Assembly: GCF_000336635.1 (NCBI RefSeq)
Contig: NZ_AOLY01000037.1
Location: forward strand, 315,199 to 379,198
Length of the DNA: 64,000 nucleotides
Reading direction: 5' to 3'
From: Haloarcula japonica DSM 6131
Lineage (GTDB): Archaea > Halobacteriota > Halobacteria > Halobacteriales > Haloarculaceae
Shown piece after piece: positions 1 through 64,000 of this stretch; within the stretch, counting starts at the first letter, position 1; every line of letters starts with the position of its first letter. The notes under the pieces are model-generated. The model was given only the letters and a program-made list of their open reading frames with translations, ran no database searches and had not been told where the DNA came from. The position numbers and the translations under genes are program-made.

Positions 1-1
1 C

Positions 2-73
2 AGCAACGCCGAAGCGGAAACAGCTGACGATTGGCTCAGGTCATTCAGCTTCGCATGGAATCAGCTAATCTGA
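2..73 (+). CDS. possible 3' end of an upstream gene (5' cut by window edge)
   Basis: Frame 2 is open from the window edge to a TGA at 71-73 and would encode a short acidic tail ending in WNQLI. Its composition fits a haloarchaeal C-terminus, but frame 3 is also open over nearly the same distance, so the call is weak. No domain can be recognised from 23 residues. Confidence 0.25.
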   Translation, partial: SNAEAETADDWLRSFSFAWNQLI

Positions 74-134
74 ACACGATGCAGTGACCTGTCCGTACTT
101 TTATGACACGGCTGTGTGAACAAACCTCATGCAA

Positions 135-335
135 ATGGTTTTCAAGAAGATCACGCTCATCGGGACCAGTTCGGAAAGCTTCGACAAAGCCGCTGACGAC
201 GCCATCGAGCGCGCAGAGGCGACACTTGACAATCTCAAGTGGGTCGAAGTGGAGGAACTCGGCGTCGAGATCGCCGGCGTCGAGGGCCGCGAGTACCAAG
301 CTGAGGTCGTCGTGGCGTTCGAACTCGAAGAGTAG
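135..335 (+). CDS. dodecin, flavin-binding dodecameric protein
   Basis: A 66-residue protein of the dodecin family. In Halobacterium, dodecin forms hollow dodecamers that store riboflavin and lumichrome in the cytosol. The whole sequence is one beta-alpha-beta-beta unit: the VFKK start, the helix [13 protein letters not shown], the central KWVEV strand with the tryptophan that stacks on flavin, and the final [12 protein letters not shown] strand. I chose the ATG at 135 rather than the in-frame ATG at 129 because the Halobacterium protein begins MVFKK and a TATA-like CTTTTATG lies about 30-37 bases upstream (98-105). The stop abuts the convergent Fe-S carrier gene. Confidence 0.93.
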
Positions 336-710
336 CTACGTCCGGAAGGACTCGCCACAGCCGCATTCGCTGACCACGTTCGGGTTCTGGACGTGGAACC
401 CGGCCCCTTGCAGGCCGCCCTCGTAGTCGAGTACTGACCCCTCGATGTAGTCGATACTGGCGTCGTCGACGAACACGCGGAGTCCGTTGCGCTCGAACAC
501 CTCGTCGTCATCCTCGGGTTCGTGTTCGAACCGCATCCCGTAGGAGAGACCGGCACAGCCGCCCTGCTGGACGTACAGGCGGAGCCCGGATTCGTCGACG
601 TCCATTCCCTCGCTTTCGAGGAGGTCCAGTGCCTCTCCCGCTGCCTGCTCGGTAACGGCTACGTCCTCGCCCCCGAGGTTCGGATCGCCGTCGTCCGCTG
701 TGCTGCTCAT
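336..710 (-). CDS. A-type iron-sulfur carrier (HesB/IscA/ErpA family)
   Basis: A 124-residue protein that probably carries an Fe-S cluster to apo-enzymes in the cytosol. The first 20 residues are an acidic extension. The HesB domain follows, with the three expected cysteines: one in GGCAGLSYG (about residue 51) and two in the C-terminal CGCGESF. The family also uses the conserved GGLQGAGF segment near residue 97, present here. It converges on the dodecin gene with no gap. Which member (IscA, ErpA or SufA type) cannot be decided from sequence alone. Confidence 0.93.
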   Translation of the reverse strand: MSSTADDGDPNLGGEDVAVTEQAAGEALDLLESEGMDVDESGLRLYVQQGGCAGLSYGMRFEHEPEDDDEVFERNGLRVFVDDASIDYIEGSVLDYEGGLQGAGFHVQNPNVVSECGCGESFRT

Positions 711-806
711 ACACTTACGTGGACGCCCGAACGTGTTAACAGTGACGCCGGTGGGACAGCGCCAAGAATGTCAGCTATGTCCCACCGGTACGCCGGGGGA
801 ACCGCG

Positions 807-2078
807 TTACTCCTCGAACCGTTTGCGGACGCTCTCGGCGTGAGCCTCCAGCCCTTCGGCGTCGGCGAGGGTCGTGATCGTGTCCGCGATGTCGTCCAAC
901 GAATCCTCGGAGAGGCGCTGGACCGTCGTCGACCGAACGAACGTATCCACGGCGAGACCGCCGGTGACCCGTGCGCTGCCGCCGGTCGGCAGGACGTGGT
1001 TCGTCCCTGTCGCGTAGTCGCCGGCCGCAACGGGGCTGTACGGGCCAAGGAACACGGAGCCGGCGGAGGGAATCCGTTCGAGGAGCGATTCGTCGTCAGC
1101 GGCCTGAATCGAGAGGTGTTCGGCGGCGTACTCTTCGGCGAAGAGGACGGCTTCGCTCATCGAGCGAGCGAGAAGAACGCCGGACGCGTCGTTGTCCAGT
1201 GCGGCGCGGATGACCGCCTCGCGTTCCCGGCCGTCTGCCTGCTCGTCGATGGCGACTGTGACCTGCTCAGCGAGGTCCTCGTCATCGGTGACGGCGACGA
1301 CCGAGGCGTTCTCGTCGTGTTCGGCCTGCGCGACGAGGTCGGCCGCGACCAGTTCCGGGTCCGCGTCGCTGTCGGCGACGACCATGATCTCGGAGGGGCC
1401 GGCGAGGAAGTCGATTGCCACGTCGCCGCGGACCTCGGCCTTCGCCGCCGTGACCCAGCGGTTGCCCGGGCCGACGACGATGTCCGTCGCGCTGACGGTT
1501 TCGGTCCCGTAGGCCAGCGCTGCAATAGCCTGTGCGCCGCCGACCTGGTAGACGGCGTCGGCCCCAGCGACGTGGATGGCGGCCAGTGTGACTGGGTTGA
1601 CCTCATCGGCCGGTGGGGTGGCGACAGCGACGTGTTCGACGCCGGCGACCTTCGCCGGGATGACGCCCATCAGCGCGCTGGAGGGGTAGGCCGCCGTGCC
1701 ACCGGGCGCGTACACACCAGCGCTGTCGAGCGGGCGGAACCGGCGACCCAGTTCGCGCCCGTCGAAGTCGTCACGCCAGTCCTCTGGGACCTGTCGTTCG
1801 TGGAACGCGCGGATGTTCGCCGCGGCGTCCTCGATGGCCTCGCGCACGTCGTCGTCAATCTCCTCGTAGGCTCGCTCGGCGGCATCCGTGATATCGATGT
1901 TGCCCACCGAGACATCGTCGAATTCCTCAGCGAAGCGCCGCAGTGCCACGTCGCCCTCCTCGTGGACCTGTGAGACGATATCGCGCACGTCGTCTCTGAC
2001 GGCGTCGACACCGGCGTCGCGGTCGAAGAAAGCGGCCCGTTCATCGGGACCCAGGTCGGCTATCGTCCGTACGTTCAT
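807..2078 (-). CDS. hisD: histidinol dehydrogenase
   Basis: A 423-residue enzyme for the last two NAD-dependent oxidations of histidine synthesis, L-histidinol to L-histidine. Family landmarks run in order: YAPGGTAAYPSS near residue 120, GPGN near 200, AGPSEIM near 232, QAEHD near 257 (zinc-ligand Gln and His), EHLSIQ, GDYATGTNHVLPT with the zinc-ligand Asp, and a C-terminal EAHAESV with the last zinc ligand. The ATG at 2078 is chosen because the family begins about there; the frame stays open to 2162 but that part does not look like the family. No other his gene lies next to it, as is common in haloarchaea. Confidence 0.97.
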   Translation of the reverse strand: MNVRTIADLGPDERAAFFDRDAGVDAVRDDVRDIVSQVHEEGDVALRRFAEEFDDVSVGNIDITDAAERAYEEIDDDVREAIEDAAANIRAFHERQVPEDWRDDFDGRELGRRFRPLDSAGVYAPGGTAAYPSSALMGVIPAKVAGVEHVAVATPPADEVNPVTLAAIHVAGADAVYQVGGAQAIAALAYGTETVSATDIVVGPGNRWVTAAKAEVRGDVAIDFLAGPSEIMVVADSDADPELVAADLVAQAEHDENASVVAVTDDEDLAEQVTVAIDEQADGREREAVIRAALDNDASGVLLARSMSEAVLFAEEYAAEHLSIQAADDESLLERIPSAGSVFLGPYSPVAAGDYATGTNHVLPTGGSARVTGGLAVDTFVRSTTVQRLSEDSLDDIADTITTLADAEGLEAHAESVRKRFEE

Positions 2079-2216
2079 ACGCCTGATTCGGGACGGGGCA
2101 AAAAACGGGTTTCCCTTCGTCGGCCGGCAACGGCAATAAATCGGACTGAGGGAGCAACACACCGTAGCCGTCGAGCAGCAGGTGCTCCGGAACTGAGGCG
2201 CGCCGGGATAGGGCCC

Positions 2217-2234
2217 AGTCGCGATATCGCGACT
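2217..2234. promoter_or_regulatory. perfect 18-base palindrome between hisD and the next gene
   Basis: The sequence AGTCGCGATATCGCGACT is its own reverse complement without a spacer. It sits 138 bases upstream of hisD and 55 bases upstream of the divergent gene at 2289, so it could be a shared operator. No known haloarchaeal regulator motif is recognised. It contains an NruI-like TCGCGA pair and could also be chance in GC-rich DNA. Confidence 0.35.
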
Positions 2235-2288
2235 AACGGCCGGTCACTCCCTCGTCACCGTTTTCCGGCACTCGGGCCTACACCCGGT

Positions 2289-3215
2289 ATGGATTCAGTC
2301 GACGACCATCGTCGCCGGACGACCGATCTGTCCCCAGCGACGGTAGAATATTTTGCGCCCGAACTAGCGACCATTGAGAGCTATCTCGAAACGGTCCCGC
2401 CGACCATCGATACGGCGGCCGGCGACGCCGCAGTCGGCCCGATACACACGCTCCCGTGGTTCTACGTGGCTGACCTGACCGGCTGGCGTGGCAGCACACT
2501 CGCCCGACTGCTGGCGGCAGAACGGGACGCGGCCTGCTACGAACTCTCGGCCGGCGCTGCGGATGCGATTCCGGCCCTGTGGTCGCTCATCGACGAGAGC
2601 GGCAACGGCCCCGTCGTGCTCCATCTGGACCTACAGGGCGAAGGCGGGCGGATTCCACGGACGCTCCGAGAGGCGCTCCGGCGCGGCTATGAGCACAGCC
2701 CTGACGGCTGGGACGAGCCGGTGCGCGGCGAACCGGCGAACCTCCACGTCGTCTTCACCGATACGAACCCGTCGAAGCGACTGGAAGCACCACTGCCCGC
2801 TGCAACCACGCCCACCACCGGCGCTGTCCTTTCATATGCCCCTCGCCGGAGTATGGTCCCGGAACGGCCTGATGGAACGACGATGCTCTCGGACCCGCCG
2901 GCGCTTCACGACCGTGAGGCCGAACTGGAACAGTTCCTGCTGGCCGCGATAGCTGACTACGGTGACAACGACGCCAGACAGCAGTACGTCGACAACGCCG
3001 TCGAAGTTCTGTCGATAACCCACTCGCTCATCGGGAAGCGCGACCTGCTGTTCGACGTGTCACCGCGGCTAGCGCTGAAGTACGGCGGTCTGCTGGACGA
3101 GCTTTCGGTCGGTGCGGCGACGGAACGACTCGGACGAGACGTGCTCGGGCAGGTGCCACAGAGTCCCGGAAGTGAGAATATCCGGGCAACGCTACAGGAT
3201 TTGCTGCCGAAATAG
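2289..3215 (+). CDS. conserved haloarchaeal protein of unknown function
   Basis: A 308-residue soluble acidic protein that I do not recognise. Visible features are an N-terminal region with WFYVADLTGW, a hydrophobic strand PVVLHLDLQGEG near residue 115 followed by an arginine-rich helix, a second strand LHVVFTD near residue 150, and a helical C-terminal third. This strand/helix order hints at an alpha/beta fold, but no nucleotide-binding or catalytic motif is clear. It has no signal peptide or membrane segment. It is divergent from hisD and convergent with the YchF gene. Codon use matches its neighbours, so it is very likely a real gene. Confidence 0.8.
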   Translation: MDSVDDHRRRTTDLSPATVEYFAPELATIESYLETVPPTIDTAAGDAAVGPIHTLPWFYVADLTGWRGSTLARLLAAERDAACYELSAGAADAIPALWSLIDESGNGPVVLHLDLQGEGGRIPRTLREALRRGYEHSPDGWDEPVRGEPANLHVVFTDTNPSKRLEAPLPAATTPTTGAVLSYAPRRSMVPERPDGTTMLSDPPALHDREAELEQFLLAAIADYGDNDARQQYVDNAVEVLSITHSLIGKRDLLFDVSPRLALKYGGLLDELSVGAATERLGRDVLGQVPQSPGSENIRATLQDLLPK

Positions 3216-3253
3216 GTGGCCGAGAAGTCGGTTGTAGCGCCGTCAGCGTGTAC

Positions 3254-4435
3254 TCAGTTCGCGTCGCTGACGATTTTGATGACCGCTCCCTCTTCGAGTT
3301 CCGTCTCGTCGCTGATACGCCGGTTCTCGCGAGCGTCGACGGCGTGGATGTAGCCGTCGCCGATGTCCGAGTGGACGGCGTAGGCGAGGTCTTTGGGGGT
3401 TGCACCCCGTCGCAGCAGGAACGCGTCGGGGAGGACGTTCTCCTGGCCGTCGGTCCAGTGTGTTTCATTCTGGACGGGGTAGGCCGTCAGGTGGTCCAGC
3501 AGGTCGTAAACAGCAGTGTCAAGGGAGCCCTGAACGCCGGTGCCACCCCACTCGTCCATCACGCCGCGGATGCGGTTCAGCCCCTCGCGTTGCTGGTCGC
3601 TTACGTCGCCGACGATGTCGAAGTCCGGATCGCCCGGGTCGTAGTCGATGACGCCGGCCTGCGCGGCGTTTCGCAGCGCGAGTTCGCCGTCGGCCGTCGC
3701 TGGCACGACCACGTCGGCGGCTTCCTGCAGGGCCTCTATGTTCCCCTCCGGGGCGATATCGGCTTTGTTCGCGACGACGACGAGCGGCTTCGTCCGCTGG
3801 CGGATCTCCGTCGCCAGCGCCTCGCGGTGTTCGTCGGTCCAGGCGATGGGGTCCTCGGGGTACTCCAGGTCACGGAGCGTCCGTGCCACGTCGAGCTCCG
3901 AGGCCCCGACGCCGGCCAACATGTCAACGAGCGACTCGTCGAGTTTGAAGTCCGGCGAGCGGGACTGGCGTTCGATGGACTCCCAGTTGCGTTCGACGAT
4001 GCTGGCGAGCCACAGGTCCATCTCCTCCTCGATGAAGTGGACGTCTTCGACGGGGTCGTGCTCGCCGACTTCAACGGGTTCTCCCTCGGCGTCGGTCCCG
4101 CCGGAGGCGTCGACGACGTTGAGGATCACGTCGGCGGTCGACAGCTCGTCGAGGAACTGGTTCCCGAGGCCGCGGCCCTCGTGTGCGCCGGGGACGAGGC
4201 CGGCCACGTCGATGAGTTCCACCGGGACGTAGCGCTTGCCGTCCCGGCAGTTGTCGTCGCCACAGCGCTCCTCTAAGTCGAGACAGGGACAGTCCGTGCG
4301 GACGTGGCTGACCCCGCGGTTGGCGTCGATGGTCGTGAACGGGTAGTTCCCCACGTCCACGTCGGCCATCGTCGCCGCCTTGTAGAAAGTAGACTTGCCG
4401 GCGTTCGGTTTGCCGGCCAGCGCGATAGAGAGCAT
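3254..4435 (-). CDS. YchF/OLA1-type GTP-binding protein with TGS domain
   Basis: A 393-residue cytosolic P-loop NTPase of the Obg/YchF family, associated with ribosomes and translation. The G1 loop GKPNAGKST is at residues 8-16, G2/G3 follow with FTTIDANRG and [16 protein letters not shown], and G4 is NKAD near residue 225. The archaeal insert between G1 and G3 carries a Cys-rich stretch ([10 protein letters not shown]...C). The last 70 residues form a TGS domain ([16 protein letters not shown]). Bacterial YchF prefers ATP through a changed G4; here NKAD is canonical, so GTP is expected. The start ATG gives the standard N-terminus. Confidence 0.95.
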
Positions 4436-4480
4436 GGCAGACTCTACCAGTAGCCGCCGAAAGGGGGTTTCGGTTCGGAC

Positions 4481-5590
4481 CTACAGGCTGATCCACTCGC
4501 CGCGCTCGTCGCTGCGTTCGATAGCGTCGAGGACCTGCTGTGCGGCGAGGCCGTCAGCGAAGGACGGCTCCTGTTCGCCGCCGTCTGCCACGGCCGAGAG
4601 GAACTCGTAGTTCTCGTGGACGAACGTGTGTTCCCAGCCGATGACGTGGCCGGGGGGCCACCAGTGGTCGACGTAGGGGTCGTCAGCGTCGGTGACGAGC
4701 ACCTGCTGGAAGCCGCGGTCGCCCTCGGTGAGCACCTGTAGTTCGTTCAGCCGTTCGAGGTCGAACTTGATTGCGCCTTTCGACCCCTCGATTTCGATAG
4801 TGTGGGCGTTCTTGTGGCCGTTGGCGACCCGTGACGCTTCGAGCGTTCCCATCACACCGCTGTCGAAGGCAATCTGGGCGCTGTAGGCGTCGTCGACGGT
4901 CACCGGGCGCGTCTCGTCGCTCCCCTCCACGGGGCGCTCCTCGGTGAACGTTCGGAGATGCCCGCTCACATCGGTTATCTCGCCGGCGGTGTCGCCCAGC
5001 AGGAACCGGGCCAGGTCGACCGTGTGCGACCCGAGGTCGCCCAGCGCCCCGCTGCCGGCCATCTCCGCGTCGTTGCGCCAGGACCACGGTGCGTCGGGGT
5101 CGACCAGCCAGTCCTGGAGGTACTGTCCGCGGAAGTGGTGAATCTCGCCCAGTTCCCCGTCGTCGATGAGCCCCTTGGCGTACTGGATCGCCGGGACGAA
5201 GCGATAGTTGAACGCCGCGCCCGCGGGGACATCAGCGTCGGCGGCGGCCTCGGCCATTTCCTCGGCCGTATCCAGCGTCGGCGCGAGCGGCTTCTCACAG
5301 AACGTCGGCGTGCCGGCTTCCAGCGCCGCGATTGACGGCTCGGCGTGGACGTGGTTCGGGCCGAGGTTGTAGAACACGTCCACCTCGTCGATGACAGCCT
5401 CCCAGTCCGTCGCGGTCCGGTCGAAGCCGAACTGGTCGGCCGCGTCGGCCAACGCGTCCTCGTCGCGGCCGACGAGCACGTCCTTGTTGACGGCCGGTGC
5501 TTCGGGGAAGAACATGGGCAGGCGGTCCAGCGCGTTCGCGTGGGCCTTGCCCATGAAGCGGTAGCCGAGCATGCCGATATCGAGGGTCAT
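4481..5590 (-). CDS. Gfo/Idh/MocA family oxidoreductase
   Basis: A 369-residue NAD(P)-dependent sugar or inositol dehydrogenase-like enzyme. The N-terminal Rossmann fold starts IGMLGYRFMGKAHANAL (residues 5-21) and the family EKP signature (FCEKPLAP) is near residue 98, where the Lys is catalytic in relatives. The C-terminal alpha/beta domain has the GDLGSHTVDLARFLLG segment near residue 188. A sugar isomerase/epimerase gene lies 1.3 kb away on the same strand; such pairs often degrade or remodel inositols or sugars. The substrate cannot be read from the sequence. Confidence 0.92.
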   Translation of the reverse strand: MTLDIGMLGYRFMGKAHANALDRLPMFFPEAPAVNKDVLVGRDEDALADAADQFGFDRTATDWEAVIDEVDVFYNLGPNHVHAEPSIAALEAGTPTFCEKPLAPTLDTAEEMAEAAADADVPAGAAFNYRFVPAIQYAKGLIDDGELGEIHHFRGQYLQDWLVDPDAPWSWRNDAEMAGSGALGDLGSHTVDLARFLLGDTAGEITDVSGHLRTFTEERPVEGSDETRPVTVDDAYSAQIAFDSGVMGTLEASRVANGHKNAHTIEIEGSKGAIKFDLERLNELQVLTEGDRGFQQVLVTDADDPYVDHWWPPGHVIGWEHTFVHENYEFLSAVADGGEQEPSFADGLAAQQVLDAIERSDERGEWISL

Positions 5591-5692
5591 ACCTGGCTGT
5601 TCACTCGGGGGCGAAATAACGCTCAGGGTGACGGCAGGACGGCGGGCCGCCGCGAGGGAAAAGACGAAACCGGATGCGCGCGTTGCTCCTGC

Positions 5693-6073
5693 ATGGCCAC
5701 TGAAACGACCGTTCGTATCGAGGACATCATGTCGACGCCGTTAGAGACGATATCTGCCGACGAAACCGTCAAAGCGGCCGCGACGCAGATGCAAGCGCAG
5801 AACATCAACGGCATCTTCGTGCCGGGGGCGCAGGCGGGTATCATCACGACCACTGATATCGTCGACGCCGTCGCGGCCGGGAAGGACCTCTCGTCGGCGA
5901 CCGTCGGTGAGGTGATGACGTCGCCGGTCGAGCGGGTGACGACCTCGCTCGAACTGGGCGAGGCCGCCGCGATGATGACGACCTACGACATCAAGCACCT
6001 CCCCGTCATCGACAAACACCAGGACTACGTCGGCATGGTGTCGTCGACGGACATCACGCAAGCGCTCTCCTGA
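5693..6073 (+). CDS. CBS domain pair protein
   Basis: A 126-residue protein made only of two CBS repeats, which typically bind adenosyl nucleotides as energy sensors. Repeat one has IEDIMSTPLETISADETV and NGIFVPG; repeat two has VGEVMTSPVERV, KHLPVID and VGMVSSTDI. I chose ATG 5693 (MATETTVRIEDIM) because the upstream open frame has no CBS homology and overlaps the promoter region of the divergent oxidoreductase. Its target is unknown; single CBS-pair proteins are abundant in haloarchaea. Confidence 0.93.
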   Translation: MATETTVRIEDIMSTPLETISADETVKAAATQMQAQNINGIFVPGAQAGIITTTDIVDAVAAGKDLSSATVGEVMTSPVERVTTSLELGEAAAMMTTYDIKHLPVIDKHQDYVGMVSSTDITQALS

Positions 6074-6108
6074 ACGCGGCTGTTTTCCGGCCGACTCCCG
6101 TCGGCTGT

Positions 6109-6822
6109 TCAGATGAAGTCGTCCAGGCCGGACGCGTCGCCGTCGTTGTCGCCCGTTCCGGGCAGTGCGTCGGCGATGGCCGACGTGAACGAGTCGAGGC
6201 CGCGGGTTTGGTACCAGACCGTTCCGGGACCGGTGAAATCCATCACGAGTCCTTCGCCGCTGAGCAACGTCGACTTCAGTCCGCCGACGCGGTGAGCATC
6301 AAATGAAACTGACTCGTCCCAAGCGACGACGTGGTCGTTGTCGATTGTATAGGACTCGCCGGCGTCGAGTTCAACGGTCTCCAGCCCGCCGAAGGCCTCG
6401 ATGAGGACGTTTCCGGTCCCTTTCAGCGCTAGCGGCGTGATGCTCGCGCCGGCCAGCATCGACTTGATACCGCCGAACTCGGAGTCGATATCGATGTCAG
6501 GGTCGGCCGCGAGAAACGCCCCGTCTACCGCGTATAGCGTCTCGCCAGTGAGTTCGTGGTGGTGGACGTCGCCTGGCGTCGGCGGCGCGAGGGTTACGGT
6601 TCCGGGGCCGCCCCTGGCAGTGAACTCGTTTGCGAGCAGCGACTCGCCGCCGAGCATCGACTTCGCGGAGCTGAGGAGGCCGTCCCGGCTGGTCGTCGTT
6701 TCGATTTCGATAGTCGGCGAGTGACTGACCATCGCGCCGGGTTCGGCGAGTATCGATTCGCCGCTGTCGAGGGCAGCGCGGACGTGCGTGTACGAGGGCT
6801 TGTGTGTGAGTTCGATGTCCAT
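6109..6822 (-). CDS. AIM24/TIGR00266 family protein
   Basis: A 237-residue all-beta protein of the AIM24 family (TIGR00266 type). Family features seen: VRAALDSGESILAEPGAMVSHSPTI at the N-terminus, the glycine-rich block GGESLLANEFTARGGPGTV in the middle, LIEAFGGLETVEL near residue 145, and FTGPGTVWYQTRGLDSF near the end. The molecular role is not established; the family is often found beside stress or membrane genes. The gene lies downstream of a TATA box at 6871-6877 and a 20-base inverted repeat (6831-6850), so the 5' leader may be regulated. Confidence 0.9.
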   Translation of the reverse strand: MDIELTHKPSYTHVRAALDSGESILAEPGAMVSHSPTIEIETTTSRDGLLSSAKSMLGGESLLANEFTARGGPGTVTLAPPTPGDVHHHELTGETLYAVDGAFLAADPDIDIDSEFGGIKSMLAGASITPLALKGTGNVLIEAFGGLETVELDAGESYTIDNDHVVAWDESVSFDAHRVGGLKSTLLSGEGLVMDFTGPGTVWYQTRGLDSFTSAIADALPGTGDNDGDASGLDDFI

Positions 6823-6830
6823 ATAGTATC

Positions 6831-6850
6831 ACTGGATCGAATAATCCAGT
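6831..6850. promoter_or_regulatory. inverted repeat ACTGGAT-6-ATCCAGT in front of the AIM24-like gene
   Basis: Two perfect 7-base arms flank a 6-base centre, 9 bases upstream of the start codon at 6822 (minus strand). The arms are themselves flanked by direct copies of TAGTATC (6824-6830 and 6853-6859). A minus-strand TATA box (TTATATAG, around 6870-6877) puts the predicted transcription start inside the repeat. It may therefore be an operator or an mRNA hairpin masking translation. Confidence 0.45.
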
Positions 6851-6916
6851 CGTAGTATCTCACAGACACTATATAAGCGTAAGTGTCGGAAAAAGCCGCT
6901 TCGATGGTTCTATTGC

Positions 6917-7885
6917 TTACTCAGCCCAGTAGGCGTCACCGGGCTGGGTCTCGAAGACGGCGCGATCAAGCACATCGACTGCTTTCTCCAGCCCCTCACG
7001 GGCGCTGGTGAGCGAGTCCTCGTGTTCGATAGAGAGCGCGCCGTCGTAGCCGACCATCCGCAGCGTCGACACGACGTCTTTCCAGTGAGACTCGTCGTGG
7101 CCGTAGCCGATTGAGCGGAACAGCCACGACCGGTCTGCCTCGTCCGTATACGGCGCGGTGTCCAGTACGCCCTTCTCGCGGGCGTTTGAGTCGTACACTT
7201 TCGTGTCCTTGGCGTGGAAGTGGTGGATGGCGTCGTGCTCACCGAGTAGGCGAATGGCCTCGGTCACGTCGATGCCTTGCCAGTACAGGTGCGAGGGGTC
7301 GAAGTTCGCCCCGATGCGGTCGTTCGTCCGCCGGCGGAGTTCCAGCAGCCCGCGGGGTTCATACACCAACATGTTGGGATGCATCTCGATACCGACATTT
7401 ACGTCGTGTGCGCCCGCGTGGGCCGCGAGGTCCAACCAGTACTCGTCGGCGACGCGCCACTGGTACTCGTGGGCGTCGGCGTGTTCGGTCGGCCACGGGG
7501 CGGTGATCCAGTTCGGGACCTCGTCGTTCGGGCCGCCGGCGGGCAGGCCCGAGAACCCCGTGACGGTGTTCACGTCGAGCTGGTCGGCCAGCCGGATCGC
7601 CTCCCGGAGTTCCCGATCTGCCTCGGCAGCGCGCTCGTCGTCCGGGTGGAGCGGATTGTTGTGAGTCGCCAGCGCACTCACTCGGAGGTCGTGTTCGTCC
7701 AAGAGCGACTGCAGTTCGGCCTGCTTCTCCTCGTCGTCGAGGTACGCCTGCCGGTCGAGGTGGTCGTCGCCGGGGAAGCCACCACACCCCAGTTCGACCG
7801 CATCGACGCCCAGGTCGTCGAGATACGCCAGTGCTTCGTCGAGCGACTGTCCACCGAGTGGAACTGTCAGTACACCGATGTCCAT
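6917..7885 (-). CDS. sugar phosphate isomerase/epimerase (xylose isomerase-like TIM barrel)
   Basis: A 322-residue AP-endonuclease-2-like TIM barrel. Strand motifs DIGVLTVPL (start), AVELGCGGFPG near 40, VSALATHNNPLHP near 85, GIEMHPNMLVYEP near 180, IGANFDPSHLYWQG near 210 and HFHAKDTKVYD near 240 carry the His/Glu/Asp metal ligands of the family. The ATG at 7885 is preferred over 7933 because the barrel starts there and a T-rich box lies about 25 bases upstream; the extra 16 residues do not fit. A 16-base palindrome at 7895-7910 overlaps this promoter. Likely partner of the Gfo/Idh/MocA enzyme. Confidence 0.92.
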   Translation of the reverse strand: MDIGVLTVPLGGQSLDEALAYLDDLGVDAVELGCGGFPGDDHLDRQAYLDDEEKQAELQSLLDEHDLRVSALATHNNPLHPDDERAAEADRELREAIRLADQLDVNTVTGFSGLPAGGPNDEVPNWITAPWPTEHADAHEYQWRVADEYWLDLAAHAGAHDVNVGIEMHPNMLVYEPRGLLELRRRTNDRIGANFDPSHLYWQGIDVTEAIRLLGEHDAIHHFHAKDTKVYDSNAREKGVLDTAPYTDEADRSWLFRSIGYGHDESHWKDVVSTLRMVGYDGALSIEHEDSLTSAREGLEKAVDVLDRAVFETQPGDAYWAE

Positions 7886-7894
7886 GCCCGGCGA

Positions 7895-7910
7895 TACAAC
7901 CGGTGTTGTA
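7895..7910. promoter_or_regulatory. candidate operator TACAACCGGTGTTGTA
   Basis: Arms TACAAC and GTTGTA are perfect inverted repeats around CGGT. The site lies 10-25 bases before the sugar isomerase ATG and overlaps the minus-strand T-rich TATA region (7908-7917), a repressor-like position. A copy differing at a single base (TACAACGGGTGTTGTA) is at 40949-40964, in front of the GH13 glucosidase. Confidence 0.6.
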
Positions 7911-8030
7911 AAAAAACGTACCGCTGGCCCCACCGTCCATCTGTCTGACCAGCAAGCGACACGGACCGGAGACGGGACAATGACAGACGGTGGCGTAAAG
8001 GCTTAACCCGGAGCGTACAGTGGTTTAGTC

Positions 8031-8903
8031 ATGATTGTGGCCGTACTCGGAACCGGACGACGGGGGCGGGATATCGCACAGCGATGTGTCCGTGCGGGCC
8101 ACGAGGTGCGTCTTCGGGGGACGGATGCGACGGACGTGATGGACCGGGTCGACGAGATCCGGCGTGCACTCAACCGGGATGTCTCGGCCGGTATCGACGG
8201 AACCACCGGGCTCGAAAGCGCCGTCAGCGGCAGCGATATCGTCATCGACGCAACCGATGGCGGGACGGAGAGCCATCGAGATGTGGTCGCCGAAACGGAG
8301 ACGATGATCGAGGACGAGACGCTCATCGCCGTCAGCGACACGTCGCTGTCGGTGACTGCCGTCGCCACTGGCCTGCGGAGCCCGGACCGCGCAGTCGGCC
8401 TCAACCCCGTCGATCCGCCGGACGGCGCTATCGTCGAGGTCGTCATCGCCGAGCAGACAACGGTGGCGACCCGTGACCGAGTCACCGACTTCGTCGAGAG
8501 TCTGGACGCGTCGCCGATCGTCGTGCGCGACACGCCGGGGTTCGCCGCGCTCCGCCTCGAACTCGCCACCATCGCCGAGGCGGTCCGGATGGTCGAGGAC
8601 GGCGTCGCCGGGGTTCGCGACATCGACCGGACCTTCGAGCGCGGAGAGTCAGACCGCGATGGGCCGCTCGTCCGCGCCGACAAACACGGCCTGGAGACGG
8701 TGCTGGCGGCGTTTTCGGACCTCGCCGACCGGCTCGACGAGCGGTTCGAGCCGCCAGCGCTGCTCCGACAGAAAGTCGAGGACGGACAGCTCGGTGCCGT
8801 CACGGGCGAGGGGTTCTACGTCTGGGAGGACGGCGAGCCGACGACCGGCGCCGACCCGGACCCGGACGTACCGACGCGAGACAGCGAGCCCGATCTCAAA
8901 TGA
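8031..8903 (+). CDS. 3-hydroxyacyl-CoA dehydrogenase family protein
   Basis: A 290-residue NAD-dependent dehydrogenase. The Rossmann loop VLGTGRRGRDIA is at residues 5-16, with R/D at the end of strand two. The family block IDATDG near residue 76, the S/N positions of SDTSLSVTAVA and VGLNPVDPP (where many members have H-F-x-P-P) follow. The C-terminal dimer domain has RDTPGFAALRLELATIAEAVRMVEDGVA and a terminal GEGFYVWEDG. The catalytic His of HxFNP is replaced by L-N-P-V-D, so activity on 3-hydroxyacyl-CoA is uncertain. It overlaps the next gene by 4 bases, a translational coupling. Confidence 0.88.
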   Translation: MIVAVLGTGRRGRDIAQRCVRAGHEVRLRGTDATDVMDRVDEIRRALNRDVSAGIDGTTGLESAVSGSDIVIDATDGGTESHRDVVAETETMIEDETLIAVSDTSLSVTAVATGLRSPDRAVGLNPVDPPDGAIVEVVIAEQTTVATRDRVTDFVESLDASPIVVRDTPGFAALRLELATIAEAVRMVEDGVAGVRDIDRTFERGESDRDGPLVRADKHGLETVLAAFSDLADRLDERFEPPALLRQKVEDGQLGAVTGEGFYVWEDGEPTTGADPDPDVPTRDSEPDLK

Positions 8904-9499
8904 GCCAGTCAAACCGCCCGCCGGCCGACATGGACGTGGAAGACGACGAGTTCGCGAACCTGTTCGACGAACTCCAAGAACTGGAACAGCTCGTCGACTC
9001 AGAGGACGAGCGACAGCAGGTTCGGGACGCAATGCGTGCGGCCGCAGACTCTCAGGACCACGAGCCTGCGACCTTCGGCCGGGTCGTCTGGGGCTTTGGC
9101 CGGTCCGACCTCGCGGAGGCGCTGCTTGGCTCGCTGTTGTTCGGGATTCCCATGGCTGTCGAGGGCGGGACAGTTGACGCCGGCCGCCACATCGCCCAGC
9201 ACCCGCTGTATCTTGCGGCGACTATCGTCATCGCCATCGGCCTGGTCGTCTCGATTCTGTACGTCGCCGACTTCCAGGACGTGCGGGTGGCGAACCCGAT
9301 TTTCGGGCTGATTCCCCGGCGACTCGTCGGCGTCACCGGAACGGCGCTAGTCGTCTCCATCGCCCTGCTTACGGGCTGGGGACTGGTCGAGTGGTCGGCG
9401 GACCCCGCAGTCGTCTACGAATCGGCCTGCATCTGTGCTGTCGCGTTCGTTCCGATGGCAATCGGCGCTGCGCTCGGGGACATTCTGCCCGGGAACTAG
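8900..9499 (+). CDS. DUF2391-like integral membrane protein
   Basis: A 199-residue protein with a soluble acidic N-terminus (about 65 residues, coiled-coil-like LFDELQELEQLVDSEDERQQV) followed by about four hydrophobic segments near residues 75-95, 105-125, 140-160 and 172-194. The segment VWGFGRSDLAEALLGSLLFGIPMAVEGG resembles the DUF2391 (TIGR02587-like) family, whose function is unknown. Its start overlaps the dehydrogenase stop (ATGA). Confidence 0.82.
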   Translation: MSQSNRPPADMDVEDDEFANLFDELQELEQLVDSEDERQQVRDAMRAAADSQDHEPATFGRVVWGFGRSDLAEALLGSLLFGIPMAVEGGTVDAGRHIAQHPLYLAATIVIAIGLVVSILYVADFQDVRVANPIFGLIPRRLVGVTGTALVVSIALLTGWGLVEWSADPAVVYESACICAVAFVPMAIGAALGDILPGN

Positions 9500-9571
9500 G
9501 GCCATGGCAGTCACTCGCGGTGGCGGTCGCGTTTGGCAATCGTTAAAAGCCGCGGTCGGATACGGAGTGGT

Positions 9572-9751
9572 ATGAGCGAGAGCCAACAGAAACAGGCGCG
9601 CAAGTGCGTCTCGTGTGGCATCAACATCGCCGGCACGAACGCCGCCGCGTTCAAGTGCCCGGACTGTGGCCAGCAGATCTACCGCTGTGCCACCTGCCGG
9701 AAGCAAAGCAATCTCTACAAATGCCCGGACTGCGGCTTCATGGGGCCATAA
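9572..9751 (+). CDS. small zinc-ribbon protein of the HVO_2753 type
   Basis: A 59-residue protein with four cysteine pairs: CVSCG, CPDCG, CATC and CPDCG, giving two zinc fingers. It matches the haloarchaeal HVO_2753-type family, whose Haloferax member is a structurally characterised two-finger protein needed for swarming and biofilm growth; RNA binding is proposed for it. I chose ATG 9572 because the conserved part begins at [14 protein letters not shown]; the in-frame ATG at 9533 adds an arginine-rich stretch absent from the family. The EF-1 beta gene begins 2 bases after its stop. Confidence 0.93.
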
Positions 9752-9753
9752 CA

Positions 9754-10020
9754 ATGGGGAAAGTAGCAGCCAAGATCAAGGTCATGCCGGAGAGCCCCGA
9801 AGTCGACCTCGACGACCTGCAGGAGCGTCTCGAGGGCGTGCTTCCCGAAGGAACGAAGATCAACGGGTTCGAGCGCGAGGACGTCGCCTTCGGCCTCGTC
9901 GCGCTGACGCCGACGGTCATCGTCCCTGACGACACTGGCGGCACGGAAGCCGTCGAAGAGGCCTTTGCGAACGTCGATGACGTCGAGTCGGTCTCCGTCG
10001 AGAGCACCGGTCGCCTGTAA
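9754..10020 (+). CDS. ef1b: elongation factor 1-beta (EF-1 beta)
   Basis: An 88-residue archaeal aEF-1 beta, the guanine-exchange factor for EF-1 alpha in translation. It has the small alpha-beta sandwich pattern: [20 protein letters not shown], then [25 protein letters not shown], and the final [13 protein letters not shown]. Length and end match archaeal homologues. It is almost certainly co-transcribed with the zinc-ribbon gene 2 bases upstream, a linkage common in haloarchaea. Confidence 0.96.
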
Positions 10021-10134
10021 TCGACTCGTCGCTGTCGTTTTCTCCGCGGATTCCGTAGCGGCCGCAAGCGCGTGAGCAGTGACGGCCGCGGAACGCACGT
10101 TTTATTAGGGCGACCGGATTAGCGGAGAGCAAGA

Positions 10135-10425
10135 ATGCCTAGTTCAAACGGACCTCTCGAAGGAACACGAGACAAGCTCAAGAACAAGCCCCGCGACCGC
10201 GGCACCTCGCCGCCCCAGCGCGCCGTCGAAGAGTTCGACGACGGTGAGAAAGTCCACCTCAAGATCGACCCGTCCGTGCCGAACGGGCGCTTCCACCCGC
10301 GGTTCGACGGCCAGACCGGAACCGTCGAGGGGAAGCAGGGTGACGCGTACAAGGTCGATATCGTCGACGGTGGCAAGGCGAAGACCATCATCGTCACCGC
10401 TGCGCACCTGCGCCGGCAAGAATGA
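10135..10425 (+). CDS. rpl21e: 50S ribosomal protein L21e
   Basis: A 96-residue L21e with the basic N-terminus ([21 protein letters not shown]), the [40 protein letters not shown]3-like core and the usual AHLRRQ end. A TATA-like TTTTATTA at 10100-10107 is about 28-35 bases upstream. Its stop overlaps the Rpb4 start by 4 bases, so the two genes are translationally coupled, as in many archaea. Confidence 0.97.
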
Positions 10426-10778
10426 CGATATTCAAAGAGAAAGTCAGTGAGGAGTTCCTGACGGTCGCGGAGACCAAGGAGATACTCCAAGACCTCGAGA
10501 TGGAGCGGGCCGCCGACGAGGACCGCGAGATGCGCTACGAGCTCAAGCGGGCAATCGAGCACGTCAACCGCTTCGCCCTCCTCGACCCCGAGGAGTCGCT
10601 GCAGCTGGTCGAAGAACTCGAAGAACTCGAGAAGGTCGATACGCCGACGGCCTACAAGATCGCGAACCTGCGGCCGCTGGACCGCGACGAGCTCCGCGCC
10701 GTGTTCGCTCAGGAGCGGTACACGCTCGACGGCGACGAACTCGACGAGATCATCAATATCGTCAAGCAGTACGCGTAA
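10422..10778 (+). CDS. rpoF: DNA-directed RNA polymerase subunit F (Rpb4)
   Basis: A 118-residue archaeal Rpb4 subunit, which with Rpb7 forms the polymerase stalk. The sequence has the N-terminal [17 protein letters not shown], a charged central helix, and the C-terminal HRDC-like part [27 protein letters not shown] with the final [12 protein letters not shown] helix. The L21e-Rpb4-DUF655-KsgA order that follows is widely conserved in archaea, which supports the call. Confidence 0.95.
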
Positions 10779-10952
10779 CGACGCCGTCAGTTCGGCTACC
10801 GCCGCTCTTTCTCTGATTTCGCCGGCGACCAGCTACGCCAACGGTATTCGTTTCCGCCGCCGTCGAACCGAACACGAAGCTAGCGACGGCGTCCCGTGAA
10901 GCGGTTCGGGGCATCCACCGGCATTAAGTGTGCTGTACTCGTACTGCCTGTC

Positions 10953-11525
10953 ATGACTGAATCGGAGAGCGGCGGCGACACTATGATGGCGGCTGTCCTC
11001 GATGTCCTCCCGCACGGACGGCCCGGGGACGACCGGCCACAGCACCAGAAGGAGCCGCTTGCGTACGCGCTCGATATTGGTGAGTTCTACATTTACGAGC
11101 TGCAGCTTGCGGACAAGGACGCTGATATCGCCTTCGGCGACCGCGTCGACCTGACGGAGTTCGGCCGCGTGGCGGAAGTCGAGTTCGAGGACATCCCAAG
11201 TGGTGCCCGCTCGGAACTCGACTACGCCGTCGAGGAAATCGTCGAGGCTAACGAACAGCGATTTGTCGACTTCTACAACGATGCCCAGCCGATCACGCTA
11301 CGGCTCCACCAGCTGAACCTCCTGCCGGGCATCGGGAAGAAGCTCAGGAACACGATTCTCGACGAGCGAAAGCGAAAGCCCTTCGAGAGCTTCGACGACC
11401 TCGAAGAACGCGTCAGCGGCCTCCACAGCCCCAAAGAGACCCTGGTCGAGCGGATACTCGAAGAGCTACAGGACGACGACCTGAAGTACCGACTGTTCGT
11501 CCGCCGCGAGGAACAGTCCTCGTAA
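10953..11525 (+). CDS. DUF655 protein with helix-hairpin-helix, probable RNA-binding
   Basis: A 190-residue archaeal DUF655 protein. The N-terminal half is a small beta-rich domain (AYALDIGEFYIYELQLADKD near 35). The C-terminal half has a helix-hairpin-helix LLPGIGKKLRNTILDERKRKPFESFDDLEERV. I chose ATG 10953 (MTESESGGD) because the upstream residues to 10896 are not acidic and not family-like. It sits in the Rpb4-KsgA cluster in nearly all archaea and is thought to act in ribosome or RNA metabolism, without a proven role. Confidence 0.93.
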   Translation: MTESESGGDTMMAAVLDVLPHGRPGDDRPQHQKEPLAYALDIGEFYIYELQLADKDADIAFGDRVDLTEFGRVAEVEFEDIPSGARSELDYAVEEIVEANEQRFVDFYNDAQPITLRLHQLNLLPGIGKKLRNTILDERKRKPFESFDDLEERVSGLHSPKETLVERILEELQDDDLKYRLFVRREEQSS

Positions 11526-11606
11526 CGCTGTCGGCTGTAAGCAGCTAAGCGTACAGCCACCAGCATAAGGCGACCCTTTTCTACCGCGACCCGCTACGAC
11601 TCGCTA

Positions 11607-12464
11607 ATGACTACGACCGAAACAGGGACTCGGGACCCCGACGCGCTTGTCCGACGGGCCGGCAAACGGGCCGACACCCGGCAGGACCAGCACTTCCTCG
11701 TCGACGACCGGGTACTCGACCGAATCCCGGAGTACGCAACGGACGCGGGTGTCGACCTCTCGCACGTTCTGGAAATCGGCGCAGGTCCAGGCGCACTGAC
11801 GGACCGCTTGCTCGCGGCGGCCGAGAAAGTGACCGCAGTCGAACGCGACCCGAAGTTCGCGGCGCACCTCCGCGAGGAGTTCGCCGAGGAAATCTCGGCG
11901 GACCGCCTCACTGTGGTGGAGGATGATGCGCTCGACGTCGACCTGCCCGAGTTCACCGCCAGCATCTCGAACCTGCCCTACGGCGCGTCCTCGGAGATCG
12001 CCTTCCGGCTCCTGCCGGAACAGCGCCCGCTCCTGTTGATGTTCCAGCAGGAGTTCGCCGAGCGGATGGCCGCCGAGCCAGCGACGGACGACTACGGCCG
12101 GCTGTCAGTCACGGCGGGCCACTACGCCGACGTGGAGATAGTCGAGACGGTCCCACCAGAGGCGTTCGACCCGCAGCCGCGCGTCACGAGCGCACTCGTC
12201 CGGACGACACCGCGGACGCCGGACTACACCGTTCCCAGCGACGAGTTCTTCATGGATTTCCTGAAGGCAGTGTTCACCCAGCGCCGGAAGACCATGCGCA
12301 ACGCCGTCCGCAATACGGCCCACATCTCCGGGCTGGGCGACCCCGACGCAGTGGTCGAGGCCGCCGACGAGGACCTCATGAGCGCCCGCGCCGGCAAGCT
12401 CACACCGGCCGATTTCGCCACGCTGGCGACACTGGCTTACGAAGTCGGCCAGCCGGAGGCCTGA
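11607..12464 (+). CDS. rsmA: 16S rRNA dimethyladenosine transferase KsgA/Dim1
   Basis: A 285-residue S-adenosylmethionine-dependent enzyme that dimethylates two adjacent adenines at the 3' end of 16S rRNA and checks small-subunit assembly. Key sites: QHFLVDDRVLDRI at the N-terminus, motif I LEIGAGPGALTDRLL near 55, the acidic VERDPKF, and the N6-methyltransferase motif NLPYGAS near 120. The C-terminal helical domain has TQRRKTMRNAVRN. Its stop is one base before the next gene. Confidence 0.96.
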   Translation: MTTTETGTRDPDALVRRAGKRADTRQDQHFLVDDRVLDRIPEYATDAGVDLSHVLEIGAGPGALTDRLLAAAEKVTAVERDPKFAAHLREEFAEEISADRLTVVEDDALDVDLPEFTASISNLPYGASSEIAFRLLPEQRPLLLMFQQEFAERMAAEPATDDYGRLSVTAGHYADVEIVETVPPEAFDPQPRVTSALVRTTPRTPDYTVPSDEFFMDFLKAVFTQRRKTMRNAVRNTAHISGLGDPDAVVEAADEDLMSARAGKLTPADFATLATLAYEVGQPEA

Positions 12465-12465
12465 G

Positions 12466-13059
12466 ATGGGTGACGGTGAGGACCGCCCCTCGCTAGCTGA
12501 CCAGCGGGGCGTAGAGTCGGTGTACCAGCCGGCAGAGGACTCGGACCTGCTGGCCCGGACAGCCCGTGAGCGAGTCGAGGCGGGCGATACCGTCCTCGAT
12601 GTCGGGACCGGCTCCGGTTACGTCGCCGCGACGCTCGCCGACGCTGGGGCACGACGGGCAGTCGGGGTCGACGTGAGCCCGCTGGCCTGTCGAGAGGCGG
12701 CCGACAACGGTGTCCCAGTCGTCCGCGGCGACCTCGTCGAACCGTTCCAAAGGGACGCGTTCGATATCGTGACGTTCAATCCGCCCTATTTGCCGACACC
12801 ATCCGAACAGGAGTGGGACGACTGGATGGAACACGCGCTGTCGGGCGGCGACGACGGTCGCCGGCTCGTCGACCCGTTCCTCGAAACCGTCGAGCGCGTG
12901 TTGGCCCCGGGCGGCGAAGGGCTCATGCTCGTCAGCAGTCTCACGGACCCGGATGCGGTGCGGGCGTACGCAAGCGAACAGGGGCTGGCGAGCGAGCAGC
13001 TTGCGAGTGAGAAACACCCATACGAAGCGCTCGTCGTCCTGCGATTCTATCGAGTTTGA
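12466..13059 (+). CDS. HemK2/Mtq2-type protein glutamine methyltransferase
   Basis: A 197-residue class I methyltransferase. Motif I is VLDVGTGSGYVAATLAD near residue 38 and the NPPY catalytic motif (FNPPYLPTP) is near residue 105. Small archaeal members with NPPY methylate the GGQ glutamine of release factor aRF1, with Trm112 as partner. Position directly after ksgA (1-base gap) is a conserved archaeal arrangement. A role on other substrates is possible, but the short length fits Mtq2 better than bacterial PrmC. Confidence 0.9.
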   Translation: MGDGEDRPSLADQRGVESVYQPAEDSDLLARTARERVEAGDTVLDVGTGSGYVAATLADAGARRAVGVDVSPLACREAADNGVPVVRGDLVEPFQRDAFDIVTFNPPYLPTPSEQEWDDWMEHALSGGDDGRRLVDPFLETVERVLAPGGEGLMLVSSLTDPDAVRAYASEQGLASEQLASEKHPYEALVVLRFYRV

Positions 13060-13083
13060 TTACTACTGAGCATTTTATCGAAT

Positions 13084-13110
13084 AGGAAATATTAAAGCCC
13101 GTCATTTCCT
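13084..13110. promoter_or_regulatory. methionine operon promoter enclosed by an inverted repeat
   Basis: AGGAAAT (13084-13090) and ATTTCCT (13104-13110) are perfect 7-base inverted arms with a 13-base spacer. The left arm overlaps the TATA-like ATATTAAA (13089-13096), 26-33 bases before the ATG at 13122, so a bound protein would block TBP. The layout suggests repression of the two MetE-like genes, perhaps by a methionine-responsive regulator. Confidence 0.55.
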
Positions 13111-13121
13111 ACTGCAGGGCA

Positions 13122-14123
13122 ATGACACAGGTAATCGCCACGACCCCTGGACTCTTTCCGCTTCCGGACTGGGCCAAGGACGAACTGGCAGATCTGAAGG
13201 GCCATCAGAAGACCGACCTCATCTCGGGCGACGAGTCCGGCGAGGTCGTCGCGGCCTACGACGAAGCACGCGAAGAGGTCATCTCGGTCCAGCAGGACGC
13301 CGGACTCGACCGCGTCGTCGAGGGGCAACTTCGCTGGGACGACATGCTCGCGCACCCACTCGCGGTCCACGACAGCGTAGAGACGAAAGGTATCGTCCGC
13401 TACTACGACAACAACAACTTCTACCGAGAGCCGGTCGTGCAAGGTGCCCTCAGTGCTGACGGCGGCGACGTCGCCGCGGACCTCGGTGCCGCGGCCGCCG
13501 ACCACGTCGATTCGGGACTGCAGGCGGTCCTCCCCGGACCGTACTCGCTTGCGGACCTCGCTACGGACGAGCACTACGGCGACGACGCCGCGTTCCTCGA
13601 TGCCATCGCTGACTTCCTCGTCGAGGAAGTGAAGTCCTTCCCCGACGTGGAGACGCTGTTCCTGCTCGAACCGTCGCTCGTCGAGAATGCGCCTGAGGAC
13701 GGCGAGGACGAGCGTGCCGCCGACGCTATCGATGCTGTCGCCTCGGCCGCCGACGCCGAGGTCGTTGCCCACACCTACTGGGGCGCAATCGAGGAGAAGG
13801 CCTACGCGCACCTGATGGACGCCGACGTGGACGCCATCGGCTTCGACCTCGTGGCGAACCACGACCAGACCGTCTACAACGTCCAGGAGTACGGCACGAA
13901 AGACGACGTGGCACTGGGCGTCGTCGACGGGCAGAACACGCTCGTCGAGTCCCCGGAGACGATCCGGGACCGCATCGACTGGTTCGAACAGCAGACGAAC
14001 TCCACCTACGACACCGTGTACGCGACGGCGAACACGGAAACGTTCTATCTCCCGGTGAACAAGTTCGAAGACAAGCTCAGAGCGCTCGCAAACGCCGCGG
14101 ATCTGGAGGCGGCGGAGGCATAA
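13122..14123 (+). CDS. MetE-like methionine synthase paralogue lacking the zinc cysteines
   Basis: A 333-residue UROD/MetE-fold protein, of the vitamin-B12-independent methionine synthase group. It begins TTPGLFPLPDWAKDELADL and has the core block LPGPYSLADLATDEHYGD near residue 130. The active-site zinc in MetE is held by a His-x-Cys and a later Cys. Here the first site reads AHTYWGA, so His stays but Cys is Tyr, and the final SPDCG block is replaced by ATANTETFYLP. It is therefore probably not the methyl-transfer subunit; it may bind folate or pair with the next gene, 2 bases downstream. Confidence 0.88.
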   Translation: MTQVIATTPGLFPLPDWAKDELADLKGHQKTDLISGDESGEVVAAYDEAREEVISVQQDAGLDRVVEGQLRWDDMLAHPLAVHDSVETKGIVRYYDNNNFYREPVVQGALSADGGDVAADLGAAAADHVDSGLQAVLPGPYSLADLATDEHYGDDAAFLDAIADFLVEEVKSFPDVETLFLLEPSLVENAPEDGEDERAADAIDAVASAADAEVVAHTYWGAIEEKAYAHLMDADVDAIGFDLVANHDQTVYNVQEYGTKDDVALGVVDGQNTLVESPETIRDRIDWFEQQTNSTYDTVYATANTETFYLPVNKFEDKLRALANAADLEAAEA

Positions 14124-14125
14124 CG

Positions 14126-15199
14126 ATGACAGGACCACGAGACCAGTTCAAACCGGCGGACCACCCGAACGACCACTTCCTGCTGACGACCGTCGTCGGC
14201 TCCTACCCAAAGCCCAAGTGGCACGACCGTGCCCGCGAGCTGTTCGCGGACGAGGACGCCGACTTCGGCGAGGACGAGTGGGAGGAATCGAAAGACGACG
14301 CCTCGCGACTCATCACCCACGAGCACGAACGGGCGGGCCTCGACGTCATCTGTGACGGTGAGATGCGCCGCAATGAGATGGTGGAGTACTTCGCCCATCG
14401 CATCGACGGCTACGAGTTCAACGGCCGCGTGAAGGTGTGGGGCCACAACTACTTCGACAAGCCCAGCGTCGCCGACGAGGTCGAGTACGGCGAGCAGTGG
14501 CTTGTCGAGGAGTTCGAGTTCACCGACGAGGTCGCCGAGCGACCCGTCAAGGTCCCCATCACGGGCCCGTACACCCTCGCCAACTGGTCGTTCAACGAAG
14601 TGTACGACAACGAGGAGCAGCTAGCCTACGAACTGGCCGACCTCGTCAACGAGGAGATCGAGGCGCTGGTCGAGGCCGGCGCGCGCTACATCCAGATCGA
14701 CGAGCCGGCCCTCGCCACGACGCCGGACGACCACGCCATCGTCGGCGAGTGTCTGGAACGCATCGTTGACGAGATCCCCGACGACGTGCGCCTCGGCCTG
14801 CACGTCTGTTACGGCGACTACTCACGCATCTACCCCGAGATTCTGGACTATCCGGTCCACGAGTACGACCTGGAACTCGCCAACGGCGACTACGACCAGC
14901 TCGACGTGTTCAAGGAACACGAGTTCACGAAGGACTTCGCGATGGGCGTACTGGACGCACACACCGCGGAGGTCGAGTCCGTCGAGGAGATCAAGGAGAA
15001 CATCAAGAAAGGGCTGGAAGTCGTACCCCCGGAGCGCCTCACCGTGTCTCCGGACTGCGGCGTGAAGCTCCTGCCGCGGGAAGTCGCCTACGGCAAGATG
15101 GAGAACATGGTGCAGGCCGCCCGCGAAATCGAAGAAGAGCTGGACGCCGGCGAGATCGATATTGTTGCGAGTGGTACGCAAGCACACGCAGACGATTAA
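14126..15199 (+). CDS. metE: cobalamin-independent methionine synthase (MetE C-terminal type)
   Basis: A 357-residue catalytic MetE domain. It makes methionine from homocysteine using a methyl donor; archaeal short forms lack the N-terminal half of bacterial MetE. TVVGSYPKPKW is at residues 16-26, the ITGPYTLANWSF block is near 145, QIDEPALAT near 193, and zinc ligands are His and Cys of LHVCYGD (about 227) and Cys of SPDCGVKLLP (about 310). The gap to the zinc-less paralogue is 2 bases, so they form an operon behind the promoter repeat at 13084-13110. Confidence 0.95.
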   Translation: MTGPRDQFKPADHPNDHFLLTTVVGSYPKPKWHDRARELFADEDADFGEDEWEESKDDASRLITHEHERAGLDVICDGEMRRNEMVEYFAHRIDGYEFNGRVKVWGHNYFDKPSVADEVEYGEQWLVEEFEFTDEVAERPVKVPITGPYTLANWSFNEVYDNEEQLAYELADLVNEEIEALVEAGARYIQIDEPALATTPDDHAIVGECLERIVDEIPDDVRLGLHVCYGDYSRIYPEILDYPVHEYDLELANGDYDQLDVFKEHEFTKDFAMGVLDAHTAEVESVEEIKENIKKGLEVVPPERLTVSPDCGVKLLPREVAYGKMENMVQAAREIEEELDAGEIDIVASGTQAHADD

Positions 15200-15846
15200 A
15201 TCGGCGAGGGGGCTTGGCCACGAGCTGTCCGCCGTTTTTGTAGCGGACGGTTAGCGGGCGGGAAGTGCGATGTGTCCTGCGCTCCAAAGTGAACGAAACG
15301 CCCCGCGAACAGCGTGATGTGGGTGACCGATAAGAGTCCGCTCGTGGTGGGCAGAACTGACCGTATTTTCGACGAAAGGTGGCTACAATTTCGGCAGCTA
15401 TCGAATATCCTCGGGCGCACCGGTCCCGGAACCGGCAAATGTAGCGGACAGGGACAGCGGCCATACCGGGTGCAGGAGCAAGCAAGACCTGTGGTTCCTC
15501 TGGCTAACAAGCTCTTGAACAGGGAGTCACAGGGATGTGTGAGCACCAAAGCCTCCAACAAACAACTATTCATTTGCTTATGAATTGGCGAATTTCCCGT
15601 CTAAACTGGAAAATATCTACTGGGCGTTTGTTCGACAACTATCGAAACTAACATCGACCCAAGAGGAAAATAACTGTTGCCGTACTAATAATATAAGGGA
15701 CTTTCATATACAGGCAAATACTCCATATTATCCATATAGAGGACTTCATACGGTAAATTCTTGTGTTCCGTTATGCGTGATGTGTTAGCATGGTTATCTG
15801 GGAAAGAGTTTTGAGGGCTTCTGCAGAAGCTAGCGATGAGAAAGCT
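15200..15846. other. gene-poor interval with an AT-rich second half
   Basis: No convincing gene is seen. The first 40 bases hold a short T run (15235-15239) that could terminate the methionine operon. From about 15550 the DNA is markedly AT-rich, with TATA-like stretches such as TAATAATATAAG (15693-15704) and CATATTATCCATATAG (15724-15739). A 67-codon open frame at 15585-15788 is Cys- and Asn-rich and unlike haloarchaeal proteins. The composition suggests a promoter region or acquired DNA. Confidence 0.5.
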
Positions 15847-16359
15847 ATGACAGGGGACACACATCTTCGGGCGGAACTGTATCTTCGTGGAGATACCTAC
15901 GGCACGTTCGACGCACAACAGCAGGTACTCAATCGGGTGAAACGACTGGAGGCCAACGGCGTGTTCAGTGAGTCGATGGTCGCCGGTGAGTGGCAACGGA
16001 TCAGAACGATGGCAGAGGACAAGCGGTCGGAAGCCATCCAGACCTACGAGGAATTCAAAGACTGGGCGAGCGAGAATGATCACTCGCTCGAACCGGCATT
16101 CGAGCGACGGAATCGGAGCTACGTCGGGATGGACCGCGTCGACGACGTGGTCGTGTTCCCGGTCGTCTCGCTGGCTATCTATGACGGCGACGACCTAGAG
16201 GGTGTGTTCCCGTGCTCGGACGAGGAACGGACCTACACCGTCGGCGACGCGCTGGAGGCCTTTGAGCGCGGCGACGAGGACTGGCTCGCGCAGTTCGACT
16301 CCCTGTCGGTCGACCGGACCGACCCGCTGCTGGAACCGGGCGTCGACGCGACGATTTAG
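15847..16359 (+). CDS. haloarchaeal HTH-type putative regulator
   Basis: A 170-residue soluble protein. The N-terminal part (HLRAELYLRGDTYGTFDAQQQVLNRVKRLEANGV) looks like a compact helical DNA-binding head, and the C-terminal part contains VFPVVSLAIYDGDDLEGVFPCSDEERTYTVGDAL, a pattern I recognise from a haloarchaeal HTH family of unknown targets. Start ATG 15847 is preferred over 15790 because the 19 codons before it are AT-rich and unlike the rest of the gene. Its 3' end overlaps the convergent ABC permease gene by 4 bases. Confidence 0.75.
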   Translation: MTGDTHLRAELYLRGDTYGTFDAQQQVLNRVKRLEANGVFSESMVAGEWQRIRTMAEDKRSEAIQTYEEFKDWASENDHSLEPAFERRNRSYVGMDRVDDVVVFPVVSLAIYDGDDLEGVFPCSDEERTYTVGDALEAFERGDEDWLAQFDSLSVDRTDPLLEPGVDATI

Positions 16360-17489
16360 CCACGTAGCGCGTCGACTGGTTCTTCGCTCGCTGCTTTCCA
16401 GGCCGGATACAGCCCGCTGACGATACTCGTCAGCACCCCAAAGGCGAACGCCGCACCGACGTACCAGGCGTTCGGTAGCCTGAAGACGGCCATCGCGTCA
16501 CCGACGGCGTAGTGGTTTATCGCCAGCCCGGCACCGAGGCTCAGAATGACACCGGCGATCCCACCGAGGAACCCGAGCAGCGTCGCTTCCATCAACATCA
16601 CTTTGAGGACATCCCGCTTCTGGTAGCCGACCGCTCTGAGAACGCCGATCTCCTCCCGGCGTTCGACAGTGGACATCAGCATGACGTTGAGAATCGAGAT
16701 GCCAGCCACGAGCAGCGAGATCGATGCGATACCGGCGAGGACGGTGTTGATGATCTGGAACTGCTCTTCGATGGTGTCGACGAGCGAACCCAGTTCCTGC
16801 ACGAAGACCCGCTGCTCGCGGTCGTTGAGCGAGTCGCGTATCCCCATGGCCGTTTCGTTAGCCTGCGTCCCAGTGGATTCGATTACGTACGCTTCCGAGT
16901 AGCCACTCTGGCTGAACGAAGTGGCTGGTACGATGACTCGGTTGTCGGGGTTCGTCGAGGAGAACGCATCGCCCTCTTCAAGAACTGCACGGATACGGAC
17001 ACTGGTTCCGTTGATAGTGATCTGGCTCCCGGGATGCAGGTCGTGTGTCTCAGCAACACTTGAACCGACAAGTGCTCCGGATCGGAACGGCGATACCCGA
17101 CCCTCTTTTGCCTCGTACAACTCTCCCGGGTTCTCAATGCCGTATATCGTTTCCCTGACTGCGTCCTCGCGGTTGTACGACACTGGCTCCACACGTGTCT
17201 TTACCGGCGAGACAGTCGCCGTCGGGCTCGCCTCTCTGCGGATCGTACGCATATCGCGTTCGGTGAGTTCAGTGATGTTTTCGCCGGAATTCGGATACAC
17301 CGTGAGCTGGTTTCCGACATTGCCCAGGTTCTGTGTGAACGAGTACTGGAGCGCGACGCCGAACATCCCCAGCGAAGCGATGGCGACGACGCCGATGACG
17401 ATACCCAGCGACGCCAGCAACGACCGCATCTTCGTCCGCGTGAGGTTGCGCCGCGCCATCAGCGCGGCCGGGAAGAACCTACCCGCCAT
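16356..17489 (-). CDS. ABC transporter permease, MacB/FtsX type
   Basis: A 377-residue membrane protein with MacB topology: one N-terminal transmembrane helix (SLLASLGIVIGVVAIASLGMFGV near 25-50), a large outside domain of about 200 residues, then three C-terminal helices, ending WKAASEEPVDALRG. The cytosolic loop RREEIGVLRAVGYQKRDVLKVMLMEA is the typical coupling region. ATG 17489 overlaps the ATPase gene by 11 bases; the frame further upstream is a shadow of that gene. It likely exports or extracts a lipid-like or peptide substrate with the ATPase and secreted protein of the same operon. Confidence 0.92.
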   Translation of the reverse strand: MAGRFFPAALMARRNLTRTKMRSLLASLGIVIGVVAIASLGMFGVALQYSFTQNLGNVGNQLTVYPNSGENITELTERDMRTIRREASPTATVSPVKTRVEPVSYNREDAVRETIYGIENPGELYEAKEGRVSPFRSGALVGSSVAETHDLHPGSQITINGTSVRIRAVLEEGDAFSSTNPDNRVIVPATSFSQSGYSEAYVIESTGTQANETAMGIRDSLNDREQRVFVQELGSLVDTIEEQFQIINTVLAGIASISLLVAGISILNVMLMSTVERREEIGVLRAVGYQKRDVLKVMLMEATLLGFLGGIAGVILSLGAGLAINHYAVGDAMAVFRLPNAWYVGAAFAFGVLTSIVSGLYPAWKAASEEPVDALRG

Positions 17490-18162
17490 TCTTCCGTTCC
17501 CTCCCGATGGTGCCGTCGACCAGATGGACGGTCCGGTCGACGTATTCGTTGACCAAGTCGTCGTGAGTGACGGCGACGATGGCCACGTCGTCCTCGTCGG
17601 CGATGCGGCGGAACTCGTCGAGTATCTGCCGCCCGGTTTCGCTGTCGAGATTGCCCGTCGGTTCGTCGGCGAGCACGACCTTCGGGCTGTTGATGAGCGA
17701 GCGCGCGATGGCGACGCGTTGCTTTTGCCCGCCGGAGAGTTCGTCGGGCTTGTGGTCGAGTCGCTCACCGAGTCCGAGTCGCTCCAGGAGCGTTCGAGCC
17801 CGTTTTTTGACTTGTGGATCACTGTCCAGCAGCAGCGGTACTTCGACGTTCTCGACGGCGGTCAGCGTCGGCAGGAGATAGAAGTGCTGGAACACGAACC
17901 CGATCGTTCGCTTGCGGAGAGCGGTCCGCTTGCTGTCGCCGAGTCCGGTCACGTCCTGGCCCTCCAGCAGGACTGTTCCCTCGGTCGGCGTATCCAGCAG
18001 TCCGAGGATGTTCAGCAGGGTCGTCTTGCCACTGCCGCTGGGACCCATAATCGAGACGAACTCGCCGGCTTCGAGGGCGAAGTCGATACCTGCCAGTGCA
18101 TAGAGGGTCTGGCCGCCGGTCCGGTAGCGCTTGACCAGTCCCTGTGCGTCGATGACCGTCAT
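17479..18162 (-). CDS. ABC transporter ATP-binding protein (MacB/LolD type)
   Basis: A 227-residue ATPase. Walker A GPSGSGKTT is near residue 40, the Q loop is FVFQHFYLLPTLTAVENV near 90, the signature is LSGGQKQRVAIAR near 142, and Walker B is VVLADEPTGNLD near 160, the last being typical of the LolD/MacB group. The ATGA overlap with the upstream secreted-protein gene (4 bases) and the 11-base overlap downstream show a single operon. Confidence 0.95.
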   Translation of the reverse strand: MTVIDAQGLVKRYRTGGQTLYALAGIDFALEAGEFVSIMGPSGSGKTTLLNILGLLDTPTEGTVLLEGQDVTGLGDSKRTALRKRTIGFVFQHFYLLPTLTAVENVEVPLLLDSDPQVKKRARTLLERLGLGERLDHKPDELSGGQKQRVAIARSLINSPKVVLADEPTGNLDSETGRQILDEFRRIADEDDVAIVAVTHDDLVNEYVDRTVHLVDGTIGRERKNGG

Positions 18163-19652
18163 ACCTCGATATCGTCGTCACCGCGGCGGTAGCGGCGCAC
18201 GAGGACACCGACGACGACCAGTAGCGCCAAACCACCGGCGACGAACACCGGCAGCATGCTGTTCTGGTCACCGCCCTCACTGTCGCCATCCTGCTCCGGC
18301 TGCGATACCGAACCGCCCATCTGGTTGGTGTCGACATCGAACGTCTGTCGCTTCCGCGTGTCGTCGACGATGTAGGTCACCTCCAGTGGTACCGACGTGA
18401 CGTTGCCCGTCGTCCGGGCGTACACGTCGAAGGAGACGAAGTCACTGGCCGGGACCGTGCCGACGAAGTAATCGCGGTTCGGGGTTGCTGGAGTGACGTT
18501 CTCCGTGTCGACGACGCTGACGAGGACGCTATCCGCATCCGTCGACCCGACGTTGCTCGCACTCCCTGAAATCTGGAGGCGTCCGCCCTGCCGGATCACG
18601 TCCAGACCGGTGAGGTCTATCGTTCCGGGGACTGATCGGAGCGTCGTTTCGGTGGTCGTCTGCTCCGTTTCGGTCCCGAGTTCGTAGTCGGCGGTGACGG
18701 TAACGTCCGCACGAGGTTCGTCCATCGTAGCGTTCAGTCGCACCTGCCGGGTCGTGCTGGCAGAGATGTTCTCAAGCAGCACACGCTGGAACGACGCGTT
18801 CTCAGACGTTGCACTGACCATGACATCCGAGAGGGGAGCGTTGCCCCCGTTAGAGACGGCGACTCGCAGCGCGCGGTCGGTGCCGCTACCGACTGCTGTC
18901 GTATCGAGTTCCACACTGTTCCGGAGTGGGTCTGAATCGATGACTGTCGTCCGAGTCGTGGTGCGGGTGGTATCTCCGTCGACCGTGTAGCTGATCGTTG
19001 CGGTCAGCGAGTGTTCGCCAGCGGATTCAGGTCGGAACCGGAACGGGGCTGTAATCGACCCGTTCTGTGCGATGCTTGACCGGACCGTCCGGCTCTTTGT
19101 CATCTCGACGCCGTCGCCCTCGACGACGACTTCGACGTTCGTTATCTGGGTATCGAGCCCGTTTGCGACGGTGACTTCGCCGGTCGATTCAACGCCGGCG
19201 ACGGAGTCGTTGGCCGTGATATCCACCTGTGGGTGCCGCTCTTCGACGTTTAGCTTCACCGGATATCTGAGTTCGACGTTCTCACCTGTCCCGCGGTCAC
19301 GACCGTACACGATGACGCGGAGGTCCCTAGTTCCAGCCGAATCAAAGGAGGCAGTCAGGGGCACTTCCAACGTGCTGCCCGGGGAGATCGAACCGAGATT
19401 CGAGACGCGCTCGTACTCGGTGACACCACGACCACCCGATTTCCGCAGCGCGATATCATTGATTTCGAGTGGGGCGTCGCTGTTTTCGAGGTTTCGTACC
19501 GTCGTTTCGAACGTGACGGTTTCGCCCGGTGCTGGCGATGGCGGCGACACATCGACGTTCGATATCGACGCGTTGACGCTCGCACCGGCGACTGACAGCG
19601 GAAGCGAGCCGACGACGACTAAGCAAGCGAGTACAGCCACACCGTGACGCAT
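18159..19652 (-). CDS. secreted, membrane-anchored CARDB-like repeat protein
   Basis: A 497-residue surface protein. It has a signal peptide (VAVLACLVVVGSLPLSVAGA) and about four Ig-like repeats of roughly 90-110 residues, starting near ISNVDVSPPSPAPGETV, HPQVDITANDSV, RNSVELDTTAVGSG and IDLTGLDVIRQGG, each with the CARDB-like N-G-x-x-x-x-x-V pattern. The C-terminus is one helix (LPVFVAGGLALLVVVGVLV) and a short basic tail. ATG 19652 starts the signal peptide; 19697 adds 15 residues without it. It is first in the ABC operon, so it may be the outside partner of the MacB-like complex. Confidence 0.88.
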   Translation of the reverse strand: MRHGVAVLACLVVVGSLPLSVAGASVNASISNVDVSPPSPAPGETVTFETTVRNLENSDAPLEINDIALRKSGGRGVTEYERVSNLGSISPGSTLEVPLTASFDSAGTRDLRVIVYGRDRGTGENVELRYPVKLNVEERHPQVDITANDSVAGVESTGEVTVANGLDTQITNVEVVVEGDGVEMTKSRTVRSSIAQNGSITAPFRFRPESAGEHSLTATISYTVDGDTTRTTTRTTVIDSDPLRNSVELDTTAVGSGTDRALRVAVSNGGNAPLSDVMVSATSENASFQRVLLENISASTTRQVRLNATMDEPRADVTVTADYELGTETEQTTTETTLRSVPGTIDLTGLDVIRQGGRLQISGSASNVGSTDADSVLVSVVDTENVTPATPNRDYFVGTVPASDFVSFDVYARTTGNVTSVPLEVTYIVDDTRKRQTFDVDTNQMGGSVSQPEQDGDSEGGDQNSMLPVFVAGGLALLVVVGVLVRRYRRGDDDIEV

Positions 19653-19882
19653 CACGCAATCACCTCTGGGTGGAGTAATCGTATGCCAGTCCAACAACTC
19701 ATTGGGAGGCTGCTATCGGGGACCGTTACCATACGCAGCGGTCCGTTCCGGTCAATGTTAAATATGCTGCATATCTTTCGTACGGACTGTTGTCGCTATG
19801 TCCCTCACCGGGAGTTGGACGGGACGACAACAGCCCGTATCAGTGGGAAACTGCTATCACAGCGCCCCTCCCAGCGGTGGAT

Positions 19883-20761
19883 ATGCGCGTCATCTGTGCC
19901 GGCCACGTCAACTGGGACGTGACGCTCCATGTCGACCACCTCCCGAAACCCGACGGCGAGGGGCGTATCACTGACCGGTCACAGTCCAGTGGAGGGAGTG
20001 CATCGAATGCGGCCGTCGCACTCGCCGGGCTCGATGCGGACCCGCTAGTCCTCGGTAGCGTCGGCCGGGACGACCACGGAACTATGGCCCGGAGCCAACT
20101 GGCGGCGGCCGGCGTCGAGACGCTACTGATCGAGTCGGACGAACCGACGGCGGTGAAATACCTCATCGTGGACGAGAACGGCGACGTCGCGGTGCTTGGA
20201 AACGACGGGGCCAACGAGGCGTTCTGTGCGTCGGATCTCCCGGTCGAAACCCTGGCTGAGGCGGACCATCTCCACCTGACCGGCCAGGATCCCGTGACTG
20301 CCGCAACGCTTGCACGCGACGCTGCGGCAGCTGACGTCCCGGTGAGTTTCGACCCCGGCCGTCGGCTCCCGTACCGCGATTATTCGGCGGTGCTTTCACA
20401 CGCGGATATCCTGTTTTGCAACGACCGGGAGGCTGACCACGCCGAGGACAGCGGCCTTTTCGACACAGTGCCGACAGTCGTCGTCAAACACGGGGACTGC
20501 GGCGCGACGGCACATATCGACGACCGGACAGTCACGAACGACGGGTATCCCATAGACTCTGTCGACACTGCAGGCGCAGGTGATGCGTTCGCTGCCGGGT
20601 ATCTGCTCGCCAGCGCACAGGAGACCGACCCGGAACGAGCGCTCGCGGTCGCCAACGCCTGTGGCGCACTCGCGGCGCAGTCGCCCGGCGCACAGACGAC
20701 GCTCGACTGGGAGTCAGTGTGGGCGCTCGTCGACAGCGGGCACTCACCAGCGCCGGCCTAG
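19883..20761 (+). CDS. PfkB-family carbohydrate or nucleoside kinase
   Basis: A 292-residue ribokinase-like enzyme. The N-terminus is VICAGHVNWDVTLHVDHLPKPDGEG and the first signature GGSASNAAVALAGLDADPLVLGSVG runs near 37-60. The second signature DTAGAGDAFAAGYLL, with the catalytic Asp, is near residue 230. I chose ATG 19883 because the barrel-like start is exact there; the frame further upstream to 19790 is not family-like. The substrate is not evident; the neighbourhood (an aminoglycoside-kinase-like protein) gives no pathway. It converges on the next gene with a 4-base overlap. Confidence 0.92.
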   Translation: MRVICAGHVNWDVTLHVDHLPKPDGEGRITDRSQSSGGSASNAAVALAGLDADPLVLGSVGRDDHGTMARSQLAAAGVETLLIESDEPTAVKYLIVDENGDVAVLGNDGANEAFCASDLPVETLAEADHLHLTGQDPVTAATLARDAAAADVPVSFDPGRRLPYRDYSAVLSHADILFCNDREADHAEDSGLFDTVPTVVVKHGDCGATAHIDDRTVTNDGYPIDSVDTAGAGDAFAAGYLLASAQETDPERALAVANACGALAAQSPGAQTTLDWESVWALVDSGHSPAPA

Positions 20762-21780
20762 TTCGCCTGTATCTCCTCAACGAGCCGTTCGAACTGCTGG
20801 CGGTACTGGGCTTCGGCGCGAGCGGCGGCGAGGCCGGACTCGTCGGCGAAGACGGCCTCGAAGCCGGCCATCCGCCACAGGAGCGTCGATAGCTGATAGA
20901 GCGGCCGTCGCTGCTCGTAGCCCTCGTCGAACTCCATCGGGCGCATCTCCTGATACCCCTCGCGGAACGTCGCTCGGAGCGAGTCACGGAGTTCCGGGTC
21001 CTGAAACGACGAGTCGATGAAGAGGAACTCGGTCTGTGCGAGATTGTACTCCGGCAGCGCCGCGAGCACGTCCTGCCAGTCGAGAACGGCCGTGATCGGC
21101 GCGTCCGCCGTCTGCTCGAACATCAGATTTGCCGGCCTGAAATCGTCGTGCACCAGTCGCGGAACGCCGTCCTCTGGCACCATACTCAGGGCCGGTTCGA
21201 TACAGTCCCGCGCCCGACCCGCCATGTCCTCGAATGGTGTCCCGTCGAGGTGAGAGAGGTGGGACCTGGTGAGGCTCTCGAAGTACTCCCGCCAGTTACC
21301 CATCCAGTCACTCACGATGATCCGGTCGTCGTGGAGTGTGAGTCGGCCGAACGCCTCGAATCCGATTTCGGAATGCATGTCGCCGAGTATCCGACCGGAC
21401 TGGGCGAGCACCCGCTGTCGGTCCGCGGTCGAAAGCCCGGCGAACTCCTCGGCCAGGTTCTCGCCGTGGATGCGTTCGGTGACAAAATACGGCGGCACGT
21501 CGGCGTCGGGGTCGTCCTCGTAGACGAGGATGCGTGGAACAGGGACGTCAGTCCGGGCGGCAACGAAGTCGTGGAGACAGGGTTCGACGGCGAACGGGAC
21601 ATCGCCCTGCGGCTTGAACTTCACGACCACCTCGTACGCCTCACCGTTGTGGTGGAGCGTTACCATGTAGACATCGCTCTGGTGGCCACCTCCCGGTGTC
21701 TCGAACTGAAACCCCTCGTAATCCGGGCCTGACTCTTTCAGCACGGCTTCGATGTCTTGTTCCGGGGTCTGCACTGGCAT
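20758..21780 (-). CDS. phosphotransferase of the APH/choline kinase family
   Basis: A 340-residue small-molecule kinase. The N-terminal lobe has YMVTLHHNGEAYEVVVKFKP, with the ATP-binding Lys. The catalytic loop VHDDFRPANLMF is near residue 217 and the metal-binding DWQDVLAALPEYNLAQ near 240 (Asp of the DWE-like motif). ATG 21780 is chosen because a TATA-like TTTATTTG is 22-31 bases upstream (21802-21811, minus strand). A sugar, aminoglycoside or choline-like substrate is possible; true antibiotic resistance is not implied. Confidence 0.9.
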   Translation of the reverse strand: MPVQTPEQDIEAVLKESGPDYEGFQFETPGGGHQSDVYMVTLHHNGEAYEVVVKFKPQGDVPFAVEPCLHDFVAARTDVPVPRILVYEDDPDADVPPYFVTERIHGENLAEEFAGLSTADRQRVLAQSGRILGDMHSEIGFEAFGRLTLHDDRIIVSDWMGNWREYFESLTRSHLSHLDGTPFEDMAGRARDCIEPALSMVPEDGVPRLVHDDFRPANLMFEQTADAPITAVLDWQDVLAALPEYNLAQTEFLFIDSSFQDPELRDSLRATFREGYQEMRPMEFDEGYEQRRPLYQLSTLLWRMAGFEAVFADESGLAAARAEAQYRQQFERLVEEIQAN

Positions 21781-21870
21781 ACCATATAGCGGGCGAGCAA
21801 ATAAATCTGTCAATCCCGTCAGGGACACCACTGGTACCCGATTCGGGCGCTGTCAGTCGCCGTCTCCGCG

Positions 21871-23058
21871 CTACCAAGAATGAAACGGTGAGACCGGTTT
21901 TGTCCCGTCGGTCACTTCGAATCGTGCGCCGCCGGCCCTGCTTTCGGTCACCGAGATGTCCCAACCGTGGGCGTCAGTGATCTGGGCAACGATAGACAGG
22001 CCGAGGCCGTTGTTACTGCCTGAGAAGGCGTCGACCGAGAGCACGTCGTTCAGTTTGTCGGATGGGATACCTGGTCCGTCATCAGCGACGTAGAAGCCTG
22101 TCACTCGGCCCTCGCCTCGCTCGTCCGTACTGTCTCTCTCGGTTGCCCCGTCATCGACAAGCGGACCGACCCAGACAGTCACGTCATCGCCGGCGTGGTC
22201 CGCCGCGTTCCGAAAGAGGTTCTCGAACACCTGTTTGAGGCGGTTCTGATCACCGAACACCGGGGCGGACCCTTCGATCTTCAGCGTTGCGTCACCCGTC
22301 CTGGCCATCGCCCAGGTTCGTTCGGCGAGGGTGTCAAGGGACACAGCAGTTCGATCTTCGACTGCGTATCCCTCTTTTGCGAGTGTCAGCAGGTCGTCGA
22401 TGAGTGCCTCCATGCGAGCCACGCCTTCTTCGGCATCGTCAAGGTGGGACAGGTCGCCGGTCTCTCGAACGAGTTTGAGCCGCCCCTCGACAACGTGGAG
22501 CGGGTTCCTGAGGTCGTGTGAGACGACGCCGATGAACTGTTCCATCCGGTCGCGCTGGACGCGGAGGTCGTGCTCGCGTTCGGCTTTCTGCAGTGCCGAC
22601 TGAACGTGCGTCGCGTACAGCCGCGCGAATCGAACCGTTTCGCCATCAAACGTAACGGGGGTGAGCGAGCCGATGTTGATAATGCCGTACTCGGCAAGCG
22701 GCAGGATGACCTCGCTGCTGACAGGCGAGCTCTCGTTGTACTGGCGCTGCTCGTCGTCGAGTTCGGAGTACGTCCGAACTTCGTCCTGCTCGAATGCCTC
22801 CCACGAGAGGCTGTTGCCGGGTCTGTAGGTAACCGGCCAGTCGAATACCTCGTCCGCCCGCTCCGTCGACGCGGCCAACTGCAGTTCCGACGCGTCACTG
22901 TCATACAGCCACAGCGCTCCGAGTGGCACGTCGAACACGGGCGAAATCCCCGACATTGCGATCTCGCATATCTCCCGCTCGGACTCCGCAGCCATCAACT
23001 GCTGTGTGACAGCCTCGAACGAATCGAGATCGAATGCGACCGTTGGCTCCCCACCCAT
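21871..23058 (-). CDS. GAF-domain sensor histidine kinase
   Basis: A 395-residue soluble kinase without membrane segments. An N-terminal GAF-like domain (about residues 8-165, VFDVPLGALWLYDSDASEL, IINIGSLTPVTF) would sense a small ligand or redox state. The HisKA box FIGVVSHDLRNPLHVVEG is near residue 186 with the phospho-accepting His, followed by the ATPase N box NLFRNAADHAG, G1 VADDGPGIPSD and G2 NNGLGLSIVAQI. ATG 23058 is preferred over 23076 because a TATA-like ATTTATGTAC is 23-32 bases before it. No response regulator is adjacent, so it is an orphan kinase. Confidence 0.93.
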   Translation of the reverse strand: MGGEPTVAFDLDSFEAVTQQLMAAESEREICEIAMSGISPVFDVPLGALWLYDSDASELQLAASTERADEVFDWPVTYRPGNSLSWEAFEQDEVRTYSELDDEQRQYNESSPVSSEVILPLAEYGIINIGSLTPVTFDGETVRFARLYATHVQSALQKAEREHDLRVQRDRMEQFIGVVSHDLRNPLHVVEGRLKLVRETGDLSHLDDAEEGVARMEALIDDLLTLAKEGYAVEDRTAVSLDTLAERTWAMARTGDATLKIEGSAPVFGDQNRLKQVFENLFRNAADHAGDDVTVWVGPLVDDGATERDSTDERGEGRVTGFYVADDGPGIPSDKLNDVLSVDAFSGSNNGLGLSIVAQITDAHGWDISVTESRAGGARFEVTDGTKPVSPFHSW

Positions 23059-23181
23059 CCTGTATAATTCATGCAACCGGGTACATAAATCTCAGTGATT
23101 CTGTATCGGTGACACGTTGCATGGCGTCACCGACCCACCGATGTCGCGGGACCTTTGTATCCACAGTCCTCAGGGAGCGGT

Positions 23182-24339
23182 ATGCGAACGGTCGAAATCG
23201 ACGGCCTCCCGGTGGGTGATGGGCACCCGACACGCGTCATGAGCGTGTTGAACATGAGTTCGAACTCCGGGTACAAGCCGAGCGTGTATCTGGACCCCGC
23301 GGAAGCCGCCGATGCTATCGAAGAAAACCTCGTCCCGGCCGGTGCGGACATCATCGACGTCGGCCTGCAGTCGGCCAACCCCAAGTACGAGTCCAAGCCG
23401 GTCGAGATGGAGAAAGACCGGCTCGAAGAGGTCGGTCCGCTCGTCGACGAACTCGACGCCGATGTACCGCTGTCACTCGAAACTCGTTACGCTGAAGTGG
23501 CCGAAGAAGCCATCGGCTACGGATTCGATCTCATCAACGACGTGTGTGGGTTCGCCGACCCGGACATGAAAGGTGTCGTCGAAGACCACGACATGCCGGT
23601 CGTCAAGATGGCCAGCCCGCCGGATCTGGCCCGCCCCGGCGCGCTGAAAACTATCGACGATATCTTCGAGGCGCTCCAGCGGGACGGGTTCACGGACAAG
23701 ACTATCATCGACCCGGCCTTCGGCGGCTGGTACGACGGCAAGGAGTTCGAGGACAACTGGGAGATGTTCCGTCGGCTCCGGGAGTTCCGTGCCTTCGACC
23801 GGCCGATGCTCACCGCAACCAACCGCGAGGATTTCCTCGGCGATCTGGCTGACCAGCCCGAGACGGAGAACCAGCTCGCCGTGTCGCTGGCCGCAGCGAC
23901 GATGGAAGTCGAACGCGGCGCACACATCATCCGCACACACGACACCCGCGAAACCCACGACGTGGTCAAAGTGGCTGACGCGCTCGGGGACGAGCGGACG
24001 ACACGACCGGAGACCGACTCCGGACCCACCGTGGCGGAACTGACCGACGTGACGTTGCGGGAGGTGGCTCGCCATCAGGCCCTCGGCGAGACGGTGGCAG
24101 GCGGCACTGACGACGGCGCGACGCTCACGTTCCTGCTCGGCGACCTGACCGATGATGCCCGCGCGAGCATCCGGGCCGTCGCCGAGGTGACCGACGTGGT
24201 GGTCGTCGAGAAGGACAGCGGTAGTCTCTACGTCGGCGGCTCTGCGGCTGCGCTGAAAGTCGTCACCGACAGCCTCGCCGAGGACGGGCACCGGGAACTC
24301 GCCGGTGCACTGCGGACGGCACTGTCCCGGCACGTGTAG
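23182..24339 (+). CDS. folP: dihydropteroate synthase
   Basis: A 385-residue protein whose first 270 residues are a pterin-binding TIM barrel. The motifs are variants of the bacterial ones: VMSVLNMSSNSG for the pterin-binding loop, GADIIDVGLQSANP for the second, PLSLETR, LINDVCGF, IIDPAFGG and IIRTHDTRET. The extra C-terminal 110 residues are outside the barrel and unrecognised. It would join p-aminobenzoate to hydroxymethyl dihydropterin. MptE, which makes the pterin diphosphate, is encoded 2.4 kb away, supporting a folate or folate-like role. ATG 23182 fits the family; the frame upstream to 23155 is short and not conserved. Confidence 0.88.
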   Translation: MRTVEIDGLPVGDGHPTRVMSVLNMSSNSGYKPSVYLDPAEAADAIEENLVPAGADIIDVGLQSANPKYESKPVEMEKDRLEEVGPLVDELDADVPLSLETRYAEVAEEAIGYGFDLINDVCGFADPDMKGVVEDHDMPVVKMASPPDLARPGALKTIDDIFEALQRDGFTDKTIIDPAFGGWYDGKEFEDNWEMFRRLREFRAFDRPMLTATNREDFLGDLADQPETENQLAVSLAAATMEVERGAHIIRTHDTRETHDVVKVADALGDERTTRPETDSGPTVAELTDVTLREVARHQALGETVAGGTDDGATLTFLLGDLTDDARASIRAVAEVTDVVVVEKDSGSLYVGGSAAALKVVTDSLAEDGHRELAGALRTALSRHV

Positions 24340-24359
24340 CCTGTCCGAGAACACCCCGC

Positions 24360-25040
24360 TTACACTAACTGGTCGTAGAGGTCGTGGAACGACTCGATAG
24401 TGAGGTCCGGATCGCCAGCGAAGGCGTCCCACGGCCCGCCGTCACGGTTGACCCAGACGCCCTGCATCCCGGCATGCATCGCCCCGTACACATCGAAATA
24501 GCCCGCGGTGACGTGGGCGATTTCCTCGATATCGGTCTCCGTTCGGTCCGCCGCGTGACGATATAGCTCCGCTGCCGGCTTGAACATCTGGACCTCGTCG
24601 GCACTGACGGTGTCTTCGAGCAGGCCGCCGATACCGGCGAAATCAACCATGGAGTCGAGCATCTCGGGGTTGCCGTTCGAGACGACATAGAGGTCGTAGC
24701 CGGCGTCGTAGAGTTTATTCATCCCGTCACGAACATCGTCGAATACGTCCAGTTCGTGATAGACCGCGAGAATCTCGTCGAGCTCTTCTGTCGTGATATC
24801 GACGCCGTGGGCATCTAACGCGTACTGGAGCGCATCGCGGTTCATCTCGTAAAACGGCTTGTAGGCATCGATCTGGTTGGCGAGGAAGGTGTACGCCAGC
24901 GAACGGGAGCGCCAGAGCCGGGACACCGGCCGGGGGTCGTCCACCCGGTCGGCGAGGGCTTTCTGGGCCGCCTCAACGTCGACGATGGTGCTGTACGAGT
25001 CGAACGTAATGGTCGTCACGCGGTCCGGATCGAACGGCAT
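24360..25040 (-). CDS. HAD hydrolase, haloacid dehalogenase type II
   Basis: A 226-residue HAD enzyme. The nucleophile motif is TFDSYSTIVDVEAAQ near residue 11, followed by the SNGNPEML motif near 120 and K of MFKP near 154. The last motif AGYFDVYGAMHAGMQGVWVNR is the type-II haloacid-dehalogenase form, which differs from phosphatases. Substrates may be 2-haloacids or only phosphate esters; the sequence cannot decide. ATG 25040 is chosen because the fold begins there; the longer frame to 25118 lacks homology. It is convergent with folP. Confidence 0.9.
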   Translation of the reverse strand: MPFDPDRVTTITFDSYSTIVDVEAAQKALADRVDDPRPVSRLWRSRSLAYTFLANQIDAYKPFYEMNRDALQYALDAHGVDITTEELDEILAVYHELDVFDDVRDGMNKLYDAGYDLYVVSNGNPEMLDSMVDFAGIGGLLEDTVSADEVQMFKPAAELYRHAADRTETDIEEIAHVTAGYFDVYGAMHAGMQGVWVNRDGGPWDAFAGDPDLTIESFHDLYDQLV

Positions 25041-25148
25041 AGGCACCCGTAGAACCGGGTGCCTCATATAGCCGGTCGCCGAGTCGAGCGTCCAACCGTT
25101 TGGTACGGGCGCACTCACAGCTTCACATGTGACGTGCCTGTCCCCTGC

Positions 25149-25481
25149 TCAGTGCGCGGACATCTCCGAAAGGACGTTGACACAGTACACGCCGATGATA
25201 ATAAGCAGGATACCGACGGCCCCGGGGATATCGATGGGCTCGTCGAACACGACAATCCCGATTGCGGCGACACCGACGATTCCCAGCGCGGCCCAGGTCC
25301 CATAGACGACGCCGATAGGGAGGTCTTCAAGCGTCAGCGATACCAGATAGAAGGCCAGACCGTAGCCGACGACGACACCGAGGCTGGGGACAGGGCGCGA
25401 GAACCCTTCCGAGAGTTTCAGCGACGTTGTCCCGAGCAGTTCGGACACGATAGCGGCTCCGAGGAGGGCGTATGGGTTCAC
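25149..25481 (-). CDS. small multidrug resistance (SMR) family transporter
   Basis: A 110-residue four-helix transporter. The family start NPYALLGAAIVSELLGTTSLKLSEGFSRP includes the essential Glu of helix one (ELLGTT). Helices two to four are GVVVGYGLAFYLVSLTL, YGTWAALGIVGVAAIGIVVF and VGILLIIIGVYCVNVLS. I start at GTG 25481 (reading MNPYALL), giving the usual 110 residues, rather than ATG 25520, which adds 13 residues. SMR proteins work as dimers; a second subunit is not nearby, so it may be a homodimer, exporting cationic compounds or guanidinium. Confidence 0.9.
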   Translation of the reverse strand: MNPYALLGAAIVSELLGTTSLKLSEGFSRPVPSLGVVVGYGLAFYLVSLTLEDLPIGVVYGTWAALGIVGVAAIGIVVFDEPIDIPGAVGILLIIIGVYCVNVLSEMSAH

Positions 25482-25731
25482 GGGTTCACTCGCCGAGAAT
25501 TGTGGACAGATAATATACATTTCGGCTGTTGTCGTGTCGCTGGCACACCCTCCCGAGACGCTCCCGACCCGGTGTCTCCCTGTGAATAAACCGCGGACAA
25601 CGGGCGACACTCCCCCTCTCATGTGGCTTTATTTCCCGTGCGGCCGGACTGCGAGCCATGTCTCAGGCACATACGTTCCAGTCGCTAACAGGAGTCTGCC
25701 CGGTCGCCATTCATCGCGTGGGGGGCGACAG

Positions 25732-26730
25732 ATGACAGCGCGGGACGTGTATCTCCCGGTCGCGGCACAGCCGTCGGTCGATACGCTGGTCGAGATGAGC
25801 CAGCAGGCCGAGGACAGTGGCTACGACCGGGTCTGGCTCCCGGAGACGTGGGGGCGAGACGCGGTGACGACCCTGACTAGCATCGCCGAGCACACGTCGA
25901 CGGTCGGTCTCGGCTCCTCGATTCTGAACGTGTACTCGCGGTCGCCGGCGCTGCTCGGCCAGACCGCGGCGACGCTGCAGGAGGTCTCGGACGGCCGCTT
26001 CCGCGCCGGTGTCGGACCCTCCGGGCCTATCGTCATCGAGGGCTGGCACGGCCGTGATTTCGAGAATCCGCTCAAATACACGCGGGAGACCGTCGATATC
26101 ATGAAACTGGTGCTCTCCGGGGAGACCGTCGACTACGACGGAGACGTCTTTTCGCTGTCCGGGTTCCGACTACGCTGTGAACCGCCCGAACCCGTGCCAC
26201 CCGTGGACGCCGGCGGCCTCGGCCCGAAGTCGGTCGAGCTCGCCGGTCGCTTCGCCGACGGCTGGCACGCGCTGATGCTGACCGCCGACGGCCTCCGGGA
26301 TCGACTGGAAGACTTCGAGCACGGCGCGGACCTCGGCGACCGCGACCGCGCCGACCAGCGGGTGACGCTGTCGCTGACGTGCTGTGCGATGGACGACCGG
26401 GCGCAGGCCCGCGAACTGGCCCGCCAGCACGTGGCGTTCTACATCGGCGGGATGGGGACGTTCTACCGCGACGCGCTGGCCCGCCAAGGGTACGAGGACA
26501 CCGCCTACGAGATCGCAGAGCAGTGGGGGTCGGGCGACAAAGCGGCCGCCGTCGACGCGATCAGTGACGAGCTACTGGACAGCATTGCCGTCGCCGGTAC
26601 GCCCGAGGAATGTCGCGACCACATCGCACAGTTCGAGGACATCGATGGCGTGGACGCGATCAACATCTCGTTCCCCCGCGCCGCCGAACCGGACACTATC
26701 GACACGACCATCGACGTGTTAGCGCCCTGA
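25732..26730 (+). CDS. F420-dependent LLM-class oxidoreductase
   Basis: A 332-residue TIM-barrel enzyme like archaeal F420-dependent dehydrogenases, of the NP1902A-like group. Signatures seen: GYDRVWLPETWGRDAVTTLTSIAEHT near 30-55, GLGSSILNVYSRSPALLGQTAATLQEVSDGRFRAGVG, and GGLGPKSVELAGRFADGW near 160. The C-terminus AINISFPRAAEPDTIDTTID is family-like. It likely transfers hydride to or from F420 on a small alcohol, aldehyde or reducing substrate; the substrate is unknown. The ATG at 25732 follows an unrelated upstream open frame. Confidence 0.9.
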   Translation: MTARDVYLPVAAQPSVDTLVEMSQQAEDSGYDRVWLPETWGRDAVTTLTSIAEHTSTVGLGSSILNVYSRSPALLGQTAATLQEVSDGRFRAGVGPSGPIVIEGWHGRDFENPLKYTRETVDIMKLVLSGETVDYDGDVFSLSGFRLRCEPPEPVPPVDAGGLGPKSVELAGRFADGWHALMLTADGLRDRLEDFEHGADLGDRDRADQRVTLSLTCCAMDDRAQARELARQHVAFYIGGMGTFYRDALARQGYEDTAYEIAEQWGSGDKAAAVDAISDELLDSIAVAGTPEECRDHIAQFEDIDGVDAINISFPRAAEPDTIDTTIDVLAP

Positions 26731-26745
26731 GTCGGGGAGTCGTTT

Positions 26746-27438
26746 TCAGTCGGTATCTACTGGCTCGATGTCGTCACGTCGGCCGTCGAGCACGTCGAAG
26801 CGCTCGCCCCGGCGCTGTTCCAGCCAGCGCAGCAGTCGTTCGGCCCAGCGGAGCTTCCGGCGCTTCTCGGCGGTCACGGACGGGTCCTCGAAGTCCCAGC
26901 CGGGGAACACAAGCGAGCCAGCGCCGAAGTGGTCTGCGAGGAACGCGGCGCGGTCACCGTCGGTGAAGCCGCCGTAGTTGTGGGCCGGCGGGGCAGGGGC
27001 CGCCTGTGTCGTCGGCACGACGAACTCGGTGTCGTAGGTCGGAATATGTGTCTCCAGTTTGGGGATGTTGTCGCCGTGAGCGTGAGCGACGACCGGCGTC
27101 CCAGCAGCTGTCAGTTCCCGCCCAGTGTCGGCGTTCTTGTCCAGGTCCGTTACCATGCAGTCGACGGCGACACCTTCCGTCTGGAGGCGGTCGGCGGCCG
27201 TGGACGCCGCGAAGACCACGTCAGCATCGGCTGCCCGGTCGGCCTCGGCTTCTAGCGACGGGCCGGCCCCGGCGATAGCGACCGTTGCACCGTCGAGGCC
27301 GAGGCTCGTCGGGTCGTACGTGCTGTCGTCGCCGAGCAGGTCACCGAACCGGTCGCGGGCGCGTTCATCGCCATCACGGGGGTAGCCGAAGTCGTCGAGG
27401 ATATCCTCGTACACTGGTTCCCAGGTGTGAAATTCCAT
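26746..27438 (-). CDS. mptE: archaeal 6-hydroxymethyl-7,8-dihydropterin pyrophosphokinase
   Basis: A 230-residue DUF115 protein of the MptE type, which makes the pterin diphosphate for folate or methanopterin. Typical elements are the N-terminal WEPVYEDILDDFGYP, VAIAGAGPSLEAEAD near residue 52, VDCMVTDLDKN near 92, VVAHAHGDNIPKL near 115, and VFPGWDFEDPS near 180, followed by a basic helix (AEKRRKLRWAERLLRWLEQRR). It is unrelated to bacterial FolK. The DHPS gene is 2.4 kb away. The product length fits the family. Confidence 0.93.
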   Translation of the reverse strand: MEFHTWEPVYEDILDDFGYPRDGDERARDRFGDLLGDDSTYDPTSLGLDGATVAIAGAGPSLEAEADRAADADVVFAASTAADRLQTEGVAVDCMVTDLDKNADTGRELTAAGTPVVAHAHGDNIPKLETHIPTYDTEFVVPTTQAAPAPPAHNYGGFTDGDRAAFLADHFGAGSLVFPGWDFEDPSVTAEKRRKLRWAERLLRWLEQRRGERFDVLDGRRDDIEPVDTD

Positions 27439-27567
27439 CTGTTGTCAGGCACCACGGAGTGGACGTGCTTCTGTCTTGTTCACCAGATCAGTCACACCGC
27501 TTCCACACTACCAACACTCCACAGCGTAGCCGTCGCTACCGAATTCGTGTTCAGATAAACCGAGTTG

Positions 27568-27615
27568 AGCCGAAATGGCACGTCCGTGTACCCCTACCCG
27601 GGTGCCCTTTCGGCT
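27568..27615. promoter_or_regulatory. 14-base near-perfect hairpin
   Basis: AGCCGAAATGGCAC (27568-27581) can pair with GTGCCCTTTCGGCT (27602-27615), 13 of 14 positions matching, around a 20-base loop. T- and C-rich DNA follows. It could be a terminator from the minus strand side, an operator, or part of a structured transcript. Confidence 0.5.
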
Positions 27616-27692
27616 TTCACCCCTTTCTTTCGAGGCCTCCGGTATAAGTTTTCTCTTACTGCTAGCCCCGGTGACGGGTCACACAGGCAGTG

Positions 27693-27806
27693 ATGGCCGC
27701 TGTGCCTGCTTCCCTCGACGACTCCCTGACTGCAACAGTCAGCGGGACAGCGAACTACAGCAGTCCGTACGAGATGACCTGTTACGCTGGATACACGAGT
27801 CAGTAG
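27693..27806 (+). CDS. possible 37-residue small protein
   Basis: An ATG-to-TAG frame with an acidic N-terminal half (MAAVPASLDDSLT) and a Tyr-rich tail. A TATA-like GGTATAAG is 45-52 bases upstream, which would give a leader of about 20 bases. There is no recognisable domain and the length is well within chance, so this is only a candidate. Confidence 0.2.
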   Translation: MAAVPASLDDSLTATVSGTANYSSPYEMTCYAGYTSQ

Positions 27807-27848
27807 TCCACGACAGTCTCAAGGCAGGGAAGCACTTACCGAAGCCAA

Positions 27849-29309
27849 ATGGTTCCGGAGCTGTCAGTGAACGCGCAAGACGGTGCAGTTCCGGACTCGC
27901 TGGTGGTCGTCTCGAACCGAGAACCGTACAGCCACGAGCGGGACGACGACGGCAAGATACGGGTCCAGTCCGCGGCGGGTGGGCTGACGAGCGCACTCGA
28001 CCCGGTGATGCAGTCGCGGGGCGGTACCTGGGTCGCCTGGGGCAGCGGCGACGCCGATATGGCCGTTGCCGAGGAGGGCATGATCGAAGTCCCGCCGTCT
28101 GCCCCCACATACGACCTGAAACGCGTTCCCCTCTCGGACGCGGCAGTTCAGGGCTACTACTACGGCTACGCCAACCAGGTACTCTGGCCGCTCTGCCACG
28201 AAGACACGGGCCGAATGTGGGCCGAGCCCGCTTACTGGGACCAGTACCGCGCCGTCAACGAGCAGTTCGCCGAGGCCGTCGATACAGTCGCCGACGCGGG
28301 CCAGCCGGTCTGGTTTCAGGACTACCACCTGGCGCTGGCTCCCAGAGCGGTCCGGGAACGGCGGCCGGATGCGACGCTGTTGCAGTTCTGGCACATCCCT
28401 TGGCCCGCACCATCGGTGTTTCGGCACTGCCCTCACAGCGACGTGCTTCTCGACGGATTGCTGGCCTGTGACGTGATCGGCTTTCACACAGCGGCGTACG
28501 CAGAGCAGTTCCTGCACTGCGTCGACCGTGCGTTCCCCGCGGCGACCATCGACACGGACAGCGGGACAGTCGTCCGCGGCGGCGACAGGACACGGGTCGT
28601 CGCGAACCCGCTAGGTATCGACGTCGAAGCGGTTCGGGACCGAGCACGGACCGCTGACGTGGCCAGTATCCGGGATACCGTGCTGGGCGGCAGCCGCTCG
28701 GACCCGTCGATTCGACTCGCGCTCGGCGTCGAGCGACTCGACTACTCGAAGGGCATCCCCGAACGGATTGAGGCGCTGGCGCACCTCTGGGAGCGCCGGC
28801 CCGACCTCCGCGGAGCATTCACGTACGTTCAGAAGGCGAGCCGAACGCGGGAGGGGATCGCCGCCTACCGCCGGTACCGGGCGGACGTCGTCGACGCCAT
28901 TGAACGCGTCAATGACCGCTTCGGAACCGGTGACTGGCAACCCATCGTCTACACCGAGGCCAACCTCGACAACGAGACGCTCGCCGGCCTGTACCGGGCC
29001 GCCGATGTTGCAGTGGTGACGCCACACCGCGACGGGATGAACCTCGTCGCCCACGAGTACCCGGCGGCCTGTGTCGACGGCGATGGTTCGCTCGTACTGA
29101 GCGAACTGGCCGGCGCGGCGACACATCTCGACGGCACGCTAACGGTCAATCCGCACGACATCAACGCGATTGCTGATGCCATCGAGCGGGCACTGGAACT
29201 GGGCGAAGCGGAAACAAGTGACCGGCTGACGCGCCTAAAGCACAGTGTCGAGGCGCTCGACAGTTCGCAGTGGGTCGCCAGGCAGTTCAGCGCCGGACAG
29301 TCGCTGTAA
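27849..29309 (+). CDS. otsA: trehalose-6-phosphate synthase (GT20)
   Basis: A 486-residue GT20 enzyme, UDP- or other NDP-glucose plus glucose-6-phosphate to trehalose-6-phosphate. Trehalose is an osmolyte in some haloarchaea. Sites: LVVVSNREPY near residue 20 (glucose-6-phosphate Arg), GGLTSAL near 46, YYYGYANQVLWPL near 99, FQDYHLAL near 156, WHIPWPAPSVFR near 182, ERLDYSKGIPERI near 298 with the phosphate-binding Arg and Lys, and GMNLVAHEY near 397 with the nucleotide-binding Glu. OtsB phosphatase is not encoded in the window. The ATG at 27849 is the first in this frame after the intergenic region. Confidence 0.93.
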   Translation: MVPELSVNAQDGAVPDSLVVVSNREPYSHERDDDGKIRVQSAAGGLTSALDPVMQSRGGTWVAWGSGDADMAVAEEGMIEVPPSAPTYDLKRVPLSDAAVQGYYYGYANQVLWPLCHEDTGRMWAEPAYWDQYRAVNEQFAEAVDTVADAGQPVWFQDYHLALAPRAVRERRPDATLLQFWHIPWPAPSVFRHCPHSDVLLDGLLACDVIGFHTAAYAEQFLHCVDRAFPAATIDTDSGTVVRGGDRTRVVANPLGIDVEAVRDRARTADVASIRDTVLGGSRSDPSIRLALGVERLDYSKGIPERIEALAHLWERRPDLRGAFTYVQKASRTREGIAAYRRYRADVVDAIERVNDRFGTGDWQPIVYTEANLDNETLAGLYRAADVAVVTPHRDGMNLVAHEYPAACVDGDGSLVLSELAGAATHLDGTLTVNPHDINAIADAIERALELGEAETSDRLTRLKHSVEALDSSQWVARQFSAGQSL

Positions 29310-29331
29310 TCTTTGCCGTCGGTTGTCGGCA

Positions 29332-30177
29332 CTACGCGTTCGACAGCCAGTCCGGTTCCGTGACGGTGGTGTCATCGACTTGCGAAACGGAGAGCGACAG
29401 CGTCACCGTCACCGGCTGGCCGTCCCGTTCGGTCGTCACCCGGTACTGGAACGACCGGACGACGCCGTCCTCGTCAACGAGGACCGTTGCACTGGCCGAG
29501 TCCGTCGTCCCGTTGGCCGAGACGTTCGTCGAGACGGCGTCGTCGGCCGCGAACCCGGTAACGTTGCTCCCGGTGGCTTTGAACTGCGAGACGCTGTCAC
29601 CGTCGGCCATCTCGGTACCGGCGTAGGTCCAGTTGATAGCCGATCCGAGCGACTGGAGCAACGAGCGGTCGATGACGCTACTCTCGTTGACGGGCTGGAC
29701 CTGCCCGTCGTACGGCGGTGTCGCGGAGCGGTAGTCCGTCATCTCCTGCTCACCGCGGACGAGGACTCGACGCTCTGCGGTGGTTCCGTCGGCGGTGTAG
29801 GTCGTCGTCTCCAGCGTGTCGCCGCTAGCCTGAACCAGTTCACCCTGCGCCAGCGACCGGTCGCTCTGACGGTCGATAGCAACGGTCCGGTTGATGAACA
29901 CAGAGCGGTTCTGGCCGTCCCGGACCGTCGAGAGCTGGAATGACAGCGAAGTCGTGAACGACGAGTTCGACAGCGTCTCGAAGTGTCCGCGTTCGATGGC
30001 CCCCGCGTCGAAGCCAGACGATCCGGGTGCAGGGCCGTTGGCGTCAGCCGAGGTCGCTGCTACTTCGGTGCCTGTGCCGTCTGTGCCCGTCCCAGAGCCG
30101 AGCAGCCCGCTACAGCCGGCGGACGCTGTCAGTAACACCACGAGTGCAAGCGAGAGGTGGCGGCGTTCGAGTAACAT
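29332..30177 (-). CDS. haloarchaeal lipoprotein of unknown function
   Basis: A 281-residue secreted protein with a lipobox (LTASAGC, cysteine at residue 22) after a hydrophobic signal. The mature part is Ser/Thr/Asp-rich, of beta-rich character, with FETLSNSSFTTSLSFQLSTVRDGQNRSVFINRTVAID and a final MADGDSVSQFKATGSN region, resembling a family of haloarchaeal lipoproteins that look like LolA/outer-lipid carriers. That resemblance is an inference. It is convergent with otsA. Confidence 0.82.
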   Translation of the reverse strand: MLLERRHLSLALVVLLTASAGCSGLLGSGTGTDGTGTEVAATSADANGPAPGSSGFDAGAIERGHFETLSNSSFTTSLSFQLSTVRDGQNRSVFINRTVAIDRQSDRSLAQGELVQASGDTLETTTYTADGTTAERRVLVRGEQEMTDYRSATPPYDGQVQPVNESSVIDRSLLQSLGSAINWTYAGTEMADGDSVSQFKATGSNVTGFAADDAVSTNVSANGTTDSASATVLVDEDGVVRSFQYRVTTERDGQPVTVTLSLSVSQVDDTTVTEPDWLSNA

Positions 30178-30378
30178 ACCGGAGCCACTGTAGCAGTGGC
30201 TTAGTTCGTTATGGCCGTTCGACTGTCAGGTTTCGGCCGGCTGCACGTCACAACCGGACTCGATGGCCGCCCCGTCACCAGCGCGAAACTGCGGTGATGC
30301 CGTTCCCGTCCGACCAGCGTCAGACGTCCGTCATGCACGTCATGAGGGTTTAATACGAACGAAACCGCTATAGCAACC

Positions 30379-31479
30379 GTGCCTCTCGGCTCCGACCCGC
30401 TGTCCGAACTCGACATTCCCGACGGGACGACTGTCGAGGAACACGATCTGGTGACCGACGGTGACGTCATCGTCGGCGGCCAGTCCACCGTGGAGTTCGG
30501 CGTGCGCGGGCGGACGGTCATCGCCGACGAGCGGGTCCGCTTTGGCGGCCACATCGAAGCCGAAGGTGACTGTCGGCTGGACATGTGGTGTGACGTCGCG
30601 GACAACGTGCTAGTCGGCGAGGACGCCTACATCGGCGAACGGGTACATATCGGCGGCGAACTCCGTGTCGCGGGCGATCTGGATATCGGCGACGACGTGG
30701 ACATCGAGAACGGGTTCGAGGCAAACGGCTGGATCGTCATCCGCAATCCGATGCCGACCATCGTCTTCCTGTTCGTCTACCTCTCACAACTCCTCCGAAT
30801 CGGCGAGGAAGACGCGGCCGAGGAGGTAATCGACGAGATGCTAGACGACGGAAGTGACGAACACGACCCGGTTCTGATTCCACGCGGTGCGAGCGTCTCG
30901 GACGACGCCTGGCGCGTTTCGACGCCGGCGACGGTCGGCGACGACTGCCGGCTCCACGGCAACATCCGCGCGAAGTCCCTCGAAGTCGGCCGCGACACGG
31001 TCGTCTTCGGGAGTCTCCGCGCGAAAGACGATATCGTGGTCGGCCGGGGCACGGAGATCAAAGGGGACGTAACGACCCGCAGCGGCACCGTCCGGGTCGG
31101 CCCGGGAGCGAAGGTCTGGGGCGACATCTCGGGGACGACCGTCGAACTCCACGAGAACGCGACGGTCGACGGGACGATCCGGGCTAGCGAGGAGATGCAG
31201 ATGCACACCGAGACCGTGCTAGACCGGCCGGACGAATCCGCTGCGGCGATGGCGGAGATGGCCGAATCGCTCGAAGCTGACACTGACACTACGGAGCCAG
31301 CCACCGAACGGAGCGATTCCACCGATACAGAGCCGCCAGTTGATACAGCAGCCGACGACAGCCCTGCCACTGCGGATAGTGCGGCAGCCGACAGCGGCGA
31401 CGGGGACGGAGCAACAACTGGCAGTGATACTTCGGAAGACGATCCCGACGTCGAAGAGGCGGCGGAGTCTGCAGAGTAA
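30379..31479 (+). CDS. bactofilin-like polymer-forming protein
   Basis: A 366-residue protein with a right-handed beta-helix of short repeats (VIVGGQSTVEFGVRGRTVIADERVRFGGHIEAEGDCRL, DVADNVLVGEDAYIGERVHIGGELRVAGDLDIGDDVDIENG, and a second group KSLEVGRDTVVFGSLRAKDDIVVGRGTEIKGDVTTRSG). Between them is a hydrophobic segment IVFLFVYLSQLL near 128-138, unusual in bactofilins. The last 80 residues are a disordered Asp/Thr/Ala tail. It starts with GTG; a TATA-like TTTAATAC is about 25-30 bases upstream, so the transcript may be leaderless. It may build a filament or a surface scaffold. Confidence 0.82.
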   Translation: MPLGSDPLSELDIPDGTTVEEHDLVTDGDVIVGGQSTVEFGVRGRTVIADERVRFGGHIEAEGDCRLDMWCDVADNVLVGEDAYIGERVHIGGELRVAGDLDIGDDVDIENGFEANGWIVIRNPMPTIVFLFVYLSQLLRIGEEDAAEEVIDEMLDDGSDEHDPVLIPRGASVSDDAWRVSTPATVGDDCRLHGNIRAKSLEVGRDTVVFGSLRAKDDIVVGRGTEIKGDVTTRSGTVRVGPGAKVWGDISGTTVELHENATVDGTIRASEEMQMHTETVLDRPDESAAAMAEMAESLEADTDTTEPATERSDSTDTEPPVDTAADDSPATADSAAADSGDGDGATTGSDTSEDDPDVEEAAESAE

Positions 31480-31519
31480 GCGCTCGGCCGCTATTTTGCG
31501 TAGCGAAACGCCACAACGC

Positions 31520-32599
31520 TCAGTTCTCAGTCGCGTCACTCACAGCCGCCGGCGGTGAAACTCCGTGCCCCGGCCCGTCGATATCGATACGCGGGCTGAA
31601 CGACATCGACGGCGGCGTTTCCTCGAGCAGCAGGTGGCCATCCAGATCGACGTGGTCGAAGGCACCGAGCCCAGCGGCAAGATGGGCGCTCGTCGCGATC
31701 CCGGTTGTACCTTCGAGCATACAGCCGAGCATACAGTCGAGCGAGGCGGCCTCGGCGATGGCTGCAATCCTTGCCGCCCCAAGGAGCCCCGACTTCCCGA
31801 GTTTGACGTTGATCACGTCGGCAGCCCCGTCGCGAACCACGGCTGTTGCATCCGCCGGCGTGAACACGGCCTCGTCCGCGGCGACGGGAACCGGAAGTCT
31901 GTCGCGGGTCCTCGCAAGACCGCGGATATCGTCCTTCGGCGTCGGCTGTTCGACTAGTGCGAGGTCGACCCCGGCCGCGGTCACCTCGTCGACAAACTGC
32001 TCTGTAGCCTTCGGCGTCCAACCCTGATTCGCATCCACCGTAATCGTCGCGTCGGGCGCAGCGTCCGCAACGGCGACCGTCCGGGCTACGTCATCATCGA
32101 TGGCCCCGCCGGTCTTGACCTTGATGTGGTCGAAGCCAGCAGCCGCGGCGCGCCTGGCTCGTTCGGTTGCCGCGTCAGGCGAGACTATCGGAACGGTGAT
32201 GTCGGTGGTAACCGCGGTCGGCGCGCCACCGAACAGCTCCGAGAGCGGGATGCCACGGTCGCGACAGTAGGCGTCGAGGAGGGCTGTCTCGACAGCGAAC
32301 AATGCCGAAACCGCTCCGGGCACTGCGGCCCGCACCTCATCGACGAGTTCGCGGTAGTCGGCGAGAGCCGCACCCTCAAGCATCGACGTTACCGACCGAG
32401 CGGTCGCTACGGCGGCTGCCTGTGTCTCGCCGGTCACCGGCGGCAACGGGGACCCCTCCCCGTGGCCGATGACACCTGAGTCCGTCTCGACCAGAACGAC
32501 CAAGTTCCGCGCTTTCTCCCGGGTTCCGAGCGATATCTCGAACGGTTCACGGAGTTCGCGGTCGAGCGACGCGACCGAGACGCGGTCGATACGGGTCAT
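31520..32599 (-). CDS. dgcA: N-acetyl-D-glutamate racemase-like enolase superfamily enzyme (DgcA-like)
   Basis: A 359-residue enolase-superfamily protein, of the Ala-Glu epimerase-like branch. Catalytic features are KVK (HIKVKTGG, near residue 165), metal ligands TVDANQG, VEQPTPKDD and AADEAVF, and the second Lys in NVKLGKSG near 268. The pairing with a DUF1611 gene (4-base overlap) is the DgcN-DgcA arrangement for D-glutamate use, in which this enzyme epimerises N-acetyl-D-glutamate to the L form. A dipeptide epimerase role is the alternative, because the two branches are close in sequence. Confidence 0.82.
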   Translation of the reverse strand: MTRIDRVSVASLDRELREPFEISLGTREKARNLVVLVETDSGVIGHGEGSPLPPVTGETQAAAVATARSVTSMLEGAALADYRELVDEVRAAVPGAVSALFAVETALLDAYCRDRGIPLSELFGGAPTAVTTDITVPIVSPDAATERARRAAAAGFDHIKVKTGGAIDDDVARTVAVADAAPDATITVDANQGWTPKATEQFVDEVTAAGVDLALVEQPTPKDDIRGLARTRDRLPVPVAADEAVFTPADATAVVRDGAADVINVKLGKSGLLGAARIAAIAEAASLDCMLGCMLEGTTGIATSAHLAAGLGAFDHVDLDGHLLLEETPPSMSFSPRIDIDGPGHGVSPPAAVSDATEN

Positions 32600-33639
32600 A
32601 GCGCCTCCAGAACGGCTGCAAGGAGTTTCTCTGGGCCGTCATCGTCGTAGATGTTCGCCGCCGGAAGCCCTGTTCTGGCGGTTTCCGCCTCCGGGTCGCC
32701 CCAGGTGGAGAGCGCCGCGACTGTCGTCTCTGCGAGGTCAGTAATCGCGCGGCGTTCGGCCTCGACGCCGGCCACGGTGAGGTCGTCGAAATGGGAGCGG
32801 GCCTCCCGGGAGGGGTCGTCAGCCAGCACGACTGCGTCGGGGGCCGCTCCGTGGAGCAGGCCAAGCGTCACCCCGCCGTATGCGGTGTGCGTGAGGGCGG
32901 CCTGCCCTTCGACGAACACGATATCGTGGTCCGCTGCGACATCGAGCACCATGTCCTCGACGACGCCCGAAACGAAGTCGGCCGGGACCCGGTCGATGAC
33001 GACACCGCGGTCCGCGCCGACGAGGATGCCGGTCTGTCCCGTCGCAACCCAGCCGGCGTCGAGTCCGGCATCGGTCGCCGCCCGGTACAGTTCGAAAGTC
33101 GTCGTTCGTTTCCCGACGGCACAGTCGGTCCCCATCGTCAGGACGACGTCTGCGTCAGCCTCGTTCCCGCGGCCGTCACCGAGCGTCAGATCGGCTACCG
33201 ACGGCGGTTTCCGAACGTCTACGAGGTCGACGTCGTGTTTCTGGGCGTGCTTGGTCCAAGCTGGGCGCTCGCTCAAGAAGACGTGCAAGCCGGAAACAAC
33301 GTCACAGCTCCGTTCCATCGCGCGCTGGATAGCCTCGACCCAAGCTTCCGGGAGATCACCGCCGGCTGGCGCGACGCCGATGACGAGGACGGCTGCGTCC
33401 GGGGCTCGATCCAGCGCCTCGGTGACGGCTCCGACGACCGGGGTGTCGTCGGCAGCGGGCCAATCAAGGGCTGCTCCGGCGTTGGGGCTGGGACACGTCG
33501 AGTCCACGACGGCCCGCGCGTCGAACAGCTCTCCGTGCATAACGATACCGTTGGCCGTCTTCCCTTCCGGCTGTCCGAACGCTCCCTCTGCGAGTACAAC
33601 GGCAGGCGTGCCTTCGTCGTATTTTCGCCGCAAGTCCAT
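32596..33639 (-). CDS. dgcN: D-glutamate N-acetyltransferase-like protein (DgcN, DUF1611)
   Basis: A 347-residue DUF1611 protein. It has a Rossmann-like N-terminal half (VVLAEGAFGQPEGKTANGIVMHGE) and a P-loop-like half with MGTDCAVGKRTTTFELYRAATDAG near residue 170, FVEGQAALTHTAYGGVTLGLLHG near 230 and VLADDPSR. Relatives acetylate D-glutamate as the first step of its catabolism. ATG 33639 (MDLRRKY) is chosen because a 13-base palindrome and an AT-poor box upstream leave no room for a leader from ATG 33669. It is the first gene of the two-gene operon. Confidence 0.8.
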   Translation of the reverse strand: MDLRRKYDEGTPAVVLAEGAFGQPEGKTANGIVMHGELFDARAVVDSTCPSPNAGAALDWPAADDTPVVGAVTEALDRAPDAAVLVIGVAPAGGDLPEAWVEAIQRAMERSCDVVSGLHVFLSERPAWTKHAQKHDVDLVDVRKPPSVADLTLGDGRGNEADADVVLTMGTDCAVGKRTTTFELYRAATDAGLDAGWVATGQTGILVGADRGVVIDRVPADFVSGVVEDMVLDVAADHDIVFVEGQAALTHTAYGGVTLGLLHGAAPDAVVLADDPSREARSHFDDLTVAGVEAERRAITDLAETTVAALSTWGDPEAETARTGLPAANIYDDDGPEKLLAAVLEAL

Positions 33640-33647
33640 ACTGCTGT

Positions 33648-33660
33648 ACACCGTCGGTGT
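33648..33660. promoter_or_regulatory. candidate operator of dgcN-dgcA
   Basis: ACACCGTCGGTGT is a perfect inverted repeat with a single central base, 9-21 bases before the dgcN start. It lies in the 133-base gap to the divergent HTH regulator gene, so that regulator is the first candidate to bind it. Confidence 0.45.
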
Positions 33661-33772
33661 GACTGACAAACCAGAGCCTTACATGTGTGGCACCCGGTGC
33701 GAATACTGGAGGACGGCCCGTAATGAAAGTGAGAACAGACGAACGCTATCGTGTCACAGAACCTAGAGAGCG

Positions 33773-34519
33773 ATGGGCGCTGACGGCTCCGATATGACTG
33801 CCGCTGGACGAAGCGGCGGTCTCCAGCTGACGCTCGAGTTGGAGCACCCCGACTGCTGGATGCGGGAAGTGACGGCGGCCACCTCGGCCAGACTGCTGGT
33901 CAACGCGGCGTATCTGGTCGACGGGAAGGTCAAGGCCCACGTTGTCGCGTACGCTGAGTCGGCGGCCGCGGTCGAGGCGCTCGTCGCGGCGACCCGGGGG
34001 TCTGACCACACACACGCAGTCACGGAAATGGATACCCGTCGTAGCTTTGGCGGAATATCGGCCCCAGTAAACAAAGCGACGAGCACGCTTCTCGTCGAAT
34101 ACGGCCCAGAAGAGAGTATCCACGACGCGCTGGTCTCACACGGGTTCATGAATCAGGAACCGATCCGAATCCGCGACGGGACCGAGTACTGGACGGTCGC
34201 TATTGACGAATCGCGGGCGACGATACAGGAGAAACTCGACGCCGTGTGCACAGAGAAAGACGCGACGATAACCGTGACCCAGATTACGTCCGCGACCACC
34301 GGAAGCAGGGAATCCGATGGGGTGGCTGTCCGACAGCTTTCCGACAAACAGCGTGAAGTGTTCGAACTGGCCCGCAAACGCGGCTATTACGATTATCCAA
34401 GAGAGGTAAGCGGGAGCGAACTGGCCGATGAACTCGGCATCGCGAAGACAACGTTTCACGAACACCTCCGGAAAGTCGAGGCCACGCTTCTCGGTCCAAG
34501 AGACGCTGATCGGGACTGA
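33773..34519 (+). CDS. Bat-type (HTH-10) transcriptional regulator
   Basis: A 248-residue regulator. The first 150 residues carry an unrecognised sensing part starting LQLTLELEHPDCWMREV, a head seen in many haloarchaeal Bat-like proteins. The C-terminal 60 residues are the HTH-10 domain: LSDKQREVFELARKRGYYDYPREVSGSELADELGIAKTTFHEHLRKVEATLL. It is divergent from dgcN, so it may control the D-glutamate operon; amino acid or redox sensing through the Cys in PDCWM is speculative. The start could also be the ATG at 33794. Confidence 0.88.
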   Translation: MGADGSDMTAAGRSGGLQLTLELEHPDCWMREVTAATSARLLVNAAYLVDGKVKAHVVAYAESAAAVEALVAATRGSDHTHAVTEMDTRRSFGGISAPVNKATSTLLVEYGPEESIHDALVSHGFMNQEPIRIRDGTEYWTVAIDESRATIQEKLDAVCTEKDATITVTQITSATTGSRESDGVAVRQLSDKQREVFELARKRGYYDYPREVSGSELADELGIAKTTFHEHLRKVEATLLGPRDADRD

Positions 34520-34624
34520 CGACAGTAGAGGCACTCAGCCCGTGCTTTGATTTATCATCTTCACAGTCACAGAGCCGGCGTCACACAGCCGTTCCTCGCT
34601 TGCGACTACAGGCGCGACCGAGCG

Positions 34625-35377
34625 CTACTGGACCCCGATTTCCGACTCCAGTCCCTCGACGACATCCTGCAGCATCGACGCGAGTTCCTCGTTCGGTGGC
34701 AGCCGATACAGCGGTCCAGAGATGTCCAGTGCGCCGAGGACGCCGCCATGTGGGGCGGTGACCGGCACGCCGACCGAACGAAGCCCCTCGACTGCTTCCT
34801 GATCGTTCACCGAGTAGCCGCGCTCTTTCGTGCGGTCGATGTCTTCCATGAGGGCTTCGCGGTCGGTGATTGTGTACTCCGTCTCAGTGGGCAGTCCCCA
34901 TCGGTCGAGAATCTCGTTGACTCGGGTCTCCGGCAACGCGGCGAGGATTGCTTTCCCGACTGCCGAGTTGTGCAGGTAGTAGTACCGGCCCACTTGGAAT
35001 CCTTTCGACGGGACGTTGGCGACGACGTTGAACAGCGTTATCGCGCGCCCGTACTCCTCGACGGCGAACGTGACCTCCTCGCCACAGCTATCGGCGAGTT
35101 CGTGTGTTTTGCGACGGGCGACCTCGTACCACTCGTTTCGGGTCCGAGCGCCCTCTCCGAGGTGGAACAGTTTCAGACCGAGTCGGTACTGCTCGCCTCG
35201 TTTGACCAGATACTCCTGATCCAAGAGTGTCTTGAGGTGAACGTGAATCGTACTCGTCGAGAGGTCCAGCCGGTCCGCAAGCTCACTCATTCTAGCCTCC
35301 CCCAACTCGTTTACCGCATCGATGATCGCAAGGGAGGTTTCAGTCGTCTGGAGACGACGACCGCTAGAGCTGTCCAT
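34625..35377 (-). CDS. IclR-family transcriptional regulator
   Basis: A 250-residue IclR protein. The N-terminal winged HTH is ETSLAIIDAVNELGEARMSELADRLDLSTSTIHVHLKTLLDQEYLV (residues 13-58). The C-terminal effector domain has LADSCGEEVTFAVEEYGRAITLFNVVANVPSKGFQVGRYYYLHNSAVGKAILAALPE and the signature YSVNDQEAVEGLRSVGVPVTAPHGGVLGALDISGP. A minus-strand TATA-like TTTTTATATC at about 35398-35407 lies 21-30 bases before the ATG. It is divergent from the NhaC-family transporter. Confidence 0.94.
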   Translation of the reverse strand: MDSSSGRRLQTTETSLAIIDAVNELGEARMSELADRLDLSTSTIHVHLKTLLDQEYLVKRGEQYRLGLKLFHLGEGARTRNEWYEVARRKTHELADSCGEEVTFAVEEYGRAITLFNVVANVPSKGFQVGRYYYLHNSAVGKAILAALPETRVNEILDRWGLPTETEYTITDREALMEDIDRTKERGYSVNDQEAVEGLRSVGVPVTAPHGGVLGALDISGPLYRLPPNEELASMLQDVVEGLESEIGVQ

Positions 35378-35708
35378 ACCACTGTGGACTTGATAGTGAT
35401 ATAAAAAGGTCCGGTCATAGTGGAACAGGTGCAGTGGATATTATATATAGGTGTGATAGTTACTGAGTTGTCGATTACCCCTGATTATATTCTATGGCAT
35501 GAGTATCTGGAATGATACCGTCCTGCCGCAGTTCGGGCCAAATATACCGTTAGTCCGTCGTCCAATATCCGTCAGAAGTGGACTTTTATATATCTGCAGC
35601 GACCGTAGCGGGATGAGACTTCACCAGAGGCGGCTCCTGTGATTTGTTACCGGAGAGATAGTTATTATCATGAACTTTTGCGTGTGTATCTGACGAGGCA
35701 CAGAATGT
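35378..35708. promoter_or_regulatory. divergent AT-rich promoter region between IclR and NhaC-family genes
   Basis: About 330 bases, notably AT-rich. It contains a near-palindromic CCACTGTGG (35379-35387), the IclR-gene TATA (35398-35407), ATTATATATAGG (35441-35452), a strong plus-strand TTTTATATATC (35584-35594), and TTATTATCATG (35662-35672) ahead of the NhaC-family ATG. Several starts and regulator sites are likely, probably including IclR binding. No gene is seen. Confidence 0.6.
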
Positions 35709-37262
35709 ATGTCAGACACGGATAGTGGCGATGGGACAGAGATCGAGGAGATCTCTGGTCCGGACGTCGAAGCAATCGAGTTCTACGGCGGACGGTGGAT
35801 GAGTGTGATTCCCATAGGGGTGTTCATCCTGTGGGCGATTGTCCAGAGTGGCCTGTTCGGTATCGGGGATACGACTGGACTTGTCGCGGGAATGCTCGTG
35901 GCGCTCATCGTCGGGATGTTCTTCGCCAAAGGAGACTGGAAGAACTACGCAAACACCATCTTCGATGGGATGACGAAGCGAGTTGCCGCGACGGCAGTCG
36001 TCGCGTGGCTCTGGGCAGGGATGTTCTCGAACACGCTCCAGGCAGGCGGCTTCGTCGGCGGACTCGTCTGGGCAGCGAACGCAGCGGACGTCGGGGGTGC
36101 GCTGTTCCCGGCTGCCACGTTCATCCTCGCAGCGCTGTTCACGACCGGTATCGGAACCGGCTACGGCGCGGCAGTCGCCTTCTCGGCGCTTTTCTTCCCG
36201 GCCGGGATCCTGCTCGGTGCGAACCCGGTATTGCTGTTCGGAGCGATTCTCTCGGGGGCCGTCTTCGGGGACAACCTCGCGCCAGTCAGTGATACGACAA
36301 TCGTGAGCGCAGTGACGCAGGACGCCGATATCGGTGGCGTCGTCGCCTCGCGGTTCAAGTACGCCGTTATTGCGGCAGTACTGGCACTTGTGGCGTACGT
36401 TTTCGCCGGAAACGCGATGGCCGGGCTGGACATCTCCCAACAAGCACAGGACCTGTTCGTCCAGAACAGCGAACCAGCGGGACTGTTGCATCTCGTTTCC
36501 ATGCTTGTCGTCATCGTGACGGCAGTCATGGGGCGACACATTGTCGAAGCCATTTCGTGGGGACTCATCGTTGCGGTTGTGTTCAACGTCGTCTTCGATC
36601 TCGCACCGCTGAGTGACGTGTTGCTGTTCAAAGTTCCCGAAACGTCAGCAGCCGCGAGCTGGGCCGGTTCACTACCCATCGCGGAAGTGGTCGCGGCCGA
36701 AAACGCCGGCGTCACCGGGTCGATCTACAACGGTGCAGCCGGCTTCTTCCCGCTGATCGTGCTCGTGTTGCTCATCGTCGCCGGGTCGGAGATCATGATC
36801 CGTGGCGGTGGCTTCGAGGCGATACAGGAATGGCTGCTTGAAAACGTCGCGACTGGCGTCCGAAAGGCCGAGACGACGATGGTGGTCGGCACCGCCCTCG
36901 TCAACTCAATGATCACGATCAACACGGCCGCAGAGATCGCGATTGCGCCGTACATCGCCCGCATCGGCCAGCGGTACAACATCAACAGCTACCGCCGGGC
37001 GAATATCCTCGACGCGAACACGTCGGCGCTCGGATACATCTTCCCGTGGGGCGGTGGCGTCCTCATCGGCTTCGCGACGCTACAGGGCCTCCCGGGACAG
37101 TACGAGTGGTTCACCAGCGCGATGGTTGTCAACCCCGTGCAGGTGTGGCCGTACGTCTTCCACGGCTGGTTCCTGTTCGGCGTGTTCCTTCTCTCCGCAC
37201 TGACCGGCTTCGGACTCGAGTACACCACTGACCGCAAATCCAAGGATGTGACCCGTCTATGA
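35709..37262 (+). CDS. NhaC-family Na+-coupled transporter
   Basis: A 517-residue membrane protein with about 11-12 transmembrane segments. Family features: VIPIGVFILWAIVQSG in helix one, AVVAWLWAGMFSNTLQAGGFV near 95, the half-helix block FFPAGILLGANPVLLFGAILSGAVFGDNLAPVSDTTIVSA near 160-205, and VGTALVNSMITINTAAEIAIAPY near 390. NhaC-type proteins exchange Na+ for H+ or, in some branches, amino acids such as malate or histidine-like ions. The last gene of this operon is an amino-acid enzyme, so substrate import driven by Na+ is an alternative. It is divergent from IclR and overlaps the next gene by 4 bases. Confidence 0.9.
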   Translation: MSDTDSGDGTEIEEISGPDVEAIEFYGGRWMSVIPIGVFILWAIVQSGLFGIGDTTGLVAGMLVALIVGMFFAKGDWKNYANTIFDGMTKRVAATAVVAWLWAGMFSNTLQAGGFVGGLVWAANAADVGGALFPAATFILAALFTTGIGTGYGAAVAFSALFFPAGILLGANPVLLFGAILSGAVFGDNLAPVSDTTIVSAVTQDADIGGVVASRFKYAVIAAVLALVAYVFAGNAMAGLDISQQAQDLFVQNSEPAGLLHLVSMLVVIVTAVMGRHIVEAISWGLIVAVVFNVVFDLAPLSDVLLFKVPETSAAASWAGSLPIAEVVAAENAGVTGSIYNGAAGFFPLIVLVLLIVAGSEIMIRGGGFEAIQEWLLENVATGVRKAETTMVVGTALVNSMITINTAAEIAIAPYIARIGQRYNINSYRRANILDANTSALGYIFPWGGGVLIGFATLQGLPGQYEWFTSAMVVNPVQVWPYVFHGWFLFGVFLLSALTGFGLEYTTDRKSKDVTRL

Positions 37263-37531
37263 GCATGTTCAGCAAGTTCCTCACTGGGATGTCCTTCAGG
37301 TCGACCACGCCGACGTTCGAGGCGGGCGAAGAGATAGAAGTGTACGTCACGGAACTCGACGAGGAATCCGGCGAACTGGTCGCACAGGTCGGCGAGACAC
37401 GCCTCTACTTCGAAAACGGCGAAGCAGACATTATCGGCTGTCGTGTGCTTGCGACGGTCGAATCGTTCAACGACGCCGAGCACCGCGGCCGCGTCACCCA
37501 CCGTGAGACGCTGTCTCAGGGGTCGTTCTAG
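37259..37531 (+). CDS. small TRAM/OB-like protein (DUF7513-like)
   Basis: A 90-residue soluble protein predicted to fold as a small beta barrel: EEIEVYVTELDEESGELVAQVGETRLYFENGEADIIGCRVLATVESFN. This strand pattern resembles a TRAM or OB fold, but it lacks the usual basic RNA-binding face. It overlaps the transporter stop by 4 bases (ATGA), so it is coupled to it. Small TRAM-like proteins beside transporters are common in haloarchaea, with unknown role. Confidence 0.75.
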   Translation: MSMFSKFLTGMSFRSTTPTFEAGEEIEVYVTELDEESGELVAQVGETRLYFENGEADIIGCRVLATVESFNDAEHRGRVTHRETLSQGSF

Positions 37532-37609
37532 GAGTGCCAACGAGAGCCGAGAATACACTGAGTCAGTATCGCGCGAGCAAATAAACCGATATAATACATT
37601 CACAACACT

Positions 37610-38623
37610 ATGAGCAATTCACTATATTCCACAGCACGACAGGACAACCAGACGACTATCGTCCCCAGTACGGACATCGAAGCGGCCGTCGAGATGGCGG
37701 ACCTCGTTCCGGCCATCGAGGCCGCGTTCGCCGCATACGAAAACGACACGGCGCAGATGCCGCCGAAGTCCTACATCGACCTGCCACAGCACAACGGGGA
37801 CTTCCGGTCGATGCCGGCTTACCTCGAAACGGACGACTGGGAGGCGTCAGGCATCAAGTGGGTGAACGTACACCCGGACAACCCCGACGAGTTCGACCTG
37901 CCGACCGTGATGGGGACGCTCGTGTACACGGACCCCGAGAGCGGCTTCCCACTTGCTGTGATGGACGCGACGACACTGACAATGAAGCGAACCGGTGCGG
38001 CCGCCGCCGTGGCGACGGACCACCTCGCCATCGAGGACGCGACCTCGCTTGGCATCATCGGTGCCGGCGTCCAGTCCTATACGCAACTGGAAGCCATATC
38101 GCAAGTGCGGCCGATTGAGTCCGTCATCGTCAGCGACCTCGACGACGACCGCGTCCAGCGGTTCATCGACACCTTCGGCGACGAGTTCGACGTGCGAGCG
38201 GGTACGATTCGCGAGGCGGCCCAGTGTGACATCCTGTCGACGGTCACGCCGGTCGAGGACCCCATCGTCACGCTCGACGACCTCGGGGAGCACACCCACG
38301 TCAACGCCATGGGTGCCGACGCCGAAGGCAAGCAGGAACTCCACACCGACGTCATCCGCGAGGCCACGCTCGTCATCGACGACTTCGAGCAGACGACCCA
38401 CTCCGGCGAGATAAACGTCCCCTGGAGCACGGGCGATATCGACGAGTCGGATATCGACGCCGAACTCGGCGAGATTGTCGTCGGGAACGCGCCAGGTCGC
38501 GAGAACCTGTCCGGGATAACCGTCTTCGATTCGACCGGCCTCGCGATTCAGGACATCGCCGCCGCACGTATCGTGTACGAATCGCTCGGTGACGACAGCG
38601 GATACCGCCTCGAAATGGTGTAA
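37610..38623 (+). CDS. ornithine cyclodeaminase / alanine dehydrogenase family (Mu-crystallin) protein
   Basis: A 337-residue NAD(P) enzyme of the OCD/mu-crystallin family. Substrate-binding Lys is in GIKWVNVHPDN near residue 82, the MKRTGAAAAVATDHLA block near 125 includes the essential Arg, the Rossmann loop is IIGAGVQSYTQLEAI near 148 with D of VSDLDDDR, and HVNAMGADAEGKQEL (near 235) carries the catalytic Asp. It could be an alanine or ornithine-type dehydrogenase, or a ketimine reductase. A TATA-like AAATAAAC (37579-37586) lies 24-31 bases upstream, so it may have its own leaderless transcript despite the operon with the NhaC-family gene. Confidence 0.9.
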   Translation: MSNSLYSTARQDNQTTIVPSTDIEAAVEMADLVPAIEAAFAAYENDTAQMPPKSYIDLPQHNGDFRSMPAYLETDDWEASGIKWVNVHPDNPDEFDLPTVMGTLVYTDPESGFPLAVMDATTLTMKRTGAAAAVATDHLAIEDATSLGIIGAGVQSYTQLEAISQVRPIESVIVSDLDDDRVQRFIDTFGDEFDVRAGTIREAAQCDILSTVTPVEDPIVTLDDLGEHTHVNAMGADAEGKQELHTDVIREATLVIDDFEQTTHSGEINVPWSTGDIDESDIDAELGEIVVGNAPGRENLSGITVFDSTGLAIQDIAAARIVYESLGDDSGYRLEMV

Positions 38624-38740
38624 TCCCGGCGGTTCACAGCGTCGCTTGGTCGTTCACCCATCGCTGTCGGGTGGCGCAATGTAGATGTGGCACACAGTTG
38701 TGGCCCGGTATCATTTGTATGTGCCATACGACGAGGGGAT

Positions 38741-39700
38741 ATGCGACGCGTCATCATCGACACGGACACCGCGGGCGACGACACACAGGCGATTCTGCTT
38801 TCCTGTCTCAGTGATCGAGTTACCGTCGAAGCACTCACGGTCGTTGCCGGTAACGTTCCCTTCGAGCGAGAGGTCGAGAACGCGAAATACACGCTCGAAC
38901 TCGCCGGTTCCCTCGACGTCCCCGTCTACGAAGGGGCGAGACAGCCGCTTCTCAAGGAGTTCGAACACGCGACGTACATTCACGGCGAGGACGGTCTCGG
39001 CGGGGACCTGTTCCCCGACACCGGCATCGAGTCTGCGGCAGGGTTTGGCCCCGACGAGATCGTTGACCGCTGTCGGGCGGCCCCGGGTGAAATCACACTG
39101 CTCTGCATCGGACCGCTGACCAATCTGGCGCTGGCGTACGCCCGCGAGCCTGACCTTCCGGAACTTGTCGATGAAGTATGGGTGATGGGCGGGAACGTCA
39201 ACTGCGAGGGGAACGTCACTCCCGCCGCGGAATTCAATCTATGGGTGGACCCCGACGCCGCCCGGCGCGTGTTCGACGCCTTCGAGGTTACGCTCGTCGA
39301 CTGGGGCGTGTGTCTTCGGGATGCAGTGTTCAGCACCACCGAGTTCGAGGCGGTATCGGCGTTCAACACTGAACTGGCGTCGTTCTTCGAATCGGTGACA
39401 GAACAGGCCCGGGCGTTCAACAGCGAGGGTCCCGACGACCCTGGATGGACGGCACTTCCGGACAGCGTCACCGCCGCGCTGCTTGCGTATCCGGAACTCC
39501 GCGAGGAGGTGTCAACGTATCACGTCGCGGTGGACGACCGCGAGGGGCTTACCCGCGGGTACACTAGCGTTGACGTCAACGGTGTGACTGACGGTGAACC
39601 GAACACCCACGTCGTGGAGTCCGTCGATAGCGAGGCCTTCCAGTCGGTCATGTACTCGCTGCTCCAGTCCCGTGACCCTGACAGCGGTATCGCCGAGTGA
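38741..39700 (+). CDS. nucleoside hydrolase (inosine-uridine preferring type)
   Basis: A 319-residue nucleoside N-ribohydrolase. The Ca2+ motif DTDTAGDD is at residues 6-13, where the Asp cluster binds calcium and ribose; LCIGPLTNLALAYAREPDL is near residue 120 and VMGGNVNCEGNVTPAAEFNLWVDPDAA near 148. It would split purine or pyrimidine nucleosides to ribose and base, or a sugar-linked amide. The ATG at 38741 gives the standard start RRVIIDTDT; the longer frame is unlikely. Confidence 0.92.
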   Translation: MRRVIIDTDTAGDDTQAILLSCLSDRVTVEALTVVAGNVPFEREVENAKYTLELAGSLDVPVYEGARQPLLKEFEHATYIHGEDGLGGDLFPDTGIESAAGFGPDEIVDRCRAAPGEITLLCIGPLTNLALAYAREPDLPELVDEVWVMGGNVNCEGNVTPAAEFNLWVDPDAARRVFDAFEVTLVDWGVCLRDAVFSTTEFEAVSAFNTELASFFESVTEQARAFNSEGPDDPGWTALPDSVTAALLAYPELREEVSTYHVAVDDREGLTRGYTSVDVNGVTDGEPNTHVVESVDSEAFQSVMYSLLQSRDPDSGIAE

Positions 39701-39825
39701 GTCGGGAGCGGAATCGAACACGATAGCAAGGTGTGTCGTAATTGCCGCTGTGCGAGACTGGGTCACCAGTCCTGTTGCCGCGTGTTGTCCCTGGTTTTTA
39801 CTGGGGGCCGGCGTCATGTCAGGGT

Positions 39826-40908
39826 ATGACGCTTACAGACCGTCTCGACCAGTACCTCCGGACAGCGGGGCTCGAAGCCGTCTGGTTCGCCCGGCCGAAC
39901 TCCTTTGCGTGGCTCACCGGTGGTGGCGACAACGTTGTCGACCGGGAGGGCGACATCGGCGTCGCCGCCGCGGGCTACGACGGCGACGAGGTACGGGTCG
40001 TCACCGACAACATCGAAGCGCCGCGGCTCCGCGACGAGGAACTCGACGGCGATGTGACCGTCGAGACGTTCGACTGGCACGCCGAGTCGCTGGCCGAGGC
40101 CGTCGCTGAAGCGAGTCCGACCACAGCGGCTGCTGATTTCGATGTCCCCGGCTTCGAATCAGTCGACGCCACACAGCTCCGCCAGCCGCTGACCGAAGGC
40201 CAGATGAAACAGTACCGTGAACTCGGGCGAGACACCGCGGACGCAGTCGAGACCGTCGCGCGGAAAGTCGAACCCTCCCACACCGAACTCGATGTGACCG
40301 CGGTGCTCCGGCAAGAACTCGAAGGCCGAGGCATCGCCACGCCCGTCGTGCTCGTCGGCAGCGCTGAGCGAGCACAGTCGTACCGGCACTACACGTCAAC
40401 CGACGCGGAACTCGGCGACTACGCGCTCATCTCGGTGACCGCCCAGCGGAACGGCCTGCACGTCAGCACCACCCGTGTTGTCGCGTTCGACCCACCGGAG
40501 TGGTTCACGGATCGAACCCGCAAAGCCGCCCGGGTCGAGACCACTGCGCTGGCCGCGACACAGGCAGCCGGTCGAGATGGCGACACAGCAGGCGACGTGT
40601 TCGCCGCCATTCAGGACGCTTACGCCGAGGTCGGCTGGGAAGGCGAGTGGCAGAATCATCACCAGGGCGGCGCTGCGGGCTTTGCCGGCCGCGAATGGAT
40701 CGCCACGCCCGGCCACGAGGCCGATGTCGCATTGCCACAGGGGTACGCCTGGAACCCGACTATCGCCGGCACGAAGACCGAGGACACCTATCTCGTCTCA
40801 GCCGACGACATCGAACTGCTGTCCGCGACCGGTGACTGGCCGACCGAGACGGTCTCGGCAGTCGGCTACGACCTGGAACTGCCGCGACACACGGTGCTGG
40901 AACTGTAG
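39826..40908 (+). CDS. M24-fold (creatinase-type) protein lacking metal ligands
   Basis: A 360-residue protein of the creatinase/aminopeptidase P pita-bread family. The N-terminal half is a creatinase-N-like domain (AVWFARPNSFAWLTGGGDNVV, AAADFDVPGFESV). The catalytic half contains QYRELGRDTADAVETVARKVEPSHTELDVTA and ALISVTAQRNGLHVSTTRVVAFDP. Normal metallopeptidases have two Asp in LxDxGxxxxGYxxDxTRT; here both are replaced (V/T and T), while His (NHHQGGAAG) and Glu (TKTED) remain. This loss resembles metal-free creatinase. ATG 39826 is preferred; the frame upstream to 39742 is not family-like. Confidence 0.85.
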   Translation: MTLTDRLDQYLRTAGLEAVWFARPNSFAWLTGGGDNVVDREGDIGVAAAGYDGDEVRVVTDNIEAPRLRDEELDGDVTVETFDWHAESLAEAVAEASPTTAAADFDVPGFESVDATQLRQPLTEGQMKQYRELGRDTADAVETVARKVEPSHTELDVTAVLRQELEGRGIATPVVLVGSAERAQSYRHYTSTDAELGDYALISVTAQRNGLHVSTTRVVAFDPPEWFTDRTRKAARVETTALAATQAAGRDGDTAGDVFAAIQDAYAEVGWEGEWQNHHQGGAAGFAGREWIATPGHEADVALPQGYAWNPTIAGTKTEDTYLVSADDIELLSATGDWPTETVSAVGYDLELPRHTVLEL

Positions 40909-40948
40909 CGGTACTGCGGCCATCTCTAGCCGGCGGAGCGGAGATGTT

Positions 40949-40964
40949 TACAACGGGTGTTGTA
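40949..40964. promoter_or_regulatory. candidate operator TACAACGGGTGTTGTA
   Basis: Arms TACAAC and GTTGTA are perfect inverted repeats around GGGT. The site is 43-58 bases before the GH13 glucosidase start, upstream of the TATA-like ATTTAAG (40977-40983), a position suiting an activator. It differs at one base from the copy at 7895-7910, in front of the sugar isomerase. Confidence 0.6.
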
Positions 40965-41006
40965 TGAACCCGTGGATTTAAGCAACGCGTCAGGCTACCC
41001 CTCTGT

Positions 41007-42704
41007 ATGACCGCAGAGCGCGCCTGGTGGAAGGAGGCAGTCGTCTACCAGATTTATCCCCGGAGCTTCAACGACAGCGACGGCGATGGCGTGGGCGACC
41101 TACAGGGAATCATCGAGCGCCTGGACTACGTCGCCGACCTCGGCGTCGACGTCATCTGGCTCAATCCGGTGTACGACTCCCCGCAGAATGACAACGGCTA
41201 CGACATCAGCGATTATCGGGCCATCTACGACGAGTTCGGGACAATGGCAGACTGGGAAGCGCTACTTGAAGAGGTCCACGAGCGAGGTATGCGACTCGTC
41301 ATGGACCTTGTCGTCAATCACACGTCGGACCAGCACGAGTGGTTCGAGAAGTCCCGACAGCGGGACCCGGAGTACGAGGACTACTACATCTGGCGCGAGG
41401 GCGGAACAAACGAGGACGGCGAGCCCACGCCCCCGAACAACTGGGAGTCCTTTTTCGGGGGCTCCGCCTGGGAGTACGACGAGGCGCGCGGCGAGTACTA
41501 CCTCCACCTGTACGACACCTCACAGCCGGACCTGAACTGGCGCAACGACGCCGTCCGACAGGACATCTTCGACACCATCGAATGGTGGCTGGAGAAGGGC
41601 ATCGACGGCTTCCGGATGGACGTCATTAATCTCCTGTCGAAAGCCGAAGGACTGCCCGACGGCGATCCGGACAGCGAGTGGGTCGGGTCCGAGCATTTCA
41701 TCGATGGGCCGGAGATGCTGTCGTATCTCGACGCAATGGACGAGCAGGTGCTGTCGAACTACGACGTGATGACCGTCGGGGAGATGCCACAGCTCACCGT
41801 CGAGTCGGCCCGCGAGTACGCCGGCGCTGAGGGGCCGCTGGACATGGCGTTTCACTTCCAGCACACGAAACTCGACTACGCTGACGGCGAGCGGTGGTCA
41901 GTCGGCGACTGGAGCCTGCCGGACCTGAAGCGTATCATCGACCGCTGGCAGGACGGGCTGGCGGCGGACGGCTGGAACACGTTGTACTGGGAAAACCACG
42001 ACCAGCCGCGGAGCGTCTCCCGCTACGGCGACCCTGAGGACTACCGCCCAGAATCCGCGAAACTACTCGGAACGTTCATCCTCACGCTCCGTGGCACGCC
42101 CTACATCTACCAGGGGCAGGAACTCGGGATGACCAACGCCGACTGGGACACGATGGACGACCTCCGCGACGTGGACGCCATCAACCACGCGCGGGAGCTA
42201 CTTGACCGGGAGGGCTTCGACGACTACGACGACGTGAAAGACGTCGTCGGCTACCGGACCCGTGACAACGCCCGGACACCGATGCAGTGGGACGACTCGG
42301 AAAACGCCGGCTTCACCGACGGCGATCCTTGGATTCAGGTCAATCCGAACTACAGAGAGATCAACGCCGCCGACCAGCAAGCCGATACGGACTCCGTCTA
42401 CAACTACTACCGACGACTCATCCAGTTGCGCTCCGACAGGGACGTGCTGGTGTACGGGGACTACACCGACCTGCGTCCCGACCACGAGACCGTCTTTGCC
42501 TTCACGCGGTCGCTGGCGACGGACTCGGGAACCGAGCGGCTTCTCGTCGTCCTGCACTTCGATGACGCGGCGGAAACCTTCGACCTCCCAGTCGAGTACG
42601 CCGATTCGACGCTGCTAGAGTGCAATTACGACCACGACGACCCGGACCCGGGAACAGTGACGCTCGCGCCGTACGAGGCTCGCGTCTACGAGCTGTTCGA
42701 CTGA
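41007..42704 (+). CDS. GH13 alpha-glucosidase or trehalose-6-phosphate hydrolase
   Basis: A 565-residue GH13 enzyme, likely subfamily 31. The start WWKEAVVYQIYPRSFNDSDGDGVGDLQGIIERLDYVADLGVDVIWLNPVY is typical. Catalytic residues: nucleophile Asp in GFRMDVIN near residue 205, acid/base Glu in VGEMPQ near 260 and the third acid in WENHDQPRSVSRYGD near 330. A Lys/Arg phosphate pocket is not obvious. The C-terminal beta domain is complete. It hydrolyses alpha-1,4 or alpha-1,6 glucosides, or trehalose-6-phosphate. It lies behind the 40949 palindrome, with a TATA-like box 24-30 bases before the ATG. Confidence 0.92.
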   Translation: MTAERAWWKEAVVYQIYPRSFNDSDGDGVGDLQGIIERLDYVADLGVDVIWLNPVYDSPQNDNGYDISDYRAIYDEFGTMADWEALLEEVHERGMRLVMDLVVNHTSDQHEWFEKSRQRDPEYEDYYIWREGGTNEDGEPTPPNNWESFFGGSAWEYDEARGEYYLHLYDTSQPDLNWRNDAVRQDIFDTIEWWLEKGIDGFRMDVINLLSKAEGLPDGDPDSEWVGSEHFIDGPEMLSYLDAMDEQVLSNYDVMTVGEMPQLTVESAREYAGAEGPLDMAFHFQHTKLDYADGERWSVGDWSLPDLKRIIDRWQDGLAADGWNTLYWENHDQPRSVSRYGDPEDYRPESAKLLGTFILTLRGTPYIYQGQELGMTNADWDTMDDLRDVDAINHARELLDREGFDDYDDVKDVVGYRTRDNARTPMQWDDSENAGFTDGDPWIQVNPNYREINAADQQADTDSVYNYYRRLIQLRSDRDVLVYGDYTDLRPDHETVFAFTRSLATDSGTERLLVVLHFDDAAETFDLPVEYADSTLLECNYDHDDPDPGTVTLAPYEARVYELFD

Positions 42705-42782
42705 GCCCGTCGTACTACCTGAACCACCGCAGGGTCCGTAGCGAGGCACAGATTCAAGACGCGTCCGTCACCAGCACGTGGT

Positions 42783-43553
42783 ATGTATCTTGCCGACGAG
42801 ACGTGGCCGGACCTCGGCGACTATTTCGAGACGGAGTCGCTCGCGCTCGTCCCGCTCGGATCGACCGAGCAACACGGGCCGCATCTCCCGCTGGCGACGG
42901 ACCACCTCATTGGGGAAGCCTTTGCCCGAGAAGCCGCCGACAGGACTGGCTACCTCTGCACCCCGACAATTAACGTCGGCGTGAGCCCCCACCACAGACA
43001 GTTCAACGGGACGATGTGGGTCGACGCGCCGGTGTTTCGCGACTACGTCGAGTCGTTCACTCGGAACCTGGCGTACCACGGCATCGACCGGGTTATCTAC
43101 GTGAACGCCCACGGCGGGAACGTCGAGCACCTCCGGGAGGTCGGCCGCCGGCTCCGGGACGACGAAGTGCTGTACGCTATCGAGTGGATGTGGGACGAGA
43201 GCATCCCGGACCTCGTGGACGACCTGTTCGAGCAGAACGGGCCACACGGCGGGCCGAAGGAGACGGCCATGATTCAACACCTACGTTCCGAACTGGTTCA
43301 CGACGACCGCCTCGAAGACGCCCGGGACGGCGGGATTCCGAGCGTCGAAGCGGCGGAGACAAAGAAGTACGGCTCGCGGACCTTCTACGACGCCGCTGAT
43401 AACACCGACAACGGCGTCCTGGGCGACCAGACCGACGCCACGGCCGAGAAGGGCGCGGAGATGTTCGAGGCGGCGACCGAACAGCTCGTCAGGCTCTGTG
43501 AATGGCTGGACGCGCAGGCGTTCGACGACCTCCTACCGGAGCAACACGTCTAA
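42783..43553 (+). CDS. creatininase-family amidohydrolase
   Basis: A 256-residue member of the creatininase family. Metal residues are Glu and His of PLGSTEQHGPHLPLATD near 25 and the Asp within it; NVGVSPHHRQFNGTMWV near 65 and YVNAHGGNVEHLREV near 105 follow, with Glu of HGGPKETAMIQHLRSELV near 160. In archaea, relatives can be creatinine amidohydrolases, amidases in riboflavin and F420 synthesis (ArfB: FAPy deformylase) or mycofactocin-type. ArfB is a serious alternative in an F420-producing haloarchaeon. The M24 creatinase-like gene 1.9 kb upstream is suggestive of amide/guanidine use. Confidence 0.88.
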   Translation: MYLADETWPDLGDYFETESLALVPLGSTEQHGPHLPLATDHLIGEAFAREAADRTGYLCTPTINVGVSPHHRQFNGTMWVDAPVFRDYVESFTRNLAYHGIDRVIYVNAHGGNVEHLREVGRRLRDDEVLYAIEWMWDESIPDLVDDLFEQNGPHGGPKETAMIQHLRSELVHDDRLEDARDGGIPSVEAAETKKYGSRTFYDAADNTDNGVLGDQTDATAEKGAEMFEAATEQLVRLCEWLDAQAFDDLLPEQHV

Positions 43554-43628
43554 GCCGGACACCATGGGAGCAGGTCCCGGCGCTCACGTTGCAGGTGGGT
43601 TTTTGCGACAGGCCGGTGAACGGAGCGT

Positions 43629-43793
43629 ATGGTCCTCCTCCTGTTTCCCGGTATGCCCGGAGTTATCGAACTGGTCATCCTCCTCATCATAATGGGTATC
43701 TTCCTCGTCGTTCCCCTTGCACTCATCGTGGCCGCGTACCTGTTCGGCAAGCGCCGCGGCAGAGCCGAGGTGAGCGAGTCTGGCGATTCGTAA
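43629..43793 (+). CDS. short single-pass or hairpin membrane protein
   Basis: A 54-residue protein. It contains a long hydrophobic run, VIELVILLIIMGIFLVVPLALIVAAYLF (two helices or one long one, residues 11-38), then the basic KRRGR and an acidic SESGDS tail. ATG 43629 is followed by a short start region, MVLLLFPGMPG. Positive residues after the helix suggest the C-terminus is inside. No function is recognised. Its codon use is normal, which supports reality. Confidence 0.7.
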   Translation: MVLLLFPGMPGVIELVILLIIMGIFLVVPLALIVAAYLFGKRRGRAEVSESGDS

Positions 43794-43882
43794 CCAATCG
43801 CCAGACGGCGGCCAATCGGCGCGTAATGGGCCTGTCGCGGCGAATCGACTCGTTTATCGGTCCCACTCTATGAGGGGGATGT

Positions 43883-44047
43883 GTGTCCCCACCGAGCCCC
43901 CATCCCGAGTCGCTTCGTAGCCGAGCGTTCGAAATAACGGTTGATGATGGACGAGAGACCTTCAATGCGCTCAGTATCGAGCACGCCGACTGTGAGACGG
44001 AATGGATTATCTCCGACACGGTGTGTGCGCTCGAAAACATGCGGTAA
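43883..44047 (+). CDS. short haloarchaeal soluble protein (GTG start)
   Basis: A 54-residue acidic protein starting with GTG 43883, reading MSPPSPHPESLRSRAFEITV. The rest is DDGRETFNALSIEH, ADCETEWIISDTVCALENMR. The pattern CETEWIISDT is characteristic of a haloarchaeal small-protein family seen in many genomes. A strong ribosome-binding-like GAGGGGGA (43872-43879) lies 3-10 bases before the GTG, and an in-frame TGA is at 43871-43873. It is too short and has the wrong start codon for simple gene finders. No function is known. Confidence 0.72.
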   Translation: MSPPSPHPESLRSRAFEITVDDGRETFNALSIEHADCETEWIISDTVCALENMR

Positions 44048-44144
44048 CTGACCGCAAGCTGTTGTGTTGTGGCGCGACGATAACGAACCGTACTGCGTCG
44101 GACCGCTGACCCGCTGTGACCGCTCAGGTGTTGCTTCTTGTGCT

Positions 44145-44327
44145 TCACTCCGCCGAGAGCCGTCGCCAGACTGGCATGAACACGCCGTAGAACGAGCCAA
44201 AGAACAGGACAACGGCGACGATAGCTAGCTCGCGCCCTTCCACGCCGAATACATCATACAGGGTTCGGAGAACGATGATAACCCCGAGTCCCCAGATAGC
44301 GAATGCGGCTTGCTCTTTCCAAGACAT
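44145..44327 (-). CDS. small two-helix membrane protein
   Basis: A 60-residue protein beginning MSWKEQAAFAIWGLGVIIVLRTLYDVFG. Two transmembrane helices are seen: AAFAIWGLGVIIVLRTLYDV (residues 7-26) and LAIVAVVLFFGSFYGVFMPVW (33-53). ATG 44327 is preferred; the longer frame adds RRMFRRRG. It is a common haloarchaeal small protein, function unknown. Basic WRRLSAE end would be cytosolic. Confidence 0.78.
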   Translation of the reverse strand: MSWKEQAAFAIWGLGVIIVLRTLYDVFGVEGRELAIVAVVLFFGSFYGVFMPVWRRLSAE

Positions 44328-44505
44328 CCCCCGCCTACGGAACATACGCTGTCTCCACAACAGACGGTATCAAACCCTGTGGTTCAAGCACGATAGCGGA
44401 TTACCGGGTGGACAGCGGGTGTCACACGGGCTATGTGGTCAGATGGGCCACTGCCAGACCGGCTAGTGTGGCCACATCTGGACAGACAAAAGTCCGCTGC
44501 CCGGC

Positions 44506-44793
44506 TTACTCGGTCGGGACGGGGCCGGTCCCGATGACATCTCGGACCGCGCTCTCGAACTCCTGGCGGTCGGCGAAATATGGCACGTCGACGTCCTCGA
44601 GCACCGTTGCGAGTTCCTGCGGACCGTCCGGCGTCCGAATCGTCGTGTCACCCTCGCGGTCGACGATAGTGCTGTGTTCGATGCCCCAAGTGAGCCGCGC
44701 CGAAACGCGGGAAAGCGGCGCACCGGCAACGTCGGGTCCGTCGCCAAGTTCGACAGCCGGCTCCTCCGCGTCCTCGCTTTCGTCGTCGCTCAT
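44506..44793 (-). CDS. DUF5789-type haloarchaeal protein
   Basis: A 95-residue acidic soluble protein with the DUF5789 core AGAPLSRVSARLTWGIEHSTIVDREGDTTIRTPDGPQELATVLEDVDVPYFADRQEFESAVRDVI. The N-terminal 25 residues are a disordered acidic tail. The compact core looks like a small alpha/beta domain. There is no known function. The family is confined to haloarchaea, which fits the host call. Confidence 0.87.
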   Translation of the reverse strand: MSDDESEDAEEPAVELGDGPDVAGAPLSRVSARLTWGIEHSTIVDREGDTTIRTPDGPQELATVLEDVDVPYFADRQEFESAVRDVIGTGPVPTE

Positions 44794-44911
44794 ATCCGAA
44801 CAGTGCCCGTGGGTCCGATTAGTGCTTTCGGAACGACTCGCAAGTCTGTCGGTCAGCGTACGCGCGTGCCCGCGTCATGCATCTGTCTGACGGGTAGTTT
44901 TATCGGATGTA

Positions 44912-44926
44912 GCAGTAGTGTACTGC
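44912..44926. promoter_or_regulatory. inverted repeat at the start of the DUF7139-like gene
   Basis: GCAGTA-gtg-TACTGC is a perfect 6-3-6 repeat ending at the base before the ATG at 44927. A TATA-like GTTTTATCGG is at 44897-44906, about 21-30 bases upstream, so the repeat lies between TATA and start and could be a repressor site on a leaderless gene. Confidence 0.4.
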
Positions 44927-46021
44927 ATGACTAGTCTCACCGACGTGTACGAGGGGGATGTCGGGCGCGTCGCATCGCGCCGCCAGCAGCTCGTCGGGAC
45001 AACCCTGTTTCTCGTTGGTGTTGCCGGACTCGTCGGGGCAATCGCGCTCGCAACGACCGGCATCGGAAACAGATACGGGCTGGACGCCTACGCAGCCAGG
45101 CGAATCGCCGGTGTCATCGCTGGGCTTGGGCTGCCGTCGGTCATCCTCGGTGTGTTCGCGGTGTTGCCGGCCAGTCGTCGAATCCGGCTGACTGCTCTCG
45201 GTGGCACGGGCGTCGCAACAGTCGGCGTCGTGCTGTTCCGGTCACTGTACCCCTACAGTTGGACCAGCAGCGACCCGTTACTGGCACTGCTCACTGGTGC
45301 CGTCTACTTCGCTGGTATCGTGACGACGTTCTGGTGCCTGTTCGCATCGCTTGCGACGTTCAAGACGAGAAACGACCCCGGTGGGACGGCACGCATGGAA
45401 GTGACCGAGGAAGGGACGATCCGTCTCGTAGAGGAAGCTCGGACGCTGCCGGGACTGGGCGGTATCGGGTTCTTCGGACAGGACCCGGACGGCACAGTTG
45501 AGACACAGACGAACCGACCGGGGACAGGTCCCGAGGGCGCCGTCAGCGATGGCGGGACCGGACAGCACTCGGGCGAGGCACACACGGCCACCAGCCGCCA
45601 TCGGCAGCCGACGGGCAGCACGCAGTCTGACCACAGCACGCGGTCACAGCGACAGTCAGACAGCGACAGAGCGACGGAGGGACGGTCGGACCGTCGGGCG
45701 ACCACTGGCTCGAACACCGGTCAGCAAAACACCGCGTCGCGTGGGACGAGCCGAGCCGGCCCCTCCGAGAACGCGCTCGACCCGAGAATAGCTGAGGCCG
45801 GCCCGGAAGCGTCCACGACGACCGACGGCGGCACAGCGACGACGGGACGTGACGCGATCACAGAGACAGCGGTCCATCAGGGCGAACCAGACACCTACTG
45901 CGGGAACTGTCGGCATTTCGAATACGTGATGCAGGACGGCGACATCGAGCCGTATTGTTCCTTCCACAGCGAGGTCATGGACGATATGGAACCCTGTTCA
46001 GCGTGGGTTCGCAACGATTGA
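44927..46021 (+). CDS. DUF7139-like membrane protein with C-terminal four-cysteine motif
   Basis: A 364-residue protein. The first 150 residues hold four predicted transmembrane helices (near 22-46, 60-82, 90-108 and 118-145), with an N-terminal SLTDVYEGDVGRV. A Ser/Thr/Gln/Asp-rich linker of about 160 residues follows. The last 45 residues contain CGNCRHF, then PYCSFHSE and PCSAWV: four cysteines and His residues, typical of a zinc or Fe-S site. Start ATG 44927 is chosen over 44918 because of the TATA box. It looks like the haloarchaeal DUF7139 family; function unknown. Confidence 0.85.
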   Translation: MTSLTDVYEGDVGRVASRRQQLVGTTLFLVGVAGLVGAIALATTGIGNRYGLDAYAARRIAGVIAGLGLPSVILGVFAVLPASRRIRLTALGGTGVATVGVVLFRSLYPYSWTSSDPLLALLTGAVYFAGIVTTFWCLFASLATFKTRNDPGGTARMEVTEEGTIRLVEEARTLPGLGGIGFFGQDPDGTVETQTNRPGTGPEGAVSDGGTGQHSGEAHTATSRHRQPTGSTQSDHSTRSQRQSDSDRATEGRSDRRATTGSNTGQQNTASRGTSRAGPSENALDPRIAEAGPEASTTTDGGTATTGRDAITETAVHQGEPDTYCGNCRHFEYVMQDGDIEPYCSFHSEVMDDMEPCSAWVRND

Positions 46022-46137
46022 GAGCGTCAACACGCCGATTTTGCTGTTCGGTCCGTACTACACGGCAACACACAGAGAGGACGGCCCAGGTGAAACCGGG
46101 CGTTTAACACGGCCGGCAAGCAAACGGTGGTACTACA

Positions 46138-46464
46138 ATGGAGTTTTGCGACGAATGCGGTTCGATGATGAAAACGGACGACGAGCGCTGGGTCTGCGGT
46201 AGCTGCGGCTACGAGAAGGCTCGAAACGCCGAGACCGAACAGGAGATGGCTGTCACCACACAGGGTCAGGAGGAATCGGAAGTCGTCGATACCTCCGAGG
46301 TCGACGCCGAGGACATGGGCCCGACGACGGGCGCACGCTGTCCCGAGTGTGGGAACGAGCGGGCCTTCTACGAGATGAAGCAGATCCGCGCGGCCGACGA
46401 GTCCGAGACGCGCTTTTTCACCTGTACCGAGTGCGAGCACAAGTGGCGCGAGGACGACCACTGA
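46138..46464 (+). CDS. tfs: transcription factor S (TFS, RNA cleavage factor)
   Basis: A 108-residue TFS, the archaeal TFIIS-like factor that stimulates RNA cleavage by stalled RNA polymerase. The N-terminal zinc ribbon is CDECGSMMKTDDERWVCGSCGY. The C-terminal ribbon is CPECGNERAFYEMKQIRAADESETRFFTCTECEHKWRE, with the active acidic DE pair in the AADESE loop. Length is normal. It is preceded by a TATA-like GTTTAAC at 46107-46113, about 25-31 bases before the ATG. Confidence 0.95.
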   Translation: MEFCDECGSMMKTDDERWVCGSCGYEKARNAETEQEMAVTTQGQEESEVVDTSEVDAEDMGPTTGARCPECGNERAFYEMKQIRAADESETRFFTCTECEHKWREDDH

Positions 46465-46473
46465 GGCCGGACC

Positions 46474-47082
46474 GTGCCCGCTGATCCCGCGTTCCCGGAC
46501 GTGCCCGCGGACCGTCTGCGCGACGGCGGCTGGGCGCTCGTCGACGAGAGCGTCGAGACCGTCTTCAAGCTGCCGACGGCCCGTGTCGAAGGCGCGACGA
46601 AGGTGTTCGACGACGACGGCACGCGCGAGGCTGTCCGGGAGGCGGTCGGGTTCGACCACCAGTGGCGGTTCTTTTTCGCGACTGCGCTGTCGTTTACGCC
46701 GCCGCTTGCGCCGGGGATCGGACCGGCGATGATTCTGCCGACGGTCCGCTCGGAGGCCCAGTCGGCCTTCGCCGAGGAACTGGCCGACAGGGGGTTCGAG
46801 TCCGTCGAGCGTGGCCGGAAAGAGCGGGTTCGCGTCGACAGCGGCGACCGCGCCCGGTTCCGGACCTACAGCGCCGAACTCGATCTCGCCGTCGACGCGA
46901 CACTGTCGATCACCGGCTGGGTCGGCGTCTGGCACGGCGACGGCTTCCGCATCGCCGCCGGGGCGTATCCCGACCAGTCGCTGTCGACCCTTCTAGATAT
47001 TGAGAACCCGCCGGAACCGCTCCGGCGAACGCCGTCGGACTACCGGGCCGAACTGCTTGCCCTCATCCGCGCTGTTGCGTAA
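46474..47082 (+). CDS. haloarchaeal protein of unknown function, GTG start
   Basis: A 202-residue soluble protein beginning GTG, nine bases after TFS. The core reads GWALVDESVETVFKLPTARVEGATKVFDDDGTREAVREAVGFDHQWRFFFATALSFTPPLAPGIGPAMILPTVRSEAQSAFAEELADRGFESV. I do not recognise a family. Predicted beta strands and short helices suggest a compact domain. Coupling to TFS is suggested by the close spacing. It overlaps the convergent gene by 20 bases at its 3' end. Confidence 0.75.
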   Translation: MPADPAFPDVPADRLRDGGWALVDESVETVFKLPTARVEGATKVFDDDGTREAVREAVGFDHQWRFFFATALSFTPPLAPGIGPAMILPTVRSEAQSAFAEELADRGFESVERGRKERVRVDSGDRARFRTYSAELDLAVDATLSITGWVGVWHGDGFRIAAGAYPDQSLSTLLDIENPPEPLRRTPSDYRAELLALIRAVA

Positions 47083-47443
47083 GCGCCAGCAGTAATCCGT
47101 CGACGAGTAGTTCGAGCGGGCCGAGTCCGAGCCGTTCTGCGAGCCCGCTCGGAACGGCGTCCGCGCCGAGCCGAGCGACGGGCGCACCGCGGACCCGGAG
47201 TTCGGCGGTCAGTCCGGCTGCGTCGAGAGCCGCGGCGGCGTCGGGACCATCGACAGGCCGGTCCCGCCAGAGTTCCAGCGCCGCCCCGAGCGACGGCAGG
47301 TCGACGGCGACGAGGTCGTCGTACCCGCGGACGGCAAACGCGGTCCCGTCTTTCTCGACGGTCAGGTCGGCGTCGATGGCGAGAGCCGGGCGGCGCTCGA
47401 TGACGGCGAACAGGTCACCGACCGTCGTCGCCGTGGCAGTCAC
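47063..47443 (-). CDS. uncharacterised acidic protein (GTG start)
   Basis: A 126-residue protein from GTG 47443, reading MTATATTVGDLFAVIERRPALAIDADLTVEKDGTAFAVRGYDDLVAVDL. The GTG is 2 bases after the stop of the preceding gene. The upstream arginine-rich extension is only a shadow of that gene. A strand/helix pattern near VGDLFAVIERRPALAIDADLTVEKD and a C-terminal helix are seen; no family is recognised. It overlaps the convergent gene by 20 bases. Confidence 0.72.
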   Translation of the reverse strand: MTATATTVGDLFAVIERRPALAIDADLTVEKDGTAFAVRGYDDLVAVDLPSLGAALELWRDRPVDGPDAAAALDAAGLTAELRVRGAPVARLGADAVPSGLAERLGLGPLELLVDGLLLALTQQRG

Positions 47444-47445
47444 TG

Positions 47446-47655
47446 TCAGTCGTTCTCGCGTGTCGTGATGGTGAGCGTCCCGTCGACCCGCCAGCGGGCG
47501 TGGTCGGCGTCCTCGCCGGCCTTGCTCGGAACGTCGACCTCCATCTCGTCGAACTCGTAAGTTATCTCGGCGTTGCGCCCGGTCAGTCGGTCGTACAGTC
47601 CGATTGCGAGGTCGGGCCAGGTTGTCGTCTCCGAGGGCGTCTCTGTTTCGCTCAT
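47446..47655 (-). CDS. small DUF6360-like haloarchaeal protein
   Basis: A 69-residue acidic protein, MSETETPSETTTWPDLAIGLYDRLTGRNAEITYEFDEMEVDVPS then KAGEDADHARWRVDGTLTITTREND. The ending, a pair of strands with HARWRVDGTLTITT, resembles a known haloarchaeal small protein family with gas-vesicle or stress associations that I cannot confirm. ATG 47655 is preferred. It is translationally close to the next gene (GTG 2 bases after the stop). Confidence 0.75.
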   Translation of the reverse strand: MSETETPSETTTWPDLAIGLYDRLTGRNAEITYEFDEMEVDVPSKAGEDADHARWRVDGTLTITTREND

Positions 47656-47731
47656 GCAAGCGAACTGACGGGCTATAGACATTTCAAACCAGCACCCAAC
47701 AAAAAGGGGTCGCCCGCCTCGGTCGACCAGT

Positions 47732-48454
47732 TCAGGGCCGCCGCGCGAACGTCAGGTAGCCGGTGTGGCCGACGCCGCCGGTCGAGGGACGGGAGCCGCG
47801 GTCATCGAAGTCCATCTCTCGCTGGATGGTGTCCAGCGTCTCGACGCCGTCGAGGCCGACCTCGGTGGCCGTCGCCACGACCTCTCGCGTGTTCTCCACG
47901 AACGGGGAGTACACCGCCAGCGACCCGCCGCGGTCCAGCAGCGTGGGCGTTCGCTCGACCACGGTGGGGGCGTCCTCGGTGTCGAGGGTCAGCACGTCAA
48001 AGCCCGAGAGGTCGTCCAGATCGTCGGTGATGTCGCCGGTCCGGACCTCGACGGTGTCCGCGACGCCGGCGATCTCCATGTTCTGACGGGCCACGTCGGC
48101 AAAGTCGGGATCGCGCTCGTAGGTCACCACGTCAGCGCCGATACGGCCCATGTACGCGCTGAGGATGCCGGTCCCGGTGCCAGCATCGAGGACGCGATCT
48201 GCCGCGGCCACGCCGGTCTTGCCGACGACCAGCCCCACGTCGCGGGGCATCATCGGCGCGCCGGTGCGTTCGAGGTGGGTAAACAGGTCCGGACCGCGCA
48301 GCCGGCGGACGGTGAAGCCAGTTCCCAGATGGGTCTCGACGACGTCGCCCGGTGCCACGTCCTCGGGTACCTCCAGAATGCCGAGGTCGGACTCGAACCG
48401 CTCGCCGGGGTCCAGCAGGTACTCGCGGTCTTCGTGGACGAAGAGGTACGCCAC
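47732..48454 (-). CDS. trmI: tRNA (adenine-57/58-N1)-methyltransferase TrmI
   Basis: A 240-residue class I methyltransferase that makes m1A in the T loop of tRNA. The small N-terminal barrel (YLFVHEDREYLLDPGERFESDLGILEVPEDVAPGDVVETHLG) is followed by the Rossmann fold, with motif I RVLDAGTGTGILSAYMGRIGADVVTYERDPDFADVA near residue 100 and LDTEDAPTVVERTPTLLDRGG near 175. It starts GTG 48454, 1 base after the NAC stop, giving VAYLFVHED; the longer frame is a shadow. The C-terminal end GGVGHTGYLTFARR is typical. Confidence 0.93.
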   Translation of the reverse strand: MAYLFVHEDREYLLDPGERFESDLGILEVPEDVAPGDVVETHLGTGFTVRRLRGPDLFTHLERTGAPMMPRDVGLVVGKTGVAAADRVLDAGTGTGILSAYMGRIGADVVTYERDPDFADVARQNMEIAGVADTVEVRTGDITDDLDDLSGFDVLTLDTEDAPTVVERTPTLLDRGGSLAVYSPFVENTREVVATATEVGLDGVETLDTIQREMDFDDRGSRPSTGGVGHTGYLTFARRP

Positions 48455-48455
48455 G

Positions 48456-48845
48456 TTACTCCAGTTCGTCGACCGCGTCCGCGAGGTCGCCGTCGTTGGC
48501 TTCGAGCGCCTCCCGTGCGGTGTCCTCGTCGACGCCGGCCCGCATGGCGACGAGTTCGACGTCGTCCTCATCGACAGCGGCGTCGCTGTCGGACTCGTCG
48601 GCGTCTTCGGCCGCGGCCGAGCCGTCGCCCGAGCCTAGTTCGCGGCTCTCGGGGTCGCCGACGACCTGATACGTTTTCTGGCCCTGGGCTTCCATCAGCT
48701 GGACCTCCGCGTCGTCGAAGACGAGCTCCTCGTCCGGGGTGCGGATAATTACTTCCTGCGCATCGATGTCCTCCATGTCGATGCCCATCTGTTCCATCAT
48801 CTGCTTCATCTTGCGCGGGTTCATCCCGCCGCCTCCGCCAAACAT
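48456..48845 (-). CDS. nac: nascent polypeptide-associated complex protein (alpha-NAC)
   Basis: A 129-residue archaeal NAC homologue that binds nascent chains at the ribosome. The N-terminal [27 protein letters not shown] is the ribosome-binding/dimer start; NAC core strands [36 protein letters not shown] follow, then an acidic linker and a C-terminal UBA helix bundle ([35 protein letters not shown]). It is one base before trmI, an operon also found in other haloarchaea. Confidence 0.96.
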
Positions 48846-48991
48846 ACGTAGGACTGGCGGGGCAGGGCAGAAAAGCGTAGCGACCCGGACTTGGTCGGGC
48901 GCTCGGCGTGGAACAGCAGCGCCGAGCTGCCGGAACCGGCACGCCCGCGGTGCTTCGTAACGATTCTAAGGCTCGACCGTCCATCCCCGCC

Positions 48992-49942
48992 GTGTCACTG
49001 CTGTCCATCTTCGCCACGGCCATCCTCCCGGTCGTCGCCGTCGCAGCGGCCGGTTTCGCGCTCGGCCGGGCGAAAGGCACCGATCCCGACGCGCTCAACA
49101 CCATCACGGTGTACGTCCTCGCGCCCGCGCTGGTCGTCCACAGCCTGACCACGTCGACGCTTGCCGGCAACACGATTCTGAGCGTCGTCCTCGCCGTCGT
49201 GCTGTTCACCGCGGCGATGCTTGTCCTAGCGGAGGGCGTCGGCCGCCTGACCGGGCATTCGGAACCCCTGCTGGGCGCGTTCGTCCTCGTCTCGATCTTT
49301 CCCAACACCGGGAACTACGGCATCCCGCTGGCGGATTTCGCCTTCGGCGCGACGGGGCGCAGTACGGCCGTCCTCGTGACCGCGCTGCAGGGCGTGCTGC
49401 TCTACACCGTTGGTATCTACATCGCCGCCCGGGGCAGCGGGGGCAGCCCGCTGGCGGACATGCGCCGCGTGTTCGGCGTCCCGCTCGTGTACGCTGTCGT
49501 CGCCGCGCTCGCCCTGCGCTGGCTCGGCGCGGTGCCACCAACCGATTCGACAGTGATGCAGACCCTCGAACTGCTGGGCAACGCCTCGATCCCGGTGATG
49601 TTGCTCATCCTCGGGATCCAGCTCTCGAACGTCGACGGGAACAGCGATTTCCGTTCTGTCGGGGTCGCCAGCGCGATGAAACTCCTGCTGGCTCCGGTGC
49701 TCGCGTTCACCGCGGTACTCGCCGTCGGCTTCCAGAACCAGACAGTTGCGCAGGTGGTCGTCCTGTTGCTCGCGACGCCGACCGGCGTGACGACGCTCAT
49801 CCTCGTCGGCGCGTTCAGCCACGGGACTGGGGACCAGTCACCGGGCGAACTCGTCAGCGCGACGGTGTTCCTGACGACCGTTGCCAGTGCGGTGACAGTG
49901 ACGGTTCTGGTCTGGCTCTTGCAGTCCGGGCTGCTCCTGTAA
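48992..49942 (+). CDS. AEC-family (auxin efflux carrier-like) transporter
   Basis: A 316-residue protein with about ten transmembrane helices in two halves. Recognisable segments are LSIFATAILPVVAVAAAGFALGRAKG at the start, LGAFVLVSIFPNTGNYGIPLADFAFG near residue 98 and GNASIPVMLLILGIQLSN near 205, which carry the crossover Pro-Asn sites. AEC proteins export or import small organic acids. Start GTG 48992 (MSLLSIF) is chosen; the upstream ATG frame is basic and unlike the family. It stands alone. Confidence 0.9.
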   Translation: MSLLSIFATAILPVVAVAAAGFALGRAKGTDPDALNTITVYVLAPALVVHSLTTSTLAGNTILSVVLAVVLFTAAMLVLAEGVGRLTGHSEPLLGAFVLVSIFPNTGNYGIPLADFAFGATGRSTAVLVTALQGVLLYTVGIYIAARGSGGSPLADMRRVFGVPLVYAVVAALALRWLGAVPPTDSTVMQTLELLGNASIPVMLLILGIQLSNVDGNSDFRSVGVASAMKLLLAPVLAFTAVLAVGFQNQTVAQVVVLLLATPTGVTTLILVGAFSHGTGDQSPGELVSATVFLTTVASAVTVTVLVWLLQSGLLL

Positions 49943-50428
49943 CTACTCCTCCCAGTATATCCTGATCTCGTCAGCAGTAATATCGACGAAGTGATTCGAG
50001 CCGCTGCTGACCGCGTACCGCCCGAGAGTCCGTTCGATGGTCCGACTGGAACCACCCGCCACCTGCACAGTGATCGTGTATTCGCCGGTCGTACCGATCA
50101 TCGGGTCATACTCGACCGACTCACCGGCGGCCAGCGTCGCCGTCTCATCAAGGACCGTCGTTTCGTCTCTCGTGATAGTGAGCGTGACAGTCTGCTCGCT
50201 GTCCGTGTCGTTGTCGACGACAAACAGGACCGGGTCGTCGGGGGCGGGCGTTACTGTCGGTGTCGGCGTGTCCTGTGGCGTACTGGTCACTGCTGCTGTC
50301 GGCTGTTCCGCTGGCGTCGTTGTGGTTACCGATGGCGTCGAGCCGTTCGTCGACGTGTCGTCACCGGGCGCACCACAGCCGGCGATTGGGGAGAGCGCCA
50401 GCATGGCAAGGAGCGTTCGGCGGCGCAT
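49943..50428 (-). CDS. haloarchaeal lipoprotein with beta-sandwich domain
   Basis: A 161-residue secreted protein. MRRRTLLAMLALSPIAGC is a Tat-like signal with lipobox (Cys at residue 18). A Thr/Pro-rich spacer follows, then a beta-sandwich (VLFVVDNDTDSEQTVTLTITRDETTVLDETATLAAGESVEYDPMIGTTGEYTITVQVAGGSSRTIERTLGRYAVS), similar to a haloarchaeal domain of unknown ligand. Its stop is right against the transporter gene on the other strand (TAA and TAG abut). Confidence 0.85.
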   Translation of the reverse strand: MRRRTLLAMLALSPIAGCGAPGDDTSTNGSTPSVTTTTPAEQPTAAVTSTPQDTPTPTVTPAPDDPVLFVVDNDTDSEQTVTLTITRDETTVLDETATLAAGESVEYDPMIGTTGEYTITVQVAGGSSRTIERTLGRYAVSSGSNHFVDITADEIRIYWEE

Positions 50429-50544
50429 ATCGCTCGTCTCGAAGGGGACAGCAAATGCTTTCTGTCATACTGATCTTGTCGGCCCTCCCGGATAGTGCCA
50501 ACCACGAGGGCGGCACGTCTCGGGCAACCGCAACAGAATCCGCC

Positions 50545-51012
50545 TCAGTCCGCTGTGCCCTGCCGAACCTTCACAGCCATCCCCGTCTCGAAGTCGTCCA
50601 TGCCGCTGCCGGGCAGTTCCGCGCGGCCGACGGCGAGCAGATAGCCGTCCTCGTGGACGACGAGGGCCTCGTCGCCCGGACGGAGAGCGCTGTCGGCGGA
50701 CTGCACGAACTTCGCGAAGGCGTTCCGGCCCTCGCGGATGAATGGCTCGCTCTCGTCGCCGACGACCACGCGGTGTCGCGGCCCGTCGAAGGCATCGAGG
50801 AGTCTGCTCCCGCCGGCGAGTCCGAGTCGGAAGCGGCCGTCGTCGCCATACGTGGCGATGCGGCCGTCCGTGGCATGGACCTGTCGCGGCCGGCCGGAAC
50901 TAGTGTGTGTTACGTCGAGGGCGTCAGCGCCGGCGAACAGCGCCGTCCCGCCGCCACCGCCGAACTGGTAGTCGGCCGCGCGCCGGAGCCCGCGGAACTC
51001 GTCGTCACTCAT
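50545..51012 (-). CDS. PUA-domain RNA-binding protein
   Basis: A 155-residue protein. The N-terminal half (RRAADYQFGGGGGTALFAGADALDVTHTSSGRPRQVHATDGRIATYGDDGRFRLGLAGGSRLL) is an archaeal pre-PUA region. The C-terminal half is a PUA domain: HRVVVGDESEPFIREGRNAFAKFVQSADSALRPGDEALVVHEDGYLLAVGRAELPGSGM. Such pairs occur in archaeosine synthases and in unlinked small proteins; no transglycosylase domain is present here, so it may bind rRNA or tRNA alone. Confidence 0.85.
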   Translation of the reverse strand: MSDDEFRGLRRAADYQFGGGGGTALFAGADALDVTHTSSGRPRQVHATDGRIATYGDDGRFRLGLAGGSRLLDAFDGPRHRVVVGDESEPFIREGRNAFAKFVQSADSALRPGDEALVVHEDGYLLAVGRAELPGSGMDDFETGMAVKVRQGTAD

Positions 51013-51600
51013 TGCCCGTGTTCGATGCCGGGTGATAAACCGCCTTTCGGTTCTGCCCGTGCCACTGTTCGACGCAGTCCGAGATGAAATGTGAGGCCGA
51101 CCGTGGCTGCCCGAACCACGGCCGACCGAAATCGTGTGGCAATGGTGAATGCCACTCCCCCCGATCCGTTCCGAATCAACGGTCTGGCCCTATGGATGAC
51201 GGTGTCCCGAACCGGAATGCCATTGGTTCGATCCGTCAGTCGCCCCGGCCCGAGTACACGGGGCGTGTGCCTCTGTATCCGCTCCGTGGTCAGCGATCCG
51301 ACCACGACGCCTAGAACTGCAGTGGGTCGCCGTCTCGCGCCTGTTCCGTGACGAGCGCGAGGGTGTACCGACCATCCTCAGCGGGTGGCAACATACCGTC
51401 TCTGTGACCCAACTGGTCGGGGGCACTACAAGGGGATGTGTTTGCTGCTTCAGTTATGCAGGTGGGCCGGAAATACCGTTCTGTCGGGCCGGAGCGGTAG
51501 CGTCTCTCAGGGGAAATATGGTTATTGCTGTCCAGTACCATACTTTCCTCCGTCGATTTTGGGGAAATTTATACCGGATGACGTCCAAGTGACGGGTGAT
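51013..51600. other. gene-poor interval with two short hairpins
   Basis: About 590 bases without a secure gene. Two consecutive potential hairpins occupy 51095-51127 (12-base arms with two mismatches, loop of 9) and 51136-51155 (6-base arms GTGGCA/TGCCAC, loop of 8). The minus frame 51311-51394 (27 codons) has a protein-like tail MLPPAEDGRYTLALVTEQAR but no body. A TATA-like AATTTATACC at 51566-51575 serves the next gene. The region may hold a small RNA, or a decayed gene. Confidence 0.45.
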
Positions 51601-51783
51601 ATGGCTACAGACACGCGAAAAGTGATTCTGGGCGCTGCGCTGCTGGCGATCAGCACCGTGCTTATCCTTGGTACAGGGGCAATCGACATCGGCATCCCGG
51701 CCGCTGCCGGAGCGCTGGCTGCACCTGGGCTGGCCGCCGGAGCCCTCCTCGTTGGAACGTCAGAAGACGGTCGCCCGGTCTAA
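51601..51783 (+). CDS. small DUF7470-like membrane protein
   Basis: A 60-residue protein with two hydrophobic stretches, VILGAALLAISTVLILGTG and IGIPAAAGALAAPGLAAGALLVG, then SEDGRPV. It resembles small haloarchaeal proteins of the DUF7470 type with unknown role. TATA-like AATTTATACC lies 26-35 bases upstream of the ATG, fitting a leaderless transcript. Confidence 0.8.
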   Translation: MATDTRKVILGAALLAISTVLILGTGAIDIGIPAAAGALAAPGLAAGALLVGTSEDGRPV

Positions 51784-51918
51784 CCGCCGAGAGCCTTTTC
51801 CTGCGAAACCCAAGCACAAGCACTTCTGAGCCTGTCGAGCCGCGGGAAGCTATTCCGGGTACGTGGTTGGATCAGTGGTGGAGACAGCGCCGGAGCGACT
51901 GCCCACGTATTGGGTCGG

Positions 51919-52416
51919 CTATAGCAGGAATCGGTCGGAATCGTCGCTCATGTCGATAAACCCGTCAACGGCCGCTTTGAGGTCTTCGGAGGACGACTCT
52001 TCGAAGCCCATCGCTTCGACGCGACAGCCTTCGTGGCGGAGATACCGACATACACGAGCGAAGTCGCCGTCACCAGTACAGAGCACTACCGTATCGACGT
52101 GATTTGCTAGCGAGACCGCGTCGAGACTCATCCCGACGTCCCAGTCGGCCTTCTTCGACCCGTCCTGAAACGTCTTGATGTCCTTGATGCGCGTCTCAAA
52201 GCCGATATCGACGAGCGCTTCGAAAAAGGACTCTTCCTCGGGCGAGTCCGCTCGGATGACGTAAGCAATAGCGCGGGTCAGTTCACGGCCGTCAACGGCC
52301 TCTTCCAGTAGCGCCTCGTAGTCGATGTTCCGCGAGTAAAGACTCCGGGCAGTGTGATAGAGGTTTTGCGCGTCGGCCAGTACGGCCACGCGCTGTCCCG
52401 GCTGGGAAACTGTCAT
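51919..52416 (-). CDS. NYN/LabA-like PIN-fold protein
   Basis: A 165-residue protein of the NYN family, a PIN-like nuclease fold. Characteristic residues: VAVLADAQNLYHTARSLY near residue 10 (first Asp), ELTRAIAYVIRADSPEEESFFEALVDIGFETRIKD, KKADWDVGMSLDAVSLAN near 90 (Asp pair) and DTVVLCTGDGDFARVCRYLRHEGCRVEAMGF near 107, with the last Asp. The acid set suggests a metal-dependent RNase or a related regulator. It is single and has no evident antitoxin gene next to it. Confidence 0.88.
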   Translation of the reverse strand: MTVSQPGQRVAVLADAQNLYHTARSLYSRNIDYEALLEEAVDGRELTRAIAYVIRADSPEEESFFEALVDIGFETRIKDIKTFQDGSKKADWDVGMSLDAVSLANHVDTVVLCTGDGDFARVCRYLRHEGCRVEAMGFEESSSEDLKAAVDGFIDMSDDSDRFLL

Positions 52417-52529
52417 ATCCGGATTTTTCTCCCGGACTGGGATAGGTTTTCGGGGTTTAGAGAACAGTCGGAGCGCGCGGGTCGGCAGTCAGTCTGGGCT
52501 CAGCGAGACACTGACAGACCGTGGTCTAT

Positions 52530-52552
52530 GTGACTGTCACGGGTGTTTTTTA
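52530..52552. promoter_or_regulatory. promoter region of the pentapeptide-repeat gene
   Basis: GTGACTGTCAC (52530-52540) is a perfect 5-1-5 inverted repeat. The T-rich GTTTTTTATC (52544-52553) follows at 34-43 bases before the ATG at 52587. The repeat sits just upstream of this TATA-like box. Confidence 0.4.
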
Positions 52553-52586
52553 TCATGGTCGGATTACAGAGCGACGTGAGTGCGTC

Positions 52587-54200
52587 ATGACGGCTACGTG
52601 TGGGTACAGCCACGATGTATCCGACGAGCGATTCGATGATATTGACGGGGACAGGTGGGTCTGTTCGCGGGAGGCGCTGTCCGACAATGAACCGTGTCTT
52701 TTCCATGCTAACCCGGACCGTGTTGATGAGACAGCAGTGTGTGACCAGTTGCTCCATGCGGTCGCCGGGGGGTCAGGACCGGTGCGGCTCATCGGGGCAA
52801 GCCTGGGTGCACTCGACCTCGATTACGCCGTGCTGGACGGGCCGTCGAACCAGCCGCTGGACCTGCGAGAGTCGACTATCTCCGGGAGCGTGTCGCTCAG
52901 ACACGCGACAGTTAAAATGCCGCTCCTGTTTCAGGGGAGCCATCTACGCGAGACGCTGGACCTAGAGGACTCGGTGCTCACCCGGCGTGTCGACTTCGGC
53001 GGTGCGACGCTCGCCGGACGGGTCTCGTTTCGAATGGCGGATTTCCGGTCATGGCTCGATCTGGGCGGAACAGAGTTTCGTGGCCCCGTCTACGCGAGAG
53101 TTGCCCGCTTCCGGCGGGGCATCTACGGTGTCGAGACGCTGTTTACCGACGCGGCCGACTTTCTCAACACTCGATTCGACGACGTGGCCAACTTCTACCG
53201 GGCGACGTTCGAGTCCGGGGCCGTCTTCGACAGTTCGACCTTTACCGGCAACGCGCAGTTCATCGAAGCGACAATCGACGCGCCGGCAGTGAAACTCGAC
53301 TCTGCAAGTGGTAATCCGCGCAGCACAGCCGAGACACTCAACGGAGTTGCACTGTCGATGAACAACGTGACCTGTGAACGTGAGTTCCGGCTTACCGACG
53401 CCACACTGACCGGGGATGTCACGTTTACCGGGAGCGACCTCGGTCGAGACCTCCAGACAGGTGGGTTGTCGGCAGACGGGTCCGACGTCGTCGTCGACTG
53501 CACCGATACGTCGGTTATCAGCGGCGTGGTCGGCGGTGACGCCGAATCGGTAACGTACGATATGACTGAAGCAGTCGTTGGTGAGGTCGAACTCGTCGAC
53601 AACGCCGCATTCAGCGTATTTCGCTTCGACGCAACGACCTTCGAAGGGTTCGATTTCAGTTCCTACAAGCGGGAACTCGCGGCTATCGACTGGCAATTGC
53701 ACAACGATGCGAACCAGTCCCCTGAACGGCTGGAGAACCTCTATCTCCGGGCGAAAAACGGAGCCAACGAAATAGGAGACAGCCGGGCCGCTTCGGAGTT
53801 TTTCACCAGAGAGATGGACTACGTCCGCCGCGGCCACTGGCGGCGGATGGTCGAGACCGCAAGCCCCGTGACAGCACTCAAAAGCGCCGGCAAGTGGATT
53901 TCCAACGTCAGCCTCAAGGTTTCCTGTGGGTATGGAGAACGGCCACTGCGACCCGTGTTTTTCTCACTCATCGTCATCCTGCTGTTTTCGGGAGTGTACG
54001 CCGCGTTCGATGCCCCGATCACCTACACGAAGCCGCTCGGGTTCGTCATCTTCAGTATCGTCAGTTTCGTTTCGATAATCCTTGGCCTCCCCGAGGCGGC
54101 TGGGACACTACTGAGCTTCGTTATTGCCGTCGAAGCGTTCATCGGTGGGTTCACCATCGCGCTGTTCGTCTTTACCCTCACACGGTCGATCAGTCGCTGA
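52587..54200 (+). CDS. pentapeptide-repeat protein with channel-like C-terminus
   Basis: A 537-residue protein. N-terminus: MTATCGYSHDVSDERF, then WVCSREALSDNEPCLFHANPD, a Cys/His set of zinc-ribbon type. Residues about 75-345 are pentapeptide-like repeats (DLRESTISGSVSLRHATVKM, FGGATLAGRVSFRMADFRSWLDLGG, FLNTRFDDVANFYRATFESGAVFDSSTFTGNAQF), predicted to form a square beta-helix. Then a helical linker (YKRELAAIDWQLHNDANQSP) and three hydrophobic segments (about 455-475, 485-505, 510-530) ending EAFIGGFTIALFVFTLTRSISR, like two-helix ion channels. ATG 52587 is preferred over 52521. Confidence 0.85.
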   Translation: MTATCGYSHDVSDERFDDIDGDRWVCSREALSDNEPCLFHANPDRVDETAVCDQLLHAVAGGSGPVRLIGASLGALDLDYAVLDGPSNQPLDLRESTISGSVSLRHATVKMPLLFQGSHLRETLDLEDSVLTRRVDFGGATLAGRVSFRMADFRSWLDLGGTEFRGPVYARVARFRRGIYGVETLFTDAADFLNTRFDDVANFYRATFESGAVFDSSTFTGNAQFIEATIDAPAVKLDSASGNPRSTAETLNGVALSMNNVTCEREFRLTDATLTGDVTFTGSDLGRDLQTGGLSADGSDVVVDCTDTSVISGVVGGDAESVTYDMTEAVVGEVELVDNAAFSVFRFDATTFEGFDFSSYKRELAAIDWQLHNDANQSPERLENLYLRAKNGANEIGDSRAASEFFTREMDYVRRGHWRRMVETASPVTALKSAGKWISNVSLKVSCGYGERPLRPVFFSLIVILLFSGVYAAFDAPITYTKPLGFVIFSIVSFVSIILGLPEAAGTLLSFVIAVEAFIGGFTIALFVFTLTRSISR

Positions 54201-54456
54201 GGCGGCGTTTACGCCGAGCACGCCGTTGGACGAGAGCGTAAGCGATAAGTCCCTCACGGTTGATCCCATAGGTATGCGACGACGCGCCGCAACTTCGCCG
54301 AAACCGCTGACCGCTAGCCAGCGCGTCGTCTCGAAACCAAAGCGCAAGCAGCCTTTCTGATGGCTCGTTGCGGGCGTAGCGACCCCGTCCCGGGCCGCCT
54401 TTTCGGGTATCGACAGACCGGACAACCTAACCCACAGCGACACCACACATTCAGCA
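54201..54456. other. interval before dapA with KPK-type tail sequence
   Basis: 256 bases. The terminal GGCG-TTTA-CGCC mini-hairpin (54205-54217 region) may end the channel gene. A basic 28-codon frame at 54274-54360 (MRRRAATSPKPLTASQRVVS..., ending KPKRKQPF) has no partner domain. A related KPKHKHF-coding sequence follows the gene ending at 51783. No promoter of dapA is certain. Confidence 0.4.
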
Positions 54457-55377
54457 ATGACAGCTATCGACTTCCGCGGCGTGTTCCCAGCGATGTGCAC
54501 GCCGTTCCATCAAGACGGCAGTATCGACTTCGAAACACTCAGAGAGGACGCACAGCGCCTCGAGTCCGCTGGCGTCGACGGCCTCGTTCCCGTCGGCTCG
54601 ACCGGCGAGTCGGCGACGCTCTCACACGACGAACACATCGAGGTCGTCGAGGCGGTCATCGACGCCGTCGACGACGTGCCGGTCATCGCCGGTTCGGGGT
54701 CGAACAACACCCAGGAAGCGCTGGAGCTATCGCAGCGCTCCGCCGAAGCCGGCGCTGACGCCCTGTTACTCATCTCGCCGTACTACAACAAGCCCGAACA
54801 GCAGGGGTTTATCGACCACTACACGACCCTGGCCGACGCGGTCGACCTGCCACAGATCGTCTACAACGTCCCCTCGCGGACGGGCCAGAACATCGAGCCC
54901 GATACGGCGGTCGAACTCGCCTCGCACCCGAACATCCGGGCGTACAAGGCCGCGAGCGGCGACATGAACCAGATTTCCGAGATCATCGAACGCACGCGGG
55001 GCGAGGACTTCGCGGTGCTGTCCGGCGACGACGGCATGACGCTGCCGGTGTTGTCGGTCGGCGGGACCGGCTGTATCTCCGTCTCGGCCAACATCGAGCC
55101 GGAGCGCACCTGCGCGATGGTCGGTGCGGCGCTGGCCGACGACTACGAGCGAGCGCAGGCGATTCATCATGAACTCGGCCCGCTGTTCCGCGCGATGTTC
55201 GTCGAGACCAACCCCATTCCGGTCAAGGAGGCCATGCGAATTCGTGGCTACGGCCCGGCACACCTCCGCTCGCCGCTGACCCGCCTGTCCGACGACCATC
55301 TCGACCACCTGCGTGACGTGCTCGCCACGCTCGAAACCGAGGACCTGGAAGACGAGTACGCGGAGGCCGAGCGATGA
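54457..55377 (+). CDS. dapA: 4-hydroxy-tetrahydrodipicolinate synthase
   Basis: A 306-residue DapA (pyruvate aldolase class I), condensing pyruvate with aspartate semialdehyde, the first step of the diaminopimelate route to lysine. Motifs: GSTGESATLSHDEH near residue 48, SPYYNKPEQQGFIDHYTTLA near 107, YNVPSRTGQNIEPDT near 133, with the proton-relay Tyr, and the Schiff-base Lys in AYKAASGDM near 164. It overlaps dapB by 4 bases. Confidence 0.96.
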   Translation: MTAIDFRGVFPAMCTPFHQDGSIDFETLREDAQRLESAGVDGLVPVGSTGESATLSHDEHIEVVEAVIDAVDDVPVIAGSGSNNTQEALELSQRSAEAGADALLLISPYYNKPEQQGFIDHYTTLADAVDLPQIVYNVPSRTGQNIEPDTAVELASHPNIRAYKAASGDMNQISEIIERTRGEDFAVLSGDDGMTLPVLSVGGTGCISVSANIEPERTCAMVGAALADDYERAQAIHHELGPLFRAMFVETNPIPVKEAMRIRGYGPAHLRSPLTRLSDDHLDHLRDVLATLETEDLEDEYAEAER

Positions 55378-56123
55378 CGCGGGTGGCGGTCAACGGTGTC
55401 ACCGGCCAGATGGGCGGTGCTGTCATCGAGGCCGCCACTGACAGCGAGGTCGTCGTCGGCTTCGCAACGAGTGACGTAGACGCAGTCGACGGCATCCCGG
55501 TCGTCCAGCCGGCCGAGGCCGCCGCTGCGCTCCGGGAGTACGACGTGGACGTCGTGGTCGATTTCGCCGTCCCAGAAGGTGCCGTGACTGTCGCCGAGGC
55601 CTGCGTCGAGGCGGGCGTCCCGATGGTCGTCGGGACCACCGGCTTCGACGAGGACGGGATGGGTCGCCTGAAAGACGCCAGTGAGGAGATCCCGCTGCTG
55701 AAGGCCACCAACTTCTCACAGGGGATTCAGGTCCTCCAGCGACTCGTCCGTGAGGCCGCCGGAACGCTCGACGACTACGATCTGGAACTGATGGAGACCC
55801 ACCACAACCGCAAAGTCGACGCACCGTCGGGCACCGCCAACAGCATCCTCGACGTGATTCAGGAAGAGCGCGACGTGGAACCAGTGTACGGCCGGGAAGG
55901 ACACGCGCCGCGCGACGAAGACGAAATCGGCGTGTTCGCGCGGCGAGCCGGCGACATTCGCGGCGAACACGAACTGGTTCTGGCCGGCAACGACGAAGTC
56001 CTCTCGCTCTCCCACCGGGCCGAGGACCGTGGCGTGTTCGCCGCTGGTGCACTCGATGCGGCGACGTGGCTCGTCGGCCGCGACGCCGGCTGGTACGCCT
56101 TCGGTGACGTCGTGGACGCCTGA
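55374..56123 (+). CDS. dapB: 4-hydroxy-tetrahydrodipicolinate reductase
   Basis: A 249-residue NAD(P)H reductase, the second diaminopimelate step. The Rossmann loop is VNGVTGQMGGAVIEA at residues 5-19; the substrate loop HHNRKVDAPSGTANSI near 140 has the catalytic His pair and Lys; the E/G motif GREGHAPRDEDEIGVFARRAGDIRGEHELVLAG near 170 is typical. Its ATG overlaps the dapA stop, so the two genes are coupled. Confidence 0.96.
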   Translation: MTRVAVNGVTGQMGGAVIEAATDSEVVVGFATSDVDAVDGIPVVQPAEAAAALREYDVDVVVDFAVPEGAVTVAEACVEAGVPMVVGTTGFDEDGMGRLKDASEEIPLLKATNFSQGIQVLQRLVREAAGTLDDYDLELMETHHNRKVDAPSGTANSILDVIQEERDVEPVYGREGHAPRDEDEIGVFARRAGDIRGEHELVLAGNDEVLSLSHRAEDRGVFAAGALDAATWLVGRDAGWYAFGDVVDA

Positions 56124-56320
56124 GCGATGGAGACCGACACAGCGACAGTTTTCGTCAGCCACGTATCGCCGTCCGCTGCGATTTCGTTCGGACACTGCGT
56201 CTGAGGAACTCTCCCCTCAGTGTGTTCAGACTACAGATATCAATATGTGATAATACACATTCGAATACTTCTCTCTATATTACGGGTAGCCTTATATGTT
56301 GGAATTGCTGAGTGTTCCGT

Positions 56321-56452
56321 ATGGCTACGAACCAACACGTACAACTGCCAGCGACCGACTGCCCGCGATGTTCAAGTGAATTCAAAGCGACGGCTCCGCG
56401 AATCAGCATGTGCCATGAATGCGGCTACATCCCCGGCCGCGGATCGGACTGA
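56321..56452 (+). CDS. 43-residue zinc-ribbon mini-protein
   Basis: A complete ATG-to-TGA frame encoding MATNQHVQLPATDCPRCSSE and FKATAPRISMCHECGYIPGRG then SD. The pairs CPRC and CHECG make a single zinc ribbon of 4 cysteines with 14 residues between pairs. A TATA-like CTTATATG (56291-56298) lies 23-30 bases upstream, so it is probably leaderless. The codons are normal for the genome. Such short zinc proteins in haloarchaea regulate motility, stress or unknown processes. It stands between dapB and dapD on the same strand but with its own promoter. Confidence 0.82.
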   Translation: MATNQHVQLPATDCPRCSSEFKATAPRISMCHECGYIPGRGSD

Positions 56453-56541
56453 GAGCGGGACGCGGCCAGCGGAATGAGTCACAGTAGCACATCCGTCTCG
56501 AAACCCCGGTAGGTAAGCCCCCGGCGTCGCAACCGGGTGGT

Positions 56542-57372
56542 ATGAGCCTCGAAGCCGACATCGACGACCTCTGGCAACGGAAACAGGACGGCCTGTCAGC
56601 GACCGACGCGACCGACGACCACCTCGCCGTACTCGATGAGTTCCTCGCGGCGCTGGAAGCTGGCGAGGTCCGCGCCGCGGAGAAGTCCGGCGGCGAGTGG
56701 GAGGCCAACGCCTGGGTCAAGCAGGGCATTCTGCTGAACTTCGGCCTGCGCGAGACCGTCGCCCGCGAGTACGGCGGCGTCGACTACCACGATGTGCTCC
56801 CGCTACGGGAGACCGCGGACCTCGGGGAGCGCGGGACCCGCAACACGCCGGACGGCACGACGATCCGCCGCGGCGCGTACCTCGGCGAGGACTGCATCAT
56901 GATGTCGCCCTCCTTCGTCAACATCGGGGCGTACGTCGGCGACGGCACGCTCGTCGACTCCTGTGACACCGTCGGTTCCTGTGCCCAGATCGGTGAGAAC
57001 GTCAAACTCGGCGCGAACACGCTCATCGGCGGCGTTCTCGAACCGGTCGAGAACGCGCCGGTCATCGTCGAGGACGAGGTGTCGCTGGGCGCTGGCTGTC
57101 GCGTCACCAGCGGCTTCGTCGTCGGCGAAGGATCGATTGTCGGCGAAAACACGCTCCTGACGCCACGGATTCCGGTGTACGACCTCGTCGAGGACGAGGT
57201 TCTCTACGGCGAACTGCCGCCGGAGCGCCGCGCGTTCCAGCGCTTCGTCGACTCTTCGGTCGGCGAGAACGACCTCATCCCCGGCGGGGCGTACAAGCCC
57301 GCTGTCGTGGCGACCGACGTGGAAGAGGAGACGCTGGAAGCGACGGAGCGAGAGGACGCACTTCGGGAGTAG
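56542..57372 (+). CDS. dapD: 2,3,4,5-tetrahydropyridine-2,6-dicarboxylate N-succinyltransferase
   Basis: A 276-residue DapD that succinylates tetrahydrodipicolinate, so the succinylase branch of lysine synthesis is used. The N-terminus (LEADIDDLWQRKQDGLSATD) and KSGGEWEANAWVKQGILLNFGLRE are family-like. The left-handed beta-helix starts RRGAYLGEDCIMMSPSFVNIGAYVGDGTLVDSCDTVGSCAQIGENVKLG near 112 and ends GYIVGENTLL-type hexapeptides. The TAG stop is followed at once by an 8-base inverted repeat. Confidence 0.95.
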   Translation: MSLEADIDDLWQRKQDGLSATDATDDHLAVLDEFLAALEAGEVRAAEKSGGEWEANAWVKQGILLNFGLRETVAREYGGVDYHDVLPLRETADLGERGTRNTPDGTTIRRGAYLGEDCIMMSPSFVNIGAYVGDGTLVDSCDTVGSCAQIGENVKLGANTLIGGVLEPVENAPVIVEDEVSLGAGCRVTSGFVVGEGSIVGENTLLTPRIPVYDLVEDEVLYGELPPERRAFQRFVDSSVGENDLIPGGAYKPAVVATDVEEETLEATEREDALRE

Positions 57373-57373
57373 C

Positions 57374-57560
57374 GAGGTTCTGAGCGGAGCGAAGAACCTC
57401 GACGGAACGGTGAGCGGCGGGAGCCGTGGAGTAGCGAGAGCCGCTCCCTATGGTCGCGCCTCTCGTTAGACGAACGGTGAGCGGAGCGAACCGTGAGCAG
57501 CGAGGTAGCGACCAGCGGAAGCACCCTCGAATAACGAGAGCGGTGAACGGAGTGAATTGT
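57374..57560. repeat. run of short palindromic GAGCGGAGCGAA hairpins
   Basis: Immediately after dapD: GAGGTTCT-11-AGAACCTC (57374-57381 with 57393-57400), then ACGGTGAGCGGCGGG...CCGT, ACGGT-GAGCGGAGCGA-ACCGT (about 57476-57496), and GCGGTGAACGGAGTGAAT. Each hairpin loop carries the core GAGCGGAGCGA or a derivative. This looks like a cluster of degenerate haloarchaeal interspersed palindromes. The first may also act as a dapD terminator. A weaker version continues in 58285-58330. Confidence 0.7.
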
Positions 57561-57690
57561 GACGTGCCGTATCCGGGTGACGGTGCTCACTGTCACCTGG
57601 GTGTGTTGCTGTAGCCATGCGAACAAGCACCCGTTACCACGGGGTGAACAATCGCCCGCATATTTGGTACCATACCACAAACACTATCGC

Positions 57691-58218
57691 ATGAGCCAGG
57701 GACACACCGTCTCTCGCGTCTCGGCAGTGACGAGGTACAGATGGGTCGCTGGCGGTGCGAGCGGGCTGGTCGCCGGCGTCGGCATGGGCGTCGTCTTCCA
57801 CGCCGGCGCGAACCTCATGCCGTTCATCGGGGCACTGTACGGCTGGCCGTCCGTCCTCGGCGGATGGGTGGTCCACCTGCTGAACAGCGTTCTCGCAGGC
57901 CTGCTGTTCGCGTTCGTCGTCTCCCGGCCGGTGTTTCACGGCCAGATAGAGTCCGTCGGAGAGAGCGTCGCGGGCGGCGTGGTCTTCGCGGCCGCAATCG
58001 GCCTGCTCTCAACAGGGTTCCTGCTCCCGGTCTCGATGAGCGCGCTGGGTGTCCAGTCGTTCCCCGAACCGCTTGTCCCGCTGCCGGGCATGCTCGGGAG
58101 TGTCCTCGTCGTGGCGTCCGTGGGCGTCGCCCACCTCGTGTACGGCTTGCTCCTCGGCTGGACCTACGCCGCAGCCAGGGGTCACAGAACTCCCGACAGC
58201 ATGGCGAACGAGGCGTGA
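57691..58218 (+). CDS. multi-pass membrane protein of unknown function
   Basis: A 175-residue protein with about four or five transmembrane helices: WVAGGASGLVAGVGMGVVF (19-37), PSVLGGWVVHLLNSVLAGLLFAFVV (52-77), GGVVFAAAIGLLSTGFLLPVSMSA (95-118), GSVLVVASVGVAHLVYGLLLGWTYAA (135-160). It resembles haloarchaeal DUF6789-like proteins, which I can only suggest. The ATG at 57691 starts a SQGHTVSR head. It is flanked on both sides by palindromic repeat DNA. Confidence 0.7.
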   Translation: MSQGHTVSRVSAVTRYRWVAGGASGLVAGVGMGVVFHAGANLMPFIGALYGWPSVLGGWVVHLLNSVLAGLLFAFVVSRPVFHGQIESVGESVAGGVVFAAAIGLLSTGFLLPVSMSALGVQSFPEPLVPLPGMLGSVLVVASVGVAHLVYGLLLGWTYAAARGHRTPDSMANEA

Positions 58219-58504
58219 CGGGCGTCGACTCCGCTCAGCCGGCGCTCACGTCGCGGCGGTGTCGTCGCTACCGACGACAAGAGGGAACGCCGGAAGCGAT
58301 GGAGTGAGAGAACGCACTCAGGGAGTGTCGTGGCAAGCGAGGTAACGACCTCCAGTGGTGTATCATTTCGACTATCGGACTGGCATCGGCAAAAAGAAAC
58401 CAATATAGGTTTCATTAATTCCAAAAGGCAGCTATTTGTAATTGCCAATGACTACACCACCGCATAACTTTAAGTATTAATAGTAGTAAATACCGGCCGT
58501 AGAT
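58219..58504. other. AT-rich interval with repeat remnants before the aldehyde dehydrogenase gene
   Basis: About 285 bases. Palindrome-like fragments similar to the 57.4-57.6 kb repeats lie at 58285-58330. A run of AT-rich DNA follows, including ATAACTTTAAGTATTAATAG (58465-58484), a likely promoter for the gene at 58505. The sharp change of base composition hints at an insertion or recombination boundary. Confidence 0.5.
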
Positions 58505-60031
58505 ATGTCTAGTGACAGTAAAGAGCAGAGCACCACAGAGCGGAAGTCAGCGATAAAGAAGCGGCACGAACAGGCGGCAAACGAGGTACTGCCGGATCGG
58601 CGGGAACTGTACATCGGTGGGGAATGGGTCCGGAGCAGCGCCGGGGAGACATTCGAAACGATAGACCCGACAACCGGTGAAACACTTGCGGAGGTGCAGG
58701 CCGGCACCGCGGAGGACATTGACAGTGCGGTTGCGGCCGCGTGGGATGCCTACGACGAGACGTATAGCGATATGTCTACAGGCCAACGTCAGGCGATGCT
58801 TGACGGTATCGCAGACGCCATTGCGGAGCGAAGCGAGGAGTTCGCAAAGCTCGAAAGTTTAGATAACGGGAAGCCGATTACCGAGGCGCGGATCGATATC
58901 GACCTCGTTATCGACCACTTCCGGTATTTCGCAGGCCTCGCTCGGTCGGGCGAGGGACGGACCATCGAGACTGACGACAGCCGGCACGTTCAGACACTCC
59001 GGGAGCCGTACGGGGTTGTTGGACAGATAATCCCGTGGAACTTCCCGCTGCTGATGGCGGCCTGGAAGCTCGCCCCGGCGCTGTCGGCTGGGAACACTGT
59101 CGTACTGAAGCCTGCCGAGGAGACGCCGCTGAGCGTTCTCAAACTGATGGAGATTACAGAGGACGTCATTCCCGACGGCGTCGTCAACGTCGTCACCGGG
59201 TTCGGCCCGGAAGCGGGGGAACCACTCTCGAAACACCCTGATATCCGGAAGCTAGCGTTCACCGGGTCGACAGAGATCGGGAGCAAGGTGATGCAAAGCG
59301 CCGCCGAACACATCACCGACGTGACGCTGGAACTGGGTGGAAAGAGTCCGCTCGTCGTGTTCCCCGACGCAGATCTGGAACAGGCCGTCGAGACCACGAT
59401 TACGTCTATCTTCTTCAACACCGGCGAGTGCTGTTGTGCCGGGTCACGGTTGTTCGTCCATGAAGACATCAAAGACGAATTCTTGGATGAGCTTGCGGCT
59501 GCAGCCGAAGATCTGACTGTGGACGACCCACTACTGGAATCGACGGACCTCGGCCCGAAAGTAACCGCGGAGCAGGTGGAGCGGACACTGGGCTACATCG
59601 AGGAGGCAGAACAGGAAGGTGCGGCCTTCGTCACCGGGGGGAGCCAGCCGGACGACGAGGCCCTCTCGGATGGGTGCTTCGTCGCGCCGACGCTCATCGA
59701 CGAGATTGACCACGACAGCAAAGCGGTCCAAGAGGAGATCTTCGGCCCGGTTCAGGAAGTGTTCAGCTGGAGCGACTACGACGAGATGATACGGCTGGCC
59801 AACGATGTCGACTACGGTCTCGCAGCAGGAATCCTCACAGAAGACCTCTCGAAGGCGCACCAGTGTGCAAAAGACATCGAAGCGGGGAACATCTGGGTCA
59901 ACACCTACAACGACTTCCCGGCAGGCCAGCCGTTCGGCGGATACAAGCAGTCGGGAATCGGTCGAGAGATCGGACAGGAGACAGTCGACCACTACACACA
60001 GACGAAGACGGTGAATATCTCACTCGATTGA
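58505..60031 (+). CDS. NAD(P)-dependent aldehyde dehydrogenase
   Basis: A 508-residue ALDH-superfamily enzyme. Motifs: WNFPLLMAAWKLAPALSAGNTVVLKPAEETPLS near 176 (NAD loop, Lys), FTGSTEIGSKVMQ near 255, catalytic Glu in LELGGKSPLVVFPDADLEQ near 277, and nucleophile Cys in NTGECCCAGSRLFV near 309 (three Cys). The C-terminal EIFGPVQEV near 420 and GGYKQSGIGREIGQETVDHYTQTKTV are typical. The N-terminus has an extra 30 residues rich in charged residues. The specific aldehyde is not decided; betaine aldehyde-type or retinal-type are candidates. Confidence 0.94.
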   Translation: MSSDSKEQSTTERKSAIKKRHEQAANEVLPDRRELYIGGEWVRSSAGETFETIDPTTGETLAEVQAGTAEDIDSAVAAAWDAYDETYSDMSTGQRQAMLDGIADAIAERSEEFAKLESLDNGKPITEARIDIDLVIDHFRYFAGLARSGEGRTIETDDSRHVQTLREPYGVVGQIIPWNFPLLMAAWKLAPALSAGNTVVLKPAEETPLSVLKLMEITEDVIPDGVVNVVTGFGPEAGEPLSKHPDIRKLAFTGSTEIGSKVMQSAAEHITDVTLELGGKSPLVVFPDADLEQAVETTITSIFFNTGECCCAGSRLFVHEDIKDEFLDELAAAAEDLTVDDPLLESTDLGPKVTAEQVERTLGYIEEAEQEGAAFVTGGSQPDDEALSDGCFVAPTLIDEIDHDSKAVQEEIFGPVQEVFSWSDYDEMIRLANDVDYGLAAGILTEDLSKAHQCAKDIEAGNIWVNTYNDFPAGQPFGGYKQSGIGREIGQETVDHYTQTKTVNISLD

Positions 60032-60032
60032 T

Positions 60033-60404
60033 GTGACGGTCCCGTTCCCGCAAGTCCCGCCCGGACAGATCGAAGCCGCTAACGTGTCCATCGCCCCTGA
60101 CGGGACGAAATACGTCGTCCCATCGGGGATGCACGAGCGGCTGTACCGAGCGGTGGTGCCCGACGCCGGTGACGGGGCACGGGACCCCAAAACCGAATTG
60201 GCGCTGGCCGGATGGGTGTCACTGCACACGGACGGGCTGACCAGGCGTGTGTACATCGATGCCCCGGATGACTTCACCGAGATGGCCATCGTACAGCGGT
60301 TCGCCCGGTCACACGACGCTGAATCGATTGTCATGGCATGCCACCCCAGCGGCGACGTGACCCGCTGGCAGTCGCCAGGCACTGTCTCCGTTACCGAACA
60401 GTGA
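60033..60404 (+). CDS. uncharacterised 123-residue protein, GTG start
   Basis: It begins with GTG 60033, one base after the ALDH stop, so it is co-transcribed. The sequence TVPFPQVPPGQIEAANVSIAPDGTKYVVPSGMHERLYRAVVPDAGDGARDPKTELALAGWVSLHTDGLTRRVYIDAPDDFTEMAIVQRFARSHD has no recognised motif or membrane segment. It is a soluble protein, likely of alpha/beta type. Whether it modifies, binds or regulates the dehydrogenase cannot be told. Confidence 0.68.
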   Translation: MTVPFPQVPPGQIEAANVSIAPDGTKYVVPSGMHERLYRAVVPDAGDGARDPKTELALAGWVSLHTDGLTRRVYIDAPDDFTEMAIVQRFARSHDAESIVMACHPSGDVTRWQSPGTVSVTEQ

Positions 60405-60523
60405 ACTCGGCAGTCAGCAGCCTGTCGCTCAGGGTCGGCACGCCACCCTGCGTAGTACAATCAGGGATGCCGGCTCGCGGCTGGCAACAACGTTATTTTC
60501 ACTCCGGCTGCCGACCTGTGGCT

Positions 60524-61003
60524 ATGGATGAGCAAATCGATCCCGACGAGCTGCTCGCTGCTGTCGGTTTTGATGCGGACGAAAGCGTGCTAACGCGCCG
60601 TCAAGCGGAGGTGCTTGCGCTCCGCGAAAACGATGTCCGCCAGAGCGATATCGGGGACTTACTCGGTACGTCACGCGCGAATATTTCAAGTATAGAACGT
60701 AATGCGAGAGAAAACGTCGAAAAGGCACGCCAGACAGTCGCCTTCGCGAACACCCTCACAGCACCCGTTCGTGTTGACATCGAGGCCGGGACCGATATCT
60801 ACGATATTCCACAGACGGTGTATGCCGCCTGTGACGAAGCCGGTGTGGAGGTCAATTACGGTTCCTCGAATCTGTTACAACTCATCGATGACTCCGTCGA
60901 TGGTGCGATTCAGCAGGACACGGTACAGGTGCCACTTCGCATTGATGTGACAAACGACGGTGTCGTACACGTTCGAGAACGGTCGGCAGAACGCAGGGGG
61001 TGA
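60524..61003 (+). CDS. tfx: Tfx-family DNA-binding protein
   Basis: A 160-residue regulator. The HTH is LTRRQAEVLALRENDVRQSDIGDLLGTSRANISSIERNARENVEKARQTVAFANTLTAPVRVDIEAGTDIYDIPQTVY, matching Tfx, an archaeal LuxR-like HTH known to bind near the fmd promoter in Methanothermobacter. The C-terminal part with CDEAGVEVNYGSSNLLQLIDDSVDG is the family's typical second half. ATG 60524 is chosen over 60338, as the upstream extension is arginine-rich and not conserved. TATA-like GTTATTTT (60491-60498) is 26-33 bases upstream. The target is unknown; lysA is next. Confidence 0.9.
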   Translation: MDEQIDPDELLAAVGFDADESVLTRRQAEVLALRENDVRQSDIGDLLGTSRANISSIERNARENVEKARQTVAFANTLTAPVRVDIEAGTDIYDIPQTVYAACDEAGVEVNYGSSNLLQLIDDSVDGAIQQDTVQVPLRIDVTNDGVVHVRERSAERRG

Positions 61004-61204
61004 CTAGGAACAACTTCAATAGCAGTACTACTGACTCGGATCGACAGGCACGGCTCACACACCAGTGTATCCGCGCTGATGCGGTTGTTTCGTGCAGCAC
61101 CCTCCACAGCCGACCGTCGCACGATAGCAGAGATGGCAAGCGGTTGGGGTGCTGTGTGCATCGAAACGGAACCCTTGTTAGCCGCCGACACCGTGGTTTC
61201 CCCA

Positions 61205-62440
61205 ATGAGCCACGACTCGCCGCCGGTCCGCCGCCTCGCGGACTGGGACCACGAGCGTCTGCAGGCGGTGGCTGCCGAACACGGCACGCCGCTGTACGTC
61301 GTCGACCTCGACCGCGTCGCCGAGAACTACGAGCGGTTCGCCACGGCGTTTCCCGACGCCCACGTCATGTACGCTGCGAAGGCCCACACCGGGCAGGCCG
61401 TCCTCTCGAAACTGCTTGAAACGGGCGCTGACATCGAGTGTGCCGCCTGGGGGGAACTCCAGCGGGCTATCGACGCCGGCGCGGACCCCAACACGCTCCA
61501 GTACACGGCCGTCAATCCGCCGGACCGGGACCTCGACTACGCCGTCGACCTGGCCGAGGACCATCCCGGGCTGACGATCACGGCCGGCGCGCGGGACACC
61601 TTCGACCGCCTCGAAGAGCGGGGCTACGACGGCCGGGTCGCCATCCGCATCAACCCCGGCATCGGAACGGGCCACCACGAGAAAGTCGCGACGGGGAAAG
61701 ACGCCAAGTTCGGCATCCCCTACGACGAGGTGCCCGAAGTCGCGGCCGACGTACGCGAGCGCTTCGACCTCGTCGGTTTGCACGCCCACGCCGGCAGCGG
61801 CGTCCTCCACGACGACCTAGATGATCACTGCCGGGCCATCGCCAAGGTCGCAGACATGGGCCGGGAGGTCATCGCCGACGGCGCGGCCCTGGACTTTGTC
61901 GACTTCGGCGGCGGCTTCGGCGTCCCGTACCGCGAGTCCGTCGAGCCACTGGACATGGAAATCGTCGGTGAGAAGGTCCGCGACGCCGTCGGAGACCTCG
62001 ACGCGCAGGTCAAACTCGAACCCGGCCGCTACGTCGTCGCTGACGCCGAATGCATCCTCACGGAGGTCAACACGGTCAAGGAGACGCCGGCGGTGACCGT
62101 CATCGGCGTCGACGCCTCGCTGGCGACGCTCATCCGGCCGGCGATGTTCGGCTCCTACCACCCGATCCGGAACGTCACCGCGCCGGAACGGGCGGCCGAA
62201 CCGGTGTCGGTCGGCGGCCCCTGCTGTACGAGCGCAGACGTGTTCTGTACCGACCGGCCCATTGCTCGACCCGAACGGACCGACCTGCTCGCTATCGGCA
62301 ACGCTGGCGCGTACGGCTACGAACTGGCGAACCAGTTCCACTCCCAGCCACGGCCGGCAGAGGTCGCCTTCGAGGACGGCGAGGTCCGAGTCGTCCGCGA
62401 GCGCGAGACGCTGGCGGACGTGACCCGCATGGAACGGTAA
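61205..62440 (+). CDS. lysA: diaminopimelate decarboxylase
   Basis: A 411-residue PLP enzyme for the last lysine step, meso-diaminopimelate to lysine. The PLP Lys is in HVMYAAKAHTGQAV near residue 58; other landmarks are GLHAHAGSGVL near 190, DFGGGFGVPYRE near 235 (phosphate loop), LEPGRYVVADAE near 275 and GGPCCTSADVFC near 337 with the catalytic Cys. ATG 61205 starts the usual MSHDSPPVRRL; the longer open frame is not family-like. The stop overlaps dapE by one base. Confidence 0.96.
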   Translation: MSHDSPPVRRLADWDHERLQAVAAEHGTPLYVVDLDRVAENYERFATAFPDAHVMYAAKAHTGQAVLSKLLETGADIECAAWGELQRAIDAGADPNTLQYTAVNPPDRDLDYAVDLAEDHPGLTITAGARDTFDRLEERGYDGRVAIRINPGIGTGHHEKVATGKDAKFGIPYDEVPEVAADVRERFDLVGLHAHAGSGVLHDDLDDHCRAIAKVADMGREVIADGAALDFVDFGGGFGVPYRESVEPLDMEIVGEKVRDAVGDLDAQVKLEPGRYVVADAECILTEVNTVKETPAVTVIGVDASLATLIRPAMFGSYHPIRNVTAPERAAEPVSVGGPCCTSADVFCTDRPIARPERTDLLAIGNAGAYGYELANQFHSQPRPAEVAFEDGEVRVVRERETLADVTRMER

Positions 62441-63567
62441 TGGCGTTCGACATTCCCTCGTTCCACCAGCGGGCCGTCGAAACGCCGTCACACGAGCGCG
62501 TCGACGAGATGCGCTCGCTGCTGGTCGACACGCTCGAAGACGCCGGTGAGTACCCGGAGATAGACGATCTCGGAAACGTCGTCGCCTCGCGGGGCGACCC
62601 CGACGGGACGCACATTCTCCTCAACACCCACATCGACACCGTGCCGCCGCATCTCCCGTATGAACGGCGGCGGGAGCCGCCGGGGCCGGACAAGACTGTC
62701 GACGGCACTGGCGGCGACGGGGACGGCGATATCGTCTGTGGCCGCGGGGCCTGTGATGCGAAAGGGCCGCTTGCAGCCCTCCTCGATGCGTTCCTCACTG
62801 TGACACCTGAGGACGGCTGCGTCACGCTGGCGATTTCCACTGATGAGGAGACGACACAGACTGGCGGTGCACACCTCGCTGACACTATCGACGCTGACGG
62901 CTACATCGTCGGCGAGCCGACTGGCCTTGACGTGTGTACGGCCGCTCGCGGCCAGTTCGAGGGGACCGTCACCATCCACGGCGAGAGTGCCCATGCCGCT
63001 GACCCCGGCAGCGGCCACAACGCGATTCGGGCCGCCGCGCCGATACTGCAGGCGATGGAAAGCTACGACGAGAAGAAAGGACCAGGCGAACACGAAACGC
63101 TTGGCCACCCTATTCTCACCCCGTCGATGGTTGAGGGCGGCGAGGCGACCAATCAGGTCCCGGCGGAGTGCGCCATTACGTTCGACCGACGGAGCGTCCC
63201 GCCGGAGACCAGCGAGTCCTTCTGTGCGGACCTGCAGGCCCACCTCGAACAGTGGCTCCCGGAGTCGATGGGGCTTACCGTCGAGCTCATCCGCCCGGAC
63301 ACGCCGTTCCCCGAGGCGTTTGCGACCGATACCGACGCGGACTTGGTCCGCACACTGCAGGAAGCCAGCGGCGGCGGGGTCCGACAGTTCGGAGCCGCGA
63401 CGGAAGCCTCGTATTTCGCGAGCAACGGACCAACTGTGGTGTTTGGCCCTGGCGATCTGAGCGACGAACTGGGTGCTGTCGCCCACTCGAAACGCGAGTA
63501 CGTCCGCCTCTCCGAAGTGCGAACCGCGGCACGAGCCGTGCGGGAGACGGTCGAGCGACTGGTCTGA
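62440..63567 (+). CDS. dapE: succinyl-diaminopimelate desuccinylase (DapE/ArgE family)
   Basis: A 375-residue M20 metallopeptidase, completing the succinylase branch. Metal sites: HID of NTHIDTVPPHLP near residue 65, Asp in GRGACDAKGPLAALL near 105, Glu pair in STDEETTQTGG near 140, Glu in GEPTGLDV near 160, and a C-terminal His in GAVAHSKREYV near 350. It starts at A62440 of the lysA TAA, an ATG overlap of one base. ArgE-like function is a possible alternative, as this family is mixed. The order lysA-dapE has no dapF between. Confidence 0.9.
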   Translation: MAFDIPSFHQRAVETPSHERVDEMRSLLVDTLEDAGEYPEIDDLGNVVASRGDPDGTHILLNTHIDTVPPHLPYERRREPPGPDKTVDGTGGDGDGDIVCGRGACDAKGPLAALLDAFLTVTPEDGCVTLAISTDEETTQTGGAHLADTIDADGYIVGEPTGLDVCTAARGQFEGTVTIHGESAHAADPGSGHNAIRAAAPILQAMESYDEKKGPGEHETLGHPILTPSMVEGGEATNQVPAECAITFDRRSVPPETSESFCADLQAHLEQWLPESMGLTVELIRPDTPFPEAFATDTDADLVRTLQEASGGGVRQFGAATEASYFASNGPTVVFGPGDLSDELGAVAHSKREYVRLSEVRTAARAVRETVERLV

Positions 63568-63591
63568 GTGGCGGCCTCCTGACGGATCAGC

Positions 63592-64000
63592 CTACGCCGA
63601 CCGCCGTTGGACGAGATCGGAGAGCGCCGTCGTCGCGTCTTCGTCTGTCACGCTGTCGAACTCCTCGTAGTAGTCCGAGGTAGCCTGGAACGCTGCCGGT
63701 TTCAGCGGGACGACTACGTCGTCGGTCCACCGCTGTACTTCCTCAAGCACGTCCGGCGGCGCGACGGGGGCGGCGGCGATGACCTCATTGGCACCGGCCT
63801 TTCGCAGGCGCTGAGTGGCGACTCGCATGGCCGCACCCGTCGGAATCCCGTCATCGACCAGCAGGACCCGCTTGCCGGCCACGTCGAGCGGCCCCCACGT
63901 CTCGCCGTAGTCGACCGCTCGCGACTCGACAGTGTCGCTCGCGTGCGTCTTCGCCTCTTGAATGTACTCCCAGTTCACGTCCAGAAACCGCATCATCGGG
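63592..64000 (-). CDS. phosphoribosyltransferase-fold protein, 5' part beyond window
   Basis: At least 134 residues of a type I PRTase domain are present, with the PRPP-binding motif RVLLVDDGIPTGAAMRVATQRLRKAG near the middle and the C-terminal block VIAAAPVAPPDVLEEVQRWTDDVVVPLKPAAFQATSDYYEEFDSVTDEDA. The ATG near 63996 is not secure as start, since the family normally has about 80 more residues and the frame is open at the window edge. Members often act on purine or unknown bases. Confidence 0.85.
   Translation of the reverse strand, partial: PMMRFLDVNWEYIQEAKTHASDTVESRAVDYGETWGPLDVAGKRVLLVDDGIPTGAAMRVATQRLRKAGANEVIAAAPVAPPDVLEEVQRWTDDVVVPLKPAAFQATSDYYEEFDSVTDEDATTALSDLVQRRSA

Follow-up and report, generated by a model that had tools for sequence, protein, structure and literature searches.

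The window, the whole 64-kb stretch of DNA that was analysed, contains two exact copies of the inverted repeat TACAAC-N4-GTTGTA, located 33 kb apart at the promoters of a sugar isomerase/epimerase-type gene and a glycosidase gene. The genes and promoter elements at the two sites are as follows.

6917–7885, reverse strand: sugar isomerase/epimerase-type TIM-barrel gene (PF01261, 3.1e-32; 322 aa; ATG at 7885), predicted target of operator 1
7895–7910, no strand assigned: operator 1, TACAACCGGTGTTGTA, covering -25 to -10 relative to the isomerase start, immediately behind the T-tract at the TATA position
7910–7916, reverse strand: T-tract occupying the TATA position in the isomerase promoter (about -25 to -31) and abutting operator 1
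40949–40964, no strand assigned: operator 2, TACAACGGGTGTTGTA, covering -58 to -43 relative to the GH13 start, immediately ahead of BRE/TATA
40976–40981, forward strand: TTTAAG, the TATA-like element in the promoter of the GH13 gene (about -28), conserved in orthologues
41007–42704, forward strand: GH13 alpha-glucosidase-type gene (PF00128, 3.3e-166; 565 aa; NF008183 above the cut-off), predicted target of operator 2

An earlier sequence-only reading of the window had reported the two 16-mers as differing by one base, and both are present at these coordinates, the sole difference being a spacer of CGGT in one and GGGT in the other. It described them as 16-base palindromes. The arms are perfectly inverted, but the palindromy does not extend over all 16 bases: each site is strictly a 6-4-6 inverted repeat with 12 palindromic positions. 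The classes assigned to the two downstream genes hold, as does the proposed dual placement, with the isomerase site just behind TATA and the GH13 site ahead of TTTAAG.

Frequency and conservation of the motif

The exact motif occurs only twice in the 4.28-Mb genome, both times in the window, against 0.030 copies expected per genome and 4.5e-4 per window under a first-order model; the reversed pattern, used as the control for motif counts, does not occur. The pattern was chosen after the window had been seen, and the window contains 37 perfect 6-4-6 repeats, which speaks for a coincidence of the two copies. So does the search with two mismatches allowed, which showed no enrichment in the genome (67 matches against 96 for the control) and gave at least two matches in 10 of 100 shuffles. 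In a single genome, therefore, only near-perfect sites can be called. Because of the post hoc pattern and the missing enrichment at two mismatches, the case rests on the comparison between genomes, which we consider decisive.

Across 146 genomes of the family, 60 exact sites were found against 4 for the control (Poisson P about 1e-48). Ten GH13 promoters from Haloarcula are identical at all 12 arm positions, as against none of 50 upstream bases and one of four spacer bases, and all fetched GH13 orthologues with a promoter of their own, representing two genera, retain the site at 12 of 12 positions. Orthologues of the isomerase gene are present in 73 of the 146 genomes. Their promoters have a T-rich or TTTTTAT element at the place of the T-tract, and the site lies behind it at -25 to -10 in most Haloarcula genomes and in one genome of genus g7. 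This copy is often degenerate, CACCNGYTGTA being its best-kept part, and has been lost in some Haloarcula genomes. The family counts, the GH13 promoter footprint, and the gene classes and near-constant spacing described below already refute chance as an explanation on sequence grounds, and its probability is negligible. The sequence-only reading had judged a chance doublet unlikely, and had named frequent occurrence outside promoters and poor conservation at orthologues as grounds for abandoning an operator. The scan of genome and family finds the motif rare elsewhere, and sites are kept before both GH13 and isomerase orthologues.

Target genes and their arrangement

As judged by homology of the downstream gene, 53 of the 60 family sites precede sugar genes or gfcR: GH13 (20), gfcR (10), GH68 (9), sugar ABC-binding proteins (6), GHL5 (4), isomerase (2), GH32 (1) and aldo/keto reductase (1). 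The distance between site and gene is about 50–54 bp for main-type GH13, GH68 and GH32 genes, 68–70 bp for gfcR, 18 bp for the isomerase and 14 bp for GHL5. Outside the family, 16 of 20 inspected sites precede genes for sugar ABC-binding proteins and one precedes a gene for a PfkB kinase. Most sites are located upstream of BRE/TATA and the isomerase site just behind TATA, so that the inverted repeats stand, as TrmB operators do, before BRE/TATA or at the transcription start. The distribution across genomes shows TACAAC-N4-GTTGTA to be a conserved operator tied to sugar genes. The new sugar-regulon operator proposed from the window is thus supported by conservation at orthologues, by rarity elsewhere and by the position of almost all sites before sugar genes, while the predicted regulon extends beyond what the window could reveal, to gfcR, GH68, GH32 and ABC-transporter genes.

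In genus g2 (L016, L017, L020, L076) the exact motif is found 14 bp before the start of a GHL5-family putative glycosidase gene, a second placement downstream of TATA besides that of the isomerase. The motif also occurs there 118–120 bp before a divergent GH13-type gene.

Beyond the window, the own genome (G000) carries the following related sites, listed with the gene trmB3.

G000:C35:79649–79664: TACAACAGTCATTGTA, a site with one mismatch, some 68 bp ahead of gfcR
G000:C9:190050–190065: TACTACGGGTGTTGTA, a site with one mismatch, some 52 bp ahead of a GH68 levansucrase-type gene
L313:6839–6854 (G000:C35): degenerate site AACAACAGCTGTGGTA, before the aldo/keto reductase gene
L313:9160–9175 (G000:C35): degenerate site AACAACACCTGTGGTT, with trmB3 on one side and the sugar-binding-protein gene on the other
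G000:C35:81913–82986: trmB3, about 2.2–2.3 kb from gfcR

The gfcR product is a true GfcR (NF045507, 372.9 bits), and its gene is a probable further member of the regulon in this genome, judging from the site before it. Three exact sites, before GH13, isomerase and gfcR, are present in genome G013, which we take, with the help of its gene numbering, to be that of H. hispanica, a genetically tractable species.

In eight relatives a single stretch holds most of the genes for the isomerase, Gfo/Idh, M24 peptidase, GH13, GfcR, aldo/keto reductase, TrmB3 and sugar-binding protein, and these clusters carry sites resembling [TA]ACAAC-N4-GTTGT[TA]. The own genome has the set dispersed: isomerase and GH13 are separated by 33 kb, and a different contig carries gfcR, the aldo/keto reductase gene, trmB3 and the transporter. 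Through a shared operator, the dispersed isomerase, GH13, gfcR, trmB3 and transporter genes would still form one regulon.

Candidate regulators

The sequence-only reading stated that no regulator is encoded beside either site and suggested one of TrmB type. The first statement is true of the window. Relatives, however, have a TrmB paralogue with domains PF01978 and PF11495 next to the sites. Eleven genomes have an orthologue of this gene, trmB3, at a distance of 22–302 bp from an exact site, and in 29 the two are within 10 kb of each other. The usual order in relatives from several families is trmB, site, sugar ABC-binding protein, which places the regulator near both a sugar ABC transporter and the operator; the own-genome site in this position is degenerate. 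The own-genome copy has the same domains (PF11495, 228 bits; PF01978, 57 bits), as do the copies of G206 and G003. The gene is present in 62 of 66 motif-bearing genomes against 163 of 326 others (P 8e-13, shared ancestry being ignored). Four site-bearing genomes are without it, and in the three of these that were inspected the site does not precede a recognised sugar gene (the fourth is G268). From its position near gfcR (HAH_1560) and from the adjoining transporter, the candidate regulator appears to be orthologous to H. hispanica HAH_1557, trmB3, which flanks an ABC transporter and keeps four of six sugar-binding residues (PMC10817205).

The adjacency of trmB3 to exact sites across families, and the way in which the presence of the motif follows that of the gene, support a TrmB-type regulator. 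TACAAC-N4-GTTGTA is probably, by these comparisons, the operator of a TrmB-family sugar sensor orthologous to HAH_1557. Three observations count against this assignment: trmB3 is not beside the window sites, the gene is also present in half of the genomes that lack an exact site, and the own-genome site nearest to it is the degenerate one.

The main rival is GfcR, the phosphoribosyltransferase-domain activator of sugar catabolism, which was the first candidate considered; under this explanation the site before gfcR would serve autoregulation. Many Haloarcula species have a site at -68/-70 of gfcR, the gene clusters with isomerase and GH13 in relatives, most sites are in the position of an activator, and neither fructose nor sugar alcohols support growth of a gfcR mutant of H. 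hispanica (PMC11519228). The site at gfcR, however, is absent outside Haloarcula and hence not conserved across the class. The pyk gene, whose activation by GfcR was demonstrated in Haloferax rather than in Haloarcula (PMC11519228), has no site in its Haloarcula promoters, where the best match reaches at most 8 of 12 positions. Moreover, gfcR is near-universal (352 of 392 genomes) and does not discriminate the motif-bearing genomes, and outside genera g1 (which includes Haloarcula) and g7, where positions are listed, it lies at a large distance from the sites or on a separate contig, with trmB3 adjacent to them. GfcR was demoted on the pyk promoters, the lack of gfcR sites outside Haloarcula and the adjacency of trmB3 in relatives; the first two of these make it more likely a target than a binder of the motif, and its being the binder is improbable. 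A search of solved structures with GfcR gave no match.

The Haloarcula pyk promoters (L241–L270) share a strongly conserved element, CTTCTTATCCC, of their own. Outside Haloarcula, gfcR is often followed, at a distance of up to about 200 bp, by a divergent TrmB-like gene with 26–29% identity to trmB3, forming a second neighbourhood of gfcR with a TrmB-like gene (L133, L137, L141, L145, L148, L157, L161, L162, L171, L176).

In nine genomes of genus g50 (family f4, L195–L203) the exact motif stands some 97 bp ahead of the gene for a different sugar-binding protein and adjoins a large helicase-like gene that is either divergent or upstream. The 4-kb stretches around these sites contain no trmB3, and neither does a 17-kb stretch of one of the genomes (G263). 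Since trmB3 was not found near the g50 sites, a different protein may read the motif in some lineages. That another regulator, such as an HTH protein of the IclR or another type, is the general user of the operator is nonetheless very unlikely: no other regulator recurred next to the sites among the loci inspected, a non-systematic set.

Still less probable is binding by TrmBHar (HAH_1548), the characterised regulator of gluconeogenesis, which shares family and locus with trmB3 and is encoded about 9 kb from it. TrmBHar was rejected on its published targets, as the 15 ChIP-seq sites in H. hispanica include neither gfcR nor a glycosidase gene (PMC10817205). Its DNA-binding domain is clearly unlike that of TrmB3, and the published Halobacterium TrmB motif is TACT-N7/8-GAGTA.

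Discussion

The arrangement proposed for TrmB3 has counterparts among known TrmB systems. In Thermococcales, the TrmB-family regulator TrmBL1/Tgr likewise uses an inverted repeat with six-base arms, TATCAC-N5-GTGATA, before genes of sugar metabolism and transport, and the position of the site relative to BRE/TATA sets the sign of control (PMC4158304). Both arms and spacer differ from the motif described here, and the glycosidase sites here are upstream of TATA, whereas those of the Pyrococcus alpha-amylase genes are behind it (PMC4158304). In the trehalose/maltose operon of Thermococcus and Pyrococcus, trmB stands by a sugar ABC transporter with the operator at the binding-protein promoter, as here; that operator, TACT-N3-AGTA, is unlike ours, covers BRE/TATA and represses (PMC4158304). 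The haloarchaeal TrmB proteins VNG1451C of Halobacterium and TrmBHar also have partly palindromic operators and position-dependent sign, but their operator is another, their targets belong to gluconeogenesis, and the ChIP list is without gfcR and glycosidases (PMC10817205). TACAAC-N4-GTTGTA thus matches none of the three published TrmB motifs; as these differ from member to member, a match is not required. GfcR of Haloferax and Haloarcula (NF045507; PMC11519228) is an activator of sugar catabolism whose own gene carries the site in many Haloarcula. A text search of archaeal papers for the half-site returned nothing relevant, and a literature search whose scope left out most subscription journals found neither a description of this operator or regulon nor a functional study of trmB3.

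We infer the direction of control from the position of the sites, following what has been described for Tgr, TrmBL1 and VNG1451C, where a site upstream of BRE/TATA activates and one behind TATA represses. A TrmB3 dimer would bind the inverted repeat and sense a sugar through the TrmB sugar-binding domain. Sites upstream of BRE/TATA would activate GH13, GH68, GH32, the ABC binding protein and gfcR, and the site behind TATA would repress the isomerase gene. The predicted polarity is opposite to that of the Pyrococcus alpha-amylase genes, which suggests that TrmB3 may act in its sugar-bound form. The target genes suggest alpha-glucosides or sucrose as inducer. As many Haloarcula species have the site at gfcR, this gene is a likely target, and TrmB3 would sit above the general activator of sugar catabolism. 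We tentatively propose a two-tier control, for which the odds are less than even, in which TrmB3, probably sugar-bound, would turn on the transporter, the glycosidase genes and gfcR and shut off the isomerase gene.

The system itself is of a known kind; what is new is the putative assignment of an operator and regulon to trmB3 and the predicted link from TrmB3 to gfcR. An uncharacterised haloarchaeal TrmB paralogue thereby gains a predicted operator, a list of targets and a predicted direction of control, and a sugar-specific sensor would be linked to GfcR. The exact motif is rare, with about 1–3 copies per genome, and can be used to predict members of the regulon across the class. If the two-tier control is true, the polarity of TrmB3 would be inverted relative to the TrmB proteins of Thermococcales, and sugar catabolism in these archaea would involve a cascade from TrmB to GfcR.
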